A stretch of DNA of 64,000 nt, taken from the NCBI GenBank assembly GCA_002021875.1, contig CP018627.1, positions 3,782,001-3,846,000 on the forward strand, written 5' to 3'. A program made the translations under genes and the position numbers. Each line of letters starts with the position of its first letter. The first letter of the stretch is position 1. Source of the DNA: Streptomyces hygroscopicus (GTDB lineage Bacteria; Actinomycetota; Actinomycetes; Streptomycetales; Streptomycetaceae). The notes beneath the pieces are model-generated. The model saw only the letters and a program-made list of their open reading frames with translations. It searched no databases and was not told the origin of the DNA. Below are positions 1-64,000 of this stretch, piece by piece.

Positions 1-98
1 CACCGCCTTGGCTTGGCTCCTACGGTGTCCGAGACGCCACGTCGAGCCCACAGAGGCCTCTACGATGTCGGTTCAGCCCGACAGTCTTGTGGAGCACC

Positions 99-2282
99 AT
101 GCGCCTCGCACACCTCAAAATCGTCAACTTTCGCGGACTCAGCCGAGTTGACATGCCCCTCTCTCGCTTTGGTTGTCTGATCGGTGAGAACAACGCGGGG
201 AAGTCGTCCGTATTCCAGGCCCTCAACATGTTCTTGCGCTCAGCCTCCGCCACGGAGGCTGACTTCCTCGATCCCGCACGGCCTGTCCGCATCCAGCTCA
301 CTTTCGCCGACATCCGCGAGGCTGATCTTCAGCGCTTGGAGGAGAGCCACCGGTCGCGTATCGAGCCGGAAGTGAGCGACGGTCGCCTCACTCTGGCCCG
401 GACTTATGTCAGTCCAGGGAAGGGTTCGATGTGGGTGGTCAAGAAGGTGCCCAGCGATGCCCGCTTTCGAAAGCCAGCTCTTGAGGAGGTCCTCCGCCCC
501 AAGATCTCTACCGAGGAGCTGGAGGCAAACGTCCGAAGCGTCTATCCGGAGATCTTCGACAAGCTAGCCGGGAAGATCACGCGTGTCGCCGTCAGACGAG
601 AGTGGGCCGAACTCGTCGCCACCCTTCCAAATGACGCGTACAGCACAGGCGACGATCCTCTGATGACCGGCCTGGACAAGTCGGTGGCTCCGCTGCTGCC
701 GGAGCCCATCTACATCCCCGCCGTGAAAGAGCTGAACGACGATCTCAAGACCACGTCATCGGCGACCTTCGGCCGGCTCCTGTCTCTATTGTTCGAGGAC
801 ATCGAGCATCAGCTCCCCGAGTTGGAGGCCTCTTTCGACCAACTGCGGCAGCAGCTCAATGTGGTGGCGGAGGAGGACGGAGGGGAGTCTGACCGACGGC
901 TGCCGGAAGTACGCCAGATCGAGACGCTGATCCAGCAGAACCTCCAGGAGTCCTTCCCCCGCGCGAGTGTGCGTCTGGAGATTCCCCCGCCGCGGCTGCG
1001 CAGCTTGCTGGAGGAGGCCCAGATCGCCATCAACGATGGCATCAGTGGGCCGTTCAAGACCAAGGGAGACGGCCTGCGCCGATCAGTGGCGTTCGCGATC
1101 CTGCGTACATACGTGGATCTCAAGACTGCCCGGCCGTCACAGCCCGACAGCGCCCAGCAGCCCAGCCTGCTCTTGTTCGAGGAGCCAGAGGTCTTCCTCC
1201 ACCCACAGGCACAACGCAAACTTTTCGAAGCCCTGACAGTCTTCTCCCACTACAACGATGTGCTGGTCAGCACTCACTCATCTGCGTTCTGCGCCCCCGG
1301 GGCGACAGGTACCTTCGTGAAGGTCGTCAAGGACCACACCCTGGACCCACCTGCCAGCCGAACCTGTGTGATTGACCTGTCCGACATGAACGCCCGGGAC
1401 CAGTTCGAGATCATCACATACGAGAACAACGAGGCCGCATTCTTCGCCAACTCCGTGCTGCTCGTGGAGGGGTCCAGCGACCGAACGCTCATTCCCCATA
1501 TCGCGCGCACCCTCAGCCCGCAGTGGGACTTTGAGAAACAGGGTGCCGCGATCGCCAAGGTGGAAGGGAAGGGCAGCATCGAGCGGTACCGTAAGTTCTT
1601 CCAACGTTTCGAAATGCGGGTCGCGGTCATCGCTGACCTGGATGCCGTACTTGACGGGTTCGACAAGTTGGGCGCCAGTGGCAAGTGCCATGAACTGCGT
1701 GACCGGATCGTCTGCCGGGTCACGGAGTTGGTAGAGGATGAAGAAGCTGAGGTTTCCAATAGAACGCTGAAGAGCATCCGCTCCAGCGGCAGCGCTCGGG
1801 AATTGTGGCGGCAGGCCCAGATCAAGAGCGAGGAACATGCTCAGGGGCTGTGCGGGTTCGAGGAGTTGAACGCAGCGGTGGATGCCTTCTTCGCCCGCTC
1901 CGCATCAGGCTCGGCGCGCAAGATCCTGGAGGAGGCCAATGACCCTGAGCTGGAGAAAATGAAGTTGGATCTGCTGCGAATGCTCCGTCACGAAGACATC
2001 TACGTGTGGGAGCGCGGGGCCATCGAGGCCTACTATCCGGACTTGCAGATGAACGAATCGAACAACAAGAACGACCGGGCCCGCACGTTCTGCGAGCGGC
2101 ACACCACCGCCGAAGCCATCCGTAGTCTGCCCGTCTTCAAAGACACCGCTACCTGCGAGTTCGACCTCATCTTCGGATCCCTCTTCGATGCATCATCTCC
2201 GCGACCGTACCCGCTTGAGATCCCCGATCAGGTCGGAGCAAGGCGTTCGCAGGCCGAGCTCGCGGATACAGGAGTTGAGTAA
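99..2282 (+). CDS. OLD-like AAA ATPase / TOPRIM nuclease
   Basis: A 727-residue protein of the overcoming-lysogenization-defect (OLD) type. The N-terminal SMC/ABC-like ATPase has the Walker A GENNAGKS at residues 29-36 and a Walker B LLLFEEPE near 358-365. It is followed by a TOPRIM nuclease domain with LLVEGSSDR near 452-460 and an acidic ADLDA near 510. OLD nucleases are ATP-driven DNA nickases or nucleases, and many act in phage defence (for example GajA of Gabija). I chose ATG 99, preceded by GGAG, over an in-frame TTG at 87. No UvrD-like partner follows downstream; whatever lies upstream is outside the window, so class 1 (stand-alone) versus Gabija-type cannot be settled. The base composition looks less GC-rich than the core genes. 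This fits an acquired island ending at the tRNA-Pro gene. Family confidence is high; the defence role is inferred. Confidence 0.85.
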   Translation: MRLAHLKIVNFRGLSRVDMPLSRFGCLIGENNAGKSSVFQALNMFLRSASATEADFLDPARPVRIQLTFADIREADLQRLEESHRSRIEPEVSDGRLTLARTYVSPGKGSMWVVKKVPSDARFRKPALEEVLRPKISTEELEANVRSVYPEIFDKLAGKITRVAVRREWAELVATLPNDAYSTGDDPLMTGLDKSVAPLLPEPIYIPAVKELNDDLKTTSSATFGRLLSLLFEDIEHQLPELEASFDQLRQQLNVVAEEDGGESDRRLPEVRQIETLIQQNLQESFPRASVRLEIPPPRLRSLLEEAQIAINDGISGPFKTKGDGLRRSVAFAILRTYVDLKTARPSQPDSAQQPSLLLFEEPEVFLHPQAQRKLFEALTVFSHYNDVLVSTHSSAFCAPGATGTFVKVVKDHTLDPPASRTCVIDLSDMNARDQFEIITYENNEAAFFANSVLLVEGSSDRTLIPHIARTLSPQWDFEKQGAAIAKVEGKGSIERYRKFFQRFEMRVAVIADLDAVLDGFDKLGASGKCHELRDRIVCRVTELVEDEEAEVSNRTLKSIRSSGSARELWRQAQIKSEEHAQGLCGFEELNAAVDAFFARSASGSARKILEEANDPELEKMKLDLLRMLRHEDIYVWERGAIEAYYPDLQMNESNNKNDRARTFCERHTTAEAIRSLPVFKDTATCEFDLIFGSLFDASSPRPYPLEIPDQVGARRSQAELADTGVE

Positions 2283-2884
2283 CTCAGACGCTGTAGGGCG
2301 CTGCTTCTATGGATGGGTGCGACGATGGTGAAGTCGACCTGGGCCAGCCAGTTGATGTCGCCAGTCGCGTCCGCACGAGCTTGGACTTGCTGCTGGCCCC
2401 GAGCGAACGCACCTTCCACGGCGCAATGGCGGGAAGCGGCATTAGACGGTCTGGCAGCCTCGATACCTTCTCCGTGCCAAGGGTTACCCACCAGAGTCGG
2501 CTCCGCCCACTGCCTACTGTAACAACGGCTGAACGATGTCCGCCCACGAAAAGAGAGGCCCTGGCGATAGCCCAGACCTCTCCTGTGTTCTCCGCGCTTC
2601 CTTCGGGGTGACCGTGGAAGCGTGACCCTGCGACCGGGCCCCCAAGGGGTGTCGGGAACTGGCCAAAGCTACGCATGTACTACCGGTTCAGTCCGAGACA
2701 GGCCCCTTTGTGCTGCGCGCCGGGGAGGCCGCGATCCAGGCTCGAGTCGGCAGACGAGACGGCCACCAGCCGTCACCATTAGGCGTTGGCGCACATCCGC
2801 CCTCTCTGCACCAAGATCCGGGCCAGGAACGGGCCAACCCCTGAAGGGTGTCAATATCTCGATCAGGCGGCTGATCTGGGTGTG
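2283..2884. other. gene-free stretch of island
   Basis: About 600 bp after the OLD-like gene with no convincing coding region on either strand. The open frames here are short, have no ribosome site and resemble no family I recognise. Apart from one hairpin near 2553-2582, I see only possible debris of decayed island genes leading into the gltX relic. Confidence 0.5.
2553..2582 (+). terminator. possible hairpin terminator
   Basis: GAGAGG (2553-2558) pairs with CCTCTC (2577-2582), with an inner CTGG/CCAG helix and a short loop. It lies about 270 bp after the OLD-like gene in otherwise gene-free sequence, so it may end that transcript. There is no T tract. Confidence 0.3.
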
Positions 2885-3090
2885 GATCCCGATCGCCGCG
2901 AGCGCGCTGATGATGCCGTCGATCCACTCCGGCTTGTTCCGGGCCGCATCTGTGTCCTCGATCCGCAGGACGAACGTTCCGCCGGACTGTCGTGCCACCG
3001 CCCAGTTATAGGGGCGGACCGTGCGCCACCGACGTGGAACATGCCGGTCGGGGACGGCGCGAAACGAACGCGAACTGGGGCAGGTGACAT
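2885..3090 (-). pseudogene. truncated, frameshifted glutamyl-tRNA synthetase relic
   Basis: Read on the minus strand from ATG 3090, the product begins with the class I synthetase signature [11 protein letters not shown], then [10 protein letters not shown] (HIGH-type region). Near 3010 one base is missing. In the next frame the sequence resumes as [24 protein letters not shown] and [14 protein letters not shown], exactly as in GluRS N-termini. Similarity stops around 2885, so only about 68 of some 480 codons remain and the gene is dead. The surviving part covers the ATP-binding fold start. It resembles the [11 protein letters not shown] type of GltX. The relic overlaps the start of the methyltransferase on the other strand by a few bases, which suggests a deletion joined two unrelated genes. 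Confidence 0.8.
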
Positions 3091-3668
3091 GTGCTCCAGG
3101 GTACCCGCGCCAGGCACCACTCCCAGACGCCCCACCATCCCAACACTGGCACTGGTTGCCGCCCGCCCCGGGCAGGGTCCTCGACATCGGCGCCGGCAGC
3201 GGCCGCGACGCTGCCGCGCTGGCCACCCGAGGGCACCAGGTCGTGGCGGTAGAACCCACTCCTGAGCTGCGTCGGATCGGACAGCGCCTCCACCCAGATA
3301 CAGCGATCCGCTGGATCGACGACGCCCTTCCATCACTGACCGGTCTCCAAGGGCCCTTCGACTTCACGTTGCTCTCCGCAGTGTGGATGCACCTGGACGA
3401 ACAGGAACGCGTCGAAGCCATGCAACGGCTGGCTGACCTGGTGGCGCCGAGAGGATGTGTGGCCCTCTCACTGCGGCACGGTCCGGTTCCCACGGGACGC
3501 CGTATGTTCGCGGTCTCCGGGGACGAGACGGTGGCGTTGGCAGAGCGGTTCGGGCTGTCCGCGGTACATCGCGGGCAGGGATCTGATCGTCTCAGCCGGG
3601 AGGACGTGAACTGGAGCACGCTGGTCTTCCGCGCGGAACCGCCTACAAGAGCAGGGGTGAGCCGATGA
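3084..3668 (+). CDS. class I SAM-dependent methyltransferase, probably N-terminally truncated
   Basis: A 194-residue protein with the Rossmann motif [16 protein letters not shown], the acidic post-motif AVEP at the end of strand 2, and a motif IV-like region [13 protein letters not shown]. This makes it a small class I methyltransferase; the substrate is not evident. I placed the start at GTG 3084, behind GGGG. The residues before motif I ([18 protein letters not shown]) are short for the family, and the start lies inside the relic gltX region, so some N-terminal helix may be lost. The TGA stop overlaps the ATG of the HNH gene (ATGA at 3665-3668), so the two were translationally coupled. A methyltransferase paired with an HNH nuclease recalls a modification/cleavage pair, but that function is only an inference. 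Confidence 0.72.
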
Positions 3669-3725
3669 CCGTGGACTTCTACCGAAGCGAGCCGAGCCCG
3701 TACGTCCTGGCGGCTGGCCGTTTTG

Positions 3726-4679
3726 ATGGGCGCCAACTCCCGCACCTACAAGTTCGCCTTCGGAGCCGCGCTGCTGGAGTACGCCGCGCAGGACAGGACC
3801 GAGGTGACGCTGGAGGAACTCGCCATTCCATATGCCATGGGACTGGTGGCACACCTCGCTGAAGCCCCGCAGGCACCGTCAGGGCTTCAGGTCCGGGGGT
3901 CGGACTTCCTGGCCGTGGCTGAGCGTGAGGCCAAGGAGTCCGCCGCGCTCGGCCACCCCACCGACCGGCTCCGGCACGCCGCGGTGCGCTCCATGCCGGG
4001 GATGGTGATGCAGAAGTTCCACAACCTGCGCGGCAACACCCGCACGGCGCACCGGTTCTACGACCTGATCGGCAACTCTCACCAGCGGATCGTACGCCTG
4101 ACTCCCGAGCTGCGCTCCATCGCCAAGGGTGAGCAATCCACCGGGTTGCGTGCCGAGCTGGCTGCACGGTGGGACATCGTCGAAAGCTCCTTCGCCGCGG
4201 GCATCGGCCGCAGTCTCATCGACGAGGGATTCTCGGTGGACTGGGCGACACTGCAGCTCACGGACAAGCGCCGCCGCCGCTCGGTCACCGGAGTCGCTGA
4301 CGCCGTGATCGGGTTCCAGCACGGCCGCTGCCTCATCTGCGCTCAGCCCATCGCGCCCGGCGACAGCACCGTCGTCGACCACGTCTTTCCCTACTCCCTG
4401 ATGCGGCGCTTCGGTGACGTCTCCGGCTGGCACGGACCGGACTGGGACGCCATCTGGAACCTCGCTCCCGCACATCAAGCCTGCAACAGCGCCAAGAGCG
4501 ACCGGCTCCCCACCGCCGGAGAACTCCACGGGCTCGCCCAGCGCAACGAGGCGATCATGCACTCCCCCCACCCGCTCAGGAAAACCCTCCAGCTCAGCCT
4601 CCACAGCGCGCAGCACAGCGACACCCCCAAAGGACACTGGCCGCACTTCCTGCGCCAGGTCCAAACCGCCTGCGATTAA
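3726..4679 (+). CDS. HNH endonuclease, 5' end frameshifted
   Basis: The C-terminal third carries an HNH nuclease motif: RCLICAQP (CxxC), VVDHVFPYS with the DH pair, then [19 protein letters not shown]. The coding sequence originally began at ATG 3665, overlapping the methyltransferase stop. That frame reads [14 protein letters not shown], and the family-like continuation [16 protein letters not shown] appears in another frame from 3708. One extra base (or two missing) lies near 3705-3708. Translation could restart at TTG 3723 or ATG 3726, giving about 318 residues with the whole nuclease domain, although neither has a good ribosome site. The enzyme may therefore be lost, poorly made, or intact if the shift is a sequencing error. 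The nuclease assignment is firm; the biological role is not known to me. Confidence 0.72.
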
Positions 4680-5403
4680 GCACCGCCAGTAGCGGTCGGT
4701 CCATCCCACACAGATCAGATACGCACCCAAATTGTCCGGCCCCTCGGCCGTCGATGCCACGAGCATCAACACGAGATGTCTTCCACACGACGACACCACG
4801 CCCGTGCGGCGCCCGACCGCGATGCCAAAGGCGCACCCATCGGTGACATCATTTTCGCTTGTTTGGCACACTTTTTCGTCGGGCTCGATCCCTCCGAACC
4901 GTCTCCCTACGGCACTCCAGAGCCGGATACAGCGCTCACGCCCTGGGAGTGCCCCATCTGCCGGCAAACGCCAAGGGGCTTTACCTCGCCTTGACGTAGG
5001 CCACCTACAGCGACCAGAACACCCGCGTGCCCGCCGACCTGCAAAAACTGACCCGAAGAGATCACTGACAGTCCCCCGGTTCCCCTGTCGCACGGGGAGC
5101 GCGACTCCGTGCTCCCACCCCGGAAGGGGGTCGGGAGTCGACAAGGGTCCTTATGCCTCTTGATGTACAGAGCATCCGAATCGATGGGGTGACCGCGGGG
5201 GCCTACGGTTGACGGCGGCGCACAGGGGCTCAGTACGGCGCGATAGGTGTACCTGATCGAGTGACGGACGAATCGGGCACCGTTGACACGTCTGCGAGTT
5301 GGGAGCACGAGGGCTCCCAGAGGGCTCCCACTCGCTCCCTGCCCGGAAATGGTTAAGGCCGCCTCCGCTACCCGCGGAAACGGCCTTCGACCTGCGAAAA
5401 CGC
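4680..5403. other. gene-free island edge next to tRNA-Pro
   Basis: About 720 bp between the HNH gene and the tRNA 3' end. I find no convincing gene and no recognisable integrase or excisionase fragment. It holds an 11-bp tandem repeat at 5309-5330 and lies where the att region of an integrated element would be expected. Confidence 0.45.
5309..5330. repeat. 11-bp tandem direct repeat
   Basis: GAGGGCTCCCA occurs twice in tandem (5309-5319 and 5320-5330). The inverse GGGAGC stands just upstream at 5301. Short repeats of this sort near a tRNA 3' end could be recombinase arm sites, but that is speculative. Confidence 0.4.
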
Positions 5404-5480
<77 letters not shown>

Positions 5481-5680
5481 GTGCTCGTTCGGCTCGGGCT
5501 TTCCCCTCGCCGACCGCGCATGAAGAACAATACCGCACCTCAGGGGGTGGCCGCTGCCACCCCAGGGTGAAGATCGGGAGTCCGGCGGGACCAGCCGGGG
5601 TGTTCGCTCAGCGGGATTGGGTGATTGCTCAGCGTTATCGGGAGGTTGCGGACTGCGGCGTCGGCGGGGAGGGTGGGTGC

Positions 5681-5711
5681 TTGACTTGAAGTTTGGTTTA
5701 AGTTGCACGCT
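5681..5711 (+). promoter_or_regulatory. MerR-type promoter of the transketolase pair
   Basis: A -35 TTGACT (5681-5686) is separated by 19 bp from a weak -10 CACGCT (5706-5711). The spacer contains the near-perfect dyad ACTTGAA-N6-TTTAAGT (5684-5703, one mismatch). An overlong 19-bp spacer filled by a dyad is the hallmark of promoters remodelled by MerR-family activators. The predicted start falls at or next to ATG 5718, so the message may be leaderless. This would explain the lack of a ribosome site. Confidence 0.5.
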
Positions 5712-5717
5712 CGGTCC

Positions 5718-6419
5718 ATGACCTTCACCGACGTTCACACCGCGCAGGGGTACGACGATCTTCCTCGGCTGATGAGTCTGATGACCGGGGACGAGAAGCA
5801 CGGGCCGGCCGCGACCTCGACGCTTGACGTGGTCTGGGTGCTCTACGACCGCGTGCTGCGGGTCTCGCCGGTGGCTGTGGATGCTCCGGACCGGGATCGG
5901 TTTCTGCTGTCCAAGGGGCACGGGCCGATGGCGTACTACGCCGTGCTCGCCGCCAAGGGGTTCCTGCCCGAGTCGCTGCTGCCGGGGTTCGGGGCGTACG
6001 AGTCGCCGCTGGGGCACCATCCGGATCGGGTGCTCGTACCAGGCGCCGAGATCAGCAGTGGCTCACTCGGACATGGGCTGCCGTTGGCCGTGGGGAGTGC
6101 GCTCGGGTTGCGGGCGCAGGGGCTCTCCGGGCCGGCCGTGTGGGTGCTCGTCGGCGACGCCGAGCTGGACGAGGGCAGCAACCACGAGGCGATCGCGTAT
6201 GCGGGGGCCGTCGGGCTGGAGCGGTTGCACACGGTCGTTGTCGACAACGCCTCCGCCACCCATCGCCGGCCCGGGGGCATCGCGGCGCGCTTCGAGGCCG
6301 CGGGGTGGTCCACGGCGACCGTGGACGGGCGTGATCACCAGGCGCTCTACGAGGCGTACACCGCGCCGCACCCGGGGCGGCCGCATGCCGTGGTGGCCCG
6401 GGTCGAGGCCAAGGTCTGA
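5718..6419 (+). CDS. transketolase, N-terminal (TPP-binding) subunit
   Basis: 233 residues. This is the thiamine-diphosphate-binding half of a split transketolase. FLLSKGHGPMAYYAVLA holds the conserved KGH, SSGSLGHGLPLAVG follows, and GDAELDEGSNHEA begins the cofactor/metal motif (GDxxLDEG in place of GDGxxxEG). DNASA completes the metal ligands. Transketolases move two-carbon units between sugar phosphates in the pentose phosphate pathway. The C-terminal half is the next gene, 31 bp downstream, so the two form one enzyme. No ribosome site precedes ATG 5718; the start agrees with a leaderless transcript from the promoter at 5681-5711. Split transketolases of this kind may act on specialised sugars or in secondary metabolism, and the substrate cannot be told from sequence. 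Confidence 0.88.
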   Translation: MTFTDVHTAQGYDDLPRLMSLMTGDEKHGPAATSTLDVVWVLYDRVLRVSPVAVDAPDRDRFLLSKGHGPMAYYAVLAAKGFLPESLLPGFGAYESPLGHHPDRVLVPGAEISSGSLGHGLPLAVGSALGLRAQGLSGPAVWVLVGDAELDEGSNHEAIAYAGAVGLERLHTVVVDNASATHRRPGGIAARFEAAGWSTATVDGRDHQALYEAYTAPHPGRPHAVVARVEAKV

Positions 6420-6450
6420 TTCGTTTCCAGGGTGAGAGGAACTGTCTTCG

Positions 6451-7398
6451 ATGGACACCATGCGTGAGCGTTTCGCCGCCACCGCCTCCCGTCTTCTCGA
6501 CGACGACCCCCGGCTGGCCGTCGTGCTGGCGGAGATCGGTAAGGACGGCTTCACGGACGCGGCCCGGGCGCATCCCGACCGGGTGATCAATGTCGGCATC
6601 CGCGAGCAGCTGTTGGTCGGCGTCGGCGGTGGACTGGCCCTGACCGGGATGCGGCCGATTCTGCACACCTTCGCCAGCTTTCTGGTCGAGCGGCCCTTTG
6701 AGCAGGTCAAGCTGGACTTCGGGCATCAGGGCGTGGGCGGGGTGCTGGTGAGCGCGGCCGGTTCGTACGACTGGCCCGCGGGCGGCCACACCCATATGGC
6801 CCCCGGCGATGTGGCCCTGCTGGACACGCTCGACGGCTGGACCGTCCATGTGCCCGGCCACCCGGACGAGGCCGAGACGCTGCTGCGGGACGCGGCCGCG
6901 GCCGGTGACGACTCGGTGTACGTCCGGCTGTCGGCACACTCCAACTCCGCCCCGCGGGACATCGTCCCCGGCCGCTTCCTGACCGTACGGGAGGGGCGCG
7001 GCGGCGTGGTGATCGCGGTCGGGCCGATGCTCGACAGCGTGCTCACGGCTGTCGAGGGGCTGGATGTGACCGTGTTGTACACCACTACGGTGCGGCCCTT
7101 CGACGAGCGGACGTTGCGTGCGACGGCCGGGGCGGGATCGGGTGCCGGGGCGGGATCGGGTGCCGGGGCGGGATCGGGTGCCGGGGCGGCAGTCGATGTC
7201 GTGCTTGTCGAGCCGTATCTCGCGGGCACCTCGACCGCCGCCGTCAACGACGCGCTCGCCGATCGCCCGCATCGGGTGCTCGGCCTGGGCATCCCCCGGC
7301 GCGAGCTGCGCCGCTACGGCACGATCGACGAGCATCTCGCGGGCCAGGGGCTGGACCCGGCGTCGTTGCGCGAGCGCGTCTCCGGCTTCCTGCGCTGA
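6451..7398 (+). CDS. transketolase, C-terminal (pyrimidine-binding) subunit
   Basis: 315 residues, second half of the split transketolase. It has the pyrimidine-binding region (VLAEIGKDGFTDAARAHPDRVINVGIREQLLVGVGGGLALTG, with the conserved Glu of NVGIREQ). A C-terminal transketolase domain follows, carrying VVLVEPYLAGT and GIPRRELRRYGTIDEHLA. A GAGAGGAA ribosome site lies about 10 bp before ATG 6451. The linker between the two domains contains three tandem copies of an 18-bp unit encoding AGAGSG (7126-7189), a recent in-frame expansion that only lengthens a flexible loop. It is co-transcribed with the preceding subunit and ends 33 bp before the convergent hydrolase gene. Confidence 0.88.
   Translation: MDTMRERFAATASRLLDDDPRLAVVLAEIGKDGFTDAARAHPDRVINVGIREQLLVGVGGGLALTGMRPILHTFASFLVERPFEQVKLDFGHQGVGGVLVSAAGSYDWPAGGHTHMAPGDVALLDTLDGWTVHVPGHPDEAETLLRDAAAAGDDSVYVRLSAHSNSAPRDIVPGRFLTVREGRGGVVIAVGPMLDSVLTAVEGLDVTVLYTTTVRPFDERTLRATAGAGSGAGAGSGAGAGSGAGAAVDVVLVEPYLAGTSTAAVNDALADRPHRVLGLGIPRRELRRYGTIDEHLAGQGLDPASLRERVSGFLR
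7126..7189 (+). repeat. 18-bp in-frame tandem repeat (3.5 copies)
   Basis: Units at 7126-7143, 7144-7161 and 7162-7179, plus a partial copy, encode Ala-Gly-Ala-Gly-Ser-Gly inside the transketolase C subunit. The copies are identical in DNA, which points to slippage. Confidence 0.9.
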
Positions 7399-7431
7399 GG
7401 CGGTGGCTCCGCCGGGGCCGGGCGGTGTGGT

Positions 7432-8382
7432 TCAGAGGCGCTTTTCCAGCCAGGTCAGCAGGTCCTGCTGGACCTCGTCCCGGTTGGTCTCGTTGAGGAT
7501 CTCGTGCCGGGCCCCCTGGTATCCCTTCCAGCTCAGCTCCCGCGTGCCGCCGTAGCGGAAGTCCTCCAGGAGTTCGTAGACGAGCGTCATCCCCTGGTTG
7601 CACGGGTCCTCGGTGCCCACCGCCAGATGCACCGGCAGCGCGGCCGGGATGCGGGCCTGGTGGCGCGGGTCGTTGATCTTACGGACGCCATGGACCCAGT
7701 CCAGGGACAGCCCGGCGCTGAACGCGAAGCCGCACCGCTCGTCCGCCGCGTACGCGGCCACCTCCGCCGCGTCGCGCGAGAGCCACTCGAAGCCCGTCCG
7801 GTCCTGAAGGGACTCGTACGGGTCGTTGAACGAGGCGAAGAGGGTCGGGGTGAAGGTGGACGGGGCGGTCCGGCCCCGTTCCGCGATCTCCTGGGCGATG
7901 CCCTCCAGCGCCTCCTCGGTCCCGGTCCCCGGCAGGGAGCGGAAGGTCCCGGAGAGGATCAGCCCGGCCAGCTCCTCGCCGTACTCCTGGGCGCAGTCGC
8001 GGGCCAGCATCGAACCCATGCTGTGGCCGAGCAGGACCAGGGGCGCACGGGGGTGCGCGGCCCGGGCGCGGTCGCCGATGGCGCGCAGGTCGGAGACGAT
8101 CGCCCGCCAGCTGTCGCCCTCCTCGCCCACGACGCCGAAGCCGCCCGTCGACTCGGCGGTGGCTCCGTGGCCGCGGTGGTCCGAGGCGACCACCGCATAG
8201 CCGTGCGCGGCGAGGAAGCGGGCGAACCGGTCGTAGCGCCGGGCGTGTTCGGCGGCGCCGTGGGCGATCTGGACGATCGCGCGCGGGGCGCCGTTCTCCG
8301 GCAGCCAGGTGTAGGTCGCGACCCGCACACCGTCGGGCGTGGGCAGATGGTCGGTGCGGTGGGTGATACCGCCGTCGGGCAT
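7432..8382 (-). CDS. alpha/beta hydrolase, monoacylglycerol lipase/lysophospholipase type
   Basis: 316 residues of the serine-aminopeptidase-S33/Hydrolase_4 family. The oxyanion region is AHGAAEHARRYDRFARFLA near residues 40-58, followed by ASDHRGHG at 67-73. The nucleophile elbow GHSMGS places Ser at 121, the acid is probably Asp in GTEDPC, and the histidine is in GARHEIL near 296. These enzymes hydrolyse monoacylglycerols or lysophospholipids. No signal peptide is seen, so it acts in the cytosol. It starts at ATG 8382, downstream of GGAGATGAGA. It converges on the transketolase pair, and its leader contains a 15-bp degenerate tandem repeat (8398-8515). Confidence 0.87.
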   Translation of the reverse strand: MPDGGITHRTDHLPTPDGVRVATYTWLPENGAPRAIVQIAHGAAEHARRYDRFARFLAAHGYAVVASDHRGHGATAESTGGFGVVGEEGDSWRAIVSDLRAIGDRARAAHPRAPLVLLGHSMGSMLARDCAQEYGEELAGLILSGTFRSLPGTGTEEALEGIAQEIAERGRTAPSTFTPTLFASFNDPYESLQDRTGFEWLSRDAAEVAAYAADERCGFAFSAGLSLDWVHGVRKINDPRHQARIPAALPVHLAVGTEDPCNQGMTLVYELLEDFRYGGTRELSWKGYQGARHEILNETNRDEVQQDLLTWLEKRL

Positions 8383-8397
8383 GCCGTCTCATCTCCT

Positions 8398-8515
8398 GGT
8401 GCTCGTCGATCTGGTGCATATCGATCTGGTGCTCATCGATTTGGTGCTGGTCGGTCTGGTGTCAGCCGGTCTCGTGCTGGTCGGTCTGTGAAGTGGGTCT
8501 GGTGTGAATCCGTCT
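8398..8515. repeat. degenerate 15-bp tandem repeat
   Basis: Six contiguous 15-bp units close to GGTGCTCGTCGATCT (8398-8487), followed by two poorer copies. It sits in the roughly 300-bp gap between the divergent hydrolase and amidohydrolase genes, in the 5' leader side of the hydrolase. Copies differ at several positions, so the array is old. No gene is supported in this gap. Confidence 0.75.
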
Positions 8516-8680
8516 GGCGTGGAGGGGTGCGGACGGAAGCCCACTCTCCCTTTGCCCGGCCCGCAAGCCAAGGGCATCGACGCGCTCTTGTCCTCCGGGG
8601 CGTGGGGGGTGTAACGATCAAGGGCTTGGTACCGCGTATCGACTCCTGATCCATGCAACTCCCTTGCTCCAGGAGGACCG

Positions 8681-11600
8681 TTGGACACGCACGACACTTC
8701 GCTCTCCCCCGCCTCGGCTGCTGCCTCCGCCCTGTCACGGCGGCGTTTTCTGCAGGCCGCCGCCGCGGGCACCGCCGCCGCCACCGCGGCCACTCTGCCC
8801 TTCGAGACGGCCGTCGCCGCACCGGCCAGGCCCGTCTCGCTCTCCTTCACCGCCGCCACCAACGGCGCCGCGACCCTCTCCCCGTCCGGCGACCGCATGA
8901 TCGCCGAAGTCCAGAACGTCCTGTGGTCGGTCGCCCGTAAGGGTGGCGAGGCCGTATCGCTCACACCGGCCGATCTGGAGCCCACCCGGCCGGTCTACTC
9001 CCCCGATGGAAAGCTGCTGGCCGTCTGCGCCTACCGGGGCGGCGGATTCCATATCTGGACGCTGCGCCCCGACGGCTCTGGTTTGCGGCAGCGAACGGAC
9101 GGCCCGTGGGACGACCGCGGTCCGGCCTGGTCGCCCGACGGCACCCGGATCGCCTTCGCCTCCGAGCGTGGCGGCGACCCCGTGGCGGGCAGCCCGTACC
9201 GGATCTGGGTACTGGAGGTGGCCACCGGTGAGCTCACCCGGCTCACGGGCGCGGACGGGCAGGACGGGCCGCTCCAGGACGGCGCCTGGGAGGACTTCGA
9301 CCCCACCTGGTCCGCGGACGGCGAACGGGTGCTGTTCGTGCGCGGTGCGCTCGCCGGGACGACGCTCAACGCCCGTACGGTCGCCTCCGTACGGGCCGAC
9401 GGCACCGGTCCGGTCACGGCCGAGCACACCGATCCCACCGCCGACGCCCAGGTGATGACGCCGTCCGTGTCGGCGGACGGTCACCTCGCCTATCTGCGGA
9501 CCACAGCCGCTCCCGCCGCCTCCTGCACGCTGGTCGTGGCCGGGGAGCCGGTGGCGATCACGGGGGATGTGCAGCCCGTGCCGCCCCGTTGGGTGTCACG
9601 CGAGGAACTGCTGCTCACCGTCGACGGGCGGTTCCGGGTGTTCCGGGTGTCCCCGGCGGTGCGCTCGGGCGCGGCCGGAAGCGGTGAGGAAGCCGACCGT
9701 AAGGGCGTTGCGTACGAGGAGATACCCTTCTCCGCCACCCTGCCCATCGACCGGCCCCGGTATCGCGTCAAGCGGTACGACTTCGACGGTGGCGGGGTGC
9801 GGCCGGTGCGCGGGCTGCATCTGCCCGCGCTCTCTCCTGACGGCCGTAAGGTGGCCTTCGCCGCCCTCAACTCCCTCTGGGTCGCCGATGTCTCCGGCGG
9901 CCGCGCCCCGCGCCGGGTCGTACGGGCGGCCCCCACCCGGTATCTGCTGGCCCCCACCTGGACGCCCGACGGGCGCGCCCTGGTGTACGCCGACGACCGC
10001 GACGGGCTGCTGGCCGCGCGCCGCCGGGACCTCGCCTCGGGCAAGGAGACCGTGCTGGCCTCAGGCGGCAGGGTGCATCCGGCGCTCTCCCCCGACGGCA
10101 AGCGCCTCGCCTGTGTCGACATGTCGGGAAACCTGGTTCTACGCGATCTCGACGCCGGTACGGAACGGGTGCTCGCCGCGCCGATGGGCGCCGGCGGACT
10201 GCCCGGCCGACCGAGCTGGTCGCCCGACGGGCGCTATGTCGCCCTGTGCGATCGCAACCGGCTGAACCAGCGATTCCGCGAGGGTTACAACCTGATCCGG
10301 GTGATCGACACCGACACCGGTACGGCTAGGCAGCATGCCGTCGCACCGCATACCTCCCTCTCCGACCGCTATGACTCCGGACCCGTCTGGTCCCCCGATG
10401 GCCGCCATATGGCGCTCATCGTCGAGTCCGCCCTGTGGCTGCTGCCGGTGCGGGCGGACGGCACCCCCGACGGCGCGCCGCGCCGGCTCACCGACGAGGC
10501 CGCCGACCATCCCTCCTGGTCCGGCGACTCCCGCCATGTCCTGTATCTGTCGGCGGGCCGACTGCGGCTGCTGGACGTCGAGCGCGGCACCGCCCGGACG
10601 GTCCGTGTCCCACTGGACCACCGGAGGCCGCGCCCCGCGGACACCGTCGTCCACGCCGGGCGGTTCTGGGACGGCACCGGAGGCGGGGGCGGCGGCGCCG
10701 GTCGTGACGGTGACGGCCGTAAGGACGGCACGGTCCGCGAGGACGTGGACATCGTGGTGCGCGGCGGACGCATCGCGGCCGTGGAGGCGCACCGGGCCGG
10801 GCGGCCCGCGAAGCGGCGCGTCGACGCCTCCGAGCGCACCGTCATCCCGGGGCTGTGGGACGCCCACACCCACCCCTGGCAGTACACCTATGGCGGCCGT
10901 CAGACCGCCCTGCAACTCGCCTACGGCATCACCACGGCCGTTTCCCTCGGCGGCTTCGCCTATGAGCAGGCGCGCCTCAGGGAGGCCGTCGCGGCGGGCG
11001 CCCTGGCCGGGCCGCGGCTGCTGGCCACCGGCGAGCTGCTGGACGGACCGCGCGTCGCGTACAGCATGGGCCGGGCGCATCGCACCCGGGACGGTCTGCG
11101 GCGCTCTCTGGAGCGCGGTGCCGCGCTCGACTGGGACTTCGTCAAGACGTATGTCCGCGCACCGGGATGGATCATGGAGGAGGCGGCCCGGTTCGCGCAT
11201 GAGCGGCTCGGGGTGCGCACCGGCAGCCATCTGTGCTCACCGGGCATACAGCTCGGACAGGATCTGACGACGCATCTGCAGGCCACCCAGCGGCTGGAGT
11301 ACGGGCACGCCACGACGGCGTCCGGGCACTCCCAGCAGGACGTGGCGGAGATCTACACCGCGACCTCCGACTTCCGGCTCATCGCCACGCCGTTCACGGC
11401 CTCGCCCCTGGTGGGCGCGGACCCCTCGCTGGCGGAGGACGAGCGGGTCACCCGGCTGATGCCGCCGTGGGACACCGCGCTCGTACGGCAGCTCGCCGGG
11501 ACGCCCCCGACGGCGGACCAACTGACCACGCTGGGCACCGAGATCGGGGTCTACCGGCGGATTCTGGCCGAGGGCGGGGTGGTGGCCCTGGGGACGGACC

Positions 11601-11980
11601 AGCCGCTGGTGCCGGTGGGCCTCCATCTGCATCTGGCCCTGCGTGCCCTGCACCGGTTCGGGCTGTCGCCGCAGGAAGCGCTGCGGACGGCGACCATCCT
11701 CCCGGCGCGGGCCTTCGGTGCCGATCGCGACCTGGGGACCCTGGAGGTCGGGAAGCTGGCGGATCTGACGGTCGTCGACGGCGATCCCTTCACGGACTTC
11801 GACTCGCTGGTGAGGACGGTGTCGGTGCTGCGGGGCGGGGCGCCGTACGAGCAGCGCGAGCTGGTCGAGTCCTTCCCGGGGGCCGGTGCCGCGGCGGCAC
11901 CGCACGGGCGGTCGGCGGATGAGTGGCTGGAGGTGGGGCGCCTGTTGCGGCGCGACTCCTGCTGCGCTGTGGAGGGCTGA
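8681..11980 (+). CDS. Tat-exported PD40 beta-propeller / amidohydrolase fusion
   Basis: 1099 residues starting at TTG 8681, chosen because a perfect AGGAGG (8671-8676) stands 4 bp before it. The N-terminus is a twin-arginine signal (LSRRRFLQAAAAG, Ala-rich core, AVAAPARP cleavage region). Residues about 50-640 form a TolB/DPP-IV-like propeller with repeated WSPDG or LSPDG strands (PD40). From about 640 an amidohydrolase begins with VVHAGRFWDGTG. Its metal site includes GLWDAHTHPW near 728, and later LGTDQPLVP supplies the conserved Asp. The C-terminus DRDLGTLEVGKLADLTVVDGDP is typical of imidazolonepropionase/prolidase-like hydrolases. It probably folds in the cytosol with metals and is exported. 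The substrate is unknown. Confidence 0.88.
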   Translation: MDTHDTSLSPASAAASALSRRRFLQAAAAGTAAATAATLPFETAVAAPARPVSLSFTAATNGAATLSPSGDRMIAEVQNVLWSVARKGGEAVSLTPADLEPTRPVYSPDGKLLAVCAYRGGGFHIWTLRPDGSGLRQRTDGPWDDRGPAWSPDGTRIAFASERGGDPVAGSPYRIWVLEVATGELTRLTGADGQDGPLQDGAWEDFDPTWSADGERVLFVRGALAGTTLNARTVASVRADGTGPVTAEHTDPTADAQVMTPSVSADGHLAYLRTTAAPAASCTLVVAGEPVAITGDVQPVPPRWVSREELLLTVDGRFRVFRVSPAVRSGAAGSGEEADRKGVAYEEIPFSATLPIDRPRYRVKRYDFDGGGVRPVRGLHLPALSPDGRKVAFAALNSLWVADVSGGRAPRRVVRAAPTRYLLAPTWTPDGRALVYADDRDGLLAARRRDLASGKETVLASGGRVHPALSPDGKRLACVDMSGNLVLRDLDAGTERVLAAPMGAGGLPGRPSWSPDGRYVALCDRNRLNQRFREGYNLIRVIDTDTGTARQHAVAPHTSLSDRYDSGPVWSPDGRHMALIVESALWLLPVRADGTPDGAPRRLTDEAADHPSWSGDSRHVLYLSAGRLRLLDVERGTARTVRVPLDHRRPRPADTVVHAGRFWDGTGGGGGGAGRDGDGRKDGTVREDVDIVVRGGRIAAVEAHRAGRPAKRRVDASERTVIPGLWDAHTHPWQYTYGGRQTALQLAYGITTAVSLGGFAYEQARLREAVAAGALAGPRLLATGELLDGPRVAYSMGRAHRTRDGLRRSLERGAALDWDFVKTYVRAPGWIMEEAARFAHERLGVRTGSHLCSPGIQLGQDLTTHLQATQRLEYGHATTASGHSQQDVAEIYTATSDFRLIATPFTASPLVGADPSLAEDERVTRLMPPWDTALVRQLAGTPPTADQLTTLGTEIGVYRRILAEGGVVALGTDQPLVPVGLHLHLALRALHRFGLSPQEALRTATILPARAFGADRDLGTLEVGKLADLTVVDGDPFTDFDSLVRTVSVLRGGAPYEQRELVESFPGAGAAAAPHGRSADEWLEVGRLLRRDSCCAVEG

Positions 11981-11991
11981 GGGTGCTGGCG

Positions 11992-12028
11992 GGTGGGGCG
12001 GGGGCTCCGGTCTCCGGCCCGCCCCGCC
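11992..12028 (+). terminator. GC-rich hairpin terminator
   Basis: GGTGGGGCGGG (11992-12002) pairs with CCCGCCCCGCC (12018-12028), with one G-T wobble, just after the amidohydrolase stop. The rest of the gap to 12245 shows no further feature. Confidence 0.55.
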
Positions 12029-12244
12029 TGGTTCCTGGCCGCCTCGCCCCGGTTCCGGCCTCGCCTCGCCCTGGCCCGTGGCACCGCATGCCTGCCCAAG
12101 GGACCCCCACACGCCGAGCCAAGGCCCCACGCCGGACCGTGAACCGCCGAACGAGCCGCCTCGAAGGGGCTCCGGGCCAGCGGAATCCCTTTCGTCGGGC
12201 GTTCGGCTGGCGGATTCGGGGATCGGAGCCGGGGGCCGAGACGG

Positions 12245-13912
12245 TCACCGGGGGACGTCGAGCCTGGCCAGGGAGCCCGTTTCCAGGGCGCACCACAGCG
12301 CGCCGTCGTACGGGGCGATGCCGTGCGGTTCGCAGTCGGCTCGGGGCAGGTCGTACGCCGTGATCAGGCCGTCGGTGGTGATGCGTCCGACCCCGCCGCG
12401 GCCCCATTCGGTGAACCACAGCGCCCCGTCCGGGCCAGGGGTGATGGCGTGCGGCCGCGTCTCGCGGTCGGGCAGCGGGTACTCGGTGACGGTGCCGTCC
12501 ACCGTGATGCGGCCGATCTGCCCCGCGCCGATCTCGGTGAACCACAGGGCGCCGTCCGGCCCTTGGGCGATGCCCACCGGCGCGGCGGCCTCGGTCGGCA
12601 GGGGGTGGACGGTCGTCAGGCCGTCCATGGTGATCCGGCCGATGGCGTTGCCCTGGTTGAGGGTGAACCACATCGCGCCGTCGGGCCCCGCCGCCAGGGC
12701 GGACGGGAAAGCTCCGGGCGCGCGGTACTCGGTGATGTCGCCGTCCATGGTGATCCGCCCGATGCGGTCGGCACCCGACAGGGTGAACCACATGGCCCCG
12801 TCCGGGCCCGCGGCGATCCCGTACGGGCCGCCGTCGGCGGTCGGCGGTTCGTAGGAGGAGGCCGTGCCGTCCACGGTGATCCGGCCGATGCGGTGGGTGC
12901 CGTACTCGGTGAACCACAGGGCGCCGTCGGGCCCTTGGGCGATCATCGTCGGCTTGGTTCCGACGGGGTGGACGGTGATCCTGCCGTCCGCGTCCCTGCG
13001 GCCGATCGCGCCCTGGTGGACCAGGGTGAACCACAGGGCTCCGTCGGGGCCGCCGGTGAGCGCGTAGGGCCCCGCGTCCGGCTCGCTGACGGTGAAGACG
13101 CGGACCGGGTCGGCGAGCCACCGGCCGATCCGGTCCAGCAGCACCTCGCCCGGCTCGGACAGGTGGAAGGCGTGCGGCATGTCCGCGTACTCCTCCAGGC
13201 GCACGCTCACCCCGGCGGCGTCGGCCGCCTCGGCGAAGCGGCGGGCGTCGTCCAGGAGCACCTCATCCGTGCCGACGGCGATCAGCAGCGGCGGCAGCCC
13301 GCGCGGATCCCCGTACAGCGGCGACTGCGGGGCCTGGTCGGCGGGCGCGCCGGCCAGGTACTGGGCGCGTATGGAGCCGAGGGCGGCCTGGTTCATGACG
13401 TCCTTACCGTCGTTGGCGGCAAGCGACGCACCCGTAAGGGCGAAGTCGGTGACGGGTGAGACCACGACCGCGGCACCGGGCCGCGGGCCGCCGGTCCGCC
13501 CGATCTCCAGCAGGGCGGACAGCACCAGCGTGGCCCCGGCCGACTCACCGGCGAGTACGACCTCGGCGGCGGGGACGCCCTCGTCCAGCACGCTTCGCCA
13601 GGCGGCCAGGACGTCCTCGAGCGCCGCGGGATAGGGGTGTTCGGGCGCCAGCCGGTAGTCCACCCGCAGGGCGGGGCGTCCGGTGGCCTTCGACAGCCGA
13701 TAGGCCATCACCCGCTCGGCCTCGGGCATGGTGTGGGCGAACCCGCCGCCGTGCACATAGATCACCGCGCCGCCCCGGGCGCCGGGCGCGCGTACCCAGT
13801 CGCCGCGCACCTCGGCGTCGTCCGGGAGCGGGGCGGCGATCAGCGCGTCGGCGCGGTCGCGGACCGCTTGGACCGCCTCGGGCTCCGCGGGAACGGCGAT
13901 GACGTTCAGCAA
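12245..13912 (-). CDS. esterase fused to virginiamycin-B-lyase-like beta-propeller
   Basis: 555 residues from TTG 13912, chosen because GGAGGA lies just upstream; an in-frame ATG 31 codons earlier has no ribosome site. Residues 1-265 are a hormone-sensitive-lipase-type alpha/beta hydrolase: HGGGF at 54-58 (oxyanion hole), GESAG near 124-128 (nucleophile), and a terminal DMPHAFHL supplying the His. Without a linker, residues about 270-555 carry seven copies of a GPDGALWFT blade motif with IGRIT strands. This is a seven-bladed propeller like streptogramin B lyase (Vgb), which opens the ester ring of type B streptogramins by elimination. The last blades have RPHAITPGPDG and EPHGIAPYDG, matching the family style, but I cannot align the catalytic residues with certainty. 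A single chain combining the two activities is unusual. Confidence 0.85.
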   Translation of the reverse strand: MLNVIAVPAEPEAVQAVRDRADALIAAPLPDDAEVRGDWVRAPGARGGAVIYVHGGGFAHTMPEAERVMAYRLSKATGRPALRVDYRLAPEHPYPAALEDVLAAWRSVLDEGVPAAEVVLAGESAGATLVLSALLEIGRTGGPRPGAAVVVSPVTDFALTGASLAANDGKDVMNQAALGSIRAQYLAGAPADQAPQSPLYGDPRGLPPLLIAVGTDEVLLDDARRFAEAADAAGVSVRLEEYADMPHAFHLSEPGEVLLDRIGRWLADPVRVFTVSEPDAGPYALTGGPDGALWFTLVHQGAIGRRDADGRITVHPVGTKPTMIAQGPDGALWFTEYGTHRIGRITVDGTASSYEPPTADGGPYGIAAGPDGAMWFTLSGADRIGRITMDGDITEYRAPGAFPSALAAGPDGAMWFTLNQGNAIGRITMDGLTTVHPLPTEAAAPVGIAQGPDGALWFTEIGAGQIGRITVDGTVTEYPLPDRETRPHAITPGPDGALWFTEWGRGGVGRITTDGLITAYDLPRADCEPHGIAPYDGALWCALETGSLARLDVPR

Positions 13913-14051
13913 GGGTCCTCCGTCGTGGGGTGGTCGGGACTCGCGAGGGTCGAGATCAACTCCCGTAGCGAGAATCACTATGCACGACCAGTGCGAGGAG
14001 GCCATGGCCGTCGCCCTCAGCCGTATCCCCCAGGACGTGAGCGCGTCCCCG

Positions 14052-14789
14052 TCAGCGCGCCGCCGTCAACGCGGCCGTAAGAGCGGCGGGCGCCTCCGCC
14101 AGCGAGGGGCCGTACCAGGTGAGGTGACGGCCGCTGACCAAGGCCGCCGGGAGGCCGGGGAACGCCTCGGGGCCGTCGTCGGCCGTGAAGCGGTACGGCT
14201 CGTCGGGCAGCACCACCAGATCCGCGTCCCGCGCCGTCAACTCCTGGATCGGGATGCGGGGGTAGCGCTCGGGATGCGCGCTGTAGAGGTGCCGTACGCC
14301 CAGCCGGGCCAGGACGTCACCGGCGAAGGTGTCCCGGCCCAGCACCATCCACGGACGCCGCCACACCGGTACGACGGCCTGCCGCGCCGGGCCACTGGCC
14401 GTTACGTCCGCCCAGGCGGCCTCGGCCGCGTCCAGCCAGCCGGGCCGGGCCAGTCCGCAGCCGCGCACCAGGACCCGCTCCAGCTCCGTGAACGCCTGGT
14501 CCAGGGTGCGCACTTCGGTCACCAGGACCTCGAGACCGGCGGCGCGCAGCGCGGCGAGGTCGGAGGGGCGGTTCTCCTCCTCGTTGGCGATCACGAGATC
14601 CGGTGCGAGGACGGCGATCCGGGCGGTGTCGGGGTTCTTGGTGCCGCCGATGCGCTCCGCGGCGAGGCCGGGCGGATGGGTGCACCAGTCGGTCACCCCG
14701 GCCAGCAGCTCCGGCTCGGTGGCGGCGACGGCCTCGGTGAGCGAGGGCACGAGGGACACCACGCTTCGTACGGGGGTGCGAGGGCTCAT
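14052..14789 (-). CDS. helical-backbone metal/corrinoid receptor (BtuF-like)
   Basis: 245 residues of the periplasmic-binding-protein type III fold seen in BtuF and iron-siderophore receptors. It starts VVSLVPSLTEAVAA, then GVTDWCTHPPG and IGGTKNPD, with APDLVIANEEENR, the usual Venus-flytrap landmarks. There is no signal peptide or lipobox, so unlike true transport receptors this protein seems cytosolic. Stand-alone cytosolic members occur widely in actinobacteria and their role is not clear to me. The start ATG 14789 follows TGGAG. It lies downstream of the TROVE gene on the same strand, across a 176-bp repeat-containing gap, and no ABC permease is adjacent. Confidence 0.78.
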   Translation of the reverse strand: MSPRTPVRSVVSLVPSLTEAVAATEPELLAGVTDWCTHPPGLAAERIGGTKNPDTARIAVLAPDLVIANEEENRPSDLAALRAAGLEVLVTEVRTLDQAFTELERVLVRGCGLARPGWLDAAEAAWADVTASGPARQAVVPVWRRPWMVLGRDTFAGDVLARLGVRHLYSAHPERYPRIPIQELTARDADLVVLPDEPYRFTADDGPEAFPGLPAALVSGRHLTWYGPSLAEAPAALTAALTAAR

Positions 14790-14792
14790 CGC

Positions 14793-14874
14793 TCCACCGT
14801 ACGACGCGACCCGTTCCACCGTACGACGCGACCGGTCGGGCGGTTCCGGCACGACCGGTCGGGCGGTTCCGGCA
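14793..14874. repeat. two adjacent direct-repeat pairs
   Basis: TCCACCGTACGACGCGACC occurs at 14793-14811 and 14815-14833. A 22-bp element beginning GACCGGTCGGGCGG occurs at 14830-14851 and 14853-14874. They fill the leader of the BtuF-like gene and look like slippage duplications. Confidence 0.8.
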
Positions 14875-14965
14875 ACGCCGGATGCGAGCCGTAAGGCCCG
14901 CGTACGAGCCTTACCGGCCCCGCCACATACCCGTACTGCCCCCGCACGAGCCGTAAGGCCCGCAC

Positions 14966-16597
14966 CTACGCCGCCTCCCCCAGCGCCTCCCACGGCCAGA
15001 CGGTCCGCCCACCGCGGTCGCCGCCACTGCCGCGGTCGCCCTCCGACAGCAGCCCGACCATCGTGAACAGCTTGTCGCTGAAGCCGCCGATCTCGTACCG
15101 GTTCGGCCGGCCGGTGTCGATGGACGTGGCCGCGTAGCCGGTGGTGTTGACGCCGAACACCGGTACCCGCGCCGGAACGGCCTCCGAGACCGGAACGGAC
15201 CGGCCGCCGCGCGCAGGGGCGAACGCCTGCATATCCGAGACGATCACCACCCGGTCGTGGCCGCGGTAGGCCGCCCGCAGCGCCGCCCCCGTCTCCGTGC
15301 CGTGCCCGGCCTCGCCGATCCGCGCGCAGAATCCCTCGATGTCGCGGAGCACCGAACCACCCGGGGGCAGCCGGTGGCCGAAGTGCCCGGAGGCGAAGCC
15401 GACCAGGTCCACCTGGCAGCCGCGGTGCGCGAGCGCGACCCCGAAGAGCGCGCCGATGTCCACATGGCGCACCTGGGAGCGGCCCGAGACCGGCGCCTGC
15501 ATGGAGCCTGAGGTGTCCACGAGCACGAGGGTGCGGCCCGGCAGCGCCGGGACGGCCGCCGTGGCCGCGGTCAGCGCCCGGTCCAGGGCGTGGCCCCAGC
15601 GCAGGGACGGCGCGGCCCGGTACGCGGACAGGAAGCGGTACGGGAACTGACGGGAGCGGGCTACCTCCGCCGGGTCGGCCAGCCGCGCCGCGACCCGCTC
15701 GGCGACCGCGTCCGGCAGCCCGGCCTCGTCGAGGTTGCGCAGGTTGCGCAGCAGCGCCATGTAGCCCATCGAGGGCAGCACGGCCTGCCAGGCCACCGCG
15801 TCCATCGGCCCCTGCAGCCAGCCCGCGAGCGCCTCCCAGGTCATCCCGGCGGCATGGAGCGCGTCGGCGGCGTCCGGCCGCTCCAGCACGGCACGGCGCT
15901 CCCACTGCGGCAGGGCCGTCAGCCGGGCGCGGGCGCGCAGGATGCGCAGCGAGACCGGAGGCGCGGCGTCCCGGTGGTGGCGGCGGTCGATGGCGTGCCG
16001 GAACAGCTCGCTCTGCCACGGCTTTTCGGGGTCCGGGGCGGCGTGCACCAGTTCCAGGACGTCGGCGAAGCGGAAGCCGTGGCTTTCGGTGTCGTGCTTG
16101 AGCAGCGAGCGCTCGGTGTAGAGGCGGCGGGCGGCGTCGGCGAGGCCGCGCTTGACCGGCTTGGGCAGGGCGCGCCCGTGGTGGGCGGTCCAGTAGCCGA
16201 GGAACTCACCGGGCTCGTCGGCGCGCAGACACGCGGCGTCGACGATGCGGCGGTTGCCGCCGTGCAGCCCCGCCGCGAGCCGTGCCGCGACGGCCTCGGC
16301 GGCGGCGACCAGCGACGCGGTGCGCATCTGGGCCTCGCCGCGCAGCCAGGTGATGAAGCGCGCGGTCCAGTCGGCGTCCTCGACGGCGACGGTGCGGACG
16401 AGGGTGCGGAAGCGGTCGTCGCGGTCACCGGAGGACTCGTAGAAGGTCTGCTCGCCGACCATGTTCACCACGGCCAGCAGCACCAGTTCGGACTTGCTGT
16501 CGCGGGTGACGGCGGCGCCGCCCTCATAGGTGGTCGTGGTGGCCATGGTGGTCGTCGTGGCCGTGGCGCGCCGGATGGCCCGGTTGAACTTCGTCAT
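14966..16597 (-). CDS. TROVE-domain RNA-binding protein (Ro60/Rsr-like)
   Basis: 543 residues from ATG 16597. The N-terminal two thirds are a TROVE module, the HEAT-like ring of Ro60, which encircles the ends of misfolded RNAs and binds Y RNAs on its outer face. Recognisable segments are SELVLLAVVNMVGEQTFYES and FITWLRGEAQMRTASLVAAAE. The C-terminus is a von Willebrand factor A domain with the MIDAS motif LVDTSGSM, and IVSDMQAFAP for further metal contacts. In Deinococcus and Salmonella the bacterial Ro (Rsr) works with PNPase or other nucleases in RNA decay and is tethered by Y RNA. Here the gene is preceded by a 420-bp non-coding stretch containing two structured RNA candidates (16653-16867). 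RtcB, often a neighbour in other bacteria, is not in the window. Confidence 0.9.
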   Translation of the reverse strand: MTKFNRAIRRATATTTTMATTTTYEGGAAVTRDSKSELVLLAVVNMVGEQTFYESSGDRDDRFRTLVRTVAVEDADWTARFITWLRGEAQMRTASLVAAAEAVAARLAAGLHGGNRRIVDAACLRADEPGEFLGYWTAHHGRALPKPVKRGLADAARRLYTERSLLKHDTESHGFRFADVLELVHAAPDPEKPWQSELFRHAIDRRHHRDAAPPVSLRILRARARLTALPQWERRAVLERPDAADALHAAGMTWEALAGWLQGPMDAVAWQAVLPSMGYMALLRNLRNLDEAGLPDAVAERVAARLADPAEVARSRQFPYRFLSAYRAAPSLRWGHALDRALTAATAAVPALPGRTLVLVDTSGSMQAPVSGRSQVRHVDIGALFGVALAHRGCQVDLVGFASGHFGHRLPPGGSVLRDIEGFCARIGEAGHGTETGAALRAAYRGHDRVVIVSDMQAFAPARGGRSVPVSEAVPARVPVFGVNTTGYAATSIDTGRPNRYEIGGFSDKLFTMVGLLSEGDRGSGGDRGGRTVWPWEALGEAA

Positions 16598-16652
16598 GCG
16601 GTCATGCCTCTCCCCCGAGTGGGCATAGGAGGGAGGCGGCGCACCGGTGCGT

Positions 16653-16731
16653 CGGCAGCGCCTGAGGTCGAAAGTGGGCGGCGGACTGTTCTGGAAAGGA
16701 AGTAACCGCGGCCCGCGCACCAGGCGCTCCG
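16653..16731 (-). ncRNA. second structured RNA element before TROVE gene (Y-RNA-like or leader)
   Basis: On the minus strand C16731-G16721 pairs with C16664-G16653: eleven pairs with one bulged G (16656). Inside, G16714-G16706 pairs with C16684-C16676 (eight of nine). The top of the inner helix is followed by CGGTTACTTC (16708-16699). This 10-mer also appears at the same place, helix edge into loop, in the upstream candidate Y RNA (16836-16827). It may be a second Y-like RNA, as in yrlA/yrlB pairs, or a structured leader of the TROVE message. Confidence 0.45.
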
Positions 16732-16733
16732 AT

Positions 16734-16867
16734 GCCGTGCGCGCGCCTCCCGAGATCAGAGTCGACGACGGTACGTTTCCCACCCCGCGCCGGCGGAGTG
16801 TTTCAGGAATCGAACCCAAATCGACCGAAGTAACCGTCGTCTTCGCACCGGGAGGTGCGTTCACGGC
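16734..16867 (-). ncRNA. candidate Y RNA (YrlA-like) with tRNA-like domain
   Basis: Read on the minus strand, the two ends pair over a long distance. G16867-G16862 pairs with C16739-C16734 (6 bp). After a 2x2 loop, C16859-G16849 pairs with C16752-G16742 (10 of 11). After an asymmetric internal loop, G16841-T16833 pairs with A16772-C16764 (9 bp). The apical domain has a T-arm-like hairpin whose loop TTCGATT is closed by G-C pairs, matching the tRNA T-loop consensus G-TTCRANT-C (16815-16807). A second hairpin follows at 16800-16781. A promoter (16901-16872) predicts transcription starting at the base of the outer helix. Bacterial YrlA RNAs combine an end-paired Ro-binding stem with a tRNA-like module and lie next to the Ro gene. 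I did not find a clear match to the classical Y-RNA Ro-binding sequence. Confidence 0.6.
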
Positions 16868-16871
16868 TACG

Positions 16872-16901
16872 ACAGTAGGGGGCCCGTTCCTCGGCCGTCA
16901 T
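16872..16901 (-). promoter_or_regulatory. promoter of the Y RNA candidate
   Basis: Minus strand ATGACG (16901-16896), 18-bp spacer, TACTGT (16877-16872). The -10 fits TAnnnT and the -35 matches TTGACA at four of six positions. Transcription should start around 16865-16867, exactly where the predicted RNA helix begins. Confidence 0.5.
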
Positions 16902-16935
16902 CCGGTTTTCTCCGCCCGGAGGACCGCGGACCACA

Positions 16936-16973
16936 ACACCGCGGCCCGGAGCGGGTGCTCCGGGCCGCGGTGT
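16936..16973 (-). terminator. strong hairpin terminator of the betaine operon
   Basis: A 17-bp perfect stem (16936-16952 with 16957-16973) and a GGGT loop, 44 bp past the betaine transporter stop. It also separates that operon from the Y RNA/TROVE unit. Confidence 0.85.
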
Positions 16974-17017
16974 GTGCGTGGTGTCCGCGGTGGGTCAGCA
17001 GACCACCTGGTGGCAGG

Positions 17018-19636
17018 TCAGGAAGCCACCGGCGCCATCTTGTCGACGATGCCGGGGTGAGCGTCCATCCACTTCTGAACGCCCTTCTCCTCGTTGCCCT
17101 TACCGGCGTCCTGGATGGCCGCCTCCAGGCTCCCGAGTTCCTTCTCGGTCATGTGCCACTTCTTGAGCCACCCGTTGAACTCGGGGAACTTCTCCGGGAA
17201 GGACTTGTTGGCGAGCGTATGGAGCTGGTTGCTGGCCCCGAACGACTGCTTCGGGTCGGCCAGCTTGGTGAGCTTGTACTTGCTGTACGCCCAGTGCGGG
17301 GACCACAGGACGACGGCCACCGGCTCCTGCTTGGCGTACGAGCGCTCCAGCTGCGCCAGCATCGCCGGCGAGGAGCCGTCGCTGACCTGGTACTCCTTGT
17401 CCAGGCCGTACGCCTTCAGCACCTTGCTCTTGAGTATCTTCATCTCGCCGGTGCCCGGCTCGATGCCGATGATCTTCCCCTTGAAGGTGGACGACTTGCC
17501 CTTCAGGTCCGCCAGCGACTTCACGTCCTTGACGTAGGACGGCACCGCGATCTCCAGGGAGGTCTTGTCGTACCACGACCCGACGTCGACCAGATTCTTC
17601 TTGTATCTGTCCCAGTACTGTTTCTGGGCGACCGGTAGCCAGCCGTCGAACTCGACATCGACCTGCCCGGTGCTCATTCCGGTGAACATGGAGCCGACGT
17701 CGTACTGCTTGATCGACGGCTTGTAGCCACGCCGCTCGAGGACGTTCTTCCACAGGTAGGTGGTGGCGACGTCCTCGTCCCACGGGAAGTAGCCGATCTT
17801 CGGCGCGGCTCCGGCGTCCTTGCCCTTCTGCTCGCCGCCGGGCACCGGGGCCAGCTTGTTGACCAGGCTGGGGTTCTTCTTGAGCCAGGCGCGCACGCCC
17901 TCCTGCTCCTTGCCCTTACCGGCGTCCTGGATCGCCGCCTCCAGGCTGGTGAGCTGCTTCTCGTCCAGCTTGAAGTTCTTGATCCACTTGGCGACCTGCG
18001 GGTTGTCCTTGGAGAAGCCCTTGCGCGCGAGGGAGTCGATGCGATCGCCCTTGCCGAAGGCGCCCTTGGGGTCCTTCAGCTTGATGAGGTTGTACTTGTT
18101 GTACGCCCAGTGCGGGGACCACAGGGTGACCGCGATCGGCTCCTGCTTGGCGTAGGAGCGGTCCAGCTGGGAGAGCATGGCCGCGGTGGAGCCCTTGACC
18201 AGGGAGAAGTTCTTGTTCAGGCCGTAGCCCGGCATGACCTTGTCCTGCATCAGCTTCATCTCACCGGCACCGGGCTCGATGCCGACGATCTTCTTCTTGA
18301 AGGTGCCGGACTTCTTCTCCAGGTCCTCCAGGGTCTTGACGCCCTTGACGTACGAGGGCACCGCGACCTCCAGGGAGGTGGGGCCGTACCAGGAGCCGAG
18401 GTTCTCCAGCTTGTCCTTGTACTTCGCCCAGTACGAGGCGTGGGTGGTGGGCAGCCAGGAGTCCGTCTCGAAGTCGATGTTGCCCGCGGCCATACCGGTG
18501 TACAGCGCGCCGACGTCGTACGACTGGACCTTGGGCTTGAAGCCGCGCTGCTCCAGGAGCTCCTTCCACAGGAAGGTGGAGGCGACGCCCTCGTCCCAGT
18601 TGATGTAGCCGATGTTGACCGACTGGCCCTTGCCGACGTTGGCGGAGACCTCGGGTCCCTTTTCGTCGTCGCCGAACATGCTCATGCCGCCGGCGACGAG
18701 TGCCAGGACGACGACGCCGACCATGGCGACGGAGGTCGCGGGGCGCCAGTGCAGCACCTTGAGGCCGCTGACCGCCTTGGCCTTCTCCTTGGCCAGCGCA
18801 CGGCGGGCCAGCGGGGAGACGCGCTGGTTGAGCGCGCTGGTCATCCGGTCCAGGTACATGGCCAGGATGACCACCGCGATACCGCCCTCGAAGCCCATGG
18901 CGACGTCGACGGAGCTGATCGCCTGGAAGACGGTGGAGCCCAGGCCCTCGGCGCCGACCATGCCGGCGATGACGACCATGGACAGCGCCAGCATGATCAC
19001 CTGGTTGACGCCCGCCATGATGGTGGGCAGGGCCAGCGGGAGCTGGACGCGCAGGAGGGTGCGGCGCGGATGGGTGCCGAAGGCGTCGGCCGCCTCGACC
19101 AGCTCCGCATCCACCTGCCGGATGCCCAGTTCCGTCATGCGGACGCCCGGGGGCATCGAGAAGATGACGGTGGCGACGACGCCGGGGACCACCCCGAGGC
19201 CGAAGAAGAAGATGCCGGGGATCAGGTAGACGAAGGCGGGCATCGTCTGCATGAAGTCCAGCACCGGGCGGATCACGGCGCTCACCGCGCGGTTGCGCGA
19301 GGCCCAGATGCCCAGCGGCACCGCGAACACGATGGTGATCACACCGGCGACCAGCACCAGTGCGAGGGTGTTCATCGCCTCGCCCCACAACTCGATCGAG
19401 TCGATGAGGGCGAATCCCAGGAAGGCGAGCACGGCGGGCAGCAGCCCGCGCAGCCACCAGGCGAGCAGCGCCAGGATGCCCGCGAACAGCAGCGGCTCGG
19501 GGCCGCTGAGCACGGTGTTCAGCCCGTCGTACATGCCCTGGACGACGCTGGAGATGAAATCGAAGAGCCAGCTCAGATTGTCTCGGAGCCAGTTGACGCC
19601 GGAGTTGATCCAGTCGCCGAGCTGAAGTCTAGGCAC
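17018..19636 (-). CDS. glycine betaine ABC permease fused to two substrate-binding domains
   Basis: 872 residues. Residues about 1-290 are a ProW/OpuAB-type permease with hydrophobic helices and the EAA-like loop VEAADAFGTHPRRTLLRVQLP. A further membrane segment near 305-325 leads into two tandem OpuAC-type binding domains outside the cell. Domain one begins VNIGYINWDEGVASTFLWK and domain two IGYFPWDEDVATTYLWK. Both share FETDSWLP or VEFDGWLP, SYAKQEP and LWSPHWAYNKYNL-like segments with the tryptophans that cage quaternary amines. The transporter takes up betaine or proline for osmoprotection. Permease-receptor fusions (OpuABC) are known; the duplicated receptor is less usual. GTG 19636 overlaps the stop of the ATPase gene by 8 bp, so translation is coupled. 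Confidence 0.93.
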   Translation of the reverse strand: MPRLQLGDWINSGVNWLRDNLSWLFDFISSVVQGMYDGLNTVLSGPEPLLFAGILALLAWWLRGLLPAVLAFLGFALIDSIELWGEAMNTLALVLVAGVITIVFAVPLGIWASRNRAVSAVIRPVLDFMQTMPAFVYLIPGIFFFGLGVVPGVVATVIFSMPPGVRMTELGIRQVDAELVEAADAFGTHPRRTLLRVQLPLALPTIMAGVNQVIMLALSMVVIAGMVGAEGLGSTVFQAISSVDVAMGFEGGIAVVILAMYLDRMTSALNQRVSPLARRALAKEKAKAVSGLKVLHWRPATSVAMVGVVVLALVAGGMSMFGDDEKGPEVSANVGKGQSVNIGYINWDEGVASTFLWKELLEQRGFKPKVQSYDVGALYTGMAAGNIDFETDSWLPTTHASYWAKYKDKLENLGSWYGPTSLEVAVPSYVKGVKTLEDLEKKSGTFKKKIVGIEPGAGEMKLMQDKVMPGYGLNKNFSLVKGSTAAMLSQLDRSYAKQEPIAVTLWSPHWAYNKYNLIKLKDPKGAFGKGDRIDSLARKGFSKDNPQVAKWIKNFKLDEKQLTSLEAAIQDAGKGKEQEGVRAWLKKNPSLVNKLAPVPGGEQKGKDAGAAPKIGYFPWDEDVATTYLWKNVLERRGYKPSIKQYDVGSMFTGMSTGQVDVEFDGWLPVAQKQYWDRYKKNLVDVGSWYDKTSLEIAVPSYVKDVKSLADLKGKSSTFKGKIIGIEPGTGEMKILKSKVLKAYGLDKEYQVSDGSSPAMLAQLERSYAKQEPVAVVLWSPHWAYSKYKLTKLADPKQSFGASNQLHTLANKSFPEKFPEFNGWLKKWHMTEKELGSLEAAIQDAGKGNEEKGVQKWMDAHPGIVDKMAPVAS

Positions 19637-20777
19637 CGGTGATCACCTTCTTGACGGCCTGGGGCGCGTCCGGGGTGTCACCGGTCGACGGCTGCGCGCC
19701 GTCGGGTCCGGCGTCCGGCTCGCCGAGGACGGCGAGCAGCCGGGCGCGGGTGACAACGCCCACGAGCGCACCGTCGTCGTCGGTGACGGCGACCGCGACC
19801 CCGCTGAGCGAACAGGGCCGGAACAGCTCGATGATCGGCGTGGACTCGGGGACGGTGGCGGGGGCGGCCGCCAGCACGTCCTGCTCGGTGCGGAGCGTGG
19901 TGCCGTCGTCGGTCTTGCTGCCCAGCGCCTCGCTCGGTTCGGCCATGATCGCGCCGGCGGTGAGCACCCGGCTGCGGTCGACGTCCTGGGTGAAGGAGGC
20001 GACGTAGTCGTTGGCCGGGGTGACCAGGATGTCCTCGGCGGTACCGATCTGGACGATGTGGCCGTCGCGCATCACGGCGATACGGTCGCCGAGCCGCATG
20101 GCCTCGTTCAGATCGTGGGTGATGAAGACGATGGTCTTCTTGAGTCGCTTCTGCAGCTGGAGCAGCTGGTCCTGCATATCGCGCCGGATCAGCGGGTCGA
20201 GCGCGCTGAAGGACTCGTCCATCAGCAGCATGTCGGCGTCGGTGGCCAGGGCGCGGGCGAGGCCGACGCGCTGCTGCATACCGCCGGAGAGCTCATCGGG
20301 CCAGGACTTCTCCCAGCCGGCCAGGCCCACCATCTCCAGCGCCTCGGTGGCGCGCCGGATGCGCTCCTCGCGCGGCACACCCTGCACCTCGAGGCCGTAG
20401 GCGGCGTTCTCCAGCACGCTGCGGTGCGGGAAGAGGGCGAAGTGCTGGAAGACCATGCTGATCTTGCGGGACCGCACCTCGCGCAGTTCCTTGGGGCTGA
20501 GCACGGTCAGGTCGTCGTCGTCGAAGAGCACGCGTCCCGCGGTCGGCTCCAGCAGCCCGTTCAGCATGCGCAGCAGCGTGGACTTACCGGATCCGGACAG
20601 ACCCATGACGACGAAGATCTGACCCTCTTCGACGGTGAAGGAGGCATCGATGACCGCTGCTGTCGTCCCGCTCGCGCGGAGCTCTTCACGGTCCGCGCCG
20701 CTCTCGAGCTGCGCCACCGCCTCATCGGGTCGTCTGCCGAACACCTTGTATAGGCGTTCGGCTCGCAATGTCGCCAC
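19629..20777 (-). CDS. glycine betaine/proline ABC transporter ATPase (ProV/OpuAA)
   Basis: 382 residues. Walker A is GLSGSGKST, the signature is [15 protein letters not shown], and Walker B is [11 protein letters not shown], in the order of the ProV family, which includes the N-terminal YKVFG segment. After the ATPase domain, the C-terminal third resembles paired CBS modules ([36 protein letters not shown]), which sense ionic strength or nucleotides in this family. I chose GTG 20777, spaced 5 bp from GAGAGG; an in-frame GTG at 20783 overlaps that site. It is the first gene of the betaine operon, and its leader contains an intrinsic terminator and an 8-bp dyad. Confidence 0.93.
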
Positions 20778-20798
20778 ATGCACCTCTCAGATCGCACC

Positions 20799-20832
20799 AA
20801 AAAACGACCCGCCACCCCCGCCGGCGGGTCGT
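20799..20832 (-). terminator. intrinsic terminator in betaine operon leader (attenuator candidate)
   Basis: On the minus strand a perfect 10-bp stem (20832-20823 with 20813-20804) and 9-nt loop is followed directly by six T residues. It lies only about 27 nt before the GTG start of the ProV gene and upstream of its ribosome site. A transcript from the leader must read through it, as in attenuation or a riboswitch. Confidence 0.7.
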
Positions 20833-20915
20833 GGAGCGGCACGGCATCGGACCGCGGACCGCCGCAATAGTTGAAGTACTGAACGGGTTCGCTCCGGGGG
20901 CGCGCCTGCCCTGAT

Positions 20916-20937
20916 CCGTTTGGCGTAAACCAAACGG
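20916..20937. promoter_or_regulatory. 8-bp inverted repeat, probable operator
   Basis: CCGTTTGG-CGTAAA-CCAAACGG is a perfect dyad with a 6-bp spacer. It lies between the divergent betaine operon and exonuclease genes, near a possible minus-strand -10 (TAATGT, 20955-20950). The binding regulator is unknown. Confidence 0.5.
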
Positions 20938-20994
20938 TGATCCAGCTCACATTATCCCAGGAGTTCTGTCCTTCGGGTAGTGCATGATCGGGGG

Positions 20995-21921
20995 GTGACG
21001 CGACGCCTGATGCTCCTCGACACCGCCTCCCTCTACTTCCGGGCCTATTTCGGAGTGCCGGATTCGGTCCGGGCTCCCGACGGTACGCCGGTGAACGCCG
21101 TGCGCGGACTCCTCGACTTCATCGCCCGGCTCGTCCAGGACCACCGCCCGGACGACCTGGTGGCCTGCATGGACTTCGACTGGCGCCCGGCCTGGCGGGT
21201 CGCGCTGATCCCCACGTACAAGGCCCACCGGGTCGCCGAGGAGGCCCCGGAGGGCGCCGGGGTGGACCAGGAGGAGGTGCCGGACACCCTCTCCCCGCAG
21301 GTCCCGGTGATCGACGAGGTGCTCGACGCGATCGGCATCGCGCGGGTGGGCGCCGCGGGCTACGAGGCCGACGATGTGATCGGCACGCTCACGGGTCGGG
21401 CGAGCGGCCCGGTCGACATCGTCACCGGCGACCGCGATCTGTTCCAGCTGGTGGACGACGAGCGCGGGGTGCGGGTGCTCTACCCCGTCAAGGGCGTGGG
21501 CACGCTGCAGCTGGTCGACGAGTCCTACGTACGCGAGAAGTACGGGGTCGACGGCCGGGGGTACGTGGATCTGGCGCTGCTGCGCGGCGACCCCAGCGAC
21601 GGGCTGCCGGGGGTGCCCGGCGTCGGCGAGAAGACCGCCGCCAAGCTGCTGGCCGCCCATGGCGACCTGGCCGGGATCATGGCCGCGGTCGACGACCCCG
21701 CCGCCAAGCTGACCCCGACCCAGCGCAAGCGGCTGGACGAGGCGCGGCCATATATCGAGGTCGCCCCGAAGGTGGTGCGGGTCGCCTCGGATGTGGCGCT
21801 GCCGGCCTTCGATCCGGCGCTGCCGCGGTCACCGCGCGACCCCGGGGCCGTGGAGGCGCTGGCGGAACGGTGGGGATTGGGCGGATCTTTGCGCAGATTG
21901 CTGTCCACTCTCGAAGGGTGA
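20995..21921 (+). CDS. 5'-3' exonuclease / flap-endonuclease-like protein
   Basis: 308 residues with the PIN-like nuclease fold of the 5'-3' exonuclease domain of DNA polymerase I. It shows LMLLDTASLYFRAYFG with the first acidic residue, CMDFDWRPAWR, YEADDVIGTL with the central acidic pair, VDIVTGDRDLFQLVDD, and the helix-three-turn-helix LRGDPSDGLPGVPGVGEKTAAKLL. Such stand-alone proteins remove RNA primers or flaps. The start is uncertain: GTG 20980, GTG 20995 and ATG 21010 are all in frame. I chose 20995 because the family usually begins just before RRLMLLD. It is transcribed away from the betaine operon, and its stop lies 4 bp before the iron box of the next gene. Confidence 0.87.
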   Translation: MTRRLMLLDTASLYFRAYFGVPDSVRAPDGTPVNAVRGLLDFIARLVQDHRPDDLVACMDFDWRPAWRVALIPTYKAHRVAEEAPEGAGVDQEEVPDTLSPQVPVIDEVLDAIGIARVGAAGYEADDVIGTLTGRASGPVDIVTGDRDLFQLVDDERGVRVLYPVKGVGTLQLVDESYVREKYGVDGRGYVDLALLRGDPSDGLPGVPGVGEKTAAKLLAAHGDLAGIMAAVDDPAAKLTPTQRKRLDEARPYIEVAPKVVRVASDVALPAFDPALPRSPRDPGAVEALAERWGLGGSLRRLLSTLEG

Positions 21922-21925
21922 GCTG

Positions 21926-21945
21926 TTAGGTTAGGTATACCTAAC
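21926..21945 (+). promoter_or_regulatory. iron box (DmdR1/IdeR-type operator)
   Basis: TTAGGTTAGGTATACCTAA (21926-21944) matches the 19-bp consensus bound by iron-loaded DmdR1/IdeR repressors. It contains the 16-bp perfect palindrome at 21930-21945. It lies 23 bp before the siderophore-interacting protein gene, which should therefore be induced by iron starvation. Confidence 0.9.
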
Positions 21946-21967
21946 TCTAGTTGATCAGGGAGCTGCC

Positions 21968-22849
21968 ATGGCGGACCGTCCGGCCCGTAAGACGCGCACG
22001 CCGCATCGCGCACAGGTGGTGCGCACCGACCGGCTGACCCCGCACATGGTGCGGGTCGTCCTGGGCGGCGACGGCCTCGCCGACTTCCACGTGGGCGAGT
22101 GCACCGATCACTACATCAAGCTGCTCTTCCCGACCGGGGGCGCCACCTACCCCGAGCCGTTCGACCTGGAGCGGATCCGCGCCGACTTCCCGCGCGAGCA
22201 GTGGCCGGTCACCCGGACGTACACAGTCCGCGCCTGGGATCCGGCGGCCCGCGAATTGACGGTGGACTTCGTGACCCATGGCGACGAGGGGCTGGCCGGG
22301 CCGTGGGCCTCCCAGGTCCAGCCGGGCGAGGAGATTCACTTCATGGGACCGGGCGGCGCCTACGCCCCGGGCGCCGAGGCCGACTGGCATCTGCTCGCGG
22401 GGGACGAGAGCGCGCTGCCCGCGATCGCCGCCGCGCTGGAGCGGCTCACCGACAGCCGGGCGAGTGGCGCGGCCGAGGTGCCGGTGCACGCCTTCATCGA
22501 GGTGGCGGACGAGGCGGAGGAGCTCAAGCTCACCGTGCCCGAGGGGGTCCGGGTGAGCTGGCTGCACCGGGGCGCCGCACCGGTCGGCGAGGCGCTGGTG
22601 GCGGCCGTCCGGGGGCTGGAGTTCCCGCCCGGGCAGGTGCACGCCTTCGTCCACGGCGAGGCGGGCTTCGTGAAGGAGATCCGCCGCCATCTGCGCCTGG
22701 AGCACCAGATCCCGCGCGAGTGGCTGTCCATCTCCGGTTACTGGCGGCGCGGCCATGACGAGGACGGCTGGCAGGCGTCCAAGCGGGAGTGGAACCAGCA
22801 GGTCGAGGCGGAGCAGGAGAAGGCGCGGCCCGAGGAGGCCGCGGCGTAG
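21968..22849 (+). CDS. siderophore-interacting protein (FAD/NAD(P)H ferric reductase)
   Basis: 293 residues of the ViuB/SIP family, which reduce ferric siderophores in the cytosol to release iron. The N-terminal FAD-binding barrel shows HMVRVVLGG, DHYIKLLFP and the flavin motif RTYTVRAWD. The C-terminal NAD(P)H-binding part has WHLLAGDESALPAIAAALE and VHAFVHGEAGFVKEIRRHL, and the family ending WLSISGYWRRGHDEDGWQ. The start ATG 21968 is 6 bp from AGGGAG. The iron box just upstream supports iron-regulated expression. It is monocistronic, with a strong terminator at 22874-22903. Confidence 0.93.
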   Translation: MADRPARKTRTPHRAQVVRTDRLTPHMVRVVLGGDGLADFHVGECTDHYIKLLFPTGGATYPEPFDLERIRADFPREQWPVTRTYTVRAWDPAARELTVDFVTHGDEGLAGPWASQVQPGEEIHFMGPGGAYAPGAEADWHLLAGDESALPAIAAALERLTDSRASGAAEVPVHAFIEVADEAEELKLTVPEGVRVSWLHRGAAPVGEALVAAVRGLEFPPGQVHAFVHGEAGFVKEIRRHLRLEHQIPREWLSISGYWRRGHDEDGWQASKREWNQQVEAEQEKARPEEAAA

Positions 22850-22873
22850 GGGACGCGGCGCGTACGACCATCA

Positions 22874-22903
22874 GGCCCCGGCCGGGAGCATCCGGCCGGG
22901 GCC
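22874..22903 (+). terminator. hairpin terminator of SIP gene
   Basis: A 12-bp perfect stem (22874-22885 with 22892-22903) and 6-nt loop, 25 bp past the stop codon. Confidence 0.8.
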
Positions 22904-22911
22904 GTTGTGTA

Positions 22912-22966
22912 TTCCGGCGCGTGTTCCGGCGCGTGTTCCGGCGCGTGTTCCGGCGCGTGTTCCGGC
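22912..22966. repeat. 12-bp tandem repeat, four copies plus part
   Basis: TTCCGGCGCGTG repeats exactly at 22912, 22924, 22936 and 22948, with a partial unit at 22960. It lies just after the SIP terminator and does not code. The following gap to 23404 is described under the promoter at 23047. Confidence 0.9.
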
Positions 22967-23046
22967 CCCAGCAGGCACGGCAGAGTACCGGCGTCGATCC
23001 GGCGACGGAGAGCGCACTCCGGCTCACGGAAGATGACTGCGAATCC

Positions 23047-23077
23047 TTGACATATCGTCATATGAGCTCCGCATACG
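23047..23077 (+). promoter_or_regulatory. possible promoter of the IPT gene pair
   Basis: TTGACA (23047-23052) and CATACG (23072-23077) are 19 bp apart in a locally AT-rich stretch that also holds the dyad CATAT-CGTC-ATATG (23051-23064). It is about 330 bp before the first IPT gene, so a long leader would result. Nothing else is evident in that gap. Confidence 0.35.
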
Positions 23078-23403
23078 CCTTTTTCGCACCTTCCGCATCT
23101 ATCGCTCTTTTGGTTCACTCACAACGAGCGAGAGTTCCGGCACCGCAGTAGATCTCGGCGCCGACCACTTCTCCGCACGACTCGCCCTACTGCGGCCGGC
23201 CCCCAGGCACGAGTCACTCTCAAGTCGCCATCACCGGTCATGCCGTCTCCACTGAACGCCGTGGCGTTCCGGGCCCGTGGGGTCCATCTCTCCCCACCCC
23301 TCTCTACGGCGGAACCCGGTGCGGTCAACGGCCGCGTTGCCCATCCCTCCCGCTTCCGGCACACCCACACACCAGAGCAGGACGATCGAACAGGAGAAAC
23401 CTC

Positions 23404-24186
23404 ATGCCCATCACCTCCCTCACCCCCAGCCAGGGCACGATCGGCACCAGCGTCAGCATCAACGGCACGGCGCTGGGCACCACCGTCTCGGTGAACTTCG
23501 GCGGCGCCGTCGTCAGTCCGGCGACGGTCTCCAGCACCCTGGTCACCTTCGTGGTTCCCGCCACCGCGCCGTGCTCGGGCCAGGTCTTGGTCAGCACCAA
23601 CCTGTCGAACGGCACCAGGACCAACGCGGTGCCGTTCTTCGTCATCGCGAGGCCGACGACCACAGGGCTGAGCGCGACCTGCCTGCCCGCCGCCGGTGGT
23701 GCGCTCACGGTCTTCGGCACCGGCTTCGCGGCCGGGGGCACCGTCAACGTGGGCGCCCTCACCCCAGTCGCGTTCGCCGCCGGCGGCAGCAACACCTCGG
23801 TCACCGTCACCGCTCCGGCTCACGCACCGGCCGGCTGCTTCGACAGCCAGGGGGTCACGGTCACCACGGCCGGCGGCACGGGCACCGCGGGCACCACCCT
23901 GGTCGACTACTACAACGCGCCGTCTCTGACCGCCGCCACGCTGTCCCCCGCCACGGGCCCGGCGGGGACCGAGACCACCATCTCCGGCGCCACCTGCCTC
24001 ATCGGCGTCACCGACATCACGTTCACCGACTCGGCGGCCACCGTCTTCGCGGGCCTGCCCTTCACCCCCATCGACGCCACCTCCCTCGTCACCGCGGTGC
24101 CCGACGCGGCGGCCGCGGGCGCCGGAGCCTTCACGGTCACCACATGTGGTGGCACATCCGGCCCCGCCGCCTTCACGGTCGCCTGA
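23404..24186 (+). CDS. IPT/TIG-repeat protein, three domains
   Basis: 260 residues built of three immunoglobulin-like IPT/TIG domains. They begin near residue 4 (ITSLTPSQGTIGTSVSINGTALG), 84 (TTGLSATCLPAAGGALTVFGTGF) and 178 (LTAATLSPATGPAGTETTISGATC). Each ends in a VPF- or AAF-type strand. Unlike typical cell-surface IPT proteins there is no signal peptide or anchor, so export, if any, would need another route. Six cysteines, two per domain, could form disulphides. The ribosome site AGGAGA lies about 8 bp before ATG 23404. The next gene encodes a five-domain paralogue. IPT domains bind proteins, sugars or DNA, and no specific role can be assigned. Confidence 0.85.
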   Translation: MPITSLTPSQGTIGTSVSINGTALGTTVSVNFGGAVVSPATVSSTLVTFVVPATAPCSGQVLVSTNLSNGTRTNAVPFFVIARPTTTGLSATCLPAAGGALTVFGTGFAAGGTVNVGALTPVAFAAGGSNTSVTVTAPAHAPAGCFDSQGVTVTTAGGTGTAGTTLVDYYNAPSLTAATLSPATGPAGTETTISGATCLIGVTDITFTDSAATVFAGLPFTPIDATSLVTAVPDAAAAGAGAFTVTTCGGTSGPAAFTVA

Positions 24187-24343
24187 TCCACCGACCGTGG
24201 CCGGGTAGGAACGACACCCCGCACGGTCCCCGCTCGGATCAACGCCGCATGGCACACGCTGAGCGCCGATCCCCCGCGCCCTGGCCGACAGCCGCCGGTC
24301 AGGGCGCGGTCGTCCTCATGGCACAAGAAGGAGAACGAGCATC

Positions 24344-25606
24344 ATGGCTCCCGTAGTGACGAGCGTGACTCCCTCTCAGGGCAATCCATCGGGGGGCACC
24401 CCCGTCACGATCAACGGTTCCGGTTTCACCGGCGCCACCGTGGTCAGGTTCGGCTCCAACCTGGCCACCAATGTGGTCGTCGTGAGCAGTACGCAGATCA
24501 CGGCCAGAACACCCGCGGGAAGCGGCACCGTGAAAGTGACGGTCACGGGACCGACGGGGACCAGCACCCAGAACGTGTTCTTCCTCTACACGACGGTCGC
24601 GGCTCCGGTGCTCACCGCGCTCAGTCCGGCCTCGGGGCCTACCAGCGGCGGCAATACGGTCACCATCACCGGCACCAACCTCACCAGCGCCACCCAGGTG
24701 CTCTTCGGCGCCAACCCCGCCACCATCCTCACCAACACCCCCACCCAAATCACCGCCACCGCCCCCGCAGGCACCAGCACCACCAACGTCACCGTCACCA
24801 CCCCAAGCGGCACCAGCAACCCCCTCACCTACACCTACACCACCATCCCCGCCCCCACCATCACCAACCTCAACCCACCCAACGGCCCCACCACCGGCGG
24901 CAACACCGTCACCATCACCGGCACCGGACTCTCAGGTGCCATCCAGGTGCTCTTCGGCGCCAACCCCGCCACCATCCTCACCAACACCCCCACCCAAATC
25001 ACCGCCACCGCACCGGCGGGGCCGCCGTCCGTGGTGAATGTGACCGTCACCACGCCGGGGGGCACCAGCAATCCGCTGCCGTACGTCTATGTCGCCGCCC
25101 CGATCGTCATCGGTGTGAGCCCACAGTTCGGTCCGGACACCGGCGGTAACACCGTCACCATCACCGGCAGCAACCTGGCCCTGGCCAGCGCCGTCAACTT
25201 CGGCCCCACCCCTGCCACCGGCTTCGCCGTGATCTCCGACAATCAGCTCACGGCGACCGCTCCCCCCGGAACCGGCACGGTCGTGGTCACCGTGACCACA
25301 CCGGGCGGCACCAGCACCTTGGGCCCCGGGAACCCGTATTACACCTACCTCGGCGCTCCGGTCATCAATACGCTCGTCCCGAACCAGGGCTCGGAGTTGG
25401 GCGGCGACTCCGTCACGATCAACGGGTCCAACCTCACGTACACCGACGCCCTGACCTTCGGGGGAACCCCGGCCTCCTTCAGCGTGCTCTCGGACACCCT
25501 GGTCGTGACGACGACGCCGACCCACGCGGCCGGAACGGTCAATGTCCAGCTCCACACCCCCGCGGGCAACAGCAACACCCTCCCCTTCACCTACGACCCG
25601 GCCTGA
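24344..25606 (+). CDS. IPT/TIG-repeat protein, five domains
   Basis: 420 residues forming five IPT/TIG domains of about 83 residues, each starting like VTSVTPSQGNPSGGTPVTINGSGF (domain one) and continuing to a PLTYTYT-type end. Domains two and three are nearly identical: 69 bp of DNA match exactly at 24694-24762 and 24943-25011. This means recent internal duplication or gene conversion. The stretch around them is strikingly rich in C and poor in G on the coding strand. There is no signal peptide, cysteine or membrane segment. The ribosome site AAGGAG precedes ATG 24344. It probably forms a unit with the three-domain gene 157 bp upstream. The ligand and location are unknown. Confidence 0.85.
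   Translation: MAPVVTSVTPSQGNPSGGTPVTINGSGFTGATVVRFGSNLATNVVVVSSTQITARTPAGSGTVKVTVTGPTGTSTQNVFFLYTTVAAPVLTALSPASGPTSGGNTVTITGTNLTSATQVLFGANPATILTNTPTQITATAPAGTSTTNVTVTTPSGTSNPLTYTYTTIPAPTITNLNPPNGPTTGGNTVTITGTGLSGAIQVLFGANPATILTNTPTQITATAPAGPPSVVNVTVTTPGGTSNPLPYVYVAAPIVIGVSPQFGPDTGGNTVTITGSNLALASAVNFGPTPATGFAVISDNQLTATAPPGTGTVVVTVTTPGGTSTLGPGNPYYTYLGAPVINTLVPNQGSELGGDSVTINGSNLTYTDALTFGGTPASFSVLSDTLVVTTTPTHAAGTVNVQLHTPAGNSNTLPFTYDPA
24694..25011 (+). repeat. 69-bp exact direct repeat within IPT gene
   Basis: 24694-24762 and 24943-25011 are identical, spaced by 249 bp (83 codons, one IPT domain). Flanking parts of the two domains are also close. Confidence 0.9.
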
Positions 25607-25629
25607 GCCCACCGAAGTGCGCGACAGGC

Positions 25630-28452
25630 TCAGCCGACCGAGGAGTACGCCACGACCCCGCGCAGCAGTTCGTCGACCGCGCGGCGGGCGTTCCGCGCCA
25701 CCGTGCCCTCCGGGGCCGCCGCGGCGATCTGGCCGAGCACATCGATCAGTTGCTTGGTCCAGCGCACGAAGTCACCGGCGGGCATGTCGATGTCCCGCAG
25801 CACCTCGTCGAGCCCGTGGCCGGACGCCCAGCGGTAGGCGGCCCAGGCGAAGCCCAGATCCGGCTCGCGCTGACCGACGCCCTCCGCCTGGTTGATCTTG
25901 TGCTCCTCCTCGAGAGCGTCCAGCCGCCCCCAGATGCGGACCATCTCGCCGAGCGCGTCCTTGGCCCGGCCCGGGGGCAGTTTGGGCGGCAGCGCGTCAT
26001 CGGCCGTCCGCGCCTCGTAGACGAGCGCGGAGGCGCAGGCCGCGAGCTCGGCGGGGGGCAGCCCCTCCCAGACGCCCTCGCGCAGGCATTCGCTGGCCAG
26101 CAGGTCCAGCTCGCCGTACAGCCGCGCCAGCCGCTTCCCGACGTCCGTGACCTCGTCGCCGCGCAGATAGCCGAGCTCGCTCAGCAGGGAGCAGATCCGG
26201 TCGAAGGTGCGGGCGATGGTGTTCGTACGGCCCTCGATGCGCCGCTCAAGCTGCCGGGTGTCGCGCAGCAGCCGCTGGTAGCGCTCGCCCCAGCGGGCGT
26301 GGTCCTCGCGGTCGCTGCAGCCGTGGCAGGGGTGGGCGCGGATGGCCGCGCGCAGCCGGGCGATCTCGGTGTCGTCGGCGGCGGCCGAGCGCTCCTTACG
26401 GCGGCGTCCCACATCGTGGTGACCGGCCTTGGTGCGCAGCGCGGAGGCCAGATCGCGGCGGGACTGGGGGCTGCGCGGATTGAACGACTTGGGGATCCGC
26501 ATCCGGTCCAGCGGCTCGACCGGGACGGGGAAGTCGATCGACGCCAGCCGCTTGACCTGCCGCTCGGCGGTGAGCACCAGGGGCCGCGGCCCGTCGTGGT
26601 ACTCCATGCCGCGGTGGCCGCCGACCCGCCCGGCGGGCAGCCCGGGATCCAGCACCAGCGCGAGCCCGGCGAACTTGCCGGTGGGCACATGGATGACATC
26701 GCCGGGCCGGAGCTTCTCCAGGGCGACCGTGGCGGCCGCACGCCGCTGGGCCGCGCCCTGCTTGGCCAGCTCGGTCTCGCGGTCCTTGAGCTCGCGGCGC
26801 AGCCGCGCGTACTCGTCGAAGTCGCCGAGATGGCAGGTCATGGAGGCGCGATAGCCCTCCAGCCCCTCCTCGTTGCGCTGCACCTGACGGGTGATGCCGA
26901 CGACCGCCTTGTCGGCCTGGAACTGCGCGAAGGAGGTCTCCAGCAGCTCGCGCGAGCGGTGCCGCCCGAACTGGGAGACGAGGTTGACCGCCATGTTGTA
27001 CGACGGCTTGAAGGAGGAGCGCAGCGGATACGTCCGGGTGCCGGCCAGCCCGGCGAGCGCCGCGGGGTCCATGGTGCGCTGCCACAGCACCACCGCATGG
27101 CCCTCGACATCGATACCGCGCCGCCCGGCCCGGCCGGTCAACTGGGTGTACTCACCGGGGGTGATGTCCGCGTGCTGTTCGCCGTTCCACTTGACGAGCT
27201 TCTCCAACACCACCGAACGGGCGGGCATGTTGATGCCGAGCGCGAGGGTCTCGGTGGCGAAGACGGCCTTGACCAGGCCGCGGACGAAGAGCTCCTCGAC
27301 AACTTCCTTGAAGGTGGGGAGCATTCCGGCGTGGTGGGCCGCGATGCCCCGCTCCAGCCCCTCCAGCCATTCGAAGTACCCCAGCACATGGAGGTCTTCG
27401 TCCGGAATCCCGGCGGTGCGCTCCTCGACGAGGGCCCGTACCCGGGCGCGCGCCGCCTCGTCGTTGAGCCGCAGCCCCGCGTGGAGACACTGCTGTACGG
27501 CGGCCTGGCAGCCGGCCCGGCTGAAGATGAAGGTGATGGCGGGGAGCAGCCCCTCGGAGTCGAGCCGGTCGATCACCTCGGCCCGGCCGGGGGTCCAGAT
27601 CCGGCTGCGCTGACGGCGCTCGCGCTCCCGGTCGGCCTCGCGCATATTGCGGCCGCGGCGCTTGTCGCGGCCGAAGGTGGGGCGGCTGCTCTCCGTCCGG
27701 GCCAGCCGGACGAGATCGGGGTTGACCTCGCGGCGCCCGCTCTGGTCGCCGTCCTGGCCGCTCTTCTCCTCGAACAGGTCGTACATCCGGCGCCCGGCCA
27801 GCACGTGCTGCCACAGCGGCACGGGGCGGTGCTCGGAGACGATGACCTCGGTGTCACCGCGGACGGTGTCGAGCCAGTCGCCGAACTCCTCGGCATTGGA
27901 AACCGTCGCGGAGAGTGACACCAGCGTCACCGACTCGGGGAGGTGGATGATGACCTCCTCCCAGACGGCGCCGCGGAACCGGTCGGAGAGATAGTGGACC
28001 TCGTCCATCACCACATGGCCTAGGCCGAGCAGCGACTGGGAGCCGGCATAGAGCATGTTCCGCAGCACCTCGGTGGTCATCACGACCACCGGGGCATCGG
28101 AATTGACGCTGTTGTCCCCGGTGAGGAGACCGACCTTGTCGGCGCCGTAGCGCCTCACCAGGTCGGTGTACTTCTGGTTGGACAGCGCCTTGATGGGCGT
28201 GGTGTAGAAGCACTTGCGGCCCTGGGTCAGCGCCAGGTGGACGGCGAACTCGCCCACGATGGTCTTGCCCGAGCCGGTGGGGGCGGCGACCAGCACGCCC
28301 TTGCCGGACTCCAGGGCCTTGCACGCCTCGATCTGGAAGGGATCCAGCTCGAAGTCGTACATCTCGCGGAAGGGGGCCAGCGCGGTGGCCTGCTCGGCGG
28401 CCCGGGCGCGGGACGCCGCATAGCGCTCGGCGGGAGATAGCTCGTCGGTCAT
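25630..28452 (-). CDS. helY: Ski2/Mtr4-like DEAD/DEAH RNA helicase (HelY family)
   Basis: 940 residues. The N-terminal helicase core has Q-motif DFELDPFQ, Walker A APTGSGKT, TPIKALSNQKY, DEVH box MDEVHYLSD and SLSATVSN. RecA domain two contains FATETLALGINMPA and the motif QLTGRAGRRGID. A DSHCT-type C-terminal domain follows, with a CxxC-like CHGCSDREDH insert. Ski2/Mtr4 helicases unwind RNA for exonucleolytic decay, and actinobacterial members are called HelY. I chose ATG 28452 because close relatives begin MT-D/E-LSPAERYAA; a GTG at 28476 is the alternative. It follows tatC on the same strand with a 148-bp gap. Confidence 0.92.
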   Translation of the reverse strand: MTDELSPAERYAASRARAAEQATALAPFREMYDFELDPFQIEACKALESGKGVLVAAPTGSGKTIVGEFAVHLALTQGRKCFYTTPIKALSNQKYTDLVRRYGADKVGLLTGDNSVNSDAPVVVMTTEVLRNMLYAGSQSLLGLGHVVMDEVHYLSDRFRGAVWEEVIIHLPESVTLVSLSATVSNAEEFGDWLDTVRGDTEVIVSEHRPVPLWQHVLAGRRMYDLFEEKSGQDGDQSGRREVNPDLVRLARTESSRPTFGRDKRRGRNMREADRERERRQRSRIWTPGRAEVIDRLDSEGLLPAITFIFSRAGCQAAVQQCLHAGLRLNDEAARARVRALVEERTAGIPDEDLHVLGYFEWLEGLERGIAAHHAGMLPTFKEVVEELFVRGLVKAVFATETLALGINMPARSVVLEKLVKWNGEQHADITPGEYTQLTGRAGRRGIDVEGHAVVLWQRTMDPAALAGLAGTRTYPLRSSFKPSYNMAVNLVSQFGRHRSRELLETSFAQFQADKAVVGITRQVQRNEEGLEGYRASMTCHLGDFDEYARLRRELKDRETELAKQGAAQRRAAATVALEKLRPGDVIHVPTGKFAGLALVLDPGLPAGRVGGHRGMEYHDGPRPLVLTAERQVKRLASIDFPVPVEPLDRMRIPKSFNPRSPQSRRDLASALRTKAGHHDVGRRRKERSAAADDTEIARLRAAIRAHPCHGCSDREDHARWGERYQRLLRDTRQLERRIEGRTNTIARTFDRICSLLSELGYLRGDEVTDVGKRLARLYGELDLLASECLREGVWEGLPPAELAACASALVYEARTADDALPPKLPPGRAKDALGEMVRIWGRLDALEEEHKINQAEGVGQREPDLGFAWAAYRWASGHGLDEVLRDIDMPAGDFVRWTKQLIDVLGQIAAAAPEGTVARNARRAVDELLRGVVAYSSVG

Positions 28453-28507
28453 CGTATCTACGAGCCTACCGGCCACCTCCGACAGCGCACGCGATCTTTA
28501 TCGGGGC

Positions 28508-28544
28508 TTTGTTCGGCCCGCCGGAGGTTTGTTCGGCCCGCCGG
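28508..28544. repeat. 17-bp direct repeat, two copies
   Basis: TTTGTTCGGCCCGCCGG occurs at 28508-28524 and 28528-28544 in the gap between the helicase and tatC. It is probably a local duplication. Confidence 0.85.
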
Positions 28545-28600
28545 GCCGGGAGGGGGCCGTGGACGGCCGCCCCGCCCGTGCCCGGAGCGGTTACGGACGG

Positions 28601-29566
28601 CTAGGTGACGTCGTCGTAGCCGTTGCGCCGGGTGGTGCCGCCGGAGTCGTCCCCGTCGGTGAGCTCCGGCCTGGCGCTGGGCGCGGCGACGGCCTCGGGG
28701 GTCAGATCCAGCTCGGACGCCTCGTCGTCGCTCAGGCCGAAGTCCGGGTCGGCGGCCCGGCGGCGCGCCTTGCGCCGGTCGTTGAGCAGGGAGACGCCGA
28801 CGGCGCCGAAGTAGAGCACGACGACCGGTCCGGCCAGGGCGAACATGCCGATCGGGTCGGTGCTGGGGGTGGCGATGGCGCCGAAGACCGTGATGCCCAT
28901 GATCATGGCGCGCCACCAGCCGAGCATCCGGCGTCCGGTGAGGATGCCGGTGAAGTTCAGCAGGATCAGCAGCAGCGGAAGCTCGAAGGCGAGTCCGAAG
29001 ACGACGATCATCCGGGCGAGCAGATCGAGGAAGTCGTCCAGCGGGAGGAGGTTGTTGGCCCCCTCGGGGGTGAAGCCGATGAGGACCTTGGCGCTGGTCG
29101 GAAGAATCATGTATGCGAAGTACGCGCCACAGACGAAGAGCGGTACGCCGAGCCCGACGAAGAACAGGCCGTACTTCTTCTCGTTGCGGTGCAGGCCGGG
29201 CGCGAGGAAGGCCCAGAGCTGGTAGAGCCAGATCGGGGTGGCCACCACCAGCCCGGTTGTGAAGGAGACCTTCAGCATGATCGTGAACGGCGACAGCAGA
29301 CCGTTCACGGTGAAGTAGGCGCAGTCGTGGCCCTTGCTCCCCTTGCCGGAGAGATCGGACAGCGAGACCCCGCCACAGCCGACGGCGTCCAGCACCGGCT
29401 GCATCAGGAATTTGGCGATGTCCATGTAGTAGAACATCGCGACGATCGTGACCACGCAGATCGCCAGGACAGACTTGAGCAACCGGTTGCGCAGTTCACG
29501 CAGGTGCTCAGCCAGGGGCATCCGCCCCTCGGGGTCCTTCTCCTTCGTGCGGGCAGACTTGAGCAA
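28601..29566 (-). CDS. tatC: Sec-independent translocase subunit TatC
   Basis: 321 residues with six membrane helices and the conserved N-terminal MPLAEHLRELRNRLLKS, which binds the twin-arginine signal, then ATPIWLYQLWAFLAPGLHRNEKKY and PSTDPIGMFALAGPVVVLY. It forms the Tat receptor complex in the membrane that exports folded proteins such as the amidohydrolase at 8681. The start is TTG 29566, with GAGG upstream. A hydrophilic tail of about 60 residues follows the last helix, as is common in Streptomyces. It lies 66 bp after tatA, so both are probably co-transcribed. Confidence 0.96.
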   Translation of the reverse strand: MLKSARTKEKDPEGRMPLAEHLRELRNRLLKSVLAICVVTIVAMFYYMDIAKFLMQPVLDAVGCGGVSLSDLSGKGSKGHDCAYFTVNGLLSPFTIMLKVSFTTGLVVATPIWLYQLWAFLAPGLHRNEKKYGLFFVGLGVPLFVCGAYFAYMILPTSAKVLIGFTPEGANNLLPLDDFLDLLARMIVVFGLAFELPLLLILLNFTGILTGRRMLGWWRAMIMGITVFGAIATPSTDPIGMFALAGPVVVLYFGAVGVSLLNDRRKARRRAADPDFGLSDDEASELDLTPEAVAAPSARPELTDGDDSGGTTRRNGYDDVT

Positions 29567-29632
29567 CCCACGTCCTCATCTCGTGCGTCCGGTGGCGGCC
29601 TTCCAATGCCGCCGCCTTCAAGTGGCCCTGGG

Positions 29633-29926
29633 TCAGCGCTTGGTGGTGTCGCTCGGCTCCGACACCGGACGCGAGCTGGTCACGTCTCCGGGCGCGGCCT
29701 GGATCGTACGATGGGTGGACTCGTCCTGGCCGGGCTGGGGCGGGTCGGCCGGCGCGGTCTGCTGCTGCTGACCATCCGACTTCATGGCCTTCGCCTCGCT
29801 CTTGAGGATCCGGGCCGACTTGCCCAGCGAGCGGGCCATGTCCGGAAGCTTCTTGGCACCGAACAGCAGCAGCACGACGACAAGGATGAGGAGAATCTCG
29901 GGAACGCCGATCTTTCCGAACAGCAT
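29633..29926 (-). CDS. tatA: Sec-independent translocase subunit TatA
   Basis: 97 residues: a short N-terminal membrane helix ([23 protein letters not shown]) with the conserved FG-KKLP hinge, an amphipathic helix ([20 protein letters not shown]) and a polar tail rich in Q, P and S. TatA polymerises with TatC to form the transport pore. The start ATG 29926 has GGAAG about 8 bp upstream; six in-frame codons upstream are ignored. It is followed by tatC. Confidence 0.96.
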
Positions 29927-30178
29927 AAGCGTCTTCCTTCTCACCGAGGCGGCTGGGGGTGGGGCTGCCCGACGGTCGGACTGGTGTCCGGCAGCCGTGC
30001 TGTCAGCGATCGTAGCGCGCAGGGGTAAACCGGAAGCAATCCCCGTGCGGACTCCGGGTTGCGACCCTCCGCCTCGCTACCAGGGCCGCGAAATCTCAGC
30101 GTACCCCGCTTGGCTGTGGCGCAGCAGAGCGCCCATCACCTGCGGACCCCTGCGGACCGTGCTCCTGACGCGCAGCAG

Positions 30179-30220
30179 GCTCTCACTCGCGACGCAGGGC
30201 GGCTCTCACTCGCGACGCAG
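30179..30220. repeat. 19-bp direct repeat at a gene end
   Basis: GCTCTCACTCGCGACGCAG occurs at 30179-30197 and 30202-30220. The second copy includes the stop and last codons of the small membrane gene, so the gene end has been duplicated downstream. The rest of the gap to tatA (29927-30178) shows no gene. Confidence 0.85.
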
Positions 30221-30409
30221 AGCGTTCACCGTTGATCCCAGCGGAGCCGAGGCCCGCTCCAGGTCCTCGGCGGCCCGGGTGATCCGCTGCGAGCTGTCCG
30301 ACACCTGCCGGGCCAGCCTGCGGACCTCCGCGTGGACCCGCACCGAGAGCACGGCGAGTACGGCGATTCCGCAGAAGGCGAGGGCGAGGGCGAGCATCGG
30401 CCAGAGCAT
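30206..30409 (-). CDS. small single-pass membrane protein, unknown
   Basis: 67 residues from ATG 30409. An N-terminal membrane helix (MLALALAFCGIAVLAVLSV) is followed by a charged coiled-coil-like segment (HAEVRRLARQVSDSSQRITRAAEDLERASAPLGS). It follows the zinc-ribbon gene by 10 bp and so belongs to the pafB-pafC transcription unit. I know no function; the shape suggests a membrane-anchored coiled coil. Confidence 0.7.
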   Translation of the reverse strand: MLWPMLALALAFCGIAVLAVLSVRVHAEVRRLARQVSDSSQRITRAAEDLERASAPLGSTVNALRRE

Positions 30410-30419
30410 GCGGCAGAGC

Positions 30420-30683
30420 CTAGACGGTGGAGTGCAGCCGCAGCGTGCGCACCCCGCCACCGGTGAGCAGCTCCACGATCCGCTCCCCCGCCGGTTTGCG
30501 CACCATGGTTCCGCAGTCGGGGCAGGTGAAGGAGTAGAAGGTGGTGCGGTCGCTGGCCCCGATGGCCAGCCGCAGCGCGCCCGCGGCCAGCTCGAACCTG
30601 CCCCGGCACTCCGGACAGGCTGCCTTGAAAACCACCGAAGCGGCACTCCCCCGTGCGGTCACTGTGTGCGTCCCTTCACTCAC
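30420..30683 (-). CDS. small zinc-ribbon protein, unknown
   Basis: 87 residues with a four-cysteine zinc ribbon: CPEC near residues 23-26 and CPDCG near 54-58, separated by a short beta-rich segment. GTG 30683 overlaps the pafC stop by 8 bp, indicating translational coupling; GTG 30662 is an alternative. Ribbons of this size often bind RNA polymerase, nucleic acid or partner proteins, but nothing specific is visible. Its position directly after pafC suggests a link to the PafBC regulator, which is only inference. Confidence 0.7.
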   Translation of the reverse strand: MSEGTHTVTARGSAASVVFKAACPECRGRFELAAGALRLAIGASDRTTFYSFTCPDCGTMVRKPAGERIVELLTGGGVRTLRLHSTV

Positions 30684-31635
30684 CGTACGCCGCGAGCGCC
30701 TGCCGCGCCGCGTCCCGGGCACTGTCCGCGAGACCCTGCGGCGAGACGATCCGGCCGTCCCTGCCCAGCCGCAGCGCCAGGCGCCGCAGCGAGCCGGGGT
30801 CGGGCGCGCGCAGAGTGATCCGGAGGCCGCCGTCGGGCAGCTCCTCCGCGCTGTCGTGCGGGTAGTACTCGGCGACCCAGCGCCCGCCGGGGCCGACCTC
30901 GACGACCACCTCGGGGTCCTCGGCACCGGTCTGCACCAGCGCGGAGGACAGGTCCGACAGATCGCGCAGCTCGATGGGCGGCGGATCGGACGCCTCGTCG
31001 AGCAGCTTGATCTCGACGACCCGGTCGAGCCGGAAGGTGCGCCGTGCCTCGGAGAGGCGGCACCACGCCTCCATGTAGGTGCGACCGACGGCGAAGAGCC
31101 GGATCGGGTCGACCTCGCGCTCGGTGATCTCATCGCGCGCGGGCGAGTAGTAGCGCAGCCACAGCCTGCGGCGCTCGGAGATGGCACGGTCGACGTCGGC
31201 GAAGACGCCGCCCTCCGCCTCGAAGATCACCGAGAGCCGGGAGCTGGCGCCCGCCACCTCGCCCGCCGCGGCCTCCAGCTTGGCGGTGGCCCGCAGCAGC
31301 GCCTCCCGGTCGCCCTCGCGCAGCCCGGGGAGGGTGGCGACGGCGCGGGCGGCGACCAGCAGCGCGGTGGCCTCGTCGGCCGCCAGCCGCAGCGGCTCGG
31401 CGACGTCGTCGGGGTTATGCCACCAGATCCGCTCCCCGTCGGTGTCGATGTCCAGCAGATCGCCGCCGCGGAAGCTGGTGCCGCACAGTGGCAGCACATC
31501 GAGGTCGGCGATCAGCTCGTCCTCGCTGATGCCGAAGGCCCGGGCGACATCGGCGACGCGGGCGCCGGGGCGCTCGCGCAGATATGTCACCAGGGAGAGC
31601 ATCCGCCGGGTCTGGTCAATGGCGTTTCCGGCCAT
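30676..31635 (-). CDS. pafC: WYL-domain transcriptional regulator PafC
   Basis: 319 residues. An N-terminal winged-helix-like region (MLSLVTYLRERPGARVADVARAFGISEDELIADLDVL) precedes a WYL domain (RRLWLRYYSPARDEITEREVDPIRLFAVGRTYMEAWCRLSEARRTFRLDRV), which senses nucleic acid ligands, and a WCX extension. In mycobacteria PafB and PafC form a heterodimer that activates LexA-independent DNA-damage genes when it binds single-stranded DNA. The start ATG 31635 lies 19 bp after the pafB stop. The two paralogues are clearly one operon, separated from pafA by two FKBP genes. Confidence 0.92.
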   Translation of the reverse strand: MAGNAIDQTRRMLSLVTYLRERPGARVADVARAFGISEDELIADLDVLPLCGTSFRGGDLLDIDTDGERIWWHNPDDVAEPLRLAADEATALLVAARAVATLPGLREGDREALLRATAKLEAAAGEVAGASSRLSVIFEAEGGVFADVDRAISERRRLWLRYYSPARDEITEREVDPIRLFAVGRTYMEAWCRLSEARRTFRLDRVVEIKLLDEASDPPPIELRDLSDLSSALVQTGAEDPEVVVEVGPGGRWVAEYYPHDSAEELPDGGLRITLRAPDPGSLRRLALRLGRDGRIVSPQGLADSARDAARQALAAYGE

Positions 31636-31654
31636 GATGAAGTGATCCGTCCCC

Positions 31655-32620
31655 TCAGCCCTTGGCGACCGCGCGCAGCCGGTCCACGACATCCGCCCGC
31701 AGCTCGTCGGGCCCCAATACGACCACGTCCGGACCGAACTCCACGAGCCAGGCGTCCAGGCCGTGCCCGTAGGGAATCTCCAGCTCGTCCCAGCCGTCGT
31801 CGGCCGCCCGGGTGGACAGCGCCCTCGCCCGCAGTGGATAGCCGTGGCCCGAGCGCAGTCTGATCCGGGCGGTGCCGGTGGCGGTCTCGCCCGCCCAGGT
31901 CTCCACGGTCTCCCGGACGGTGACGTGGTCGGGCACCTCGGCGGTGTACGCGTCGGACCGCAGCCGGACCCGCCCGGTGATCCGGGAGAGCCGGAAGACC
32001 CGCTCGGCGGCGCGCTCGCGGTCCCATCCGGCGAGATACCAGTGGCCGCGCCAGGACTCCAGCGTCCAGGGCTCGACCTGCCGCTGCTCGGGACGCGCGG
32101 CGTTCGACTTGCGGTAGTCGAAGAGAACGGGGCGGCGGTCGCGGCAGGCGAGCATCAGCGGCTCGAAGGCGGCCTCGTGGACCGGGATGCGCGGCTCCAG
32201 CGCGCTGTGCCCCGGCGTGTCGTACGGATCCTCGGCGACCGGCATCCCGGCGGCGCGCAGCTTCTGCAGCGCGCCGCTGGCGGCGCCCGCGAGCCGGGCC
32301 TGCTGCCAGACCTTGGCGGCCAGGCCCAGGGCGGCGGCCTCCTCGGCGTCGAGGGTTATCGGCGGGAGGCGGTTGCTGTCCCGGCGGGCGAGATAGCCGA
32401 CCTCGCCGTCGAGGCCCTCCACCGTCTCGATGATCAGGCCGAGTTCGCGCAGGTCGTCCTTGTCGCGTTCGAACATGCGGTTGAACGCTTCATCGTTCGC
32501 CGCGTCGGTCTGGAGGTACGCCTCTATGGAGCCCCGCAACTCCCGTTTGGTCAGCGGACGCCGCGTTCCCAGCAGGCACAGGGCCAGGTTCATCAGCCGC
32601 TCGGCCTTGGCAATCGCCAT
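31655..32620 (-). CDS. pafB: WYL-domain transcriptional regulator PafB
   Basis: 321 residues with an HTH start (AKAERLMNLALCLLGTRRPLTKRELRGSIEAYL), a WYL core (DRRPVLFDYRKSN, RQVEPWTLESWRGHWYLAGWDRERAAERVFRLSRI) and a C-terminal WCX region. It is the partner of PafC in the mycobacterial-type DNA damage activator. The start ATG 32620 follows AAAGGG. It is the first gene of pafB-pafC-zinc ribbon-membrane protein, behind the terminator at 32683-32718. Confidence 0.93.
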   Translation of the reverse strand: MAIAKAERLMNLALCLLGTRRPLTKRELRGSIEAYLQTDAANDEAFNRMFERDKDDLRELGLIIETVEGLDGEVGYLARRDSNRLPPITLDAEEAAALGLAAKVWQQARLAGAASGALQKLRAAGMPVAEDPYDTPGHSALEPRIPVHEAAFEPLMLACRDRRPVLFDYRKSNAARPEQRQVEPWTLESWRGHWYLAGWDRERAAERVFRLSRITGRVRLRSDAYTAEVPDHVTVRETVETWAGETATGTARIRLRSGHGYPLRARALSTRAADDGWDELEIPYGHGLDAWLVEFGPDVVVLGPDELRADVVDRLRAVAKG

Positions 32621-32682
32621 CGACGCCCTTTCTTCGTGACCTTACGCACGTGACCGTACCGCTACGGGGACGCGCGGCAAAA

Positions 32683-32718
32683 GCCGAGGGCCCCTGCCCA
32701 TTGGCAGGAGCCCTCGGC
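32683..32718 (-). terminator. hairpin terminator after FKBP gene
   Basis: Nine bp plus six bp around one mismatch (32683-32698 with 32703-32718), CATT loop, and TTTT on the minus strand after the stem. It ends the FKBP transcript 16 bp past its stop. Confidence 0.8.
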
Positions 32719-32734
32719 GCGACGGACGGCCGTC

Positions 32735-33109
32735 TCAGACGGAGACCAGATCGCAGACGAAGATCAGCGTCTCGCCCGGCTTGATCCGGCCACCGCCGGC
32801 GCCACGGTCCCCGTAACCGAGGTGCGGCGGGACGATGAGCTGCCGGCGGCCGCCGACCTTCATCCCCTGGAGTCCCTGGTCCCAGCCGGAGATGACCTGG
32901 CCGACCCCGAGCTGGATCCGCAGCGGGGTGCCGCGGTTGTAGCTCGCGTCGAACTCCTCACCTGTGCTGAAGGAGACGCCCACATAGTGCACGGCGATGT
33001 TGTCGCCGGCCTTGGCCGTGGGCCCGTCGCCCTCCCAGATCTCCTTGATCTCCAGCTCGGCCGGCGGCTCGCCGCCCGGGAAGTCGACCTCGGGCTTCTC
33101 GATGCTCAC
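32735..33109 (-). CDS. FKBP-type peptidyl-prolyl isomerase
   Basis: 124 residues, a single cytosolic FKBP domain. The conserved pattern is VHYVGVSFSTGEEFDASYNRGTPLRIQLGVGQVISGWDQGLQGMKVGGRRQLIVPPHLGYGDRG. It contains the active-site Y, FD, V-I-W and Y residues. It catalyses prolyl cis-trans isomerisation. GTG 33109 is 7 bp from AAGGAG. It lies 39 bp after a lipoprotein with two FKBP domains on the same strand. Confidence 0.95.
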   Translation of the reverse strand: MSIEKPEVDFPGGEPPAELEIKEIWEGDGPTAKAGDNIAVHYVGVSFSTGEEFDASYNRGTPLRIQLGVGQVISGWDQGLQGMKVGGRRQLIVPPHLGYGDRGAGGGRIKPGETLIFVCDLVSV

Positions 33110-33148
33110 GAAATTGCTCCTTGTGACGTTGTGGGCAACCCGCACAGG

Positions 33149-34144
33149 TTACAGAACCGCCAGGATGTCCACGGAGAACACCAGCGTGGAGTTGGCGGGG
33201 ATGCCCTTCTGGGCCGCCTTGCCGTAGCCCAGGTCCGGGGGCACGACGACCAGCACCCGGCTGCCGACCTTCTTGCCGGTGAGCCCCTGCGACCAGCCCT
33301 TGACGACCTGCTGCAGCGAGAACTGGGCGAGCTCACCGCGCTTGTAGGTGGAGTCGAACTCCTTGCCGCCGTCCCACAGCACGCCCTTGTACTGGACGAG
33401 CAGGGCATCGGTCTTCTTGACCTCCTGGCCGTCACCCTCGATGACGTATTCGGAGACCAGCTTCTTCGGCGCGGCCTTCTTGGGGAGGGTGATGGTGGGC
33501 GCCTTGCCGTCGGTGTTGGCGGACACCTTGGGCAGGTCGGCGTCGGTCTGCTCCACCTTGCTGCCCTTGGCCGAGCTCTTGGCGTTGAAGGCACCCACGA
33601 GGTCGATGACGAAGACCAGCGTGTCGGTCCCCTTGATACCGGCCTGCGGCTGGCCCTGCTTGCCGTAGGCGTACGCGGGCGGGACGGCCAGCTCCAGCCG
33701 ACTGCCGAGGTTCCGGCCCAGCAGGCCCTGGTCCCAGCCCGGGAGGACCTGGCCCTTGCCGATCGGGAAGGCGGCGGTCTTCTTCTTGTCGAAGGTGTTG
33801 TCGATGGCCTTACCGGTGTCCCAGATCTGCGCCAGGTAGTTGATCTGGACCCAGTCCCCCTTGACCGTCTTCCTGCCGTCCCCTTGGCTGATCGTCTTGA
33901 CCGCGAGATCGTGCGGCGGCTTACCCGTTCCCTTGGCGACCTTCGGCTTCTCACCGAACTTCTTACCAGCGGTAATGGGCGGCACCGGTCCGGAGACGAT
34001 CTTGCCGCTGGGGGCCGGTGAAGGACTCTGGCTCGTCGGCTCCTGTGACGGCTTGGACTTGTCGGACCCTGATTTGTCGTCACCACAGCCCGCGAGTGTC
34101 AGCAGGCCCGCGGGCACGGCAAGGAGTACGGAGCGTCGGCGCAC
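33149..34144 (-). CDS. lipoprotein with two FKBP-type isomerase domains
   Basis: 331 residues from GTG 34144. A lipoprotein signal ends in LTLAGC (Cys about residue 20), followed by a Ser/Pro/Lys-rich linker. Two FKBP domains follow: one near 85-190 (INYLAQIWDTGKAIDNTF, VLPGWDQGLLGRNLGSRLELAVPPAYAYG), the other near 225-331 (VQYKGVLWDGGKEFDSTYKRG, GWSQGLTGKKVGSRVLVVVPPDLGYG). Domain one has NTF where FDS/FDA is usual, so its isomerase activity may be weaker. It should assist folding of exported proteins at the outer face of the membrane. Confidence 0.93.
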   Translation of the reverse strand: MRRRSVLLAVPAGLLTLAGCGDDKSGSDKSKPSQEPTSQSPSPAPSGKIVSGPVPPITAGKKFGEKPKVAKGTGKPPHDLAVKTISQGDGRKTVKGDWVQINYLAQIWDTGKAIDNTFDKKKTAAFPIGKGQVLPGWDQGLLGRNLGSRLELAVPPAYAYGKQGQPQAGIKGTDTLVFVIDLVGAFNAKSSAKGSKVEQTDADLPKVSANTDGKAPTITLPKKAAPKKLVSEYVIEGDGQEVKKTDALLVQYKGVLWDGGKEFDSTYKRGELAQFSLQQVVKGWSQGLTGKKVGSRVLVVVPPDLGYGKAAQKGIPANSTLVFSVDILAVL

Positions 34145-34200
34145 GGAGTCCTCGTTAGGTAGATCTTGCGATGGCCAATGCGCGCCACTCTACGACGTGA

Positions 34201-34235
34201 CTCGGGCCCCGTCCGGAGAACGCACGGGGCCCGAG
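34201..34235 (-). terminator. hairpin terminator after pafA
   Basis: A 12-bp perfect stem (34201-34212 with 34224-34235) and 11-nt loop, 22 bp past the pafA stop. Confidence 0.8.
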
Positions 34236-34257
34236 GGCAAGGTAAGCCGTACGCCGG

Positions 34258-35619
34258 TCACATACCGGCGATGAGTTTCTCCACGCGGTCGTCGACCGAA
34301 CGGAACGGGTCCTTGCACAGCACGGTGCGCTGTGCCTGGTCATTGAGCTTCAGATGTACCCAGTCGACGGTGAAGTCGCGGCGCTGTTCCTGGGCCCGGC
34401 GGATGAAGTCGCCGCGCAGCCGGGCGCGGGTGGTCTGCGGTGGCACCGACTTGCCCTCGAAGATTTTCAAGTCGTTGCAGACCCGGGCCGCCTGACCCCG
34501 CTTCTCCAGCAGGTAGTAGAGGCCGCGGCGGCGGTGGATGTCGTGGTAGGCGAGGTCTATCTGGGCGATCCGCGGATGGGACATGGTGATGTTGTTCTTG
34601 GCTCGGTACCGCTCGATGAGCTTGTACTTCATCACCCAGTCGATCTCGGTGCCGATCCGGTCGAGGTCCTCGGTGCGGATCGCGTCCAGGGTGCGGCCCC
34701 ACAGCTCGAGGACGCGCTCGACCATGCCGGTGCGGATGCCGCGGCGCTCGCAGAAGTCGACGGCCTTCTCGTAGTACTCCTGCTGCACTTCCAGGGCGGA
34801 CGCCTCGCGCCCGCTGGCGAGCCGCACCTTGCGCTGCCCGGTGATGTCATGGCTGACCTCGCGGATCGCCCGGATGGGGTTCTCCAGGGTCAGGTCACGC
34901 ATCACGGTGCCCGCCTCGATCATGCGGAGCACCAGATCGGTGGCGCCGACCTTGAGCAGCATGGTGGTCTCGGACATGTTGGAGTCGCCCACGATGACAT
35001 GCAGCCGGCGGTAGCGCTCGGCGTCGGCGTGGGGTTCGTCGCGGGTGTTGATGATCGGCCGGGATCGGGTCGTCGCGGAGCTGACGCCCTCCCAGATGTG
35101 CTCGGCGCGCTGGCTGACGCAGTAGACGGCGCCACGCGGGGTCTGGAGCACCTTGCCCGCACCGCACAGCAGCTGTCGCGTCACCAGGAACGGGATGAGA
35201 ATGTCGGCGAGCCGGGAGAACTCGCCGTGCCGTGCCACCAGATAGTTCTCGTGGCAGCCGTAGGAGTTGCCCGCGGAGTCGGTGTTGTTCTTGAAGAGAT
35301 AGACGTCGCCCGCGATTCCCTCCTCGTGCAGGCGACGCTCCGCGTCCACGAGCAGACCCTCGAGAATGCGCTCGCCTGCCTTGTCGTGAGTGACCAGCTC
35401 GGTCACGTTGTCACACTCGGGGGTTGCGTATTCCGGGTGCGAGCCCACGTCGAGATAGAGGCGGGCGCCGTTGCGCAGGAAGACATTGCTGCTGCGGCCC
35501 CAGGAGACGACACGGCGGAAGAGGTAGCGCGCCACTTCGTCAGGAGACAACCGGCGCTGTCCCCTGAATGTGCACGTGACGCCGTACTCGTTCTCCAGCC
35601 CGAAAATGCGGCGGTCCAT
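34258..35619 (-). CDS. pafA: Pup-protein ligase PafA
   Basis: 453 residues of the carboxylate-amine ligase family. It begins [18 protein letters not shown], with the catalytic glutamate of ENEYG binding ATP-Mg. Further landmarks are [41 protein letters not shown] and [28 protein letters not shown]. PafA joins the C-terminal glutamate of Pup to lysines of target proteins, marking them for the proteasome. The paralogue Dop (40631-42142) removes Pup. It is separated from prcA by the inserted MFS/LacI pair. Confidence 0.97.
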
Positions 35620-35628
35620 GCCTGAACA

Positions 35629-36912
35629 TTACGCCTGATGGCGTGCTCTGAAACCGGGTTCGACGGCACGGTTGCGATCATTTTCCGCGCAGGGTTCATC
35701 CGGTGTTGGGGGAACGGTCGGCCGGACGACGGGGTGTGGCCGGTCCAGGAGGAACCGCTGGGCGGCCAGCAGCACCGCCAGCGCGGCCACTCCACCGGCC
35801 GCGGGCACCGCGAATCCGGGGGCCACTCCGCCGAGCTGGACCGCGGGCCCCGCCACGGCGGTGCCGACCGCGTTGCCCACCACGAACGTGGTCACCAGCC
35901 AGGAGAACGCCTCGGTGACCGTGCCGGTGGGCGCGTGGCGGTCCACGACGACGAACGCGCAGGCCAGCGCCGGGGCCAGGAACACCCCAGCCACCCCGGC
36001 GAGGACGGTCATCATGACGACGCCAGGCACCAGCATCAGCGGCAGATAGCCGAGCGCCAGCGCGGCCACCAGCAGTCGCAGCCGCCGTTCGGGCGCGCCG
36101 GGCCAGGTGCGGCCGCCGTAGACGATGCCGCCGGCCAGCGCGCCCACGCCGAGGGCGGAGAGCAGCGCGCTGGAGACCGCGCCGCCGCCGTGCTCGTCGG
36201 CGTACGCCACGGCGGCCACCGCGATCGCGCCGAGGGCGAGCCCGATGAAGAAGAACGAGCCGAGCAGCACCAGCAGCCCGGGCGAGCGCAGCGCGCCCAG
36301 CCAGTGCGCCTCGCGCGGCGCCGAGCGCCACTGCCGCGACGGCCGCGAGACCACGACCCAGAGCGCGCCCGCGACCCCGATGGCGTTGATGACCAGCAGT
36401 GCGGCCGCCTCGGACCACACGGCCACGCTCAGGGTGACCAGCAGCGGGCCGACGGCGAACATCACCTCCTGGGCCACGGCGTCCAGCGCGTACGCCGCGT
36501 GCACCTGGTCCTCGCGCCGCAGCACCGAGGGCCACAGCGCCCGCAGCCCGCCCTCCAGCGGCGGGGTGAACAGCCCGGCGATCAGCATCGCGGCGTACGC
36601 CACGGGCAGCGGGTCGAGCCCGACGACGGCGAACAGGACCGTCCCGAGCGCGGAGGCCACGGCGGCGGGCAGCATCACCCAGGGCTGGCCGAAGCGGTCC
36701 ACGGCCCGGCCCAGCAGCGGCTGGCCCACCGCGTTGGCCGCGCCGTAGACGGCCGACAGCCCCCCGGCGAGGGCGTAGCTGCCGCCCTCGGCGCGGGAGA
36801 AGAGCAGCACGGCCAGGGCGGCGGTGGCGTTCGGAAGCCGTCCCAGCAGCGTGCCGATGAGCAGCCGTGCCGCGTGCGGCGTGCGCAGCAGTTCCCCGTA
36901 ACCAGCCGCCAT
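35629..36912 (-). CDS. major facilitator superfamily transporter
   Basis: 427 residues with about twelve membrane helices in two halves. The first half has the MFS loop pattern LGRAVDRFGQPWVML after helix two; the second half includes LLSALGVGALAGGIVYGGRTWPG. It is an inner-membrane secondary transporter; the substrate is not evident. The start ATG 36912 has its leader occupied by a 12-bp triplicate repeat. The gene is divergent from a LacI-family regulator, with a paired TACGTA operator candidate between them, so the regulator probably controls it. It sits 9 bp upstream of the pafA start on the same strand. Confidence 0.85.
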   Translation of the reverse strand: MAAGYGELLRTPHAARLLIGTLLGRLPNATAALAVLLFSRAEGGSYALAGGLSAVYGAANAVGQPLLGRAVDRFGQPWVMLPAAVASALGTVLFAVVGLDPLPVAYAAMLIAGLFTPPLEGGLRALWPSVLRREDQVHAAYALDAVAQEVMFAVGPLLVTLSVAVWSEAAALLVINAIGVAGALWVVVSRPSRQWRSAPREAHWLGALRSPGLLVLLGSFFFIGLALGAIAVAAVAYADEHGGGAVSSALLSALGVGALAGGIVYGGRTWPGAPERRLRLLVAALALGYLPLMLVPGVVMMTVLAGVAGVFLAPALACAFVVVDRHAPTGTVTEAFSWLVTTFVVGNAVGTAVAGPAVQLGGVAPGFAVPAAGGVAALAVLLAAQRFLLDRPHPVVRPTVPPTPDEPCAENDRNRAVEPGFRARHQA

Positions 36913-36937
36913 TGCCTGCCCCTTCCTTGCCAGGTCC

Positions 36938-36973
36938 GCTTCAGGCTCTGCTTCAGGCTCTGCTTCAGGTCCT
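36938..36973. repeat. 12-bp tandem repeat, three copies
   Basis: GCTTCAGGCTCT at 36938-36949 and 36950-36961, with a variant at 36962-36973. It lies in the leader of the MFS gene. Confidence 0.85.
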
Positions 36974-37034
36974 GCGGGTTCCTGTGGGTTGTCGCGAGTG
37001 CGTCGCGGGTGCGTCGCGGGTCGTGTGTGACGTT

Positions 37035-37063
37035 GTACGTATAACTGCCAGCGTCATACGTAC
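37035..37063. promoter_or_regulatory. paired palindromic operator between MFS and LacI genes
   Basis: GTACGTAT (37035-37042) and ATACGTAC (37056-37063) form a perfect inverted repeat with a 13-bp spacer; each arm also contains the palindrome TACGTA. The arm centres are 21 bp apart, two helical turns, as for cooperative dimers. It is likely the site of the adjacent LacI-type regulator. Confidence 0.55.
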
Positions 37064-37145
37064 CATGGCCGCCACCGCGGGTCCACTCGCGGGCCGAAAT
37101 GAGCAGCCGGCGGCGAGACGCGTGGCGGCGGAGGGAGCGGAGGCG

Positions 37146-38357
37146 ATGGTGGCGAGCGCGGACCGCGCCCACGCGGCGGACGGGGCCGCCGGGAAAGGTT
37201 CCCGGGGAACCGGCCGGACGGGTGAGTCCGCGCGGCGCGAGGGCCCGGGCGGGGGCGGGACTGCCGCTCGCCCGGCGGACACGTCGGCCGCCGGCCCGGG
37301 GGCCGGGGCTGCCGCTGGTCCGGGCGGCCCGGCGGCCGCGGGGCGGCCGGTCGCGGGACGGGCGACGAGCCGGGATGTGGCGCGCCTGGCGGGCGTGTCC
37401 CAGGCGACCGTGTCCCTGGTGCTCGGCGAGAAGTGGCCCGGACGGGTCTCCGAGCGCACCGTGGAGGCCGTACGGGCCGCCGCGCGCGATCTCGGCTACC
37501 GCCCCAACCTCGCGGCCCGCAGCCTCCGCCTGGGCCGCACCAGGACCGTGCTCATGGTGGTGCCCGCCCTGACGACCGAGTTCTTCGCCCGTGTCTACAC
37601 CGGCGCCGAGCGGGTCGCCGCCGACCATGGCTTCGGGATGGTGCTCTATCCGTCCCCCGAGGGCGTGGGCCCGGCCCGGGACCCGTTCGACTCGGCGCGC
37701 GCCTCGCTCGACGGGGTGATCGCCTCCTCCATGGCGGCCGACGCGCTGGCCGCGGTGCGCGGCGGCGGACTGCCACTGGTGATGCTCGACAGCGACCCGG
37801 ACGACGCGGCCGCGGCGGCCACCGTCAACCTCGACATCGCGGACGGGGCGCGGCAGGCGGCGAGGCATCTGCTGGCGCTCGGGCACCGCCGGGTGGCCCA
37901 TCTCGCGGCGGCGGTGGACTCCTGGACCTTCCAAGTCCGTGCCCGGGCCCTGGCGGAGGCGATGGACGAGGTCCCGGGCACCGCGTTGGGCACCGAACCG
38001 GCGGGGCTGACCGTCGAGGAGGGCCGCCGGGCCGCCGAACGCGTCCTGACCCGCCCCGGGCCCCGGCCGACCGCGCTCGTCTGCGACGACGACATCCTGG
38101 CCGCGGGCGCCTGCAAGGCGGCCCGGCGACTGGGGCTGCGGATCCCGGACGACATCTCGGTGACCGGCTTCGACGATCTGGCGCTGGCCACGGCGGTGGA
38201 ACCGGAGCTGACGACGGTGCGGCTCCCGGCGGAGGCGGTGGGTGCGGCCGGTATGCGAGCCCTGATGACGCTCATGGACGGCGAGACGCCCCGGGACACG
38301 GTGCTGCCCGTAGAGCTGATCCCCCGCGGCTCCACGGCCCCTCCCTCACGGTCCTGA
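37146..38357 (+). CDS. LacI-family transcriptional regulator
   Basis: 403 residues if it starts at ATG 37146, which has GAGGGAG 8 bp upstream. ATG 37065 is also in frame (430 residues) but has no ribosome site and abuts the operator. A low-complexity Gly/Ala/Arg-rich stretch of about 75 residues precedes the HTH (TSRDVARLAGVSQATVSLVLGEKWPGRVSERTVEAVRAAARDLGYRPNLAARSLR). The hinge leads into a periplasmic-binding-like sensor (VLMVVPALTTEFFARVYTGAE, VNLDIADGARQAARHLLALGHRRVAHLA, CDDDILAAGACKAARRLGLRIPDDISVTGFDDLALA). It probably represses the divergent MFS gene and binds a small sugar-like effector. It is embedded in the Pup-proteasome cluster but shows no functional tie to it. Confidence 0.88.
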   Translation: MVASADRAHAADGAAGKGSRGTGRTGESARREGPGGGGTAARPADTSAAGPGAGAAAGPGGPAAAGRPVAGRATSRDVARLAGVSQATVSLVLGEKWPGRVSERTVEAVRAAARDLGYRPNLAARSLRLGRTRTVLMVVPALTTEFFARVYTGAERVAADHGFGMVLYPSPEGVGPARDPFDSARASLDGVIASSMAADALAAVRGGGLPLVMLDSDPDDAAAAATVNLDIADGARQAARHLLALGHRRVAHLAAAVDSWTFQVRARALAEAMDEVPGTALGTEPAGLTVEEGRRAAERVLTRPGPRPTALVCDDDILAAGACKAARRLGLRIPDDISVTGFDDLALATAVEPELTTVRLPAEAVGAAGMRALMTLMDGETPRDTVLPVELIPRGSTAPPSRS

Positions 38358-38431
38358 CCCGCCTCGGGGCTACCGCTCCGGTCGTTGCGCGGCCTGGGTG
38401 CGGGGGCCGTGCGGGCTCGTCGCCGCACAAC

Positions 38432-38469
38432 GTCGCCGCCGCCCGGGGTGGGCCCGGGGCGGCGGCGAC
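38432..38469. terminator. bidirectional hairpin terminator
   Basis: A 13-bp perfect stem (38432-38444 with 38457-38469) between the convergent lacI-type gene and prcA. Confidence 0.8.
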
Positions 38470-38494
38470 GGAGAAACGAACGGCAGCGGCTGGG

Positions 38495-39268
38495 TCAGTC
38501 CTCGGACTCCGGGGTGGACTCCTCGGCCCCGCCGGATTCGGCCGACTCCTCAGAGTCCGCCGCGCCCTCTCCCGACTCCAGGAGCCGGGAGAGCTGGCCG
38601 CCCAGGACGCGCTTGAACTTGCGCTTCTGGGGGCGGTTGCGGTCCAGGACCGCGACCTCGAGCTGCTCGGCGGTGAGGCTGCGCTCCCCGCCGTTGTTGT
38701 CGCGGGAGAGCGAGTCGACGGCCAGCTTGAGGGCCTCGGCCAGGGTCATGCCGTCCCGGTGGCGCTGGTCGAGATAGGTGCTGATCTGGTCGGCGTTGCC
38801 ACCGACGGCGACCGAGCCGTGCTCGTCCACGATGGAGCCGTCGTGCGGGAGGCGGTAGATTTGGTCGTCCTCGGGGCCCTCCCCGACCTCGGCGACGATC
38901 AGCTCGACCTCGTACGGCTTCTCAGCGGCACTGGAGAAGATCGTGCCCAGGGTCTGGGCGTAGACATTCGCCAGCCCGCGGGCCGTGACATCCTCACGGT
39001 CATAGGTATAGCCACGCAGATCGGCGTAACGGACACCGCCGATGCGCAGATTCTCGAATTCGTTGTACTTACCGACCGCCGCGAAGGCGATCCGGTCATA
39101 GATCTCGCTGACCTTGTGCAGCGCGCGGGACGGGTTCTCCGCAACGAAGACGATGCCGTCGGCGTACTGCAGCACGACCACGCTGCGGCCGCGAGCGATG
39201 CCCTTACGGGCGTATTCGGCGCGGTCGGCCATGGCCTGCTGAGGAGAAACATAGAACGGCGTCGTCAC
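38495..39268 (-). CDS. prcA: 20S proteasome alpha subunit
   Basis: 257 residues. The N-terminal gate segment [38 protein letters not shown] is typical of actinobacterial alpha subunits, followed by the proteasome fold ([31 protein letters not shown]). An acidic tail ([15 protein letters not shown]...) is usual in Streptomyces. Seven copies form each outer ring of the 20S core, whose pockets accept the C-termini of ARC. It is 53 bp downstream of prcB. Confidence 0.97.
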
Positions 39269-39321
39269 CGGCTGTCCGTCCCTTCTGTCAATGGCGAATG
39301 CATTCCGGCTGGACCGTCCTC

Positions 39322-40167
39322 TCAGAGAAGGGCGGCGCGGGGGCCGTCCGGCTCTTCGAGGCGCCGTTCATGGATGGCATGGGCGAGCTCGGACACCTCG
39401 TCCTCGCTGAACCTCTTGAAACCGTCCTCGGTGAGGGAGGTGATGATCGGGTAAATACGGCGGGCGAGATCCGGCCCTCCGGTGGCCGAATCGTCGTCGG
39501 CGGCGTCATAGAGCGCCTGGAGCACGGCGGTGGCGGCCTGCTCCTCGGTCAGGTCCTGGCGATAGAGCTTCTTGAGCGCGCCCCGGGCGAACATCGAGCC
39601 CGAGCCGGTGGCGGCGAAGCCGCGCTCCTCCGAACGCCCGCCGGTCACGTCGTAGGAGAAGATGCGGCCCTTCTCCCGGTCGACGTCCCACCCCGCGAAG
39701 AGCGGGACCACGGCAAGGCCCTGCATCGCCATGCCGAGGTTGCCGCGGATCATGGTCGAGAGCCTGTTCGCCTTGCCCTCGAGCGAGAGAACGGTGCCCT
39801 CGACCTTCTCGAAGTGCTCCAGCTCGAGCTGGAAGAGCTTGACCATCTCCACGGCGATACCGGCGGTCCCCGCGATCCCGACGGCCGAATACTCGTCGGC
39901 GGGGAAGACCTTCTCGATGTCACGCTGCGCGATGACATTACCCATGGTGGCGCGGCGGTCACCGGCGAGCACCACACCGCCGGGGAAGCTCACCGCCACG
40001 ATGGTGGTGCCGTGGGGGGCCTCGATGGCGCCCTGTACCGGGGGCAGCGGACGGTTCCCCGGAAGCAGCTCGGGCGAGTGCTCGCCCAGGAAGTCCATGA
40101 ACGACGAGGAGCCGGGCGTCAGGAAGGCAGCCGGCAGACGCCCTGTGCTACGAGTGTTGGCTTCCAC
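39322..40167 (-). CDS. prcB: 20S proteasome beta subunit
   Basis: 281 residues from GTG 40167, behind AAGGAAAC. A 53-residue propeptide ends at PHG; autocleavage leaves Thr54 as the catalytic N-terminus ([21 protein letters not shown]), with Asp and Lys of the active site in the usual places. It forms the inner rings of the core and hydrolyses the unfolded, pupylated substrates. It is co-directional with pup upstream (109-bp gap). Confidence 0.97.
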
Positions 40168-40276
40168 ACGTTTCCTTCCACCAGATCTTGAAATACTGCA
40201 CGGACCATACCCCTGGCCATGGAAGTCATCCGTCCTGCGCCCCCTTCGCGGGGACGCAGGACGGAGAGGACGCGCT

Positions 40277-40495
40277 TTACTGCCCGCCCTTCTGGACGAA
40301 CGACCTCACGAAGTCCTCCGCGTTCTCCTCGAGCACGTCGTCGATCTCGTCCAGCACGGAGTCGACGTCGTCGGAGAGCTTCTCCTGCCGCTCCTTCAGG
40401 TCGTCCGCGGCCTGCGCGTCCTGCGCCTGCTCCTCGACCTCTTCGGTCGAGCGCGACGCCTTCTGCTGACCGCCGCCGGTGTCCTTGGTCGCCAT
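40277..40495 (-). CDS. pup: prokaryotic ubiquitin-like protein Pup
   Basis: 72 residues from ATG 40495, with GAGGGAC just upstream. It is disordered and acidic, with the C-terminal coiled-coil region [31 protein letters not shown] that docks on ARC. The terminal GGQ must be deamidated to GGE by Dop before PafA can attach it to lysines. It lies between dop and prcB in the standard order. Confidence 0.98.
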
Positions 40496-40630
40496 GTCCC
40501 TCACCCCGCTCGGTTCGCCCGCTGATTCGATCGGTCTCAAGATCAGACCCTACAAGCCGGGTCCGACATCGGCCTCCCACTCGCTACAACGTACGGAGGC
40601 CACCTCGATGATTCCCGGCTGGGGGGCATT

Positions 40631-42142
40631 TCAGCCGCCGGACAGCACCCGGACCAGGTCCTCGGCCGTGCGGCAGCGGTCCAGCAGCTCCTTGACGTGG
40701 TTGCGGGTGCCGCGCAGCGGCTCCAGCGTGGGGACCCGTTGCAGAGAGTCACGACCCGGCAGATCGAAGATGACCGAGTCCCAGGAGGCCGCGGCGACGT
40801 CGTCCGCGTACTGCTCCAGGCAGCGGCCGCGGAAGTAGGCGCGGGTGTCCTCCGGGGGCTTGTTCTGGGCGCGGGCGACCTCCTGGTCGTCCAGCAGCCG
40901 CTTCATCTTGCCGCGCGCCGCCAGCCGGTTGTACAGGCCCTTGTCGGGGCGTACGTCGGCGTACTGCAGGTCCACCAGATGCAGCCGGGCCGCGTCCCAC
41001 TCCAGGGTGTCGCGGCGGCGGTAGCCCTCCAGCAGCTCCCGCTTGGCGATCCAGTCCAGCTCGCCGGACAGGCTCATGGGATCGCGCTCCAGCCGGTTCA
41101 GCACGTCCTCCCAGCGGGTCAGGACGTCCCGGGTCTGCTCGTCGGCGTCCGCTCCGTAGCGGTCCTCGACGTATTTGCGGGCGAGCTCGAAGTACTCCAT
41201 CTGGAGCTGCACCGCGGTCAGTGTGCGGCCGCTGCGCAGCGTGATCAGACGGCGCAGTGTCGGGTCGTGCGAGACCTGGTGCAGGGTGCGCACCGGCTGG
41301 TCCACCGCGAGGTCCACGGCGATGAAGCCGTCCTCGATCATCGACAGCACCAGGGCGGTGGTGCCCAGCTTGAGGTAGGTCGAGAGCTCGGAGAGGTTGG
41401 CGTCCCCGATGATCACGTGGAGCCGGCGGTACTTCTCGGCGTCGGCGTGCGGCTCGTCGCGGGTGTTGATGATCGGGCGCTTGAGCGTGGTCTCCAGGCC
41501 GACCTCGACCTCGAAGTAGTCGGCCCGCTGGCTGATCTGGAAGCCGTGCTCATGGCCGTCCTGGCCGATGCCGACGCGGCCGGCGCCGGTGACGACCTGG
41601 CGGGAGACGAAGAAGGGCGTCAGGTGGCGCACGATGTCCGAGAAGGCGGTCTCCCGCTTCATCAGGTAGTTCTCATGCGTGCCGTAGGAGGCGCCCTTGT
41701 TGTCGGTGTTGTTCTTGTAGAGGTGGATCGACTGTCCGCCGGGCAGCTCGGCGGCGCGGAGGGCGGCCTCGGCCATGATGCGCTCGCCCGCCTTGTCCCA
41801 GAGCACCGCGTCCCGGGGGTTGGTGACCTCGGGGGCGGAGTACTCGGGGTGGGCGTGGTCCACATAGAGCCGTGCGCCGTTGGTGAGGATCACATTGGCC
41901 AGGCCGATGTCCTCGTCCGTGAGCTGGCTGGAGTCTGCGGTTTCGCGCGCGAGGTCGAAGCCGCGGGCGTCCCGCAGCGGGTTCTCCTCCTCGAAGTCCC
42001 AGCGGGCGCGACGCGCCCGGTGCATCGCCGCCGCGTAAGCGTTGACCACCTGGGATGAGGTGAGCATGGCATTGGCGTTCGGGTGCCCGGGGACGGAGAT
42101 CCCGTACTCCGTCTCGATACCCATTACGCGCCGTACGGTCAT
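40631..42142 (-). CDS. dop: Pup deamidase/depupylase Dop
   Basis: 503 residues, a PafA paralogue starting [16 protein letters not shown], with the conserved ETEYG glutamate. It includes the Dop-specific segment after it (residues about 40-80, [22 protein letters not shown]), then [34 protein letters not shown] and [28 protein letters not shown]. Dop converts Pup-GGQ to Pup-GGE and removes Pup from substrates. It precedes pup by 135 bp on the same strand. Confidence 0.97.
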
Positions 42143-42354
42143 GCGGCCCTCCTTGCCCGGCGCCGCCCCCGGCTGAGGTCGGCGCTCAAGTACCGCTGCG
42201 CTCCCGGTCCATATGCGGCCCCCGATCCCCCGTGCCGCGATCGTGCGGTACCGAAGAGCCTAGAACGGCCAAGCGGTGCTGCGGAGATCATTTCAGTCAT
42301 TGCTCCGGTCGGGCTCGTAGGACTCATACGAAGAATGCGGTCCGAAAAGCGCAT

Positions 42355-42392
42355 CCGGCTGCGGATGCCCCGTCCAGGACATCCGCAGCCGG
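42355..42392 (-). terminator. hairpin terminator of arc
   Basis: A 13-bp perfect stem (42355-42367 with 42380-42392) and TTTT on the minus strand, 9 bp past the arc stop. The remaining gap to dop (42143-42354) shows no gene. Confidence 0.85.
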
Positions 42393-42401
42393 ACTGCGGT
42401 G

Positions 42402-44168
42402 TTACAGGTACTGACCGGTGTTCGCCACCGTGTCGATGGAGCGTCCCGTGTCCGCGCCCTGCTTTCCGGTGACCAGGGTGCGGATGTAGACGATCCGCTC
42501 GCCCTTCTTGCCGGAGATCCGGGCCCAGTCGTCCGGGTTCGTGGTGTTCGGCAGGTCCTCGTTCTCCTTGAACTCGTCCACGCAGGCGGCGAGCAGATGG
42601 GAGACGCGAAGGCCCTTCTGGTTGTGGTCCAGGAAGTCCTTGATCGCCATCTTCTTGGCCCGGTCCACAATGTTCTGGATCATGGCGCCGGAGTTGAAGT
42701 CCTTGAAGTAGAGGACTTCCTTGTCGCCATTGGCGTAGGTGACTTCCAGGAAGCGGTTTTCCTCGGACTCGGTGTACATCTGCTCGACCACCGACTGGAT
42801 CATTCCGCCGATCGCGGCCTTGGGCGACTGGCCGTGCTCGGTGAGGTCGTCCGTGTGAATCGGCAGGGACTCCGTGAGGTACTTCGAGAAGATGTCCTTG
42901 GCGGCCTCGGCGTCCGGACGCTCGATCTTGATCTTCACATCGAGGCGGCCGGGGCGCAGGATCGCCGGGTCGATCATGTCCTCTCGGTTGGAGGCACCGA
43001 TCACGATCACGTTCTCCAGGCCCTCCACGCCGTCGATCTCGGAGAGCAGCTGGGGGACGATGGTGTTCTCCACGTCCGAGCTGACCCCGGAGCCACGGGT
43101 GCGGAAGAGGGAGTCCATCTCGTCGAAGAAGACGATGACGGGCGTACCCTCGCTGGCCTTCTCCCGAGCCCGCTGGAAGACCAGCCGGATGTGCCGCTCC
43201 GTCTCACCGACGTACTTGTTGAGCAGCTCGGGACCCTTGATGTTGAGGAAGAAGCTCTTCCCCGCGGGCTTGCCGGTCACCTCGGCGACCTTCTTGGCAA
43301 GGGAGTTGGCCACGGCCTTGGCGATCAGCGTCTTGCCGCAGCCGGGCGGGCCGTACAGCAGCACACCCTTCGGCGGCCGCAGTTCGTGCTCCTTGAAGAG
43401 GTCGGGGTAGAGGTAGGGGAGCTCGACCGCGTCGCGGATCAGCTCGATCTGGTTTCCCAGACCGCCGATCTTGGTGTAGTCGATGTCCGGAACCTCTTCG
43501 AGGACGAGTTCCTCGACCTCGCTCTTCGGAACGACTTCGTAGACATAGCCGGACCGGGACTCGAGCAGCAGGGCGTCACCGGGGCGGATGGTGGTGTGCA
43601 GCAGCGGCTCTGCCAGCCGCACCACCCGCTCCTCGTCGGTGTGCCCGATCACCAGGGCGCGCTCGCCGTCCTCAAGGACTTCCTTGAGGGTGACGATGTC
43701 CCCGGCGCGCTCGAACTCCATGGCCTCGACCACATTGAGCGCCTCGTTGAGCATGACCTCCTGGCCGCGCTTGAGGTCGTCGAGCTCGACGCTTGGGCTG
43801 ACATTCACCCGGAGTTTACGGCCCCCGGTGAAGATGTCGGCCGTACCGTCTTCGTTCGCCTGCAGAAAGGCTCCGAAACCGGCCGGCGGCTGGGCAAGCC
43901 GGTCGACCTCCTCCTTGAGGGCCACGATCTGGTCGCGGGCCTCACGGAGTGTGTTCGCGAGCCGCTCGTTCTGTGCGGAGACTCCCGCCAGATTGGTCTG
44001 CAGCTCGACGATCCGCTCTTCGAGAATCCTCGTATGACGCGGAGAGTCGGCGAGCTTGCGGCGCAGGACGGCGATTTCCTGCTCGAGATAGGCAACCTGG
44101 CCGGCAGGGTCATCAGACCCCCGCCCCGGCCGGATGCCGCGGTTGATGTCGTCGTCGTGGGCTGCCAC
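42402..44168 (-). CDS. arc: proteasome-associated AAA ATPase ARC/Mpa
   Basis: 588 residues from GTG 44168, behind GGAGGTGAGG. The order is: an N-terminal coiled coil (about 20-80) that captures Pup; two OB-fold regions to about 230; then an AAA domain with Walker A GPPGCGKT, Walker [13 protein letters not shown] and sensor regions ([20 protein letters not shown]). The C-terminus GQYL is the HbYX-like tail that opens the 20S gate. It unfolds pupylated proteins and feeds them to PrcBA. It is the first gene of the dop-pup-prcBA region but is closed off by its own terminator. Confidence 0.97.
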
Positions 44169-44425
44169 GGTCCTCACCTCCTCCAAGGGGAGCTGGACGC
44201 TTCCTGACCCTACCTGGGCCGGTGCGGGTTGAAACCCCTAGATCACAAACCCGGTCGGCGTGTGTCCGATCTTCACCCTTGCGCACTCCCTCACACCAGC
44301 CGAATACCCACCCAACAACATCGGAAAGCGACCGGTTGTATCGTCGACACGGTCAACACCCGTCAGGGCTGGCGATATTTAGACACTGTTGAATGGCGTA
44401 TCGAAGGAACAGCAGGGGGCACACC

Positions 44426-44716
44426 GTGCGAAACGAGGAGCTCGGCGATCTTGAAGTGTGGATTGACCAGGACCTGTGCACCGGCGACGGCATCTGCGCC
44501 CAGTACGCTCCCGAGGTCTTCGAACTCGACATCGACGGTCTAGCCTACGTCAAGAGCGCCGACGATGAGCTGCTACAGGAGAAGGGTGCCACCACTCCGG
44601 TCCCCCTGACCCTGCTCACCGAGGTCAAGGATTCCGCCAAGGAGTGCCCCGGCGACTGCATCCATGTACGCCGCGTCACGGACCGGATCGAGGTCTACGG
44701 CCCCGACGCGGAGTGA
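44426..44716 (+). CDS. ferredoxin
   Basis: 96 residues starting at GTG 44426 (GGGGG 7 bp upstream; an ATG at 44393 lacks a site). The cluster-binding pattern is CTGDGIC (CX5C) near residue 18 and a later CPGDC, characteristic of small 3Fe-4S or 3Fe/4Fe ferredoxins that serve P450s and other oxidoreductases. It is divergent from arc, a position ferredoxins often take beside the proteasome cluster of actinobacteria. The partner enzyme is not in the window. Confidence 0.88.
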   Translation: MRNEELGDLEVWIDQDLCTGDGICAQYAPEVFELDIDGLAYVKSADDELLQEKGATTPVPLTLLTEVKDSAKECPGDCIHVRRVTDRIEVYGPDAE

Positions 44717-44734
44717 CACTCCGCGAGCGACCGC

Positions 44735-45364
44735 TCACACACTCCCCGGAACCGGCAGCGCCTTCAGGACGAACCTGCCGTCCCGCCACCGCCAGTTGAC
44801 CTCGCGCTGCTGATCCGGGCAGCACCGCGGCACCTTGGCCGACGAGTATCCGAGCAAGGTGGCCGAAACCGTCTTTCCGCGCACCGCGAAATCGGTGACG
44901 CTCATCCCTTCCTTCGGGTCCACGAACGTGGCCACCACGCGGGGCGCGGCTCCCGCACGGGCCGGCTGGGAGAGCACATACACGCCACTGGGCGGGGTGC
45001 CGAACGCCGTCGCGCAGCGCACCACGACGGCGGTCTCCGGCCGCCCGTCGCCGTCCAGGTCCGCCGAGGCCCGGTCGATGACGTCGGGCCTGGCCCGTCC
45101 GCAGTCCATCGGATAGTCCGCGGCGCGGGGATCGGGGGCCTTGGCCGCCGGAAGCCCCCCGGCACGCGGGGCGGAGGCGGCGGTGGACGTGGTGGCCTTG
45201 GCGTCGGAGGGCTGGAAGAACGACCCCCCGGCGATGACGGCGGCCACGGCGGCCGCGGTCGCGACCCAGTGCACCGGACGGGGATGGGTGTGCGCGAGAT
45301 CCGGGCCCAGAGGCTGCACGCGGGATGACTCCAGGTAAGGGCTGAGGCGGGAGATGCCCCGCAT
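44735..45364 (-). CDS. membrane-anchored secreted protein, unknown
   Basis: 209 residues from ATG 45364. A polar N-terminus leads to one membrane segment (WVATAAAVAAVIAGGSFF, about 38-56). An extracytoplasmic domain follows with the FG-GAP-like DLDGDGRPETAVVV and a CC pair (KVPRCCPDQQREVNWRWRDGRFVLK). I do not recognise a named family. The domain has an even beta-strand pattern and could bind calcium through DLDGDG. It converges on the ferredoxin gene and shares no obvious operon. Confidence 0.7.
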   Translation of the reverse strand: MRGISRLSPYLESSRVQPLGPDLAHTHPRPVHWVATAAAVAAVIAGGSFFQPSDAKATTSTAASAPRAGGLPAAKAPDPRAADYPMDCGRARPDVIDRASADLDGDGRPETAVVVRCATAFGTPPSGVYVLSQPARAGAAPRVVATFVDPKEGMSVTDFAVRGKTVSATLLGYSSAKVPRCCPDQQREVNWRWRDGRFVLKALPVPGSV

Positions 45365-45382
45365 CGTGCCACATCTCACAGG

Positions 45383-45425
45383 GGCGCGGCCACCGCCCGC
45401 ACACGGGGAATTCGGTGGCCGCGCC
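45383..45425 (-). terminator. hairpin terminator of trmI
   Basis: A 13-bp perfect stem (45383-45395 with 45413-45425) and 17-nt loop, 35 bp past the trmI stop. Confidence 0.8.
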
Positions 45426-45460
45426 GAGCCGTTGTGGCGCCGGTGTCCGTCAGGCGGCCG

Positions 45461-46426
45461 TCAGGCGCCGCCGGACGAGGTGTCCTGGCCGCCGGAAGCG
45501 CTCCGGCCGCCTCCTGAGGCGTCCGCGGCGCCGGTGTCCTTCGCGGTGCCCCAGCCCACGTAGTCCTCGCCGTAGGCACCCTTGGCGGGCCTGCGGCGGC
45601 GCATCGGGGGCTCCACACCGTCCGCGAGCCGGCGGGCGGTGAGCAGGAAGCCGGTGTGGCCGATCATGCGGTGGTCGGGCCGTACGGCCAGGCCCTCGAC
45701 ATGCCAGGTGCGGACCATGGTCTCCCAGGCCGACGGCTCGTTGAAGGTGCCGTGCTCGCGGATGCACTCCACGGTGCGGGCGAGCTGGGTGGTGGTGGCG
45801 ACGTACGCGCACAGGATGCCGCCGGGGACGAGCGCCTTGGACACCGGCTCCAGGCACTCCCAGGGGGCGAGCATGTCCAGGATCACGCGGTCCACCTCGG
45901 TGTCGCTGAGGTTGTCCTGGAGGTCGCCGACGGTGAGCCGCCAGGCGGGGTGCGGGGCGCCGAAGTAGCGCTCGACGTTCTGGGCGGCGATCTCGGCGAA
46001 GTCGGCCCGGCGCTCGTAGGAGTGCAGCATGCCCTGGTCGCCGATGGCCCGCAGCAGAAACATGGAGAGCGAGCCGGAGCCGACGCCCGCCTCGACGACA
46101 CGTGCGCCGGGGAAGATGTCGGCCATCGCCAGGATCTGCCCCGCGTCCTTGGGGTAGACCACGGCGGCACCGCGTGGCATGGACAGGACATAGTCGGGGA
46201 GCAGGGGGCGCAGCGCGAGATACGCGACGTTTCCCGTGGTACGCACGACGGTTCCCTCAGGGGCACCGATCAGCTCGTCATGGGGGAAGGATCCCTTGTG
46301 GGTGTGGAAGTTCTTCCCGGCCTCGAGCGTGAAGGTGTAGTGGCGTCCCTTGGGGTCGGTGAGCTGGACCTGGTCCCCGACCTGGAAGGGCCCGCGACGG
46401 CGGGCGGCACCGGTCGGTTCGGACAT
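45461..46426 (-). CDS. trmI: tRNA (adenine-58-N1) methyltransferase TrmI
   Basis: 321 residues. The N-terminal beta domain (GDQVQLTDPKGRHYTFTLEAGKNFHTHKGSFPHDELIG) and PRGAAVVYPKDAGQILAMADI precede the SAM-binding motif VVEAGVGSGSLSMFLLRAI and DRVILDMLAPWECLEP. The tail of about 40 residues (GGGRSASGGQDTSSGG) is disordered. The enzyme makes m1A58 in tRNA T-loops as a homotetramer. It is downstream of the M50 protease gene, same strand, 49 bp apart. Confidence 0.95.
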   Translation of the reverse strand: MSEPTGAARRRGPFQVGDQVQLTDPKGRHYTFTLEAGKNFHTHKGSFPHDELIGAPEGTVVRTTGNVAYLALRPLLPDYVLSMPRGAAVVYPKDAGQILAMADIFPGARVVEAGVGSGSLSMFLLRAIGDQGMLHSYERRADFAEIAAQNVERYFGAPHPAWRLTVGDLQDNLSDTEVDRVILDMLAPWECLEPVSKALVPGGILCAYVATTTQLARTVECIREHGTFNEPSAWETMVRTWHVEGLAVRPDHRMIGHTGFLLTARRLADGVEPPMRRRRPAKGAYGEDYVGWGTAKDTGAADASGGGRSASGGQDTSSGGA

Positions 46427-46475
46427 GTGAACAGCCTACCGGGCACTTCACCCTGCCCGGACCACACCGGGGGCC

Positions 46476-47726
46476 TCAGGAGGGGCCCGCGGGTGTCCTG
46501 GCCATGGCCGCCACGAAGGCGCGCTCGACATCGGCCGTGGAGAGCACTCCGTAGATCTGGCCGCTCTCCTCCACCACCAGGTACTCGGTGGCGGGGGTGG
46601 CCCGCAGGGTGTCCAGCAGCTCCTCGCCGGTGAGCTCGGCGGAGACCCGCATACCGTCCTTGAGATCCTGGGCGAGACCGCTGACCGCGACCCAGGGGCG
46701 GCGGTGCTCGGGGATCCCCACGATGGCGGCCTCGCGCACCACGGCGGTGGGGGTGCCGTGGCCGTCCACCACGACCAGGGCACGGGCCCCGGCCTCGTTC
46801 GCCCGCCGCAGCGCCTCGGAGAGCGGGGTGTCGGCCGCCACGGGGACGGCTCGCCGGGTGAGCGTACGGGCGCGCAGGTCCGGCAGCCGCTCCCGCAGCC
46901 GGGCCATGCGCAGGCTGTTGCCCGCGCCGGTCCAGATGATCGCGGCGAGTATGGCGGCCAGCAGCGCGTCGGTGAGCGAGTCGACGCTGCCGAAGCTCTC
47001 GGGCTCGTCGCCGAGCCCGCCCGCCTGGGTGAGCAGCGGCAGTCCGACGAGCACCGCGACGGCCAGCGCACGGCCGCTCCAGGCGGCGGCGACGGTGCCG
47101 GTCATGGGCCTGCCGCTGATCTTCCAGACGACGGCGCGCAGCATCCGCCCGCCGTCCAGCGGCAGCCCGGGCAGCAGGTTGAACGCGGCCACGATCAGGT
47201 TGGAGATCATCAGCCCGGCGAGCAGCACCCCGGGCACCGTACCGGGCTCCACGACCATCATGCCCAGGTAGAACACGCCCGAGAGAACCAGGGAGAGCAG
47301 CGGGCCGACGAAGGCGAGCACGAACTCCCGGCCGGGGGTCTCGGTCTCCTTCTCGATCTCCGAGACACCGCCGAAGAACTGGAGCTGGATCCGGCGCACC
47401 GGCAGCTTGAAGCGGAGCGCGGCCACGGTGTGGGCGAGCTCGTGCACCAGCACCGAGGCGTAGAAGGCCACCGCGAAGAAGAGCGAGACCAGATAGCGGG
47501 CGGCGCCGAGCTCGGGCAGCACCCGGTCGAGCTGACCGCCGAAGACCCAGGTGATGAGGGCGGCGACCAGGAACCAGCTGGGCGATACGTACACGGGCAC
47601 GCCGAACGGGCGGCCCATCAGAATGCCGCCGCCCGGCTCGCGTGGGCGCGGCTGTTTGCCACCCTCGGGCTCGGTCGTGCGGTCCGATTCCCCGTTGTCG
47701 GACTGCCGCTGCCCGCTGTTGTCCAC
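46476..47726 (-). CDS. M50 site-2 zinc metalloprotease with CBS domains
   Basis: 416 residues from GTG 47726, behind GAGGGG. After a polar N-terminus, a multi-pass membrane domain carries the zinc motif HELAH (HExxH) and the distal ligand motif NLLPGLPLDGGRMLR. Two CBS modules fill the C-terminal 130 residues (RAVPVAADTPLSEALRRANEAGARALVVVD, EYLVVEESGQIYGVLSTADVERAF). Site-2 proteases cut membrane-bound regulators within the bilayer, and the CBS pair suggests control by nucleotide binding. The substrate is unknown. Confidence 0.92.
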   Translation of the reverse strand: MDNSGQRQSDNGESDRTTEPEGGKQPRPREPGGGILMGRPFGVPVYVSPSWFLVAALITWVFGGQLDRVLPELGAARYLVSLFFAVAFYASVLVHELAHTVAALRFKLPVRRIQLQFFGGVSEIEKETETPGREFVLAFVGPLLSLVLSGVFYLGMMVVEPGTVPGVLLAGLMISNLIVAAFNLLPGLPLDGGRMLRAVVWKISGRPMTGTVAAAWSGRALAVAVLVGLPLLTQAGGLGDEPESFGSVDSLTDALLAAILAAIIWTGAGNSLRMARLRERLPDLRARTLTRRAVPVAADTPLSEALRRANEAGARALVVVDGHGTPTAVVREAAIVGIPEHRRPWVAVSGLAQDLKDGMRVSAELTGEELLDTLRATPATEYLVVEESGQIYGVLSTADVERAFVAAMARTPAGPS

Positions 47727-47854
47727 GGTGTCCCCTCGTCGGATGCTCGGTCGCACCCCTCTTTTGATACGGTCCCCACGATCATGCAGTGCGAGGGGCT
47801 CGGACGTCGATGGTATGCGTCCGGCTGTCAGTGGCGGGTCGTAGGGTCTTCGCC

Positions 47855-48754
47855 ATGGGAACCACCACGGGAACCACCACCGGGAAGGCCGAACCGTCGG
47901 ACGGGCCGCCGAGGTCCGGTCCAGCCGCCTCGTTGTCACCGTCGCGGGCGGCCGATTTCATGCGGTGCCCGTTGCTGTACCGCTTCCGAGTGATCGACAA
48001 ATTGCCGGAGAAGCCCAGCGCGGCGGCCACCCGCGGCACGGTGGTCCACGCGGTGCTGGAGCGGCTCTTCGACGCCCCGGCCGCCGAGCGGACCTCGCCG
48101 CGGGCCCGGGCGTTGGTGCCGGGCGAGTGGGATCGGCTGCTGGCGGCCAAGCCGGAGCTGGCGGAGCTGTTCCAGGAGGAGGACGGCGCCCCGGCGCCGG
48201 ACCGGCTGGCCGAATGGCTGACGGGGGCTCAGACGCTCGTGGACCAGTGGTTCTCGCTGGAGGACCCGACGCGTCTGGAGCCCGCGGAGCGGGAGCTGTT
48301 CGTCGAGACGGAGCTCGAATCCGGGCTGCGGCTGCGCGGAATCATCGACCGGATCGACATCGCTCCCACGGGTGATGTGCGGATCGTGGACTACAAGACG
48401 GGCAAGGCTCCCGCGCCGCAGTACGCGGGCGAGGCCCTCTTCCAGATGAAGTTCTACGCGCTGGTGCTGTGGCGGCTGCGCGGAGTGATCCCGCGGCGGC
48501 TGCAGCTGGTCTATCTGGGCAGCGGCGATGTGCGGACGTACGACCCGGACGAGCGGGATCTGCGGGCGGTGGAGCGCAAGGTGCTGGCCCTGTGGGAGGC
48601 GATCCGGCTGGCCACGGAGACCGGTGCGTTCGTACCCCGCCAGACCAGGCTGTGCGGCTGGTGCGACCACCAAGCGCACTGTCCCGAGTTCGGGGGTACG
48701 CCGCCGCCGTATCCCCTGGCGGTCGTGCCTCTCCAGAATCGAGGGTCCGCGTAG
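47855..48754 (+). CDS. RecB-family PD-(D/E)XK nuclease with Fe-S cluster
   Basis: 299 residues from ATG 47855. Near the C-terminal half LRLRGIIDRIDIAPTGDVRIVDYKTGKAP gives the D and DYK of the PD-(D/E)XK active site. The final CGWCDHQAHCPEFGG together with CPLLYRF near the N-terminus supplies four cysteines of an AddB-type iron-sulphur cluster. Such proteins act in DNA end processing or repair. The start has a GGGAACCACCAC repeat encoding GTTT. The stop codon lies in the first copy of the 51-bp minisatellite, so the array has grown from the end of this gene. Confidence 0.9.
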   Translation: MGTTTGTTTGKAEPSDGPPRSGPAASLSPSRAADFMRCPLLYRFRVIDKLPEKPSAAATRGTVVHAVLERLFDAPAAERTSPRARALVPGEWDRLLAAKPELAELFQEEDGAPAPDRLAEWLTGAQTLVDQWFSLEDPTRLEPAERELFVETELESGLRLRGIIDRIDIAPTGDVRIVDYKTGKAPAPQYAGEALFQMKFYALVLWRLRGVIPRRLQLVYLGSGDVRTYDPDERDLRAVERKVLALWEAIRLATETGAFVPRQTRLCGWCDHQAHCPEFGGTPPPYPLAVVPLQNRGSA

Positions 48755-48989
48755 CGCCCCCTGAGGGTGGTGGTGGGTGACGGGCAAGAAGAAGGTGCCG
48801 CGTAGCGCCCCCTGAGGGTGGTGGTGGGTGACGGGCAAGAAGAAGGTGCCGCGTAGCGCCCCCTGAGGGTGGTGGTGGGTGACGGGCAAGAAGAAGGTGC
48901 CGCGTAGCGCCCCCTGAGGGTGGTGGTGGGTGACGGGCAAGAAGAAGGTGCCGCGTAGCGCCCCCTGAGGGTGGTGGTGGGTGACGGGC
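48747..48989. repeat. 51-bp minisatellite, four full copies plus 39 bp
   Basis: Units begin at 48747, 48798, 48849, 48900 and 48951 and appear identical. Each begins CCGCGTAGCGCCCCCTGAGG and ends GAAGAAGGTG. The first unit includes the RecB-like stop codon, and the last ends about 35 bp before the response regulator start. Copies abut directly with no unique spacers, so this is not a CRISPR array. Confidence 0.97.
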
Positions 48990-49024
48990 GGGCAGAATGG
49001 ACGCGGTCTAGCGAAGGAGTTCCC

Positions 49025-49696
49025 GTGGCGATCCGCGTCCTACTGGTCGATGACCAACCGCTGCTGCGCACCGGCTTCCGGATGATCCTCGAGGCGGAGC
49101 AGGATCTGGCGGTCGTCGGCGAGGCAGGGGACGGTCTGCAGGCCCTCGATCAGGTGCGGGCGCTGCAGCCCGATGTGGTCCTGATGGACATCCGGATGCC
49201 GCGGATGGACGGCGTGGAGGCGACCCGCCAGATCACCGGTCCGGGGCGGGACGGCCCGGCCAAGGTGCTGGTGCTGACCACCTTCGACCTGGACGAGTAC
49301 GTGGTGGAGGCGCTGCGCGCCGGGGCCAGCGGCTTTCTGCTGAAGGACGCGCCCGCCACCGAGCTGGTGCAGGCCATCCGCGTGGTGGCGGCGGGCGAGG
49401 CGATGCTGGCGCCCAGCATCACCCGCAGGCTGCTCGACAAGTACGCCGGGCATCTCCCGTCGGGCGAGGAGCCGGTGCCGGACACCCTGCACACCCTGAC
49501 CGAGCGCGAGGTCGAGGTGCTGAAGCTGGTGGCCCGGGGGCTGTCCAACGCGGAGATCGCCGCGGATCTGTTCGTCAGCGAGACCACGGTCAAGACGCAT
49601 GTGGGCCATGTGCTGACCAAGCTGGGGCTGCGCGACCGGGTGCAGGCCGCCGTGTACGCCTACGAGAGCGGCCTGGTCCGCCCCGGCGCGCAGTAG
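49025..49696 (+). CDS. NarL/LuxR-type response regulator (orphan)
   Basis: 223 residues from GTG 49025, with GAAGGAG 6 bp upstream. The receiver domain has VLLVDDQPLLRTGFR (acidic pair), phosphoacceptor Asp in VVLMDIRMPRMDGVEA near residue 54, LTTFDLDEYVVEALRAGASGFLLKD with the switch Thr and Lys. The C-terminal LuxR HTH is LTEREVEVLKLVARGLSNAEIAADLFVSETTVKTHVGHVLTKLGL. No histidine kinase is adjacent, so it is an orphan in this window. Its promoter or leader must lie in or be interrupted by the upstream 51-bp minisatellite. Confidence 0.95.
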   Translation: MAIRVLLVDDQPLLRTGFRMILEAEQDLAVVGEAGDGLQALDQVRALQPDVVLMDIRMPRMDGVEATRQITGPGRDGPAKVLVLTTFDLDEYVVEALRAGASGFLLKDAPATELVQAIRVVAAGEAMLAPSITRRLLDKYAGHLPSGEEPVPDTLHTLTEREVEVLKLVARGLSNAEIAADLFVSETTVKTHVGHVLTKLGLRDRVQAAVYAYESGLVRPGAQ

Positions 49697-49711
49697 CGGC
49701 ACCGGGACGGT

Positions 49712-49765
49712 GGCGGTACGGCAGGAGGCCCGGGGCGCGCGCCCCGGGCCTCCTGCCGTACCGCC
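49712..49765. terminator. 27-bp perfect inverted repeat, bidirectional terminator
   Basis: 49712-49738 is exactly complementary to 49739-49765 with no spacer. It lies between the convergent response regulator and peptide-binding protein genes. It is among the strongest hairpins in the window. Confidence 0.85.
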
Positions 49766-49784
49766 GTAAGGCCGCCCGTCCCCG

Positions 49785-51380
49785 TCAGCCGTCGGACGAC
49801 TTGCCGATCTCCCAGAAGCGGAAGACCGTCGAGGAGTCGAGGGTCCACTGCAGCCCGGAGATGTCGTCCTGGGCCACCGCGTACTGCTTGCCCTGCCACA
49901 GCGGGAGCATCGGCACCTCGTCGGCGACGATGTCCTGGATCCGCTGGAAGTCGCCGACCGTGGCCTCGCGGCTGGGCTGCTCGGCGGTGGCGGGGATGAG
50001 CTGCGCGGACAGCCGCGGCGAGGTGTAGTGGTTGGCCAGGACGTTGCCGGCGCCGAAGAACGGGGCGACGAAGTTGTCCGGGTCCGGGTAGTCGGGCACC
50101 CAGCCCTTCACGTAGACGCCGTACTTCCCGCCGGCGACGCCCTTCTCGTACGCGGCGACGTCAGCGCTCTTCACATCGACGTCGAACAGCCCGCTGGCGT
50201 TGAGCTGCTCGGCGATCTGGCGCAGGCCCGGGACGGTGCCGGGGCCGTAGCGGATCGGGGTGCCCCACAGCGTCAGCTTGACCTTGCCGGAGATGCCCTC
50301 GTCCCGCAGCGCCTGCTTGGCCTTCTCGGGCTGCGGGCGGTCGCCGTACTTGTCGTAGAAGGCGGTGTTGTGGCCGGTGATCCCGGCCGGGACCACCGAG
50401 TACAGCGGTTCGGCGGTGCGCTTGTAGACGTCCCGCACCAGGGTGGAGCGGTCGATGAGGTACGCCATGGCCTTGCGCACGCCGAGCTTGCCCGCCACCG
50501 GGTCCTTCATGTTGAAGACCAGGTGCTGGACCTCGGCGCCGGTGCCCTCGACCACGTTCAGGCTCTTGCCGCCGCCGAGGCTCTGCGCCTGGAGGTCGGC
50601 GAGGTCCCGCATGGCCAGCCCGCGGTAGGCGAGGTCCACATCGCCCTTCTGCACGGCGGACTTCAGCCGGGCCTGCCCGCCGTGGAAGAACTTCAGGTTC
50701 AGCCCGGAGTTCTTCGGCCGGGCGGGCCCCTGGTAGCCGCCGTTGACGGAGAAGATGGCCTCGTCCTTGGTGAAGGAGTCCAGCTTGTAGACGCCGGAGC
50801 CGACCGCCTTGTGGTCCGTGCGCAGCTTGTCGGCGGGGTATTCCCGGTGGTCGACGATGGATCCGGCGCCGGAGGCGATCTTCTGCGGGAAGGTCGCGTC
50901 GGAGTTCTTCAGATGGAAGACGACGGTCCGCCTGTCCGGGGTGTCGATGCTCCCGATGGAGGTGAGCATCAGCGCCGGACCGTTCGCGTCATTGATCCGC
51001 TTGGTGCGCTCGAAGGAGAACTTGACGTCCTCGGAGGTGAGCGGGTGGCCGCCTGAGAACGTCAGGTCGTTCTGCAGCGTGCAGGAGTAGACCCGGCTGG
51101 CGTTGTCCTTGAAGGAGCACTTCTCCGCCGCCTCCGGCTGCGGTGTGGTGCTGCCCTTCGGGAAGCTCAGCAGGGACTGGAAGACGTTGTTGAACAGCAG
51201 CCAGGAGCCCGGGTCGTAGCCGGATGCCGGGTCGGTGGCGAGCACCTCGTCCGACATCCCCATGACCACGTGCTCGCCGCTGCCCGCCGCGTCCCCATCC
51301 TCACTGCCGCATCCGGTGAGCAGGGCGGCGGCCAGTCCCGCGCCGAGCGGAGCTGCCAGCCACTGATCACGTTTCCTCAA
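49785..51380 (-). CDS. ABC peptide-binding lipoprotein (family 5), copy 1
   Basis: 531 residues from TTG 51380, with GAGGAAG just upstream. A lipoprotein signal ends AALLTGC. The mature part is a DppA/OppA-type receptor: GYDPGSWLLFNNVFQSLLSF, LTFSGGHPLTSEDVKFSFERT, VRKAMAYLIDRSTLVRDVYKRTAEPLYSVVPAG and YVKGWVPDYPDPDNFVAPFF. It should deliver peptides or similar ligands to an ABC importer. No permease or ATPase is adjacent. The next gene upstream is a paralogue, and the two share the segment DVYKRTAEPLYS exactly. Confidence 0.92.
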   Translation of the reverse strand: MRKRDQWLAAPLGAGLAAALLTGCGSEDGDAAGSGEHVVMGMSDEVLATDPASGYDPGSWLLFNNVFQSLLSFPKGSTTPQPEAAEKCSFKDNASRVYSCTLQNDLTFSGGHPLTSEDVKFSFERTKRINDANGPALMLTSIGSIDTPDRRTVVFHLKNSDATFPQKIASGAGSIVDHREYPADKLRTDHKAVGSGVYKLDSFTKDEAIFSVNGGYQGPARPKNSGLNLKFFHGGQARLKSAVQKGDVDLAYRGLAMRDLADLQAQSLGGGKSLNVVEGTGAEVQHLVFNMKDPVAGKLGVRKAMAYLIDRSTLVRDVYKRTAEPLYSVVPAGITGHNTAFYDKYGDRPQPEKAKQALRDEGISGKVKLTLWGTPIRYGPGTVPGLRQIAEQLNASGLFDVDVKSADVAAYEKGVAGGKYGVYVKGWVPDYPDPDNFVAPFFGAGNVLANHYTSPRLSAQLIPATAEQPSREATVGDFQRIQDIVADEVPMLPLWQGKQYAVAQDDISGLQWTLDSSTVFRFWEIGKSSDG

Positions 51381-51431
51381 CGGTCTTCCTCACCCATTCG
51401 TCGTTCCGTGCCTGACCCCCGTGGGTCGTTC

Positions 51432-53030
51432 TCAGTCGCCCTTCCCGAGCTCCCACAGCTGGAGCATGGTCGAGGAGTCGAAGGCGTACTCGGCGCCGAT
51501 GACGTTCTCGCGGGCGGCCACATAGGTGTTGCCCTGCCACAGCGGGAGATAGGGCACGTCGCTGGCGATGGCGTTCTGGATCGACTGGAAGTCCTTGTCG
51601 GCGAGGCTGCGCTGGGCCTCCTGCCGGGTCTTGGGGATCAGCTCGTCCTGGATGGTGCTGTTGCGGTAGGGCGAGTTGAGGAAGTTGTCCGTGGTGAGGA
51701 ACGGCGCGGTGTAGCTGTCGGGGTCCGGGAAGTCGGGCAGCCAGCCCATCCCGGAGGCGGAGAACTGGCGCTTGATGAGCGCGGGGCGGAAGTCCCGCCA
51801 CGGGTAGCCCTTGATCGTGACGGAGAAGAGGCCGCTGCGGTTGAGCTGCTTCTTCAGCTCCTTGAACTCCCCGGCCGTCTCCGGACCGTAGTGGTCGGTG
51901 GTGTAGGTCAGCGTCAGCTTCACCGGGGTGTTGATACCGGCGTCGCGCAGCACGCTCTTGGCAACCGCGGGGTCCGGGTCGCCGTACTCGTTGTGGAACG
52001 AGTTGATATGGGAGGAGATGCTGGTGGGGATCATCGAGTAGAGCGGCTCGGCGGTCCGCTTGTACACATCGCGCACCAGCGCCTGGCGGTCCACGAGATG
52101 GGCGATGGCCTGCCGGACCGCCTTGTTCTTGACCGCCGGGTCCGAGGTGTTGAAGACCAGATAGCGGATGCCCTGCCCGGAGGACTCGAAGAGGCGCACG
52201 CCCTTGACGTCGCCCTTGTTGAGCTTGTCGATCTGCTCGGGCGAGAAGCCGCGGTGGACCACGTCGATGTCGCCCTTGACCAGCGCCTTCTCCATGGTCG
52301 AGGCGGAGTCGTAGAAACGCATCTCCGCCTTGTCGGCCTTGAGCTGGACATCGCCCTTGTAGTGGGAGTTCTTGGTGAAGACGACCTTGACCAGCCGGTT
52401 GTTGCGCACCTCGGTCTTCGCGGAGTACGGGCCCGAGCCCGTCATCTCGAAGCCATTGCGCAGCGCGTCGGGCTTGTAGACCTCGCTGTCCAGGATCGCG
52501 GCGGCCGGAGTGGTGAGCTTCGACGGGAAGGTCGCGTCCGACTGCGAGAGGTGGATGACGATCTCGCGGTCGCTGGGGGTTTCGATCTTGTCCACGTTGG
52601 ACAGCAGCGACTTGGTGCCGTTGGGGTCGTCGATGCGCAGCACGCGCTCGAGGGAGAACTTGACGTCCTCGGAGGTCAGGTCGTGACCGTTGGAGAACTT
52701 CAGCCCGCTGCGCAGCGTGCAGCGGTACTGCTCGCTCTGCCGGTCCTGGAAGCCGCACTTCTCGGCGGCGTCGGGTATCGGCTCGGTTCCGGAGCGGGGC
52801 AGTCTCATCAGCGTCTGGAAGGCGTTGTGCAGCACGCTCCAGGAGGCGAAGTCGTAGGCCAGGGCCGGGTCCAGCGGAGCGGGCGCGGCCTTCGACGCCT
52901 CTATGCGGTCCGTGCTGCCCAGGACGATCGCCTCACCGTCCGAGCCCGAGCCGTCGGTACCACCGCACGCGGCGAGCGTGGAGATCAGGAGGCCGGCCAC
53001 AGCCGGCAGCACCAGCGACTTGCGCGTCAT
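51432..53030 (-). CDS. ABC peptide-binding lipoprotein (family 5), copy 2
   Basis: 532 residues from ATG 53030. The signal ends STLAAC (lipobox LAAC). Landmarks parallel copy 1: LAYDFASWSVLHNAFQTLMRL, LKFSNGHDLTSEDVKFSLERV, VRQAIAHLVDRQALVRDVYKRTAEPLYSMIPTS and GMGWLPDFPDPDSYTAPFL. It is separated from copy 1 by 51 bp, so they are one transcription unit born by duplication and now well diverged. They recall BldKB-like oligopeptide receptors, but no transport subunits are nearby, so they must share a transporter encoded elsewhere or act as sensors. Confidence 0.92.
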   Translation of the reverse strand: MTRKSLVLPAVAGLLISTLAACGGTDGSGSDGEAIVLGSTDRIEASKAAPAPLDPALAYDFASWSVLHNAFQTLMRLPRSGTEPIPDAAEKCGFQDRQSEQYRCTLRSGLKFSNGHDLTSEDVKFSLERVLRIDDPNGTKSLLSNVDKIETPSDREIVIHLSQSDATFPSKLTTPAAAILDSEVYKPDALRNGFEMTGSGPYSAKTEVRNNRLVKVVFTKNSHYKGDVQLKADKAEMRFYDSASTMEKALVKGDIDVVHRGFSPEQIDKLNKGDVKGVRLFESSGQGIRYLVFNTSDPAVKNKAVRQAIAHLVDRQALVRDVYKRTAEPLYSMIPTSISSHINSFHNEYGDPDPAVAKSVLRDAGINTPVKLTLTYTTDHYGPETAGEFKELKKQLNRSGLFSVTIKGYPWRDFRPALIKRQFSASGMGWLPDFPDPDSYTAPFLTTDNFLNSPYRNSTIQDELIPKTRQEAQRSLADKDFQSIQNAIASDVPYLPLWQGNTYVAARENVIGAEYAFDSSTMLQLWELGKGD

Positions 53031-53273
53031 TGTCGGGAGTCTCCCTGCCATCGATCAACTACTCGCGACGAGATTAGTCCGCGGCGCCGACCATGCTCAG
53101 ACACAACGAAGTTGAGGCGATATCACGCCCCGATAACGAGCGGCCATCGACCGATATTCGGACGCTGCCACGATTCGTACGGCATGCCACCAATCCGGAC
53201 ACATGGGTTCACCCAAATCGCATCAGACAGGACGCGCGGCAGGCCACCGCCCCATCCGCTCACCGCATGTGCA

Positions 53274-53287
53274 GTGATAAACATCAC
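53274..53287. promoter_or_regulatory. Crp-like palindrome upstream of the peptide-binding genes
   Basis: GTGAT-AAAC-ATCAC is a perfect 5-bp dyad of the GTGA-N6-TCAC class seen for Crp/Fnr-type regulators. It lies in a relatively AT-rich 338-bp gap (53031-53368) about 245 bp upstream of the receptor gene start. The gap shows no gene. Confidence 0.35.
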
Positions 53288-53368
53288 GCCCCCTTGTCGC
53301 CAACGGAACGTGAAAAGTGCGCCCGCGCTATTCAGTTTGCAATTTACAGAAATACGCTCGGTGCGCGT

Positions 53369-54070
53369 TCAGTGCATTGCGGTGACCAGAGTACGCAGAA
53401 ATGAAAGATCGACTTCTTCGAGCGAACCGACGACCGTACGCCCCGCGGCGGGCTCGATCGGCACCACGGACGGCACCGCGACCACCCGGCACCCGGCCGC
53501 CTCCGCGGCCCGTACGCCCGTGTCGGTGTCCTCGATGACCACGCACCGCCCCGGCTCGGCGGCCAGTCCGGCCGCGGCGAACAGATACGGGTCCGGATGC
53601 GGCTTGGTCCGCTCGACCTCGTCGCCCGCGACCGTCAGGGTGAAGTGCTCCGGGCCGAGCGAGCGCAGGACCCGGTCCATCACCCGCCGGTGGGAGGCGG
53701 AGACCAGGGCGGTGGGGATGGACTGCGCGGCCAGCTCGGTGAGCAGCCGGCGGGCGCCGGGCAGCATCGGCACACTGCCGTCGATCAGCTCGGTGAAGCG
53801 GCTGTTGAGCAGGCCGGTGAGCTCGGCGAGGGCGATCTCGGCGCCGGTGGCCTCGATCAGGAACTGGGCGCTGCGCGACATCGGGCCGCCGACGACGACC
53901 TGGCGGTACTCCTCGGCGAGAGCGTGACCGAGCTCGGCGAAGATGGCGACCTCCGCGTCCCACCAGATGCCCTCGGTGTCGACCAGGGTGCCGTCCATGT
54001 CGAGCAGAACGGCTTGCAGTGCCGAGCCTTCGGCCGTACGGGTATCGACGGCCGGGATGCTGCTGGTCAT
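53369..54070 (-). CDS. HAD-superfamily phosphatase (beta-phosphoglucomutase-like)
   Basis: 233 residues from ATG 54070, with GGAGGTG 6 bp upstream. Motif I is VLLDMDGTLVDTE (nucleophile and acid Asp), motif II is ALVSASHRR, Lys is in ERTKPHPDPYLFAAAGL, and the final acidic pair is in VIEDTDTGVRAAEAAG. It dephosphorylates a small phosphorylated metabolite; the substrate is uncertain. It follows metH on the same strand beyond a terminator. Confidence 0.92.
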   Translation of the reverse strand: MTSSIPAVDTRTAEGSALQAVLLDMDGTLVDTEGIWWDAEVAIFAELGHALAEEYRQVVVGGPMSRSAQFLIEATGAEIALAELTGLLNSRFTELIDGSVPMLPGARRLLTELAAQSIPTALVSASHRRVMDRVLRSLGPEHFTLTVAGDEVERTKPHPDPYLFAAAGLAAEPGRCVVIEDTDTGVRAAEAAGCRVVAVPSVVPIEPAAGRTVVGSLEEVDLSFLRTLVTAMH

Positions 54071-54097
54071 CCAAACACCTCCGGATAAGGGGCACGA

Positions 54098-54136
54098 AGG
54101 CCGGCCCCCTTCCACTGACGGGAAGGCGACCGGCCT
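54098..54136 (-). terminator. hairpin terminator of metH
   Basis: AGGCCGG (54098-54104) pairs with CCGGCCT (54130-54136), with further inner pairing of CCTTCC to GGAAGG. It lies 84 bp past the metH stop, before the HAD gene. Confidence 0.6.
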
Positions 54137-54219
54137 CTACCGGATCGACCAGTCTACGTCGCGCCGCGCCGACGCGCCTCGTAAGCACCGTAAGGCGGTC
54201 ACGAACAGCCGCCGGAGGA

Positions 54220-57200
54220 CTACCGCGCGTTGAAGTACTTGGCCTCCGGGTGGTGGATCACGATGGCGTCCGTGGACTGCTCGGGGTGGAGCTGGAACTC
54301 CTCCGAGAGCTTCACCCCGATCCGCTCGGGCCGCAGCAGATCGGCGATCTTCGCGCGGTCCTCCAGGTCGGGGCAGGCGCCGTAACCCAGCGAGAAGCGC
54401 GCGCCGCGGTACTTCAGCGCGAACATGTCCTCCATCTCGCTCGGGTCCTCACCGTCGAAGCCCAGCTCGGCGCGGACCCGCGCGTGCCAGTACTCGGCCA
54501 GCGCCTCCGCCAGTTGCACGGAGAGGCCGTGCAGCTCCAGATAGTCGCGGTAGGAGTCGGCGGCGAACAGCTCGGCGGTGGCCTCGCCGATCTTCGAGCC
54601 GACGGTCACCACCTGCAGCCCGACGACATCGGTCTCACCGGACTCCTCGGGCCGGAAGAAGTCGGCCAGGCACAGCCGGCGGCCGCGGCGCTGGCGCGGG
54701 AAGGTGAAGCGGGTCCGCTCACTGCCGTCCTCGTTCAGCAGGACCAGATCGTCGCCCTTGGAGACGCACGGGAAGTAGCCGTAGACGACGGCCGCCTCCA
54801 GCAGGTTCCCGGTGTGCAGCCGGTCCAGCCAGCCGCGCAGCCGGGGCCGCCCCTCGCTCTCCACCAGCTCCTCGTAGCCGGGCCCCTCGCCGGTGCGGGC
54901 CTGCTTGAGCCCCCACTGGCCCTTGAACAGCGCCCCCTCGTCCAGCCAGGAGGCGTAGTCGGCCTGCTGGATGCCCTTGACGACGCGGGTGCCCCAGAAG
55001 GGCGGGGTGGGGAGGGGGTTGTCGGTGGACACGTCCGAGCGCGCGGGACCCTCGTCCGGCTCCGGCTCCCGCACCTGGGCGGCGCGCTGGGGGACGCGGC
55101 GCTGCCGGAGCTCGGGGAGCGCGGCGCCGGGCACACCGCGCTTGACGGCGATCAGGGCATCCATGAGCCGCAGGCCCTCGAAGGCGTCGCGGGCGTAGCG
55201 CACCTCGCCCTCGTAGATCTCGTGCAGATCCTGCTCGACGTACGCGCGGGTGAGGGCGGCGCCGCCGAGGATGACGGGGAACTGGGCGGCCAGCTTGCGC
55301 TGGTTGAGCTCCTCCAGGTTCTCCTTCATGATCACCGTGGACTTCACCAGCAGCCCGGACATGCCGATCACATCGGCGCGGTGCTCCTCGGCGGCCTCCA
55401 GGATCGCGGAGACCGGCTGCTTGATGCCCAGGTTGACCACGTTGTAGCCGTTGTTGGACAGGATGATGTCCACGAGGTTCTTACCGATGTCATGGACGTC
55501 GCCGCGGACGGTGGCGAGCACGATGGTGCCCTTGCCCTCGTCGTCCGACTTCTCCATATGCGGCTCCAGATGCGCCACCGCGGTCTTCATGACCTCGGCG
55601 GACTGGAGCACGAACGGAAGCTGCATCTGGCCGGAGCCGAAGAGCTCGCCGACCACCTTCATGCCGTCCAGCAGCGTCTCGTTGACGATCTCCAGGGCGG
55701 GGCGCTCCTGGAGCGCCTCGTCGAGGTCGGCCTCCAGGCCGTTGCGCTCACCGTCGATGATGCGCCGCTTGAGGCGCTCGTCCAGGGGCAGCGCGGCCAG
55801 CTCCTCGGCCTTGCCGGCCTTGAGGGACTTGGCGGTGGCGCCCTCGAAGAGCCCCATCAGCTTCTGCAGCGGGTCGTAGCCCTCGGCGCGGCGGTCGTAG
55901 ATCAGGTCCAGGGCGGTCTTGACCTGCTCCTCCTCGAACCGCGCGATCGGCAGGATCTTGGAGGCGTGCACGATCGCCGAGTCCAGGCCCGCCTTGACGC
56001 ATTCGTCGAGGAAGACGGAGTTGAGCACGATCCGGGCGGCCGGGTTGAGGCCGAAGGAGATGTTCGACAGGCCCAGCGTGGTCTGGACGTCCGGGTGGCG
56101 CCGCTTGAGCTCGCGGATCGCCTCGATGGTGGCGATGCCGTCCTTACGGGACTCCTCCTGACCGGTGCAGATGGTGAAGGTCAGGGTGTCGATGAGGATG
56201 TCCGACTCGTGGATGCCCCAGTTGCCGGTCAGGTCGGCGATCAGCCGCTCGGCGATCTCCACCTTGTGCTCCGGCGTGCGGGCCTGGCCCTCCTCGTCGA
56301 TGGTCAGCGCGATCAGGGCGGCGCCGTGCTCCTGGGCGAGCCGGGTGACCTTGGCGAACCGCGACTCGGGACCGTCCCCGTCCTCGTAGTTGACGGAGTT
56401 GATGACCGCGCGCCCGCCGAGCTTCTCCAGCCCGGCCCGGATGACGTCGACCTCGGTGGAGTCCAGGACGATGGGCAGGGTGGAGGCGGTGGCGAACCGC
56501 CCGGCCAGCTCCTCCATGTCCGCGACGCCGTCCCGGCCGACGTAGTCCACACACAGGTCGAGCAGATGGGCGCCCTCGCGGATCTGCTCCCGGGCGATCT
56601 CCACACAGTCGTCCCAGCGGGCCTCCAGCATGGCCTCGCGGAACTTCTTGGAGCCGTTGGCGTTGGTGCGCTCGCCGATCGCCAGATACGAGGTGTCCTG
56701 GCGGAACGGCACGGTCTGGTAGAGCGAGGCGGCGCCGGGCTCCGGGCGCGGGGAGCGCTCGGTGGGGGCCAGACCTCGGACCCGCTCGACGACCTGGCGC
56801 AGATGCTCGGGCGTGGTGCCACAGCAGCCGCCGACCAGGGAGAGCCCGTACTCGCGGACGAAGGTCTCCTGGGCGTCGGCCAGCTCGCCGGGGGTGAGGG
56901 GGTAGTGGGCGCCGTCCTTGCCCAGCACCGGAAGGCCGGCGTTGGGCATGCAGGACAGCGGGATACGGGAGTGGCGGGCGAGATGGCGCAGATGCTCGCT
57001 CATCTCGGCGGGGCCGGTGGCGCAGTTGAGGCCGATCATGTCGATGCCGAGCGGCTCGAGGGCGGTGAGCGCCGCGCCGATCTCGGAGCCGAGCAGCATG
57101 GTGCCGGTGGTCTCGACGGTGACCGAGCAGATCAGGGGGAGGTTGGCGCCGGTGGCGTCCAGGGCGCGGCGGGCGCCGAGGATCGCGGCCTTGGTCTGCA

Positions 57201-57726
57201 GCAGGTCCTGGGTGGTCTCCACCAGGAGGGCGTCCGCGCCACCGGCGATCATGCCCTCGGCATTGGCCTGGTAGGCGTCGCGGAGGGTGACATAGGGGGC
57301 GTGGCCGAGGGTGGGCAGCTTGGTGCCGGGGCCCATGGAGCCCAGCACCCAGCGCTGGCGTCCGTCGGCGGCGAACTCGTCGGCGACCTCACGGGCGATC
57401 CGGGCGCCGGCCTCGGAGAGCTCGTGGACGCGGTCGGGGATGTCGTACTCACCGAGCGCCGCGTGGTTGGCGCCGAAGGTGTTGGTCTCGACGCAGTCCA
57501 CCCCGGCGGCGTAGTACTCCGCGTGGACCGAGCGGACGATGTCCGGGCGGGTGATGTTGAGGATCTCGTTGCAGCCCTCGAGCTGCTGGAAGTCGTCGAG
57601 ACTGGGGTCCTGCGCCTGGAGCATCGTCCCCATCGCGCCGTCGGCGACCACCACGCGGGTGGCCAGTGCTTCGCGGAGCGCTTCGGCTCGGGCGGCGGAT
57701 GTGGGCGATGGCGTATGCGAGGCCAT
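54220..57726 (-). CDS. metH: cobalamin-dependent methionine synthase
   Basis: 1168 residues from ATG 57726, with GGGAG 8 bp upstream. The domain order is homocysteine-binding (DGAMGTMLQ start, zinc cysteines in NCATGP and GGCCGTTPEHL, to about 330), methyltetrahydrofolate-binding (FLAIGERTNANGSKKFREA-type segment, from about 355), a B12 cap and Rossmann domain with the cobalt-ligating His in DVHDIGK, and a SAM activation domain at the C-terminus (YFRPE-type FFRPEESGETD, ELHGLSVQLAEALAEYWHARVR). It transfers the methyl group of methyltetrahydrofolate to homocysteine. I looked for a cobalamin riboswitch in the roughly 230-bp leader and did not find one. Confidence 0.97.
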   Translation of the reverse strand: MASHTPSPTSAARAEALREALATRVVVADGAMGTMLQAQDPSLDDFQQLEGCNEILNITRPDIVRSVHAEYYAAGVDCVETNTFGANHAALGEYDIPDRVHELSEAGARIAREVADEFAADGRQRWVLGSMGPGTKLPTLGHAPYVTLRDAYQANAEGMIAGGADALLVETTQDLLQTKAAILGARRALDATGANLPLICSVTVETTGTMLLGSEIGAALTALEPLGIDMIGLNCATGPAEMSEHLRHLARHSRIPLSCMPNAGLPVLGKDGAHYPLTPGELADAQETFVREYGLSLVGGCCGTTPEHLRQVVERVRGLAPTERSPRPEPGAASLYQTVPFRQDTSYLAIGERTNANGSKKFREAMLEARWDDCVEIAREQIREGAHLLDLCVDYVGRDGVADMEELAGRFATASTLPIVLDSTEVDVIRAGLEKLGGRAVINSVNYEDGDGPESRFAKVTRLAQEHGAALIALTIDEEGQARTPEHKVEIAERLIADLTGNWGIHESDILIDTLTFTICTGQEESRKDGIATIEAIRELKRRHPDVQTTLGLSNISFGLNPAARIVLNSVFLDECVKAGLDSAIVHASKILPIARFEEEQVKTALDLIYDRRAEGYDPLQKLMGLFEGATAKSLKAGKAEELAALPLDERLKRRIIDGERNGLEADLDEALQERPALEIVNETLLDGMKVVGELFGSGQMQLPFVLQSAEVMKTAVAHLEPHMEKSDDEGKGTIVLATVRGDVHDIGKNLVDIILSNNGYNVVNLGIKQPVSAILEAAEEHRADVIGMSGLLVKSTVIMKENLEELNQRKLAAQFPVILGGAALTRAYVEQDLHEIYEGEVRYARDAFEGLRLMDALIAVKRGVPGAALPELRQRRVPQRAAQVREPEPDEGPARSDVSTDNPLPTPPFWGTRVVKGIQQADYASWLDEGALFKGQWGLKQARTGEGPGYEELVESEGRPRLRGWLDRLHTGNLLEAAVVYGYFPCVSKGDDLVLLNEDGSERTRFTFPRQRRGRRLCLADFFRPEESGETDVVGLQVVTVGSKIGEATAELFAADSYRDYLELHGLSVQLAEALAEYWHARVRAELGFDGEDPSEMEDMFALKYRGARFSLGYGACPDLEDRAKIADLLRPERIGVKLSEEFQLHPEQSTDAIVIHHPEAKYFNAR

Positions 57727-57933
57727 GGATGTGCTCCCTGGAGTGCGACGGCTGTCGGCTTTGCGCCCTCCCCTGGGGACGGCGCACCACGCCAGCGTAG
57801 CTGCCAGTGGTCGTTTCACGATGGTCGTTCCATCACCCGGGACGGGGGGCGGCCGGCCGGCCCTCGGCAGGCCCTTGATCGTCGACACATGGCCTTGCGG
57901 TACCGCGAGGTCGACATGGACCGATAGTGTTCA

Positions 57934-57945
57934 GCATTGTCGAAC
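57934..57945 (+). promoter_or_regulatory. GylR operator copy before gylR
   Basis: GCATTGTCGAAC lies 20 bp before the gylR start. The identical 12-mer occurs in front of glpF at 58867-58878, consistent with autoregulation and control of the glycerol operon by GylR. Confidence 0.6.
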
Positions 57946-57964
57946 CGCAGTCAGGAGGTTGGCG

Positions 57965-58729
57965 ATGGCCCGGAACATCCAGTCGTTGGAGCGCGCCGCC
58001 GCGATGCTACGCCTGCTCGCCGGTGGTGAGCGACGTCTGGGACTGTCCGACATCGCCTCCACTCTGGGGCTGGCCAAGGGCACCGCGCACGGCATATTGC
58101 GCACGCTGCAGCAGGAGGGCTTCGTCGAGCAGGACGAGGCGTCCGGCCGCTATCAGCTCGGCGCGGAGCTGCTGCGCCTGGGCAACAGCTATCTGGACGT
58201 GCACGAGCTGCGCGCCCGCGCCCTGGTGTGGACGGACGACCTGGCCCGCTCCAGCGGCGAGAGCGTGTACCTGGGCGTGGTGCACCAGCAGGGCGTGCTG
58301 ATCGTCCACCACGTCTTCCGGCCGGACGACAGCCGCCAGGTGCTGGAGGTCGGCGCGATGCACCCGCTGCACTCCACGGCCCTGGGCAAGGTGCTCTCCG
58401 CGTACGACCCGGTCGCCCACAGCGAGGTGACCGAGGCCGACCGTAAGGCGTTCACCCCCCGCACGGTGACCGGGGAGCGGGAGTTCGAGGGCGTGCTGGA
58501 CCTGATCCGGGCGCGCGGCTGGGGCTCCGACGTGGAGGAGACCTGGGAGGGCGTGGCGTCGGTCGCGGCGCCCATCCACGACCGGCGCCGGCTGCCCGTG
58601 GGCGCGGTGGGGATCACGGGCGCGGTCGAGCGGGTGTGCGACGACGGGGAGCTGCGCTCGGAGCTCGTGGCCGCCGTACGGGACTGCGCCCGCGCCGTCT
58701 CCCGGGACTTGGGCGCCCTCCGTTTCTGA
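57965..58729 (+). CDS. gylR: IclR-family glycerol regulator GylR
   Basis: 254 residues from ATG 57965, with AGGAGG 7 bp upstream. The N-terminal winged HTH (IQSLERAAAMLRLLAGGERRLGLSDIASTLGLAKGTAHGILRTLQQEGFVEQD) is followed by an IclR effector domain (ESVYLGVVHQQGVLIVHHV, HPLHSTALGKVLSA, VASVAAPIHD). Streptomyces GylR represses itself and the adjacent glycerol operon and responds to glycerol-3-phosphate. The identity rests on family, position directly before glpF-glpK-glpD and a shared 12-bp operator. Confidence 0.93.
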   Translation: MARNIQSLERAAAMLRLLAGGERRLGLSDIASTLGLAKGTAHGILRTLQQEGFVEQDEASGRYQLGAELLRLGNSYLDVHELRARALVWTDDLARSSGESVYLGVVHQQGVLIVHHVFRPDDSRQVLEVGAMHPLHSTALGKVLSAYDPVAHSEVTEADRKAFTPRTVTGEREFEGVLDLIRARGWGSDVEETWEGVASVAAPIHDRRRLPVGAVGITGAVERVCDDGELRSELVAAVRDCARAVSRDLGALRF

Positions 58730-58866
58730 ATCGTGGCAACCCGCGCGGATCTGCCCCCATATCCCGGCATGACCTGCTTCATCACGGTTTCACATACCCG
58801 TGATTTTTCCTTCACACGACCCTTGACGGGGTCTTCGCCGTGAAGAAAACTGCCGTTCATCGGTCG

Positions 58867-58890
58867 GCATTGTCGAACACCTGACGACAA
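58867..58890 (+). promoter_or_regulatory. GylR operator before glpF
   Basis: GCATTGTCGAAC (58867-58878) repeats the gylR box, and TTGTCG-N9-CGACAA (58870-58890) forms a perfect inverted repeat. It lies about 115 bp before glpF in the promoter region of the glycerol operon. Confidence 0.65.
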
Positions 58891-59005
58891 TATTCGCTAT
58901 GGTGGACTCGCCGCGGGCCGACCAACGCCCTCCCACGAGGGCGCGGACCACCGGAGAGAACCCGGGGGTTCGCCTTCCCCTGGACGAAGGACAAAGGAGT
59001 CGCGG

Positions 59006-59800
59006 GTGTCCAGCTCCGACATCTTCATCGGCGAGACCATCGGTACCGCCGTACTCATACTGCTCGGCTGCGGTGTCGTCGCCGGCGTGATCTTGAAGCG
59101 ATCCAAGGCGTTCGAGGCGGGGTGGGTCGCCATCACCCTCGGGTGGGGCTTCGCCGTGCTCACCGGCGCGTATATCTCGGCGCCTCTCTCGGGGGCCCAT
59201 CTCAACCCGGCGGTGACGCTCGGCCTCGCCATCAAGGGCGGCATCGAGTGGAGCGATGTGCCGGTCTACTTCCTCGGGCAGATGCTCGGCGCGGTGATCG
59301 GCGCGTCGCTGGTGTGGCTCGCCTACCTCGGCCACTTCCACGCCCATCTCACCGACCGCGAGATCGTCGGCGGCCCGGGCGCCCAGGACACGGTGGCGGC
59401 GGACAAGCAGCAGGCCACCGACGCCGGTCCGGTGCTGGGTGTCTTCTCCACCGGCCCCGAGATCCGGAACGTCGCGCAGAACCTGGCCACCGAGATCATC
59501 GCCACGACCGTGCTGGTGCTCGCCATCCTCACCCAGGGGCTCAACGGCGACGGCAAGGGCCTGGGCGTCATCGGCGTCATGATCACCGCCTTCGTGGTGG
59601 TCGGCATCGGCCTCTCGCTCGGCGGCCCGACCGGTTACGCCATCAACCCGGCGCGTGACCTCGGCCCCCGTATCGCCCACGCCCTCCTGCCGCTGCCCAA
59701 CAAGGGCGGCTCGGACTGGGGCTATGCCTGGATCCCGGTCGTCGGCCCGCTCATCGGCGGCGCCATCGCCGGCGGGATCTACGAGATCGCCTTCGCCTAG
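59006..59800 (+). CDS. glpF: glycerol uptake facilitator
   Basis: 264 residues of the MIP family. Six membrane helices and two half-helices carry HLNPAVTLG and [13 protein letters not shown], the paired NPA boxes; Arg and the D after the second NPA mark an aquaglyceroporin. GTG 59006 has AGGAG 7 bp upstream. It lets glycerol diffuse into the cell, where GlpK traps it. It is the first gene of the glpFKD operon. Confidence 0.96.
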
Positions 59801-59833
59801 CCCACCCCACCACCCGCAGGAGAGCAGCAGATC

Positions 59834-61381
59834 ATGACCGACACCCACACCACGAGCGCCTCGTCCCACGGCCAGGGCCCGTTCATCGCGGCCATCGACC
59901 AGGGCACCACCTCCAGCCGCTGCATCGTCTTCGACCGCGACGGCCGCATCGTCTCGGTGGACCAGAAGGAACACGAGCAGATCTTCCCCAAGCCCGGCTG
60001 GGTGGAGCACAACGCCACCGAGATCTGGGAGAACGTCAAGGAGGTCGTCGCCGGCGCCATCAGCAAGGCCGGCATCACCGCCATCGACGTCAAGGCGATC
60101 GGCATCACCAACCAGCGCGAGACCACCCTGCTGTGGGACCGCAAGACCGGTGAGCCGGTGCACAACGCCATCGTCTGGCAGGACACCCGCACCGACGCCC
60201 TCTGCCGCGAGCTCGGCCGCAACGTCGGCCAGGACCGCTTCCGCCGCGAGACCGGCCTTCCGCTGGCCTCCTACTTCGCCGGTCCCAAGATCCGCTGGCT
60301 GCTCGACAACGTCGAGGGGCTGCGGGAGCGGGCCGAGGCGGGCGACATCCTCTTCGGCACCATGGACTCCTGGGTCATCTGGAACCTGACCGGCGGCGTC
60401 AACGGCGGCGTGCACGTCACCGACGTCACCAACGCCTCGCGCACCCTCCTGATGAACCTCCACACCCTCGACTGGGACGAGAAGATCCTCACGTCGATCG
60501 ACATCCCGGCCGCCCTGCTGCCGCGGATCCGCTCCTCCGCCGAGGTCTACGGCCACACGGCCGAGGGCATCCTGGCGGGCGTGCCGGTCGCCTCGGCGCT
60601 CGGCGACCAGCAGGCGGCCCTCTTCGGCCAGACCTGCTACGCCGAGGGCGAGGCCAAGTCGACCTACGGAACCGGCACCTTCCTGCTGATGAACACCGGC
60701 GAGAAGCCGGTCAACTCCTACAACGGGCTGCTGACCACCGTCGGCTACCGGATCGGCGACGAGAAGCCGGTCTACGCCCTGGAGGGCTCCATCGCGGTCA
60801 CCGGTTCGCTGGTGCAGTGGATGCGGGACCAGATGGGCCTGATCAACAGCGCCGCCGAGATCGAGACCCTCGCCAGCTCCGTCGAGGACAACGGCGGCGC
60901 GTACTTCGTGCCCGCCTTCTCCGGCCTGTTCGCCCCGTACTGGCGGGACGACGCACGCGGCGTGATCGCGGGCCTGACCCGCTATGTCACCAAGGCGCAC
61001 ATCGCACGCGCCGTACTCGAGGCCACCGCCTGGCAGACCCGCGAGATCGTCGACGCGATGACCAAGGACTCCGGGGTCGAGCTCACCGCGCTCAAGGTCG
61101 ACGGCGGCATGACCTCCAACAACCTTCTGATGCAGACCCTCTCGGACGCCCTGGACGCACCCGTGGTGCGCCCGATGGTCGCCGAGACCACCTGCCTCGG
61201 CGCGGCCTACGCCGCCGGTCTGGCCGTCGGCTTCTGGCCGGACACCGACGCCCTGCGCGCCAACTGGCGCCGGGCGGCCGAATGGACCCCCCGAATGGAC
61301 GCGGACGTCCGCGACCGCGAGTACAAGAGCTGGCTCAAGGCCGTGCAGCGGACCATGGGCTGGATCGAAGACGAGGAGTAA
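59834..61381 (+). CDS. glpK: glycerol kinase
   Basis: 515 residues of the FGGY family. It starts [21 protein letters not shown] (ATP-binding) and contains [31 protein letters not shown] (substrate loop), the GYGTGTF-like [11 protein letters not shown], and the signature [21 protein letters not shown]. It phosphorylates glycerol to glycerol-3-phosphate in the cytosol. It is 33 bp after glpF, with AGGAG before ATG 59834. Confidence 0.97.
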
Positions 61382-61384
61382 TCA

Positions 61385-62995
61385 ATGACCACCCTGCAGA
61401 GCGTTCCGTCCCTCGGAACGCACCCGGCTGCCGGTTCGAACCCGAGCCGAGCCGAAACCCGGGAACAGCTTTCCAAGGCGACGTACGACCTCCTGGTGAT
61501 CGGCGGCGGCATTCTGGGCATCACCACTGCCTGGCACGCCGCGCAGTCCGGGCTGCGGGTGGCGATGGTGGATGCCGGTGACTTCGCCGGCGCCACCTCA
61601 TCCGCCTCTTCCAAACTGCTCCACGGCGGCCTGCGCTATCTCCAGACCGGCGCGGTCAAGCTGGTCGCCGAGAACCACTTCGAGCGGCGCGCGGTCTCCC
61701 GCACCGTCGCCCCGCACCTGGCCAACCCGCTCACCTTCTATCTGCCGGTCTACAAGGGCGGCCCGCACGGCGCGGCCAAGCTGGGCGCGGGTGTCTTCGC
61801 CTACTCGGCGCTCTCCGCGTTCCGGGACGGCGTCGGCCATGTGATCGGCGCCGAGCGGGCCGCGCGCGACGTCCCGGAGCTGCGCACCGAGAACCTGAAG
61901 GCGGTCGCGGTCTACGGCGACGGCCAGATGAACGACAGCCGCATGGCCCTGATGACGGTCCGGGCGGCCGCGGAGGCGGGTGCCACCGTCCTCAACCACG
62001 CCGAGGTCATCGGCCTGCGCAAGAGCGACGGCCGGGTCACCGGCGCCGAGCTCAAGGACCGCACCGACGGCACCGAGTTCGGGGTGAACGCCCGTCTGGT
62101 GCTCAACGCCACCGGCCCCTGGGTGGACCATCTGCGCCGGATGGAGGACCCGAACGCGGCGCCGTCGATCCGGCTGTCCAAGGGCGCGCATCTGGTCCTC
62201 AAGCGCACCTCCCCCTGGCGGGCGGCGCTGGCGACCCCGATCGACAAGTACCGCATCACCTTCGCCCTCCCCTGGGAGGACATGCTGCTGCTGGGCACCA
62301 CGGACGAGGAGTTCGAGGGCGACCCGGCCGATGTCGCGGTCAACGACAAGGACGTCGCCCAGATCCTGGACGAGGCGGCCTTCTCCATCCGCGACCAGCA
62401 GCTCTCCCGCGACCTGATCACCTACTCCTTCGCAGGGCTCCGGGTGCTGCCCGGCGGCCCCGGCGACACCGCCAAGGCCAAGCGCGAGACCGTGGTCACC
62501 GAGGGCAAGGGCGGAATGCTCTCCATAGCCGGCGGCAAGTGGACCACCTTCCGCCACATCGGCCGCACCGTGATGCACAAGCTGGCCGAGCTGCCGGGCC
62601 GTCCGCTCGCCGACGACATGGAGCCGGTCAAGCAGCTGCCCAAGCACATGCCGCTGCCGGGCCTGGCCAATCCGCACGCCGTCGAGCACCGGCTGCTGGT
62701 GGACGGCGGCACCCCCGGCCCGCGCATGGCCGCCGACACCGCCCGCCACCTGGCGACCCACTACGGCTCGCTCTCCTTCGACATCGCCCGGCTGGCCAGC
62801 GGCGACCCGGCGCTCGCGGAGCGCGTCCACCCGGACGCCCCGGAGATCTGGGCGCAGGTCGTCTACGCCCGGGACTACGAGTGGGCGCGCACGGCGGACG
62901 ACGTACTGCGCCGCCGCACCACCCTGACCATCCGCGGCCTGGACTCCGAGGACATCCGGAGCCGGGTCGAGGACCTGCTGGCCAAGCGACCCTGA
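61385..62995 (+). CDS. glpD: aerobic glycerol-3-phosphate dehydrogenase
   Basis: 536 residues. The FAD motif is LLVIGGGILGITTAWHAAQSGLRVAMVD, followed by GATSSASSKLLHGGLRYLQTG, the GlpD signature, and IAGGKWTTFRHIGRTVM. It is membrane-associated and oxidises glycerol-3-phosphate to dihydroxyacetone phosphate, passing electrons to quinones. It starts 3 bp after the glpK stop, its ribosome site GAGGAG lying inside the end of glpK. Confidence 0.96.
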   Translation: MTTLQSVPSLGTHPAAGSNPSRAETREQLSKATYDLLVIGGGILGITTAWHAAQSGLRVAMVDAGDFAGATSSASSKLLHGGLRYLQTGAVKLVAENHFERRAVSRTVAPHLANPLTFYLPVYKGGPHGAAKLGAGVFAYSALSAFRDGVGHVIGAERAARDVPELRTENLKAVAVYGDGQMNDSRMALMTVRAAAEAGATVLNHAEVIGLRKSDGRVTGAELKDRTDGTEFGVNARLVLNATGPWVDHLRRMEDPNAAPSIRLSKGAHLVLKRTSPWRAALATPIDKYRITFALPWEDMLLLGTTDEEFEGDPADVAVNDKDVAQILDEAAFSIRDQQLSRDLITYSFAGLRVLPGGPGDTAKAKRETVVTEGKGGMLSIAGGKWTTFRHIGRTVMHKLAELPGRPLADDMEPVKQLPKHMPLPGLANPHAVEHRLLVDGGTPGPRMAADTARHLATHYGSLSFDIARLASGDPALAERVHPDAPEIWAQVVYARDYEWARTADDVLRRRTTLTIRGLDSEDIRSRVEDLLAKRP

Positions 62996-63020
62996 CCCCC
63001 GCGGGGCCGCCTCCCCAGAT

Positions 63021-63066
63021 CCGGGCGGCCGGGTGAGAGGAAACGTCTTCTCACCCGGCCGCCCGG
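63021..63066 (+). terminator. glp operon terminator
   Basis: An 18-bp perfect stem (63021-63038 with 63049-63066) and 10-nt loop, 25 bp past glpD. The gap to 63339 beyond it shows no gene. Confidence 0.9.
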
Positions 63067-63338
63067 ACTCGGTTCGGGCCCGGGCCGGATCGCCCCGGGG
63101 TGCTGCGCCGGGGGCGCCCAGCACGCCGTGGAGCTGACCTGAGGCTTCCCCAAGTTCCGTCGGCCGTAAGGCAGTTGGCGGTGATCCCGGAGGGCGTCCG
63201 CGGACTTACTCGTGCGTTAAAAATCTGCTGAATCGCTCTTGCCTTCTTCGGCGGTGCGCGCATCAATGACATCGCCCGTGGATGACGGGCGGAACCCCCC
63301 ACACATCGGCGCACTCCCCCACTCCGGAAGGCAGTCCC

Positions 63339-63809
63339 ATGAGACGCTTCAAGCTCGGGATCAGCACGGCAATGGGAACAGCAGCACTGGCAGCCGGCGC
63401 GCTCGCGCTGGCCCCGACCGCGTCCGCGGTCACCCCCACGACCGCGACCCTGACCGCCGACTGCGGGACCTACGGGTCGGGCCTGGCCACCCTCACGGCC
63501 ACGCAGAGCGGGACGGCCGCGACCATCACCCTGTCCTCGGGCGCGATCAAGGCTCCGATCGACGTTCCGGCGGGCTCGGTGAGCTCGACGCTGACGCTGT
63601 CGAAGAACGGCTCCGGGACCACCACCTTCACCGGCAACGCCAACCCGGCCATCCCGACCGGCTCCGACGTGACCACCGGCCCGCTCAAGGGCACGGTGGC
63701 CGCGGGCGACGTCCTGGAGGCCAAGTCGCTCAAGCTGGTCATCTTCGGCCTGATCACGGTGAACTGCACCGCCACCTCGCCCCAGACCCCGGGGCCGTTC
63801 ACCTTCTGA
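63339..63809 (+). CDS. small secreted protein, unknown
   Basis: 156 residues from ATG 63339, with GGAAGG upstream. A Sec signal peptide (MRRFKLGISTAMGTAALAAGALALAPTASA) is cleaved after about residue 30. The mature domain is rich in Thr, Ser and Gly, apparently all-beta, with two cysteines (TADCGTYGS and VNCTATS) likely to form a disulphide, and ends GPFTF. I know no function. It is typical of abundant small actinobacterial exoproteins. It is monocistronic, with a terminator at 63872-63900. Confidence 0.82.
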   Translation: MRRFKLGISTAMGTAALAAGALALAPTASAVTPTTATLTADCGTYGSGLATLTATQSGTAATITLSSGAIKAPIDVPAGSVSSTLTLSKNGSGTTTFTGNANPAIPTGSDVTTGPLKGTVAAGDVLEAKSLKLVIFGLITVNCTATSPQTPGPFTF

Positions 63810-63871
63810 GCCCTCCGATGAACCGGCTCTGAGCCCGTCTTCGGGCCCTCCCGGCAGCAGGTCCCAGCGGA

Positions 63872-63900
63872 CCGGCGGCGTCCCCGGCAGACGCCGCCGG
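63872..63900 (+). terminator. hairpin terminator
   Basis: An 11-bp perfect stem (63872-63882 with 63890-63900) and 7-nt loop after the secreted-protein gene. Confidence 0.75.
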
Positions 63901-63968
63901 TTTCGCGCACGCCATAAGTCATAATGGACCCCTGATACATCGGATGTTTTGCTCCGGGGAGGTCCACC

Positions 63969-64000
63969 ATGGCGGTCACCGACGAGGCGATCGAGAAAAT
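63969..64000 (+). CDS. GntR/FadR-family regulator, 5' end only
   Basis: The window ends after ten codons (MAVTDEAIEK and part of the next). The start ATG follows GGGGAGG by about 6 bp. This opening resembles FadR-subfamily GntR regulators, whose N-terminus reads DEAIEKI-K before the winged helix. It is a tentative call because the rest is outside the window. Confidence 0.5.
   Translation, partial: MAVTDEAIEK

Follow-up and report, generated by a model that had tools for sequence, protein, structure and literature searches.

Does the TROVE gene in this part of the Streptomyces hygroscopicus genome come with its own Y RNA, and what is the tRNA-like element that such an RNA would carry at its tip? 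The window, by which we mean the whole 64,000-nucleotide stretch that was analysed, encodes a relative of the Ro60/Rsr proteins, and the original prediction assigned to this protein one Y RNA of 134 nt (16867 to 16734, minus strand). The Y RNAs of Salmonella and Deinococcus are described as RNAs bound by Rsr (PMC8394870, PMC4726728), and the tRNA-like head that Y RNAs carry elsewhere is described as binding PNPase and as a substrate of TruB and DusA (PMC8394870, PMC4726728, PMC7790460). From the sequence comparisons below it is highly probable that 16860–16743 encodes a Y RNA, and that transcription from a promoter around 16901–16872 yields it along with a second Y RNA (16732–16655) and the TROVE mRNA; both of these small structured RNAs very probably partner the adjacent Ro relative. 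One of them carries a cut-down tRNA imitation and so offers a natural test of which part of the head of bacterial Y RNAs matters, in a genus that is genetically tractable.

The TROVE locus and its promoter-like element

Y RNA 1, Y RNA 2 and the TROVE gene follow each other in this transcription order on the same (minus) strand, the 3' ends of the two RNAs lying 146 and 58 nt, respectively, from the TROVE ATG:

16896–16901, minus strand: -35-like hexamer ATGACG, kept in 8/8 clade members at 17–18 nt from the -10
16872–16877, minus strand: -10-like hexamer TACTGT, with a predicted start at about 16867–16863
16743–16860, minus strand: Y RNA 1, conserved body, matched by covariance models R1 and R2 (below)
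16849–16858, minus strand: outer Ro-type helix, 5' strand, pairing with 16752–16743 with one A-C mismatch
16833–16841, minus strand: inner helix, 5' strand GACGACGGT, pairing with 16772–16764
16802–16820, minus strand: T-arm, stem TTTGGG/CCTGAA, loop TTCGATT (16814–16808), from the RNAalifold consensus of the eight clade members and the R2 T-arm alignment
16781–16800, minus strand: acceptor-like hairpin CACTCCGC-CGGC-GCGGGGTG, with two two-sided pair changes in the clade, aligned to the R2 acceptor stem
16764–16772, minus strand: inner helix, 3' strand ACCGTCGTC, partner of 16841–16833
16743–16752, minus strand: outer Ro-type helix, 3' strand, pairing with 16858–16849
16655–16732, minus strand: Y RNA 2, simple hairpin without a tRNA-like head, matched by R1 and R2
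16607–16616, minus strand: ribosome-binding-site-like GGGGGAGAGG preceding the TROVE start, assigned from sequence
14966–16597, minus strand: TROVE/VWA protein of 543 aa, a Ro60/Rsr relative with a DTSGSM motif (ATG at 16597; PF05731)

The protein matches PF05731 with E 6.7e-14 over profile positions 290–352 of 442, and a profile of 18 TROVE sequences, the window's included, finds the TROVE-domain chains of 9kop/9l5y (E 1.4e-39), Ro60 (1yvp, 1.8e-7) and Rsr (2nvo, 3.3e-6). Its DTSGSM motif is presumably the metal site. The TROVE frame remains open upstream as far as a GTG at 16864, inside Y RNA 1 (632 aa; window 16864–16598, minus strand), and for this reason automatic TROVE start calls may be misplaced inside Y RNAs.

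A promoter had been proposed here with TACTGT at 16877–16872 as its -10 and an 18-nt spacer; these are in the sequence, the hexamer upstream being ATGACG, and the position of this promoter-like pair predicts a transcription start close to 16865, in agreement with the earlier placement. The arrangement ATGACG-N17/18-TANNNT stands ahead of Y RNA 1 in all eight members of the window's clade, and TANNNT occurs 12–29 nt before the first Y RNA core motif in 86 of 90 loci, spread over all lineages, whereas 200 base shuffles of these stretches averaged 8.6 loci and never exceeded 17. The window's own pair falls below the 9-of-12 consensus rule of our promoter scan, and a terminator scan of 16500–17100 gave no hit. 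The upstream neighbour on the minus strand is an ORF that, judged by eye, resembles a glycine-betaine-type transporter, and a nucleotide search of a plasmid collection with 16600–16900 gave zero matches.

Conservation of the Y RNA stem

The predicted 134-nt stretch with three helices is present in the sequence and has a folding energy of -69 kcal/mol, while its shuffles average -53.0 (sd 3.9; z -4.09, 0/200 as good); for the conserved body 16860–16743 alone z is -2.42, with 3/200 shuffles as good. Comparison with relatives separates the three helices that had been proposed as one stack. The two main ones are supported by a 70-sequence alignment. The outermost 6-bp helix is the weakest, since all six pairs are present in the window only, five of its seven clade relatives form five pairs (once with a G-U and once at a shifted register), and the helix fails in L003 and L096; it is not upheld as a conserved element.

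The stem alignment holds 70 Y-B-type sequences (the kinds of copy are described below), among them the window and its seven clade relatives, and has 30 invariant columns. In the outer and inner helices 88.0% of the cells are paired, compared with 37–50% when the partner is slid by 1–3 columns. The compensatory changes that the original prediction proposed to look for are there: two-sided changes affect 47 cells, where shuffles average 21.4, and the covariation score lies above all 500 shuffles. Counted by pair, the five pairs with two-sided changes and the 15 further pair types are not above shuffles (378/500 and 456/500 as high, respectively). Among the 19 pairs, three are open in many of the sequences, namely outer 5–125 (in 67/70), inner 25–102 (50/70) and outer 4–126 (24/70). 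Two-sided changes affect four of the nine inner-helix pairs, one of them the often unpaired 25–102, and the switches are G-C/A-U and C-G/U-A. Besides the two conserved helices, the internal-loop sequence is invariant; we take it to resemble that of vertebrate Y RNAs.

Two covariance models were then available for searches. R1, built from the 70 Y-B-type sequences, matches Y RNA 1 (16860–16743) with 74.0 bits and E 1.4e-14, a score obtained with the RNA's own sequence in the training set. Y RNA 2 lies outside that training set and still reaches 53.8 bits (E 5.3e-10), and the next match in the window after both RNAs has only 20.0 bits. R2 rests on 42 YrlA-type copies from other lineages, with the window's clade left out. 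In the 12-Mb genome its top match is Y RNA 1 (57.4 bits, E 8.6e-9), and its second-best is Y RNA 2 (47.9 bits, E 1.1e-6). The alignment of Y RNA 1 spans the full model (positions 1–139); T-arm and acceptor are matched, and deletions fall at the D-arm and at some linker positions. The alignment behind R2 shows two-sided changes in 19/33 pairs, largely one Y-A versus Y-C difference, and is not used as independent evidence. The Y RNA identity is thus strongly supported by sequence, and it extends to a hairpin that the original prediction overlooked in speaking of "the" Y RNA of this Ro protein: there are two, the other being 16732–16655, whose fold alone is unremarkable (z -1.52, 16/200 shuffles as good).

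With E up to 10, R2 gives 14 matches in the window's genome, led by the two window RNAs; the third and fifth lie in tandem tRNA arrays (Asn-Asn, Phe-Asp) and nine others have E 0.288 or more. The idea that a full YrlA elsewhere in this genome serves as the true tRNA mimic was rejected, as R2 ranks the window RNAs first. The fourth match (L142, G000:C1:8418111-8418184, minus strand; 33.4 bits, positions 40–112) is a permuted-tRNA-like piece without a Ro stem; its fold is no better than shuffles (z -0.87), and G356 and G383 have matches of equal score and range.

Y RNAs and TROVE genes across the genus

A TROVE protein search over 150 genomes of the genus gave a match in 84, a few of them only fragments. 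R1 finds a match in 81 of the 84 genomes with TROVE and in 0 of the 66 without (the genomes are related, so that a Fisher value for this co-occurrence overstates the independent evidence). Y RNAs appear on the locus scan in two of the three exceptions, G044 and G059 (E 8.7e-6 and 4.5e-6), and the third, G047, has only a 64-residue TROVE piece. The expectation that the RNA is conserved upstream of orthologous TROVE genes is thereby borne out, its presence tracking TROVE genome by genome.

Reading upstream of 91 TROVE loci (30 from the protein search, 57 by coordinates and four clade members by DNA), and counting Y-stem copies by their 5' motif pattern, we find three copies at 40 loci, two at 37, one at four and none at ten, so that 77/91 loci have two or three. 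The copies are of three kinds: Y-A with a permuted tRNA head, Y-B as a bare hairpin, and Y-C mostly with a permuted tRNA head; by stricter patterns all three kinds are present at 31 of the 91 loci, B and C at 19, A and B at 11. The Y-B copies of L005, L017 and L073 are shrunk to about 40 nt, with the outer helix and a short loop and the inner helix gone. At the ten motif-less loci a GATGCG core replaces GGTGCG, and R1 finds one bare hairpin each (45–59 bits). We call these the second group, a name defined by the core, with no tree behind it; six are from genomes that also have a main-type TROVE locus and four from genomes with this locus only. The genomes whose sole TROVE match is of the second group (G038, G041, G143 and G147) yield a single R1 match each, and R2 matches none of them over its full length at E 0.01; on these model searches they are apparently without a tRNA-like Y RNA.

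Over 296 genomes of the phylum R2 has a match at E 0.01 in 189, a count that is no measure of Y RNAs, because many of the matches cover only positions about 26–112 and those in L151 and L152, outside the genus, lie in tRNA arrays. With the window's TROVE protein as query, 10 of the 296 genomes match, seven of them within the genus, and the protein is rare outside it. One outside genome, G440, has a YrlA-type RNA with T-arm and D-arm upstream of TROVE (R2, 56.5 bits); R1 gives no match at three extra-genus TROVE loci, G440 among them.

The tRNA-like head of Y RNA 1

The window's clade comprises eight loci. In the TROVE tree its proteins form a group apart from the 14 remaining rows (100/100, G297 and L014 being flagged as long branches), and their identities to the window's protein are 97, 93, 87, 87, 85, 81 and 68%, the last over 495 residues. 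The T-loop pattern is found in 8/8 clade members and the D-arm pattern in none, with 240 nt searched in each. At main-lineage loci T-loop and D-arm are both present in 71/73, and neither is found at any of the ten second-group loci. The T-loop element G-TTCGATT-C had been recognised correctly, with its loop at 16814–16808, and it presumably fits the UUCRANY pattern; of the tRNA-type modifications that belong to YrlA, pseudouridine and dihydrouridine, the latter would find no D-loop here. The tRNA-like domain proposed around it stands in part: there is a T-arm and a closed acceptor hairpin, and, the D-arm being missing, the mimic is partial. Judged from its sequence, Y RNA 1 carries a YrlA-type head in reduced form.

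With the eight clade sequences as input and no structure imposed, RNAalifold recovers both main helices, outer and inner, as well as T-arm and acceptor hairpin; folded by itself, the window's Y RNA 1 favours a different apical pairing over the T-arm. The acceptor hairpin is absent in L096 and has two pairs with two-sided changes, every lettered cell being paired. In the T-stem the exchanges are G-U/A-U and U-G/C-G, and L096 has the only broken pair. Covariation in these eight sequences is weak, as 47–49 of 500 shuffles come out as high (49 for the two-sided count). Seven of the clade members thus have T-arm plus acceptor, and the head of L096 (genome G297) is a T-arm only. Elsewhere G297 has a complete YrlA-type RNA (R2, 106.5 bits) with its own -10-like TACAGT, and another at 56.8 bits. 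Apart from the two RNAs of this locus, R2 matches nothing over its full length at E 0.01 in six of the seven genomes with T-arm plus acceptor; the seventh, G055, has another such match on a separate contig (50.9 bits). That YrlA-type RNA (L187, G055:C2:144121-144263) lies beside a 263-aa ORF which by eye looks RNA ligase-like.

Is such a head still useful? Y RNA 1 could be real and its head a functionless remnant of a tRNA mimic, a reading that we consider rather unlikely. The head sizes do look like steps of loss, from T-arm, acceptor and D-arm to T-arm and acceptor, to the T-arm only of G297 and to none at all (Y-B and the ten GATGCG-type loci), and since ten of 91 loci have a bare hairpin only, a head is dispensable at some loci. 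However, all eight clade members, with TROVE proteins up to 32% apart, retain the T-loop together with both G-C pairs that close it, and pairing in the acceptor hairpin is preserved through the two-sided changes, small as the numbers are. The D-arm-less clade, standing beside relatives with full, T-arm-only and no heads, offers a natural set of deletions with which to look for the partner.

Heads of another kind occur in other lineages. An alternative D-arm, TGGCGGAA, is found in 16/54 Y-C copies (L005, L007, L010, L017, L020, L025, L032, L034, L036, L045, L048, L057, L062, L066, L073 and L077). The 14 aligned copies of the TGGCGGAA type share a segment before the T-arm, which in most looks in the sequence alignment like a class II variable arm, and these Y-C heads presumably resemble tRNA-Leu.

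Y RNA copies away from TROVE genes

About 22 R1 matches in the 150 genomes occur apart from the TROVE match of the same genome; in the window's genome R1 at E 0.1 matches at this locus only. Of the off-locus matches, 14 were read in stretches of 4–4.5 kb each, and two further sites adjoin TROVE fragments. A TROVE match at E 0.01 is missing from all 14, the TROVE genes of these genomes lying elsewhere. Nine of the 14 Y RNAs (L124–L131 and L133) immediately precede priA, in the same orientation; the PriA of L128 matches NCBIfam NF011452 with 1141.7 bits and the other eight are 72–87% identical to it. The remaining five (L123, L132, L134, L135 and L138) have a Y RNA match and neither a TROVE nor a PriA match within their 4–4.5 kb. 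As priA is the gene of the replication-restart helicase, it would be striking if Y RNAs were connected with that process.

These copies bear on whether the RNAs act apart from the TROVE message at all. Both structures could instead be nothing other than the leader of the TROVE mRNA, which would bind the TROVE protein and shut off its own synthesis, with no free Y RNA formed; this would suit two RNAs placed on the same strand between the promoter-like pair and the TROVE start, with no terminator in 16500–17100. We nevertheless regard it as improbable that the role is purely in cis, because Y RNA copies occur off-locus: 14 of the 16 stretches carrying similar RNAs have no TROVE match, and G297 adds a complete YrlA-type copy with its own TACAGT. 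The Salmonella and Deinococcus relatives also speak against it, since they are described as Rsr-bound RNAs (PMC8394870, PMC4726728). A chance hairpin or tRNA pseudogene beside TROVE, for which one could cite the ready folding of G+C-rich sequence and the T-loop in the apical part, has practically nothing left to recommend it, being refuted by the relatives (conservation and covariation, 81/84 versus 0/66, matches to the models), and ARAGORN finds no tRNA at the Y RNA 1 site.

Proposed mechanism

Returning to two Y RNAs that partner the Ro relative, both would be transcribed with the TROVE gene from the one promoter-like pair and, by analogy with known Y RNAs, would be cut out of the TROVE leader; their stems would bind the Ro ring, and the bound RNAs would gate which RNAs the ring accepts. 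The step that we regard as least certain concerns the head, which may recruit a partner through the T-arm alone, for example PNPase (as in D. radiodurans) or an enzyme that acts on the T-arm, such as TruB. Since the elbow between D-loop and T-loop cannot form without a D-arm, such a partner would have to read the T-arm by itself, and DusA would find no target on Y RNA 1, the D-loop being missing. We tentatively propose, as a possibility, that the head in this clade is a stripped tRNA mimic of which the T-arm alone is recognised by a partner of the Ro particle. The Y RNAs encoded in trans, including the nine before priA, and the class II-like heads would allow a wider arrangement, in which one Ro ring is perhaps served by exchangeable heads with different partners.

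Comparison with known Y RNAs

Y RNA 1 shares with YrlA (Rfam RF02553, Salmonella; PMC8394870) a long terminal stem beside a Ro/Rsr gene and the permuted order of T-arm followed by acceptor hairpin. It differs in that the D-arm after the acceptor stem is missing, and the second RNA of the window is a bare hairpin. We therefore rejected filing Y RNA 1 as YrlA, because it has no D-arm and scores no RF02553 match at E 10. At that threshold the window locus also has no match to Y_RNA (RF00019), the Rfam search returning ten chance-level matches to other families, of which sR55 (plus strand, E 7.5) overlaps Y RNA 1. Among ten relative loci scanned, out of the 30 then in the set, eight match RF02553 (E 5.6e-7 to 7.4e-3), their 30.9–45.1 bits all below the gathering score of 69, and there is no match in L003, L004 or the window. 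Streptomyces Ro particles are probably under-annotated, since no scanned Y RNA reaches the Rfam cut-off for YrlA.

The D. radiodurans Y RNA that works with Rsr and PNPase (RYPER; PMC8394870, PMC4726728) is likewise the Y RNA of a Ro-type protein, and by this likeness the window's Y RNAs would be expected to tether and gate; the head of Y RNA 1 differs in being a T-arm plus an acceptor hairpin. With vertebrate Y RNAs (RF00019) the window RNAs share the Ro partner and the stem architecture, but they have no match to that family, and the vertebrate RNAs have no tRNA-like head. The other Streptomyces arrays share the Ro-type stem, the GGUGCG core, the promoter-like element and the position before TROVE, and they differ in having T-arm plus D-arm (71/73 main-lineage loci) and, in some, class II-like heads.

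Chen et al. in 2014 reportedly described probable Y RNAs next to Ro in over 250 species, every species having one or more copies of the tRNA-like kind, and Streptomyces Y RNAs may already be listed there. In the open-licence literature we found no paper on a Y RNA with Streptomyces and TROVE or Ro60, and nothing on YrlA with 'D arm'. Nowhere in that literature did we meet a head lacking the D-arm, which of these features was the one searched by name, nor heads of class II type or Y RNAs preceding priA. Elsewhere in the window, the minus strand carries a Streptomyces-metH RNA at 57724–57845 (Rfam match, 100.3 bits) and a tRNA-Pro at 5404–5480.
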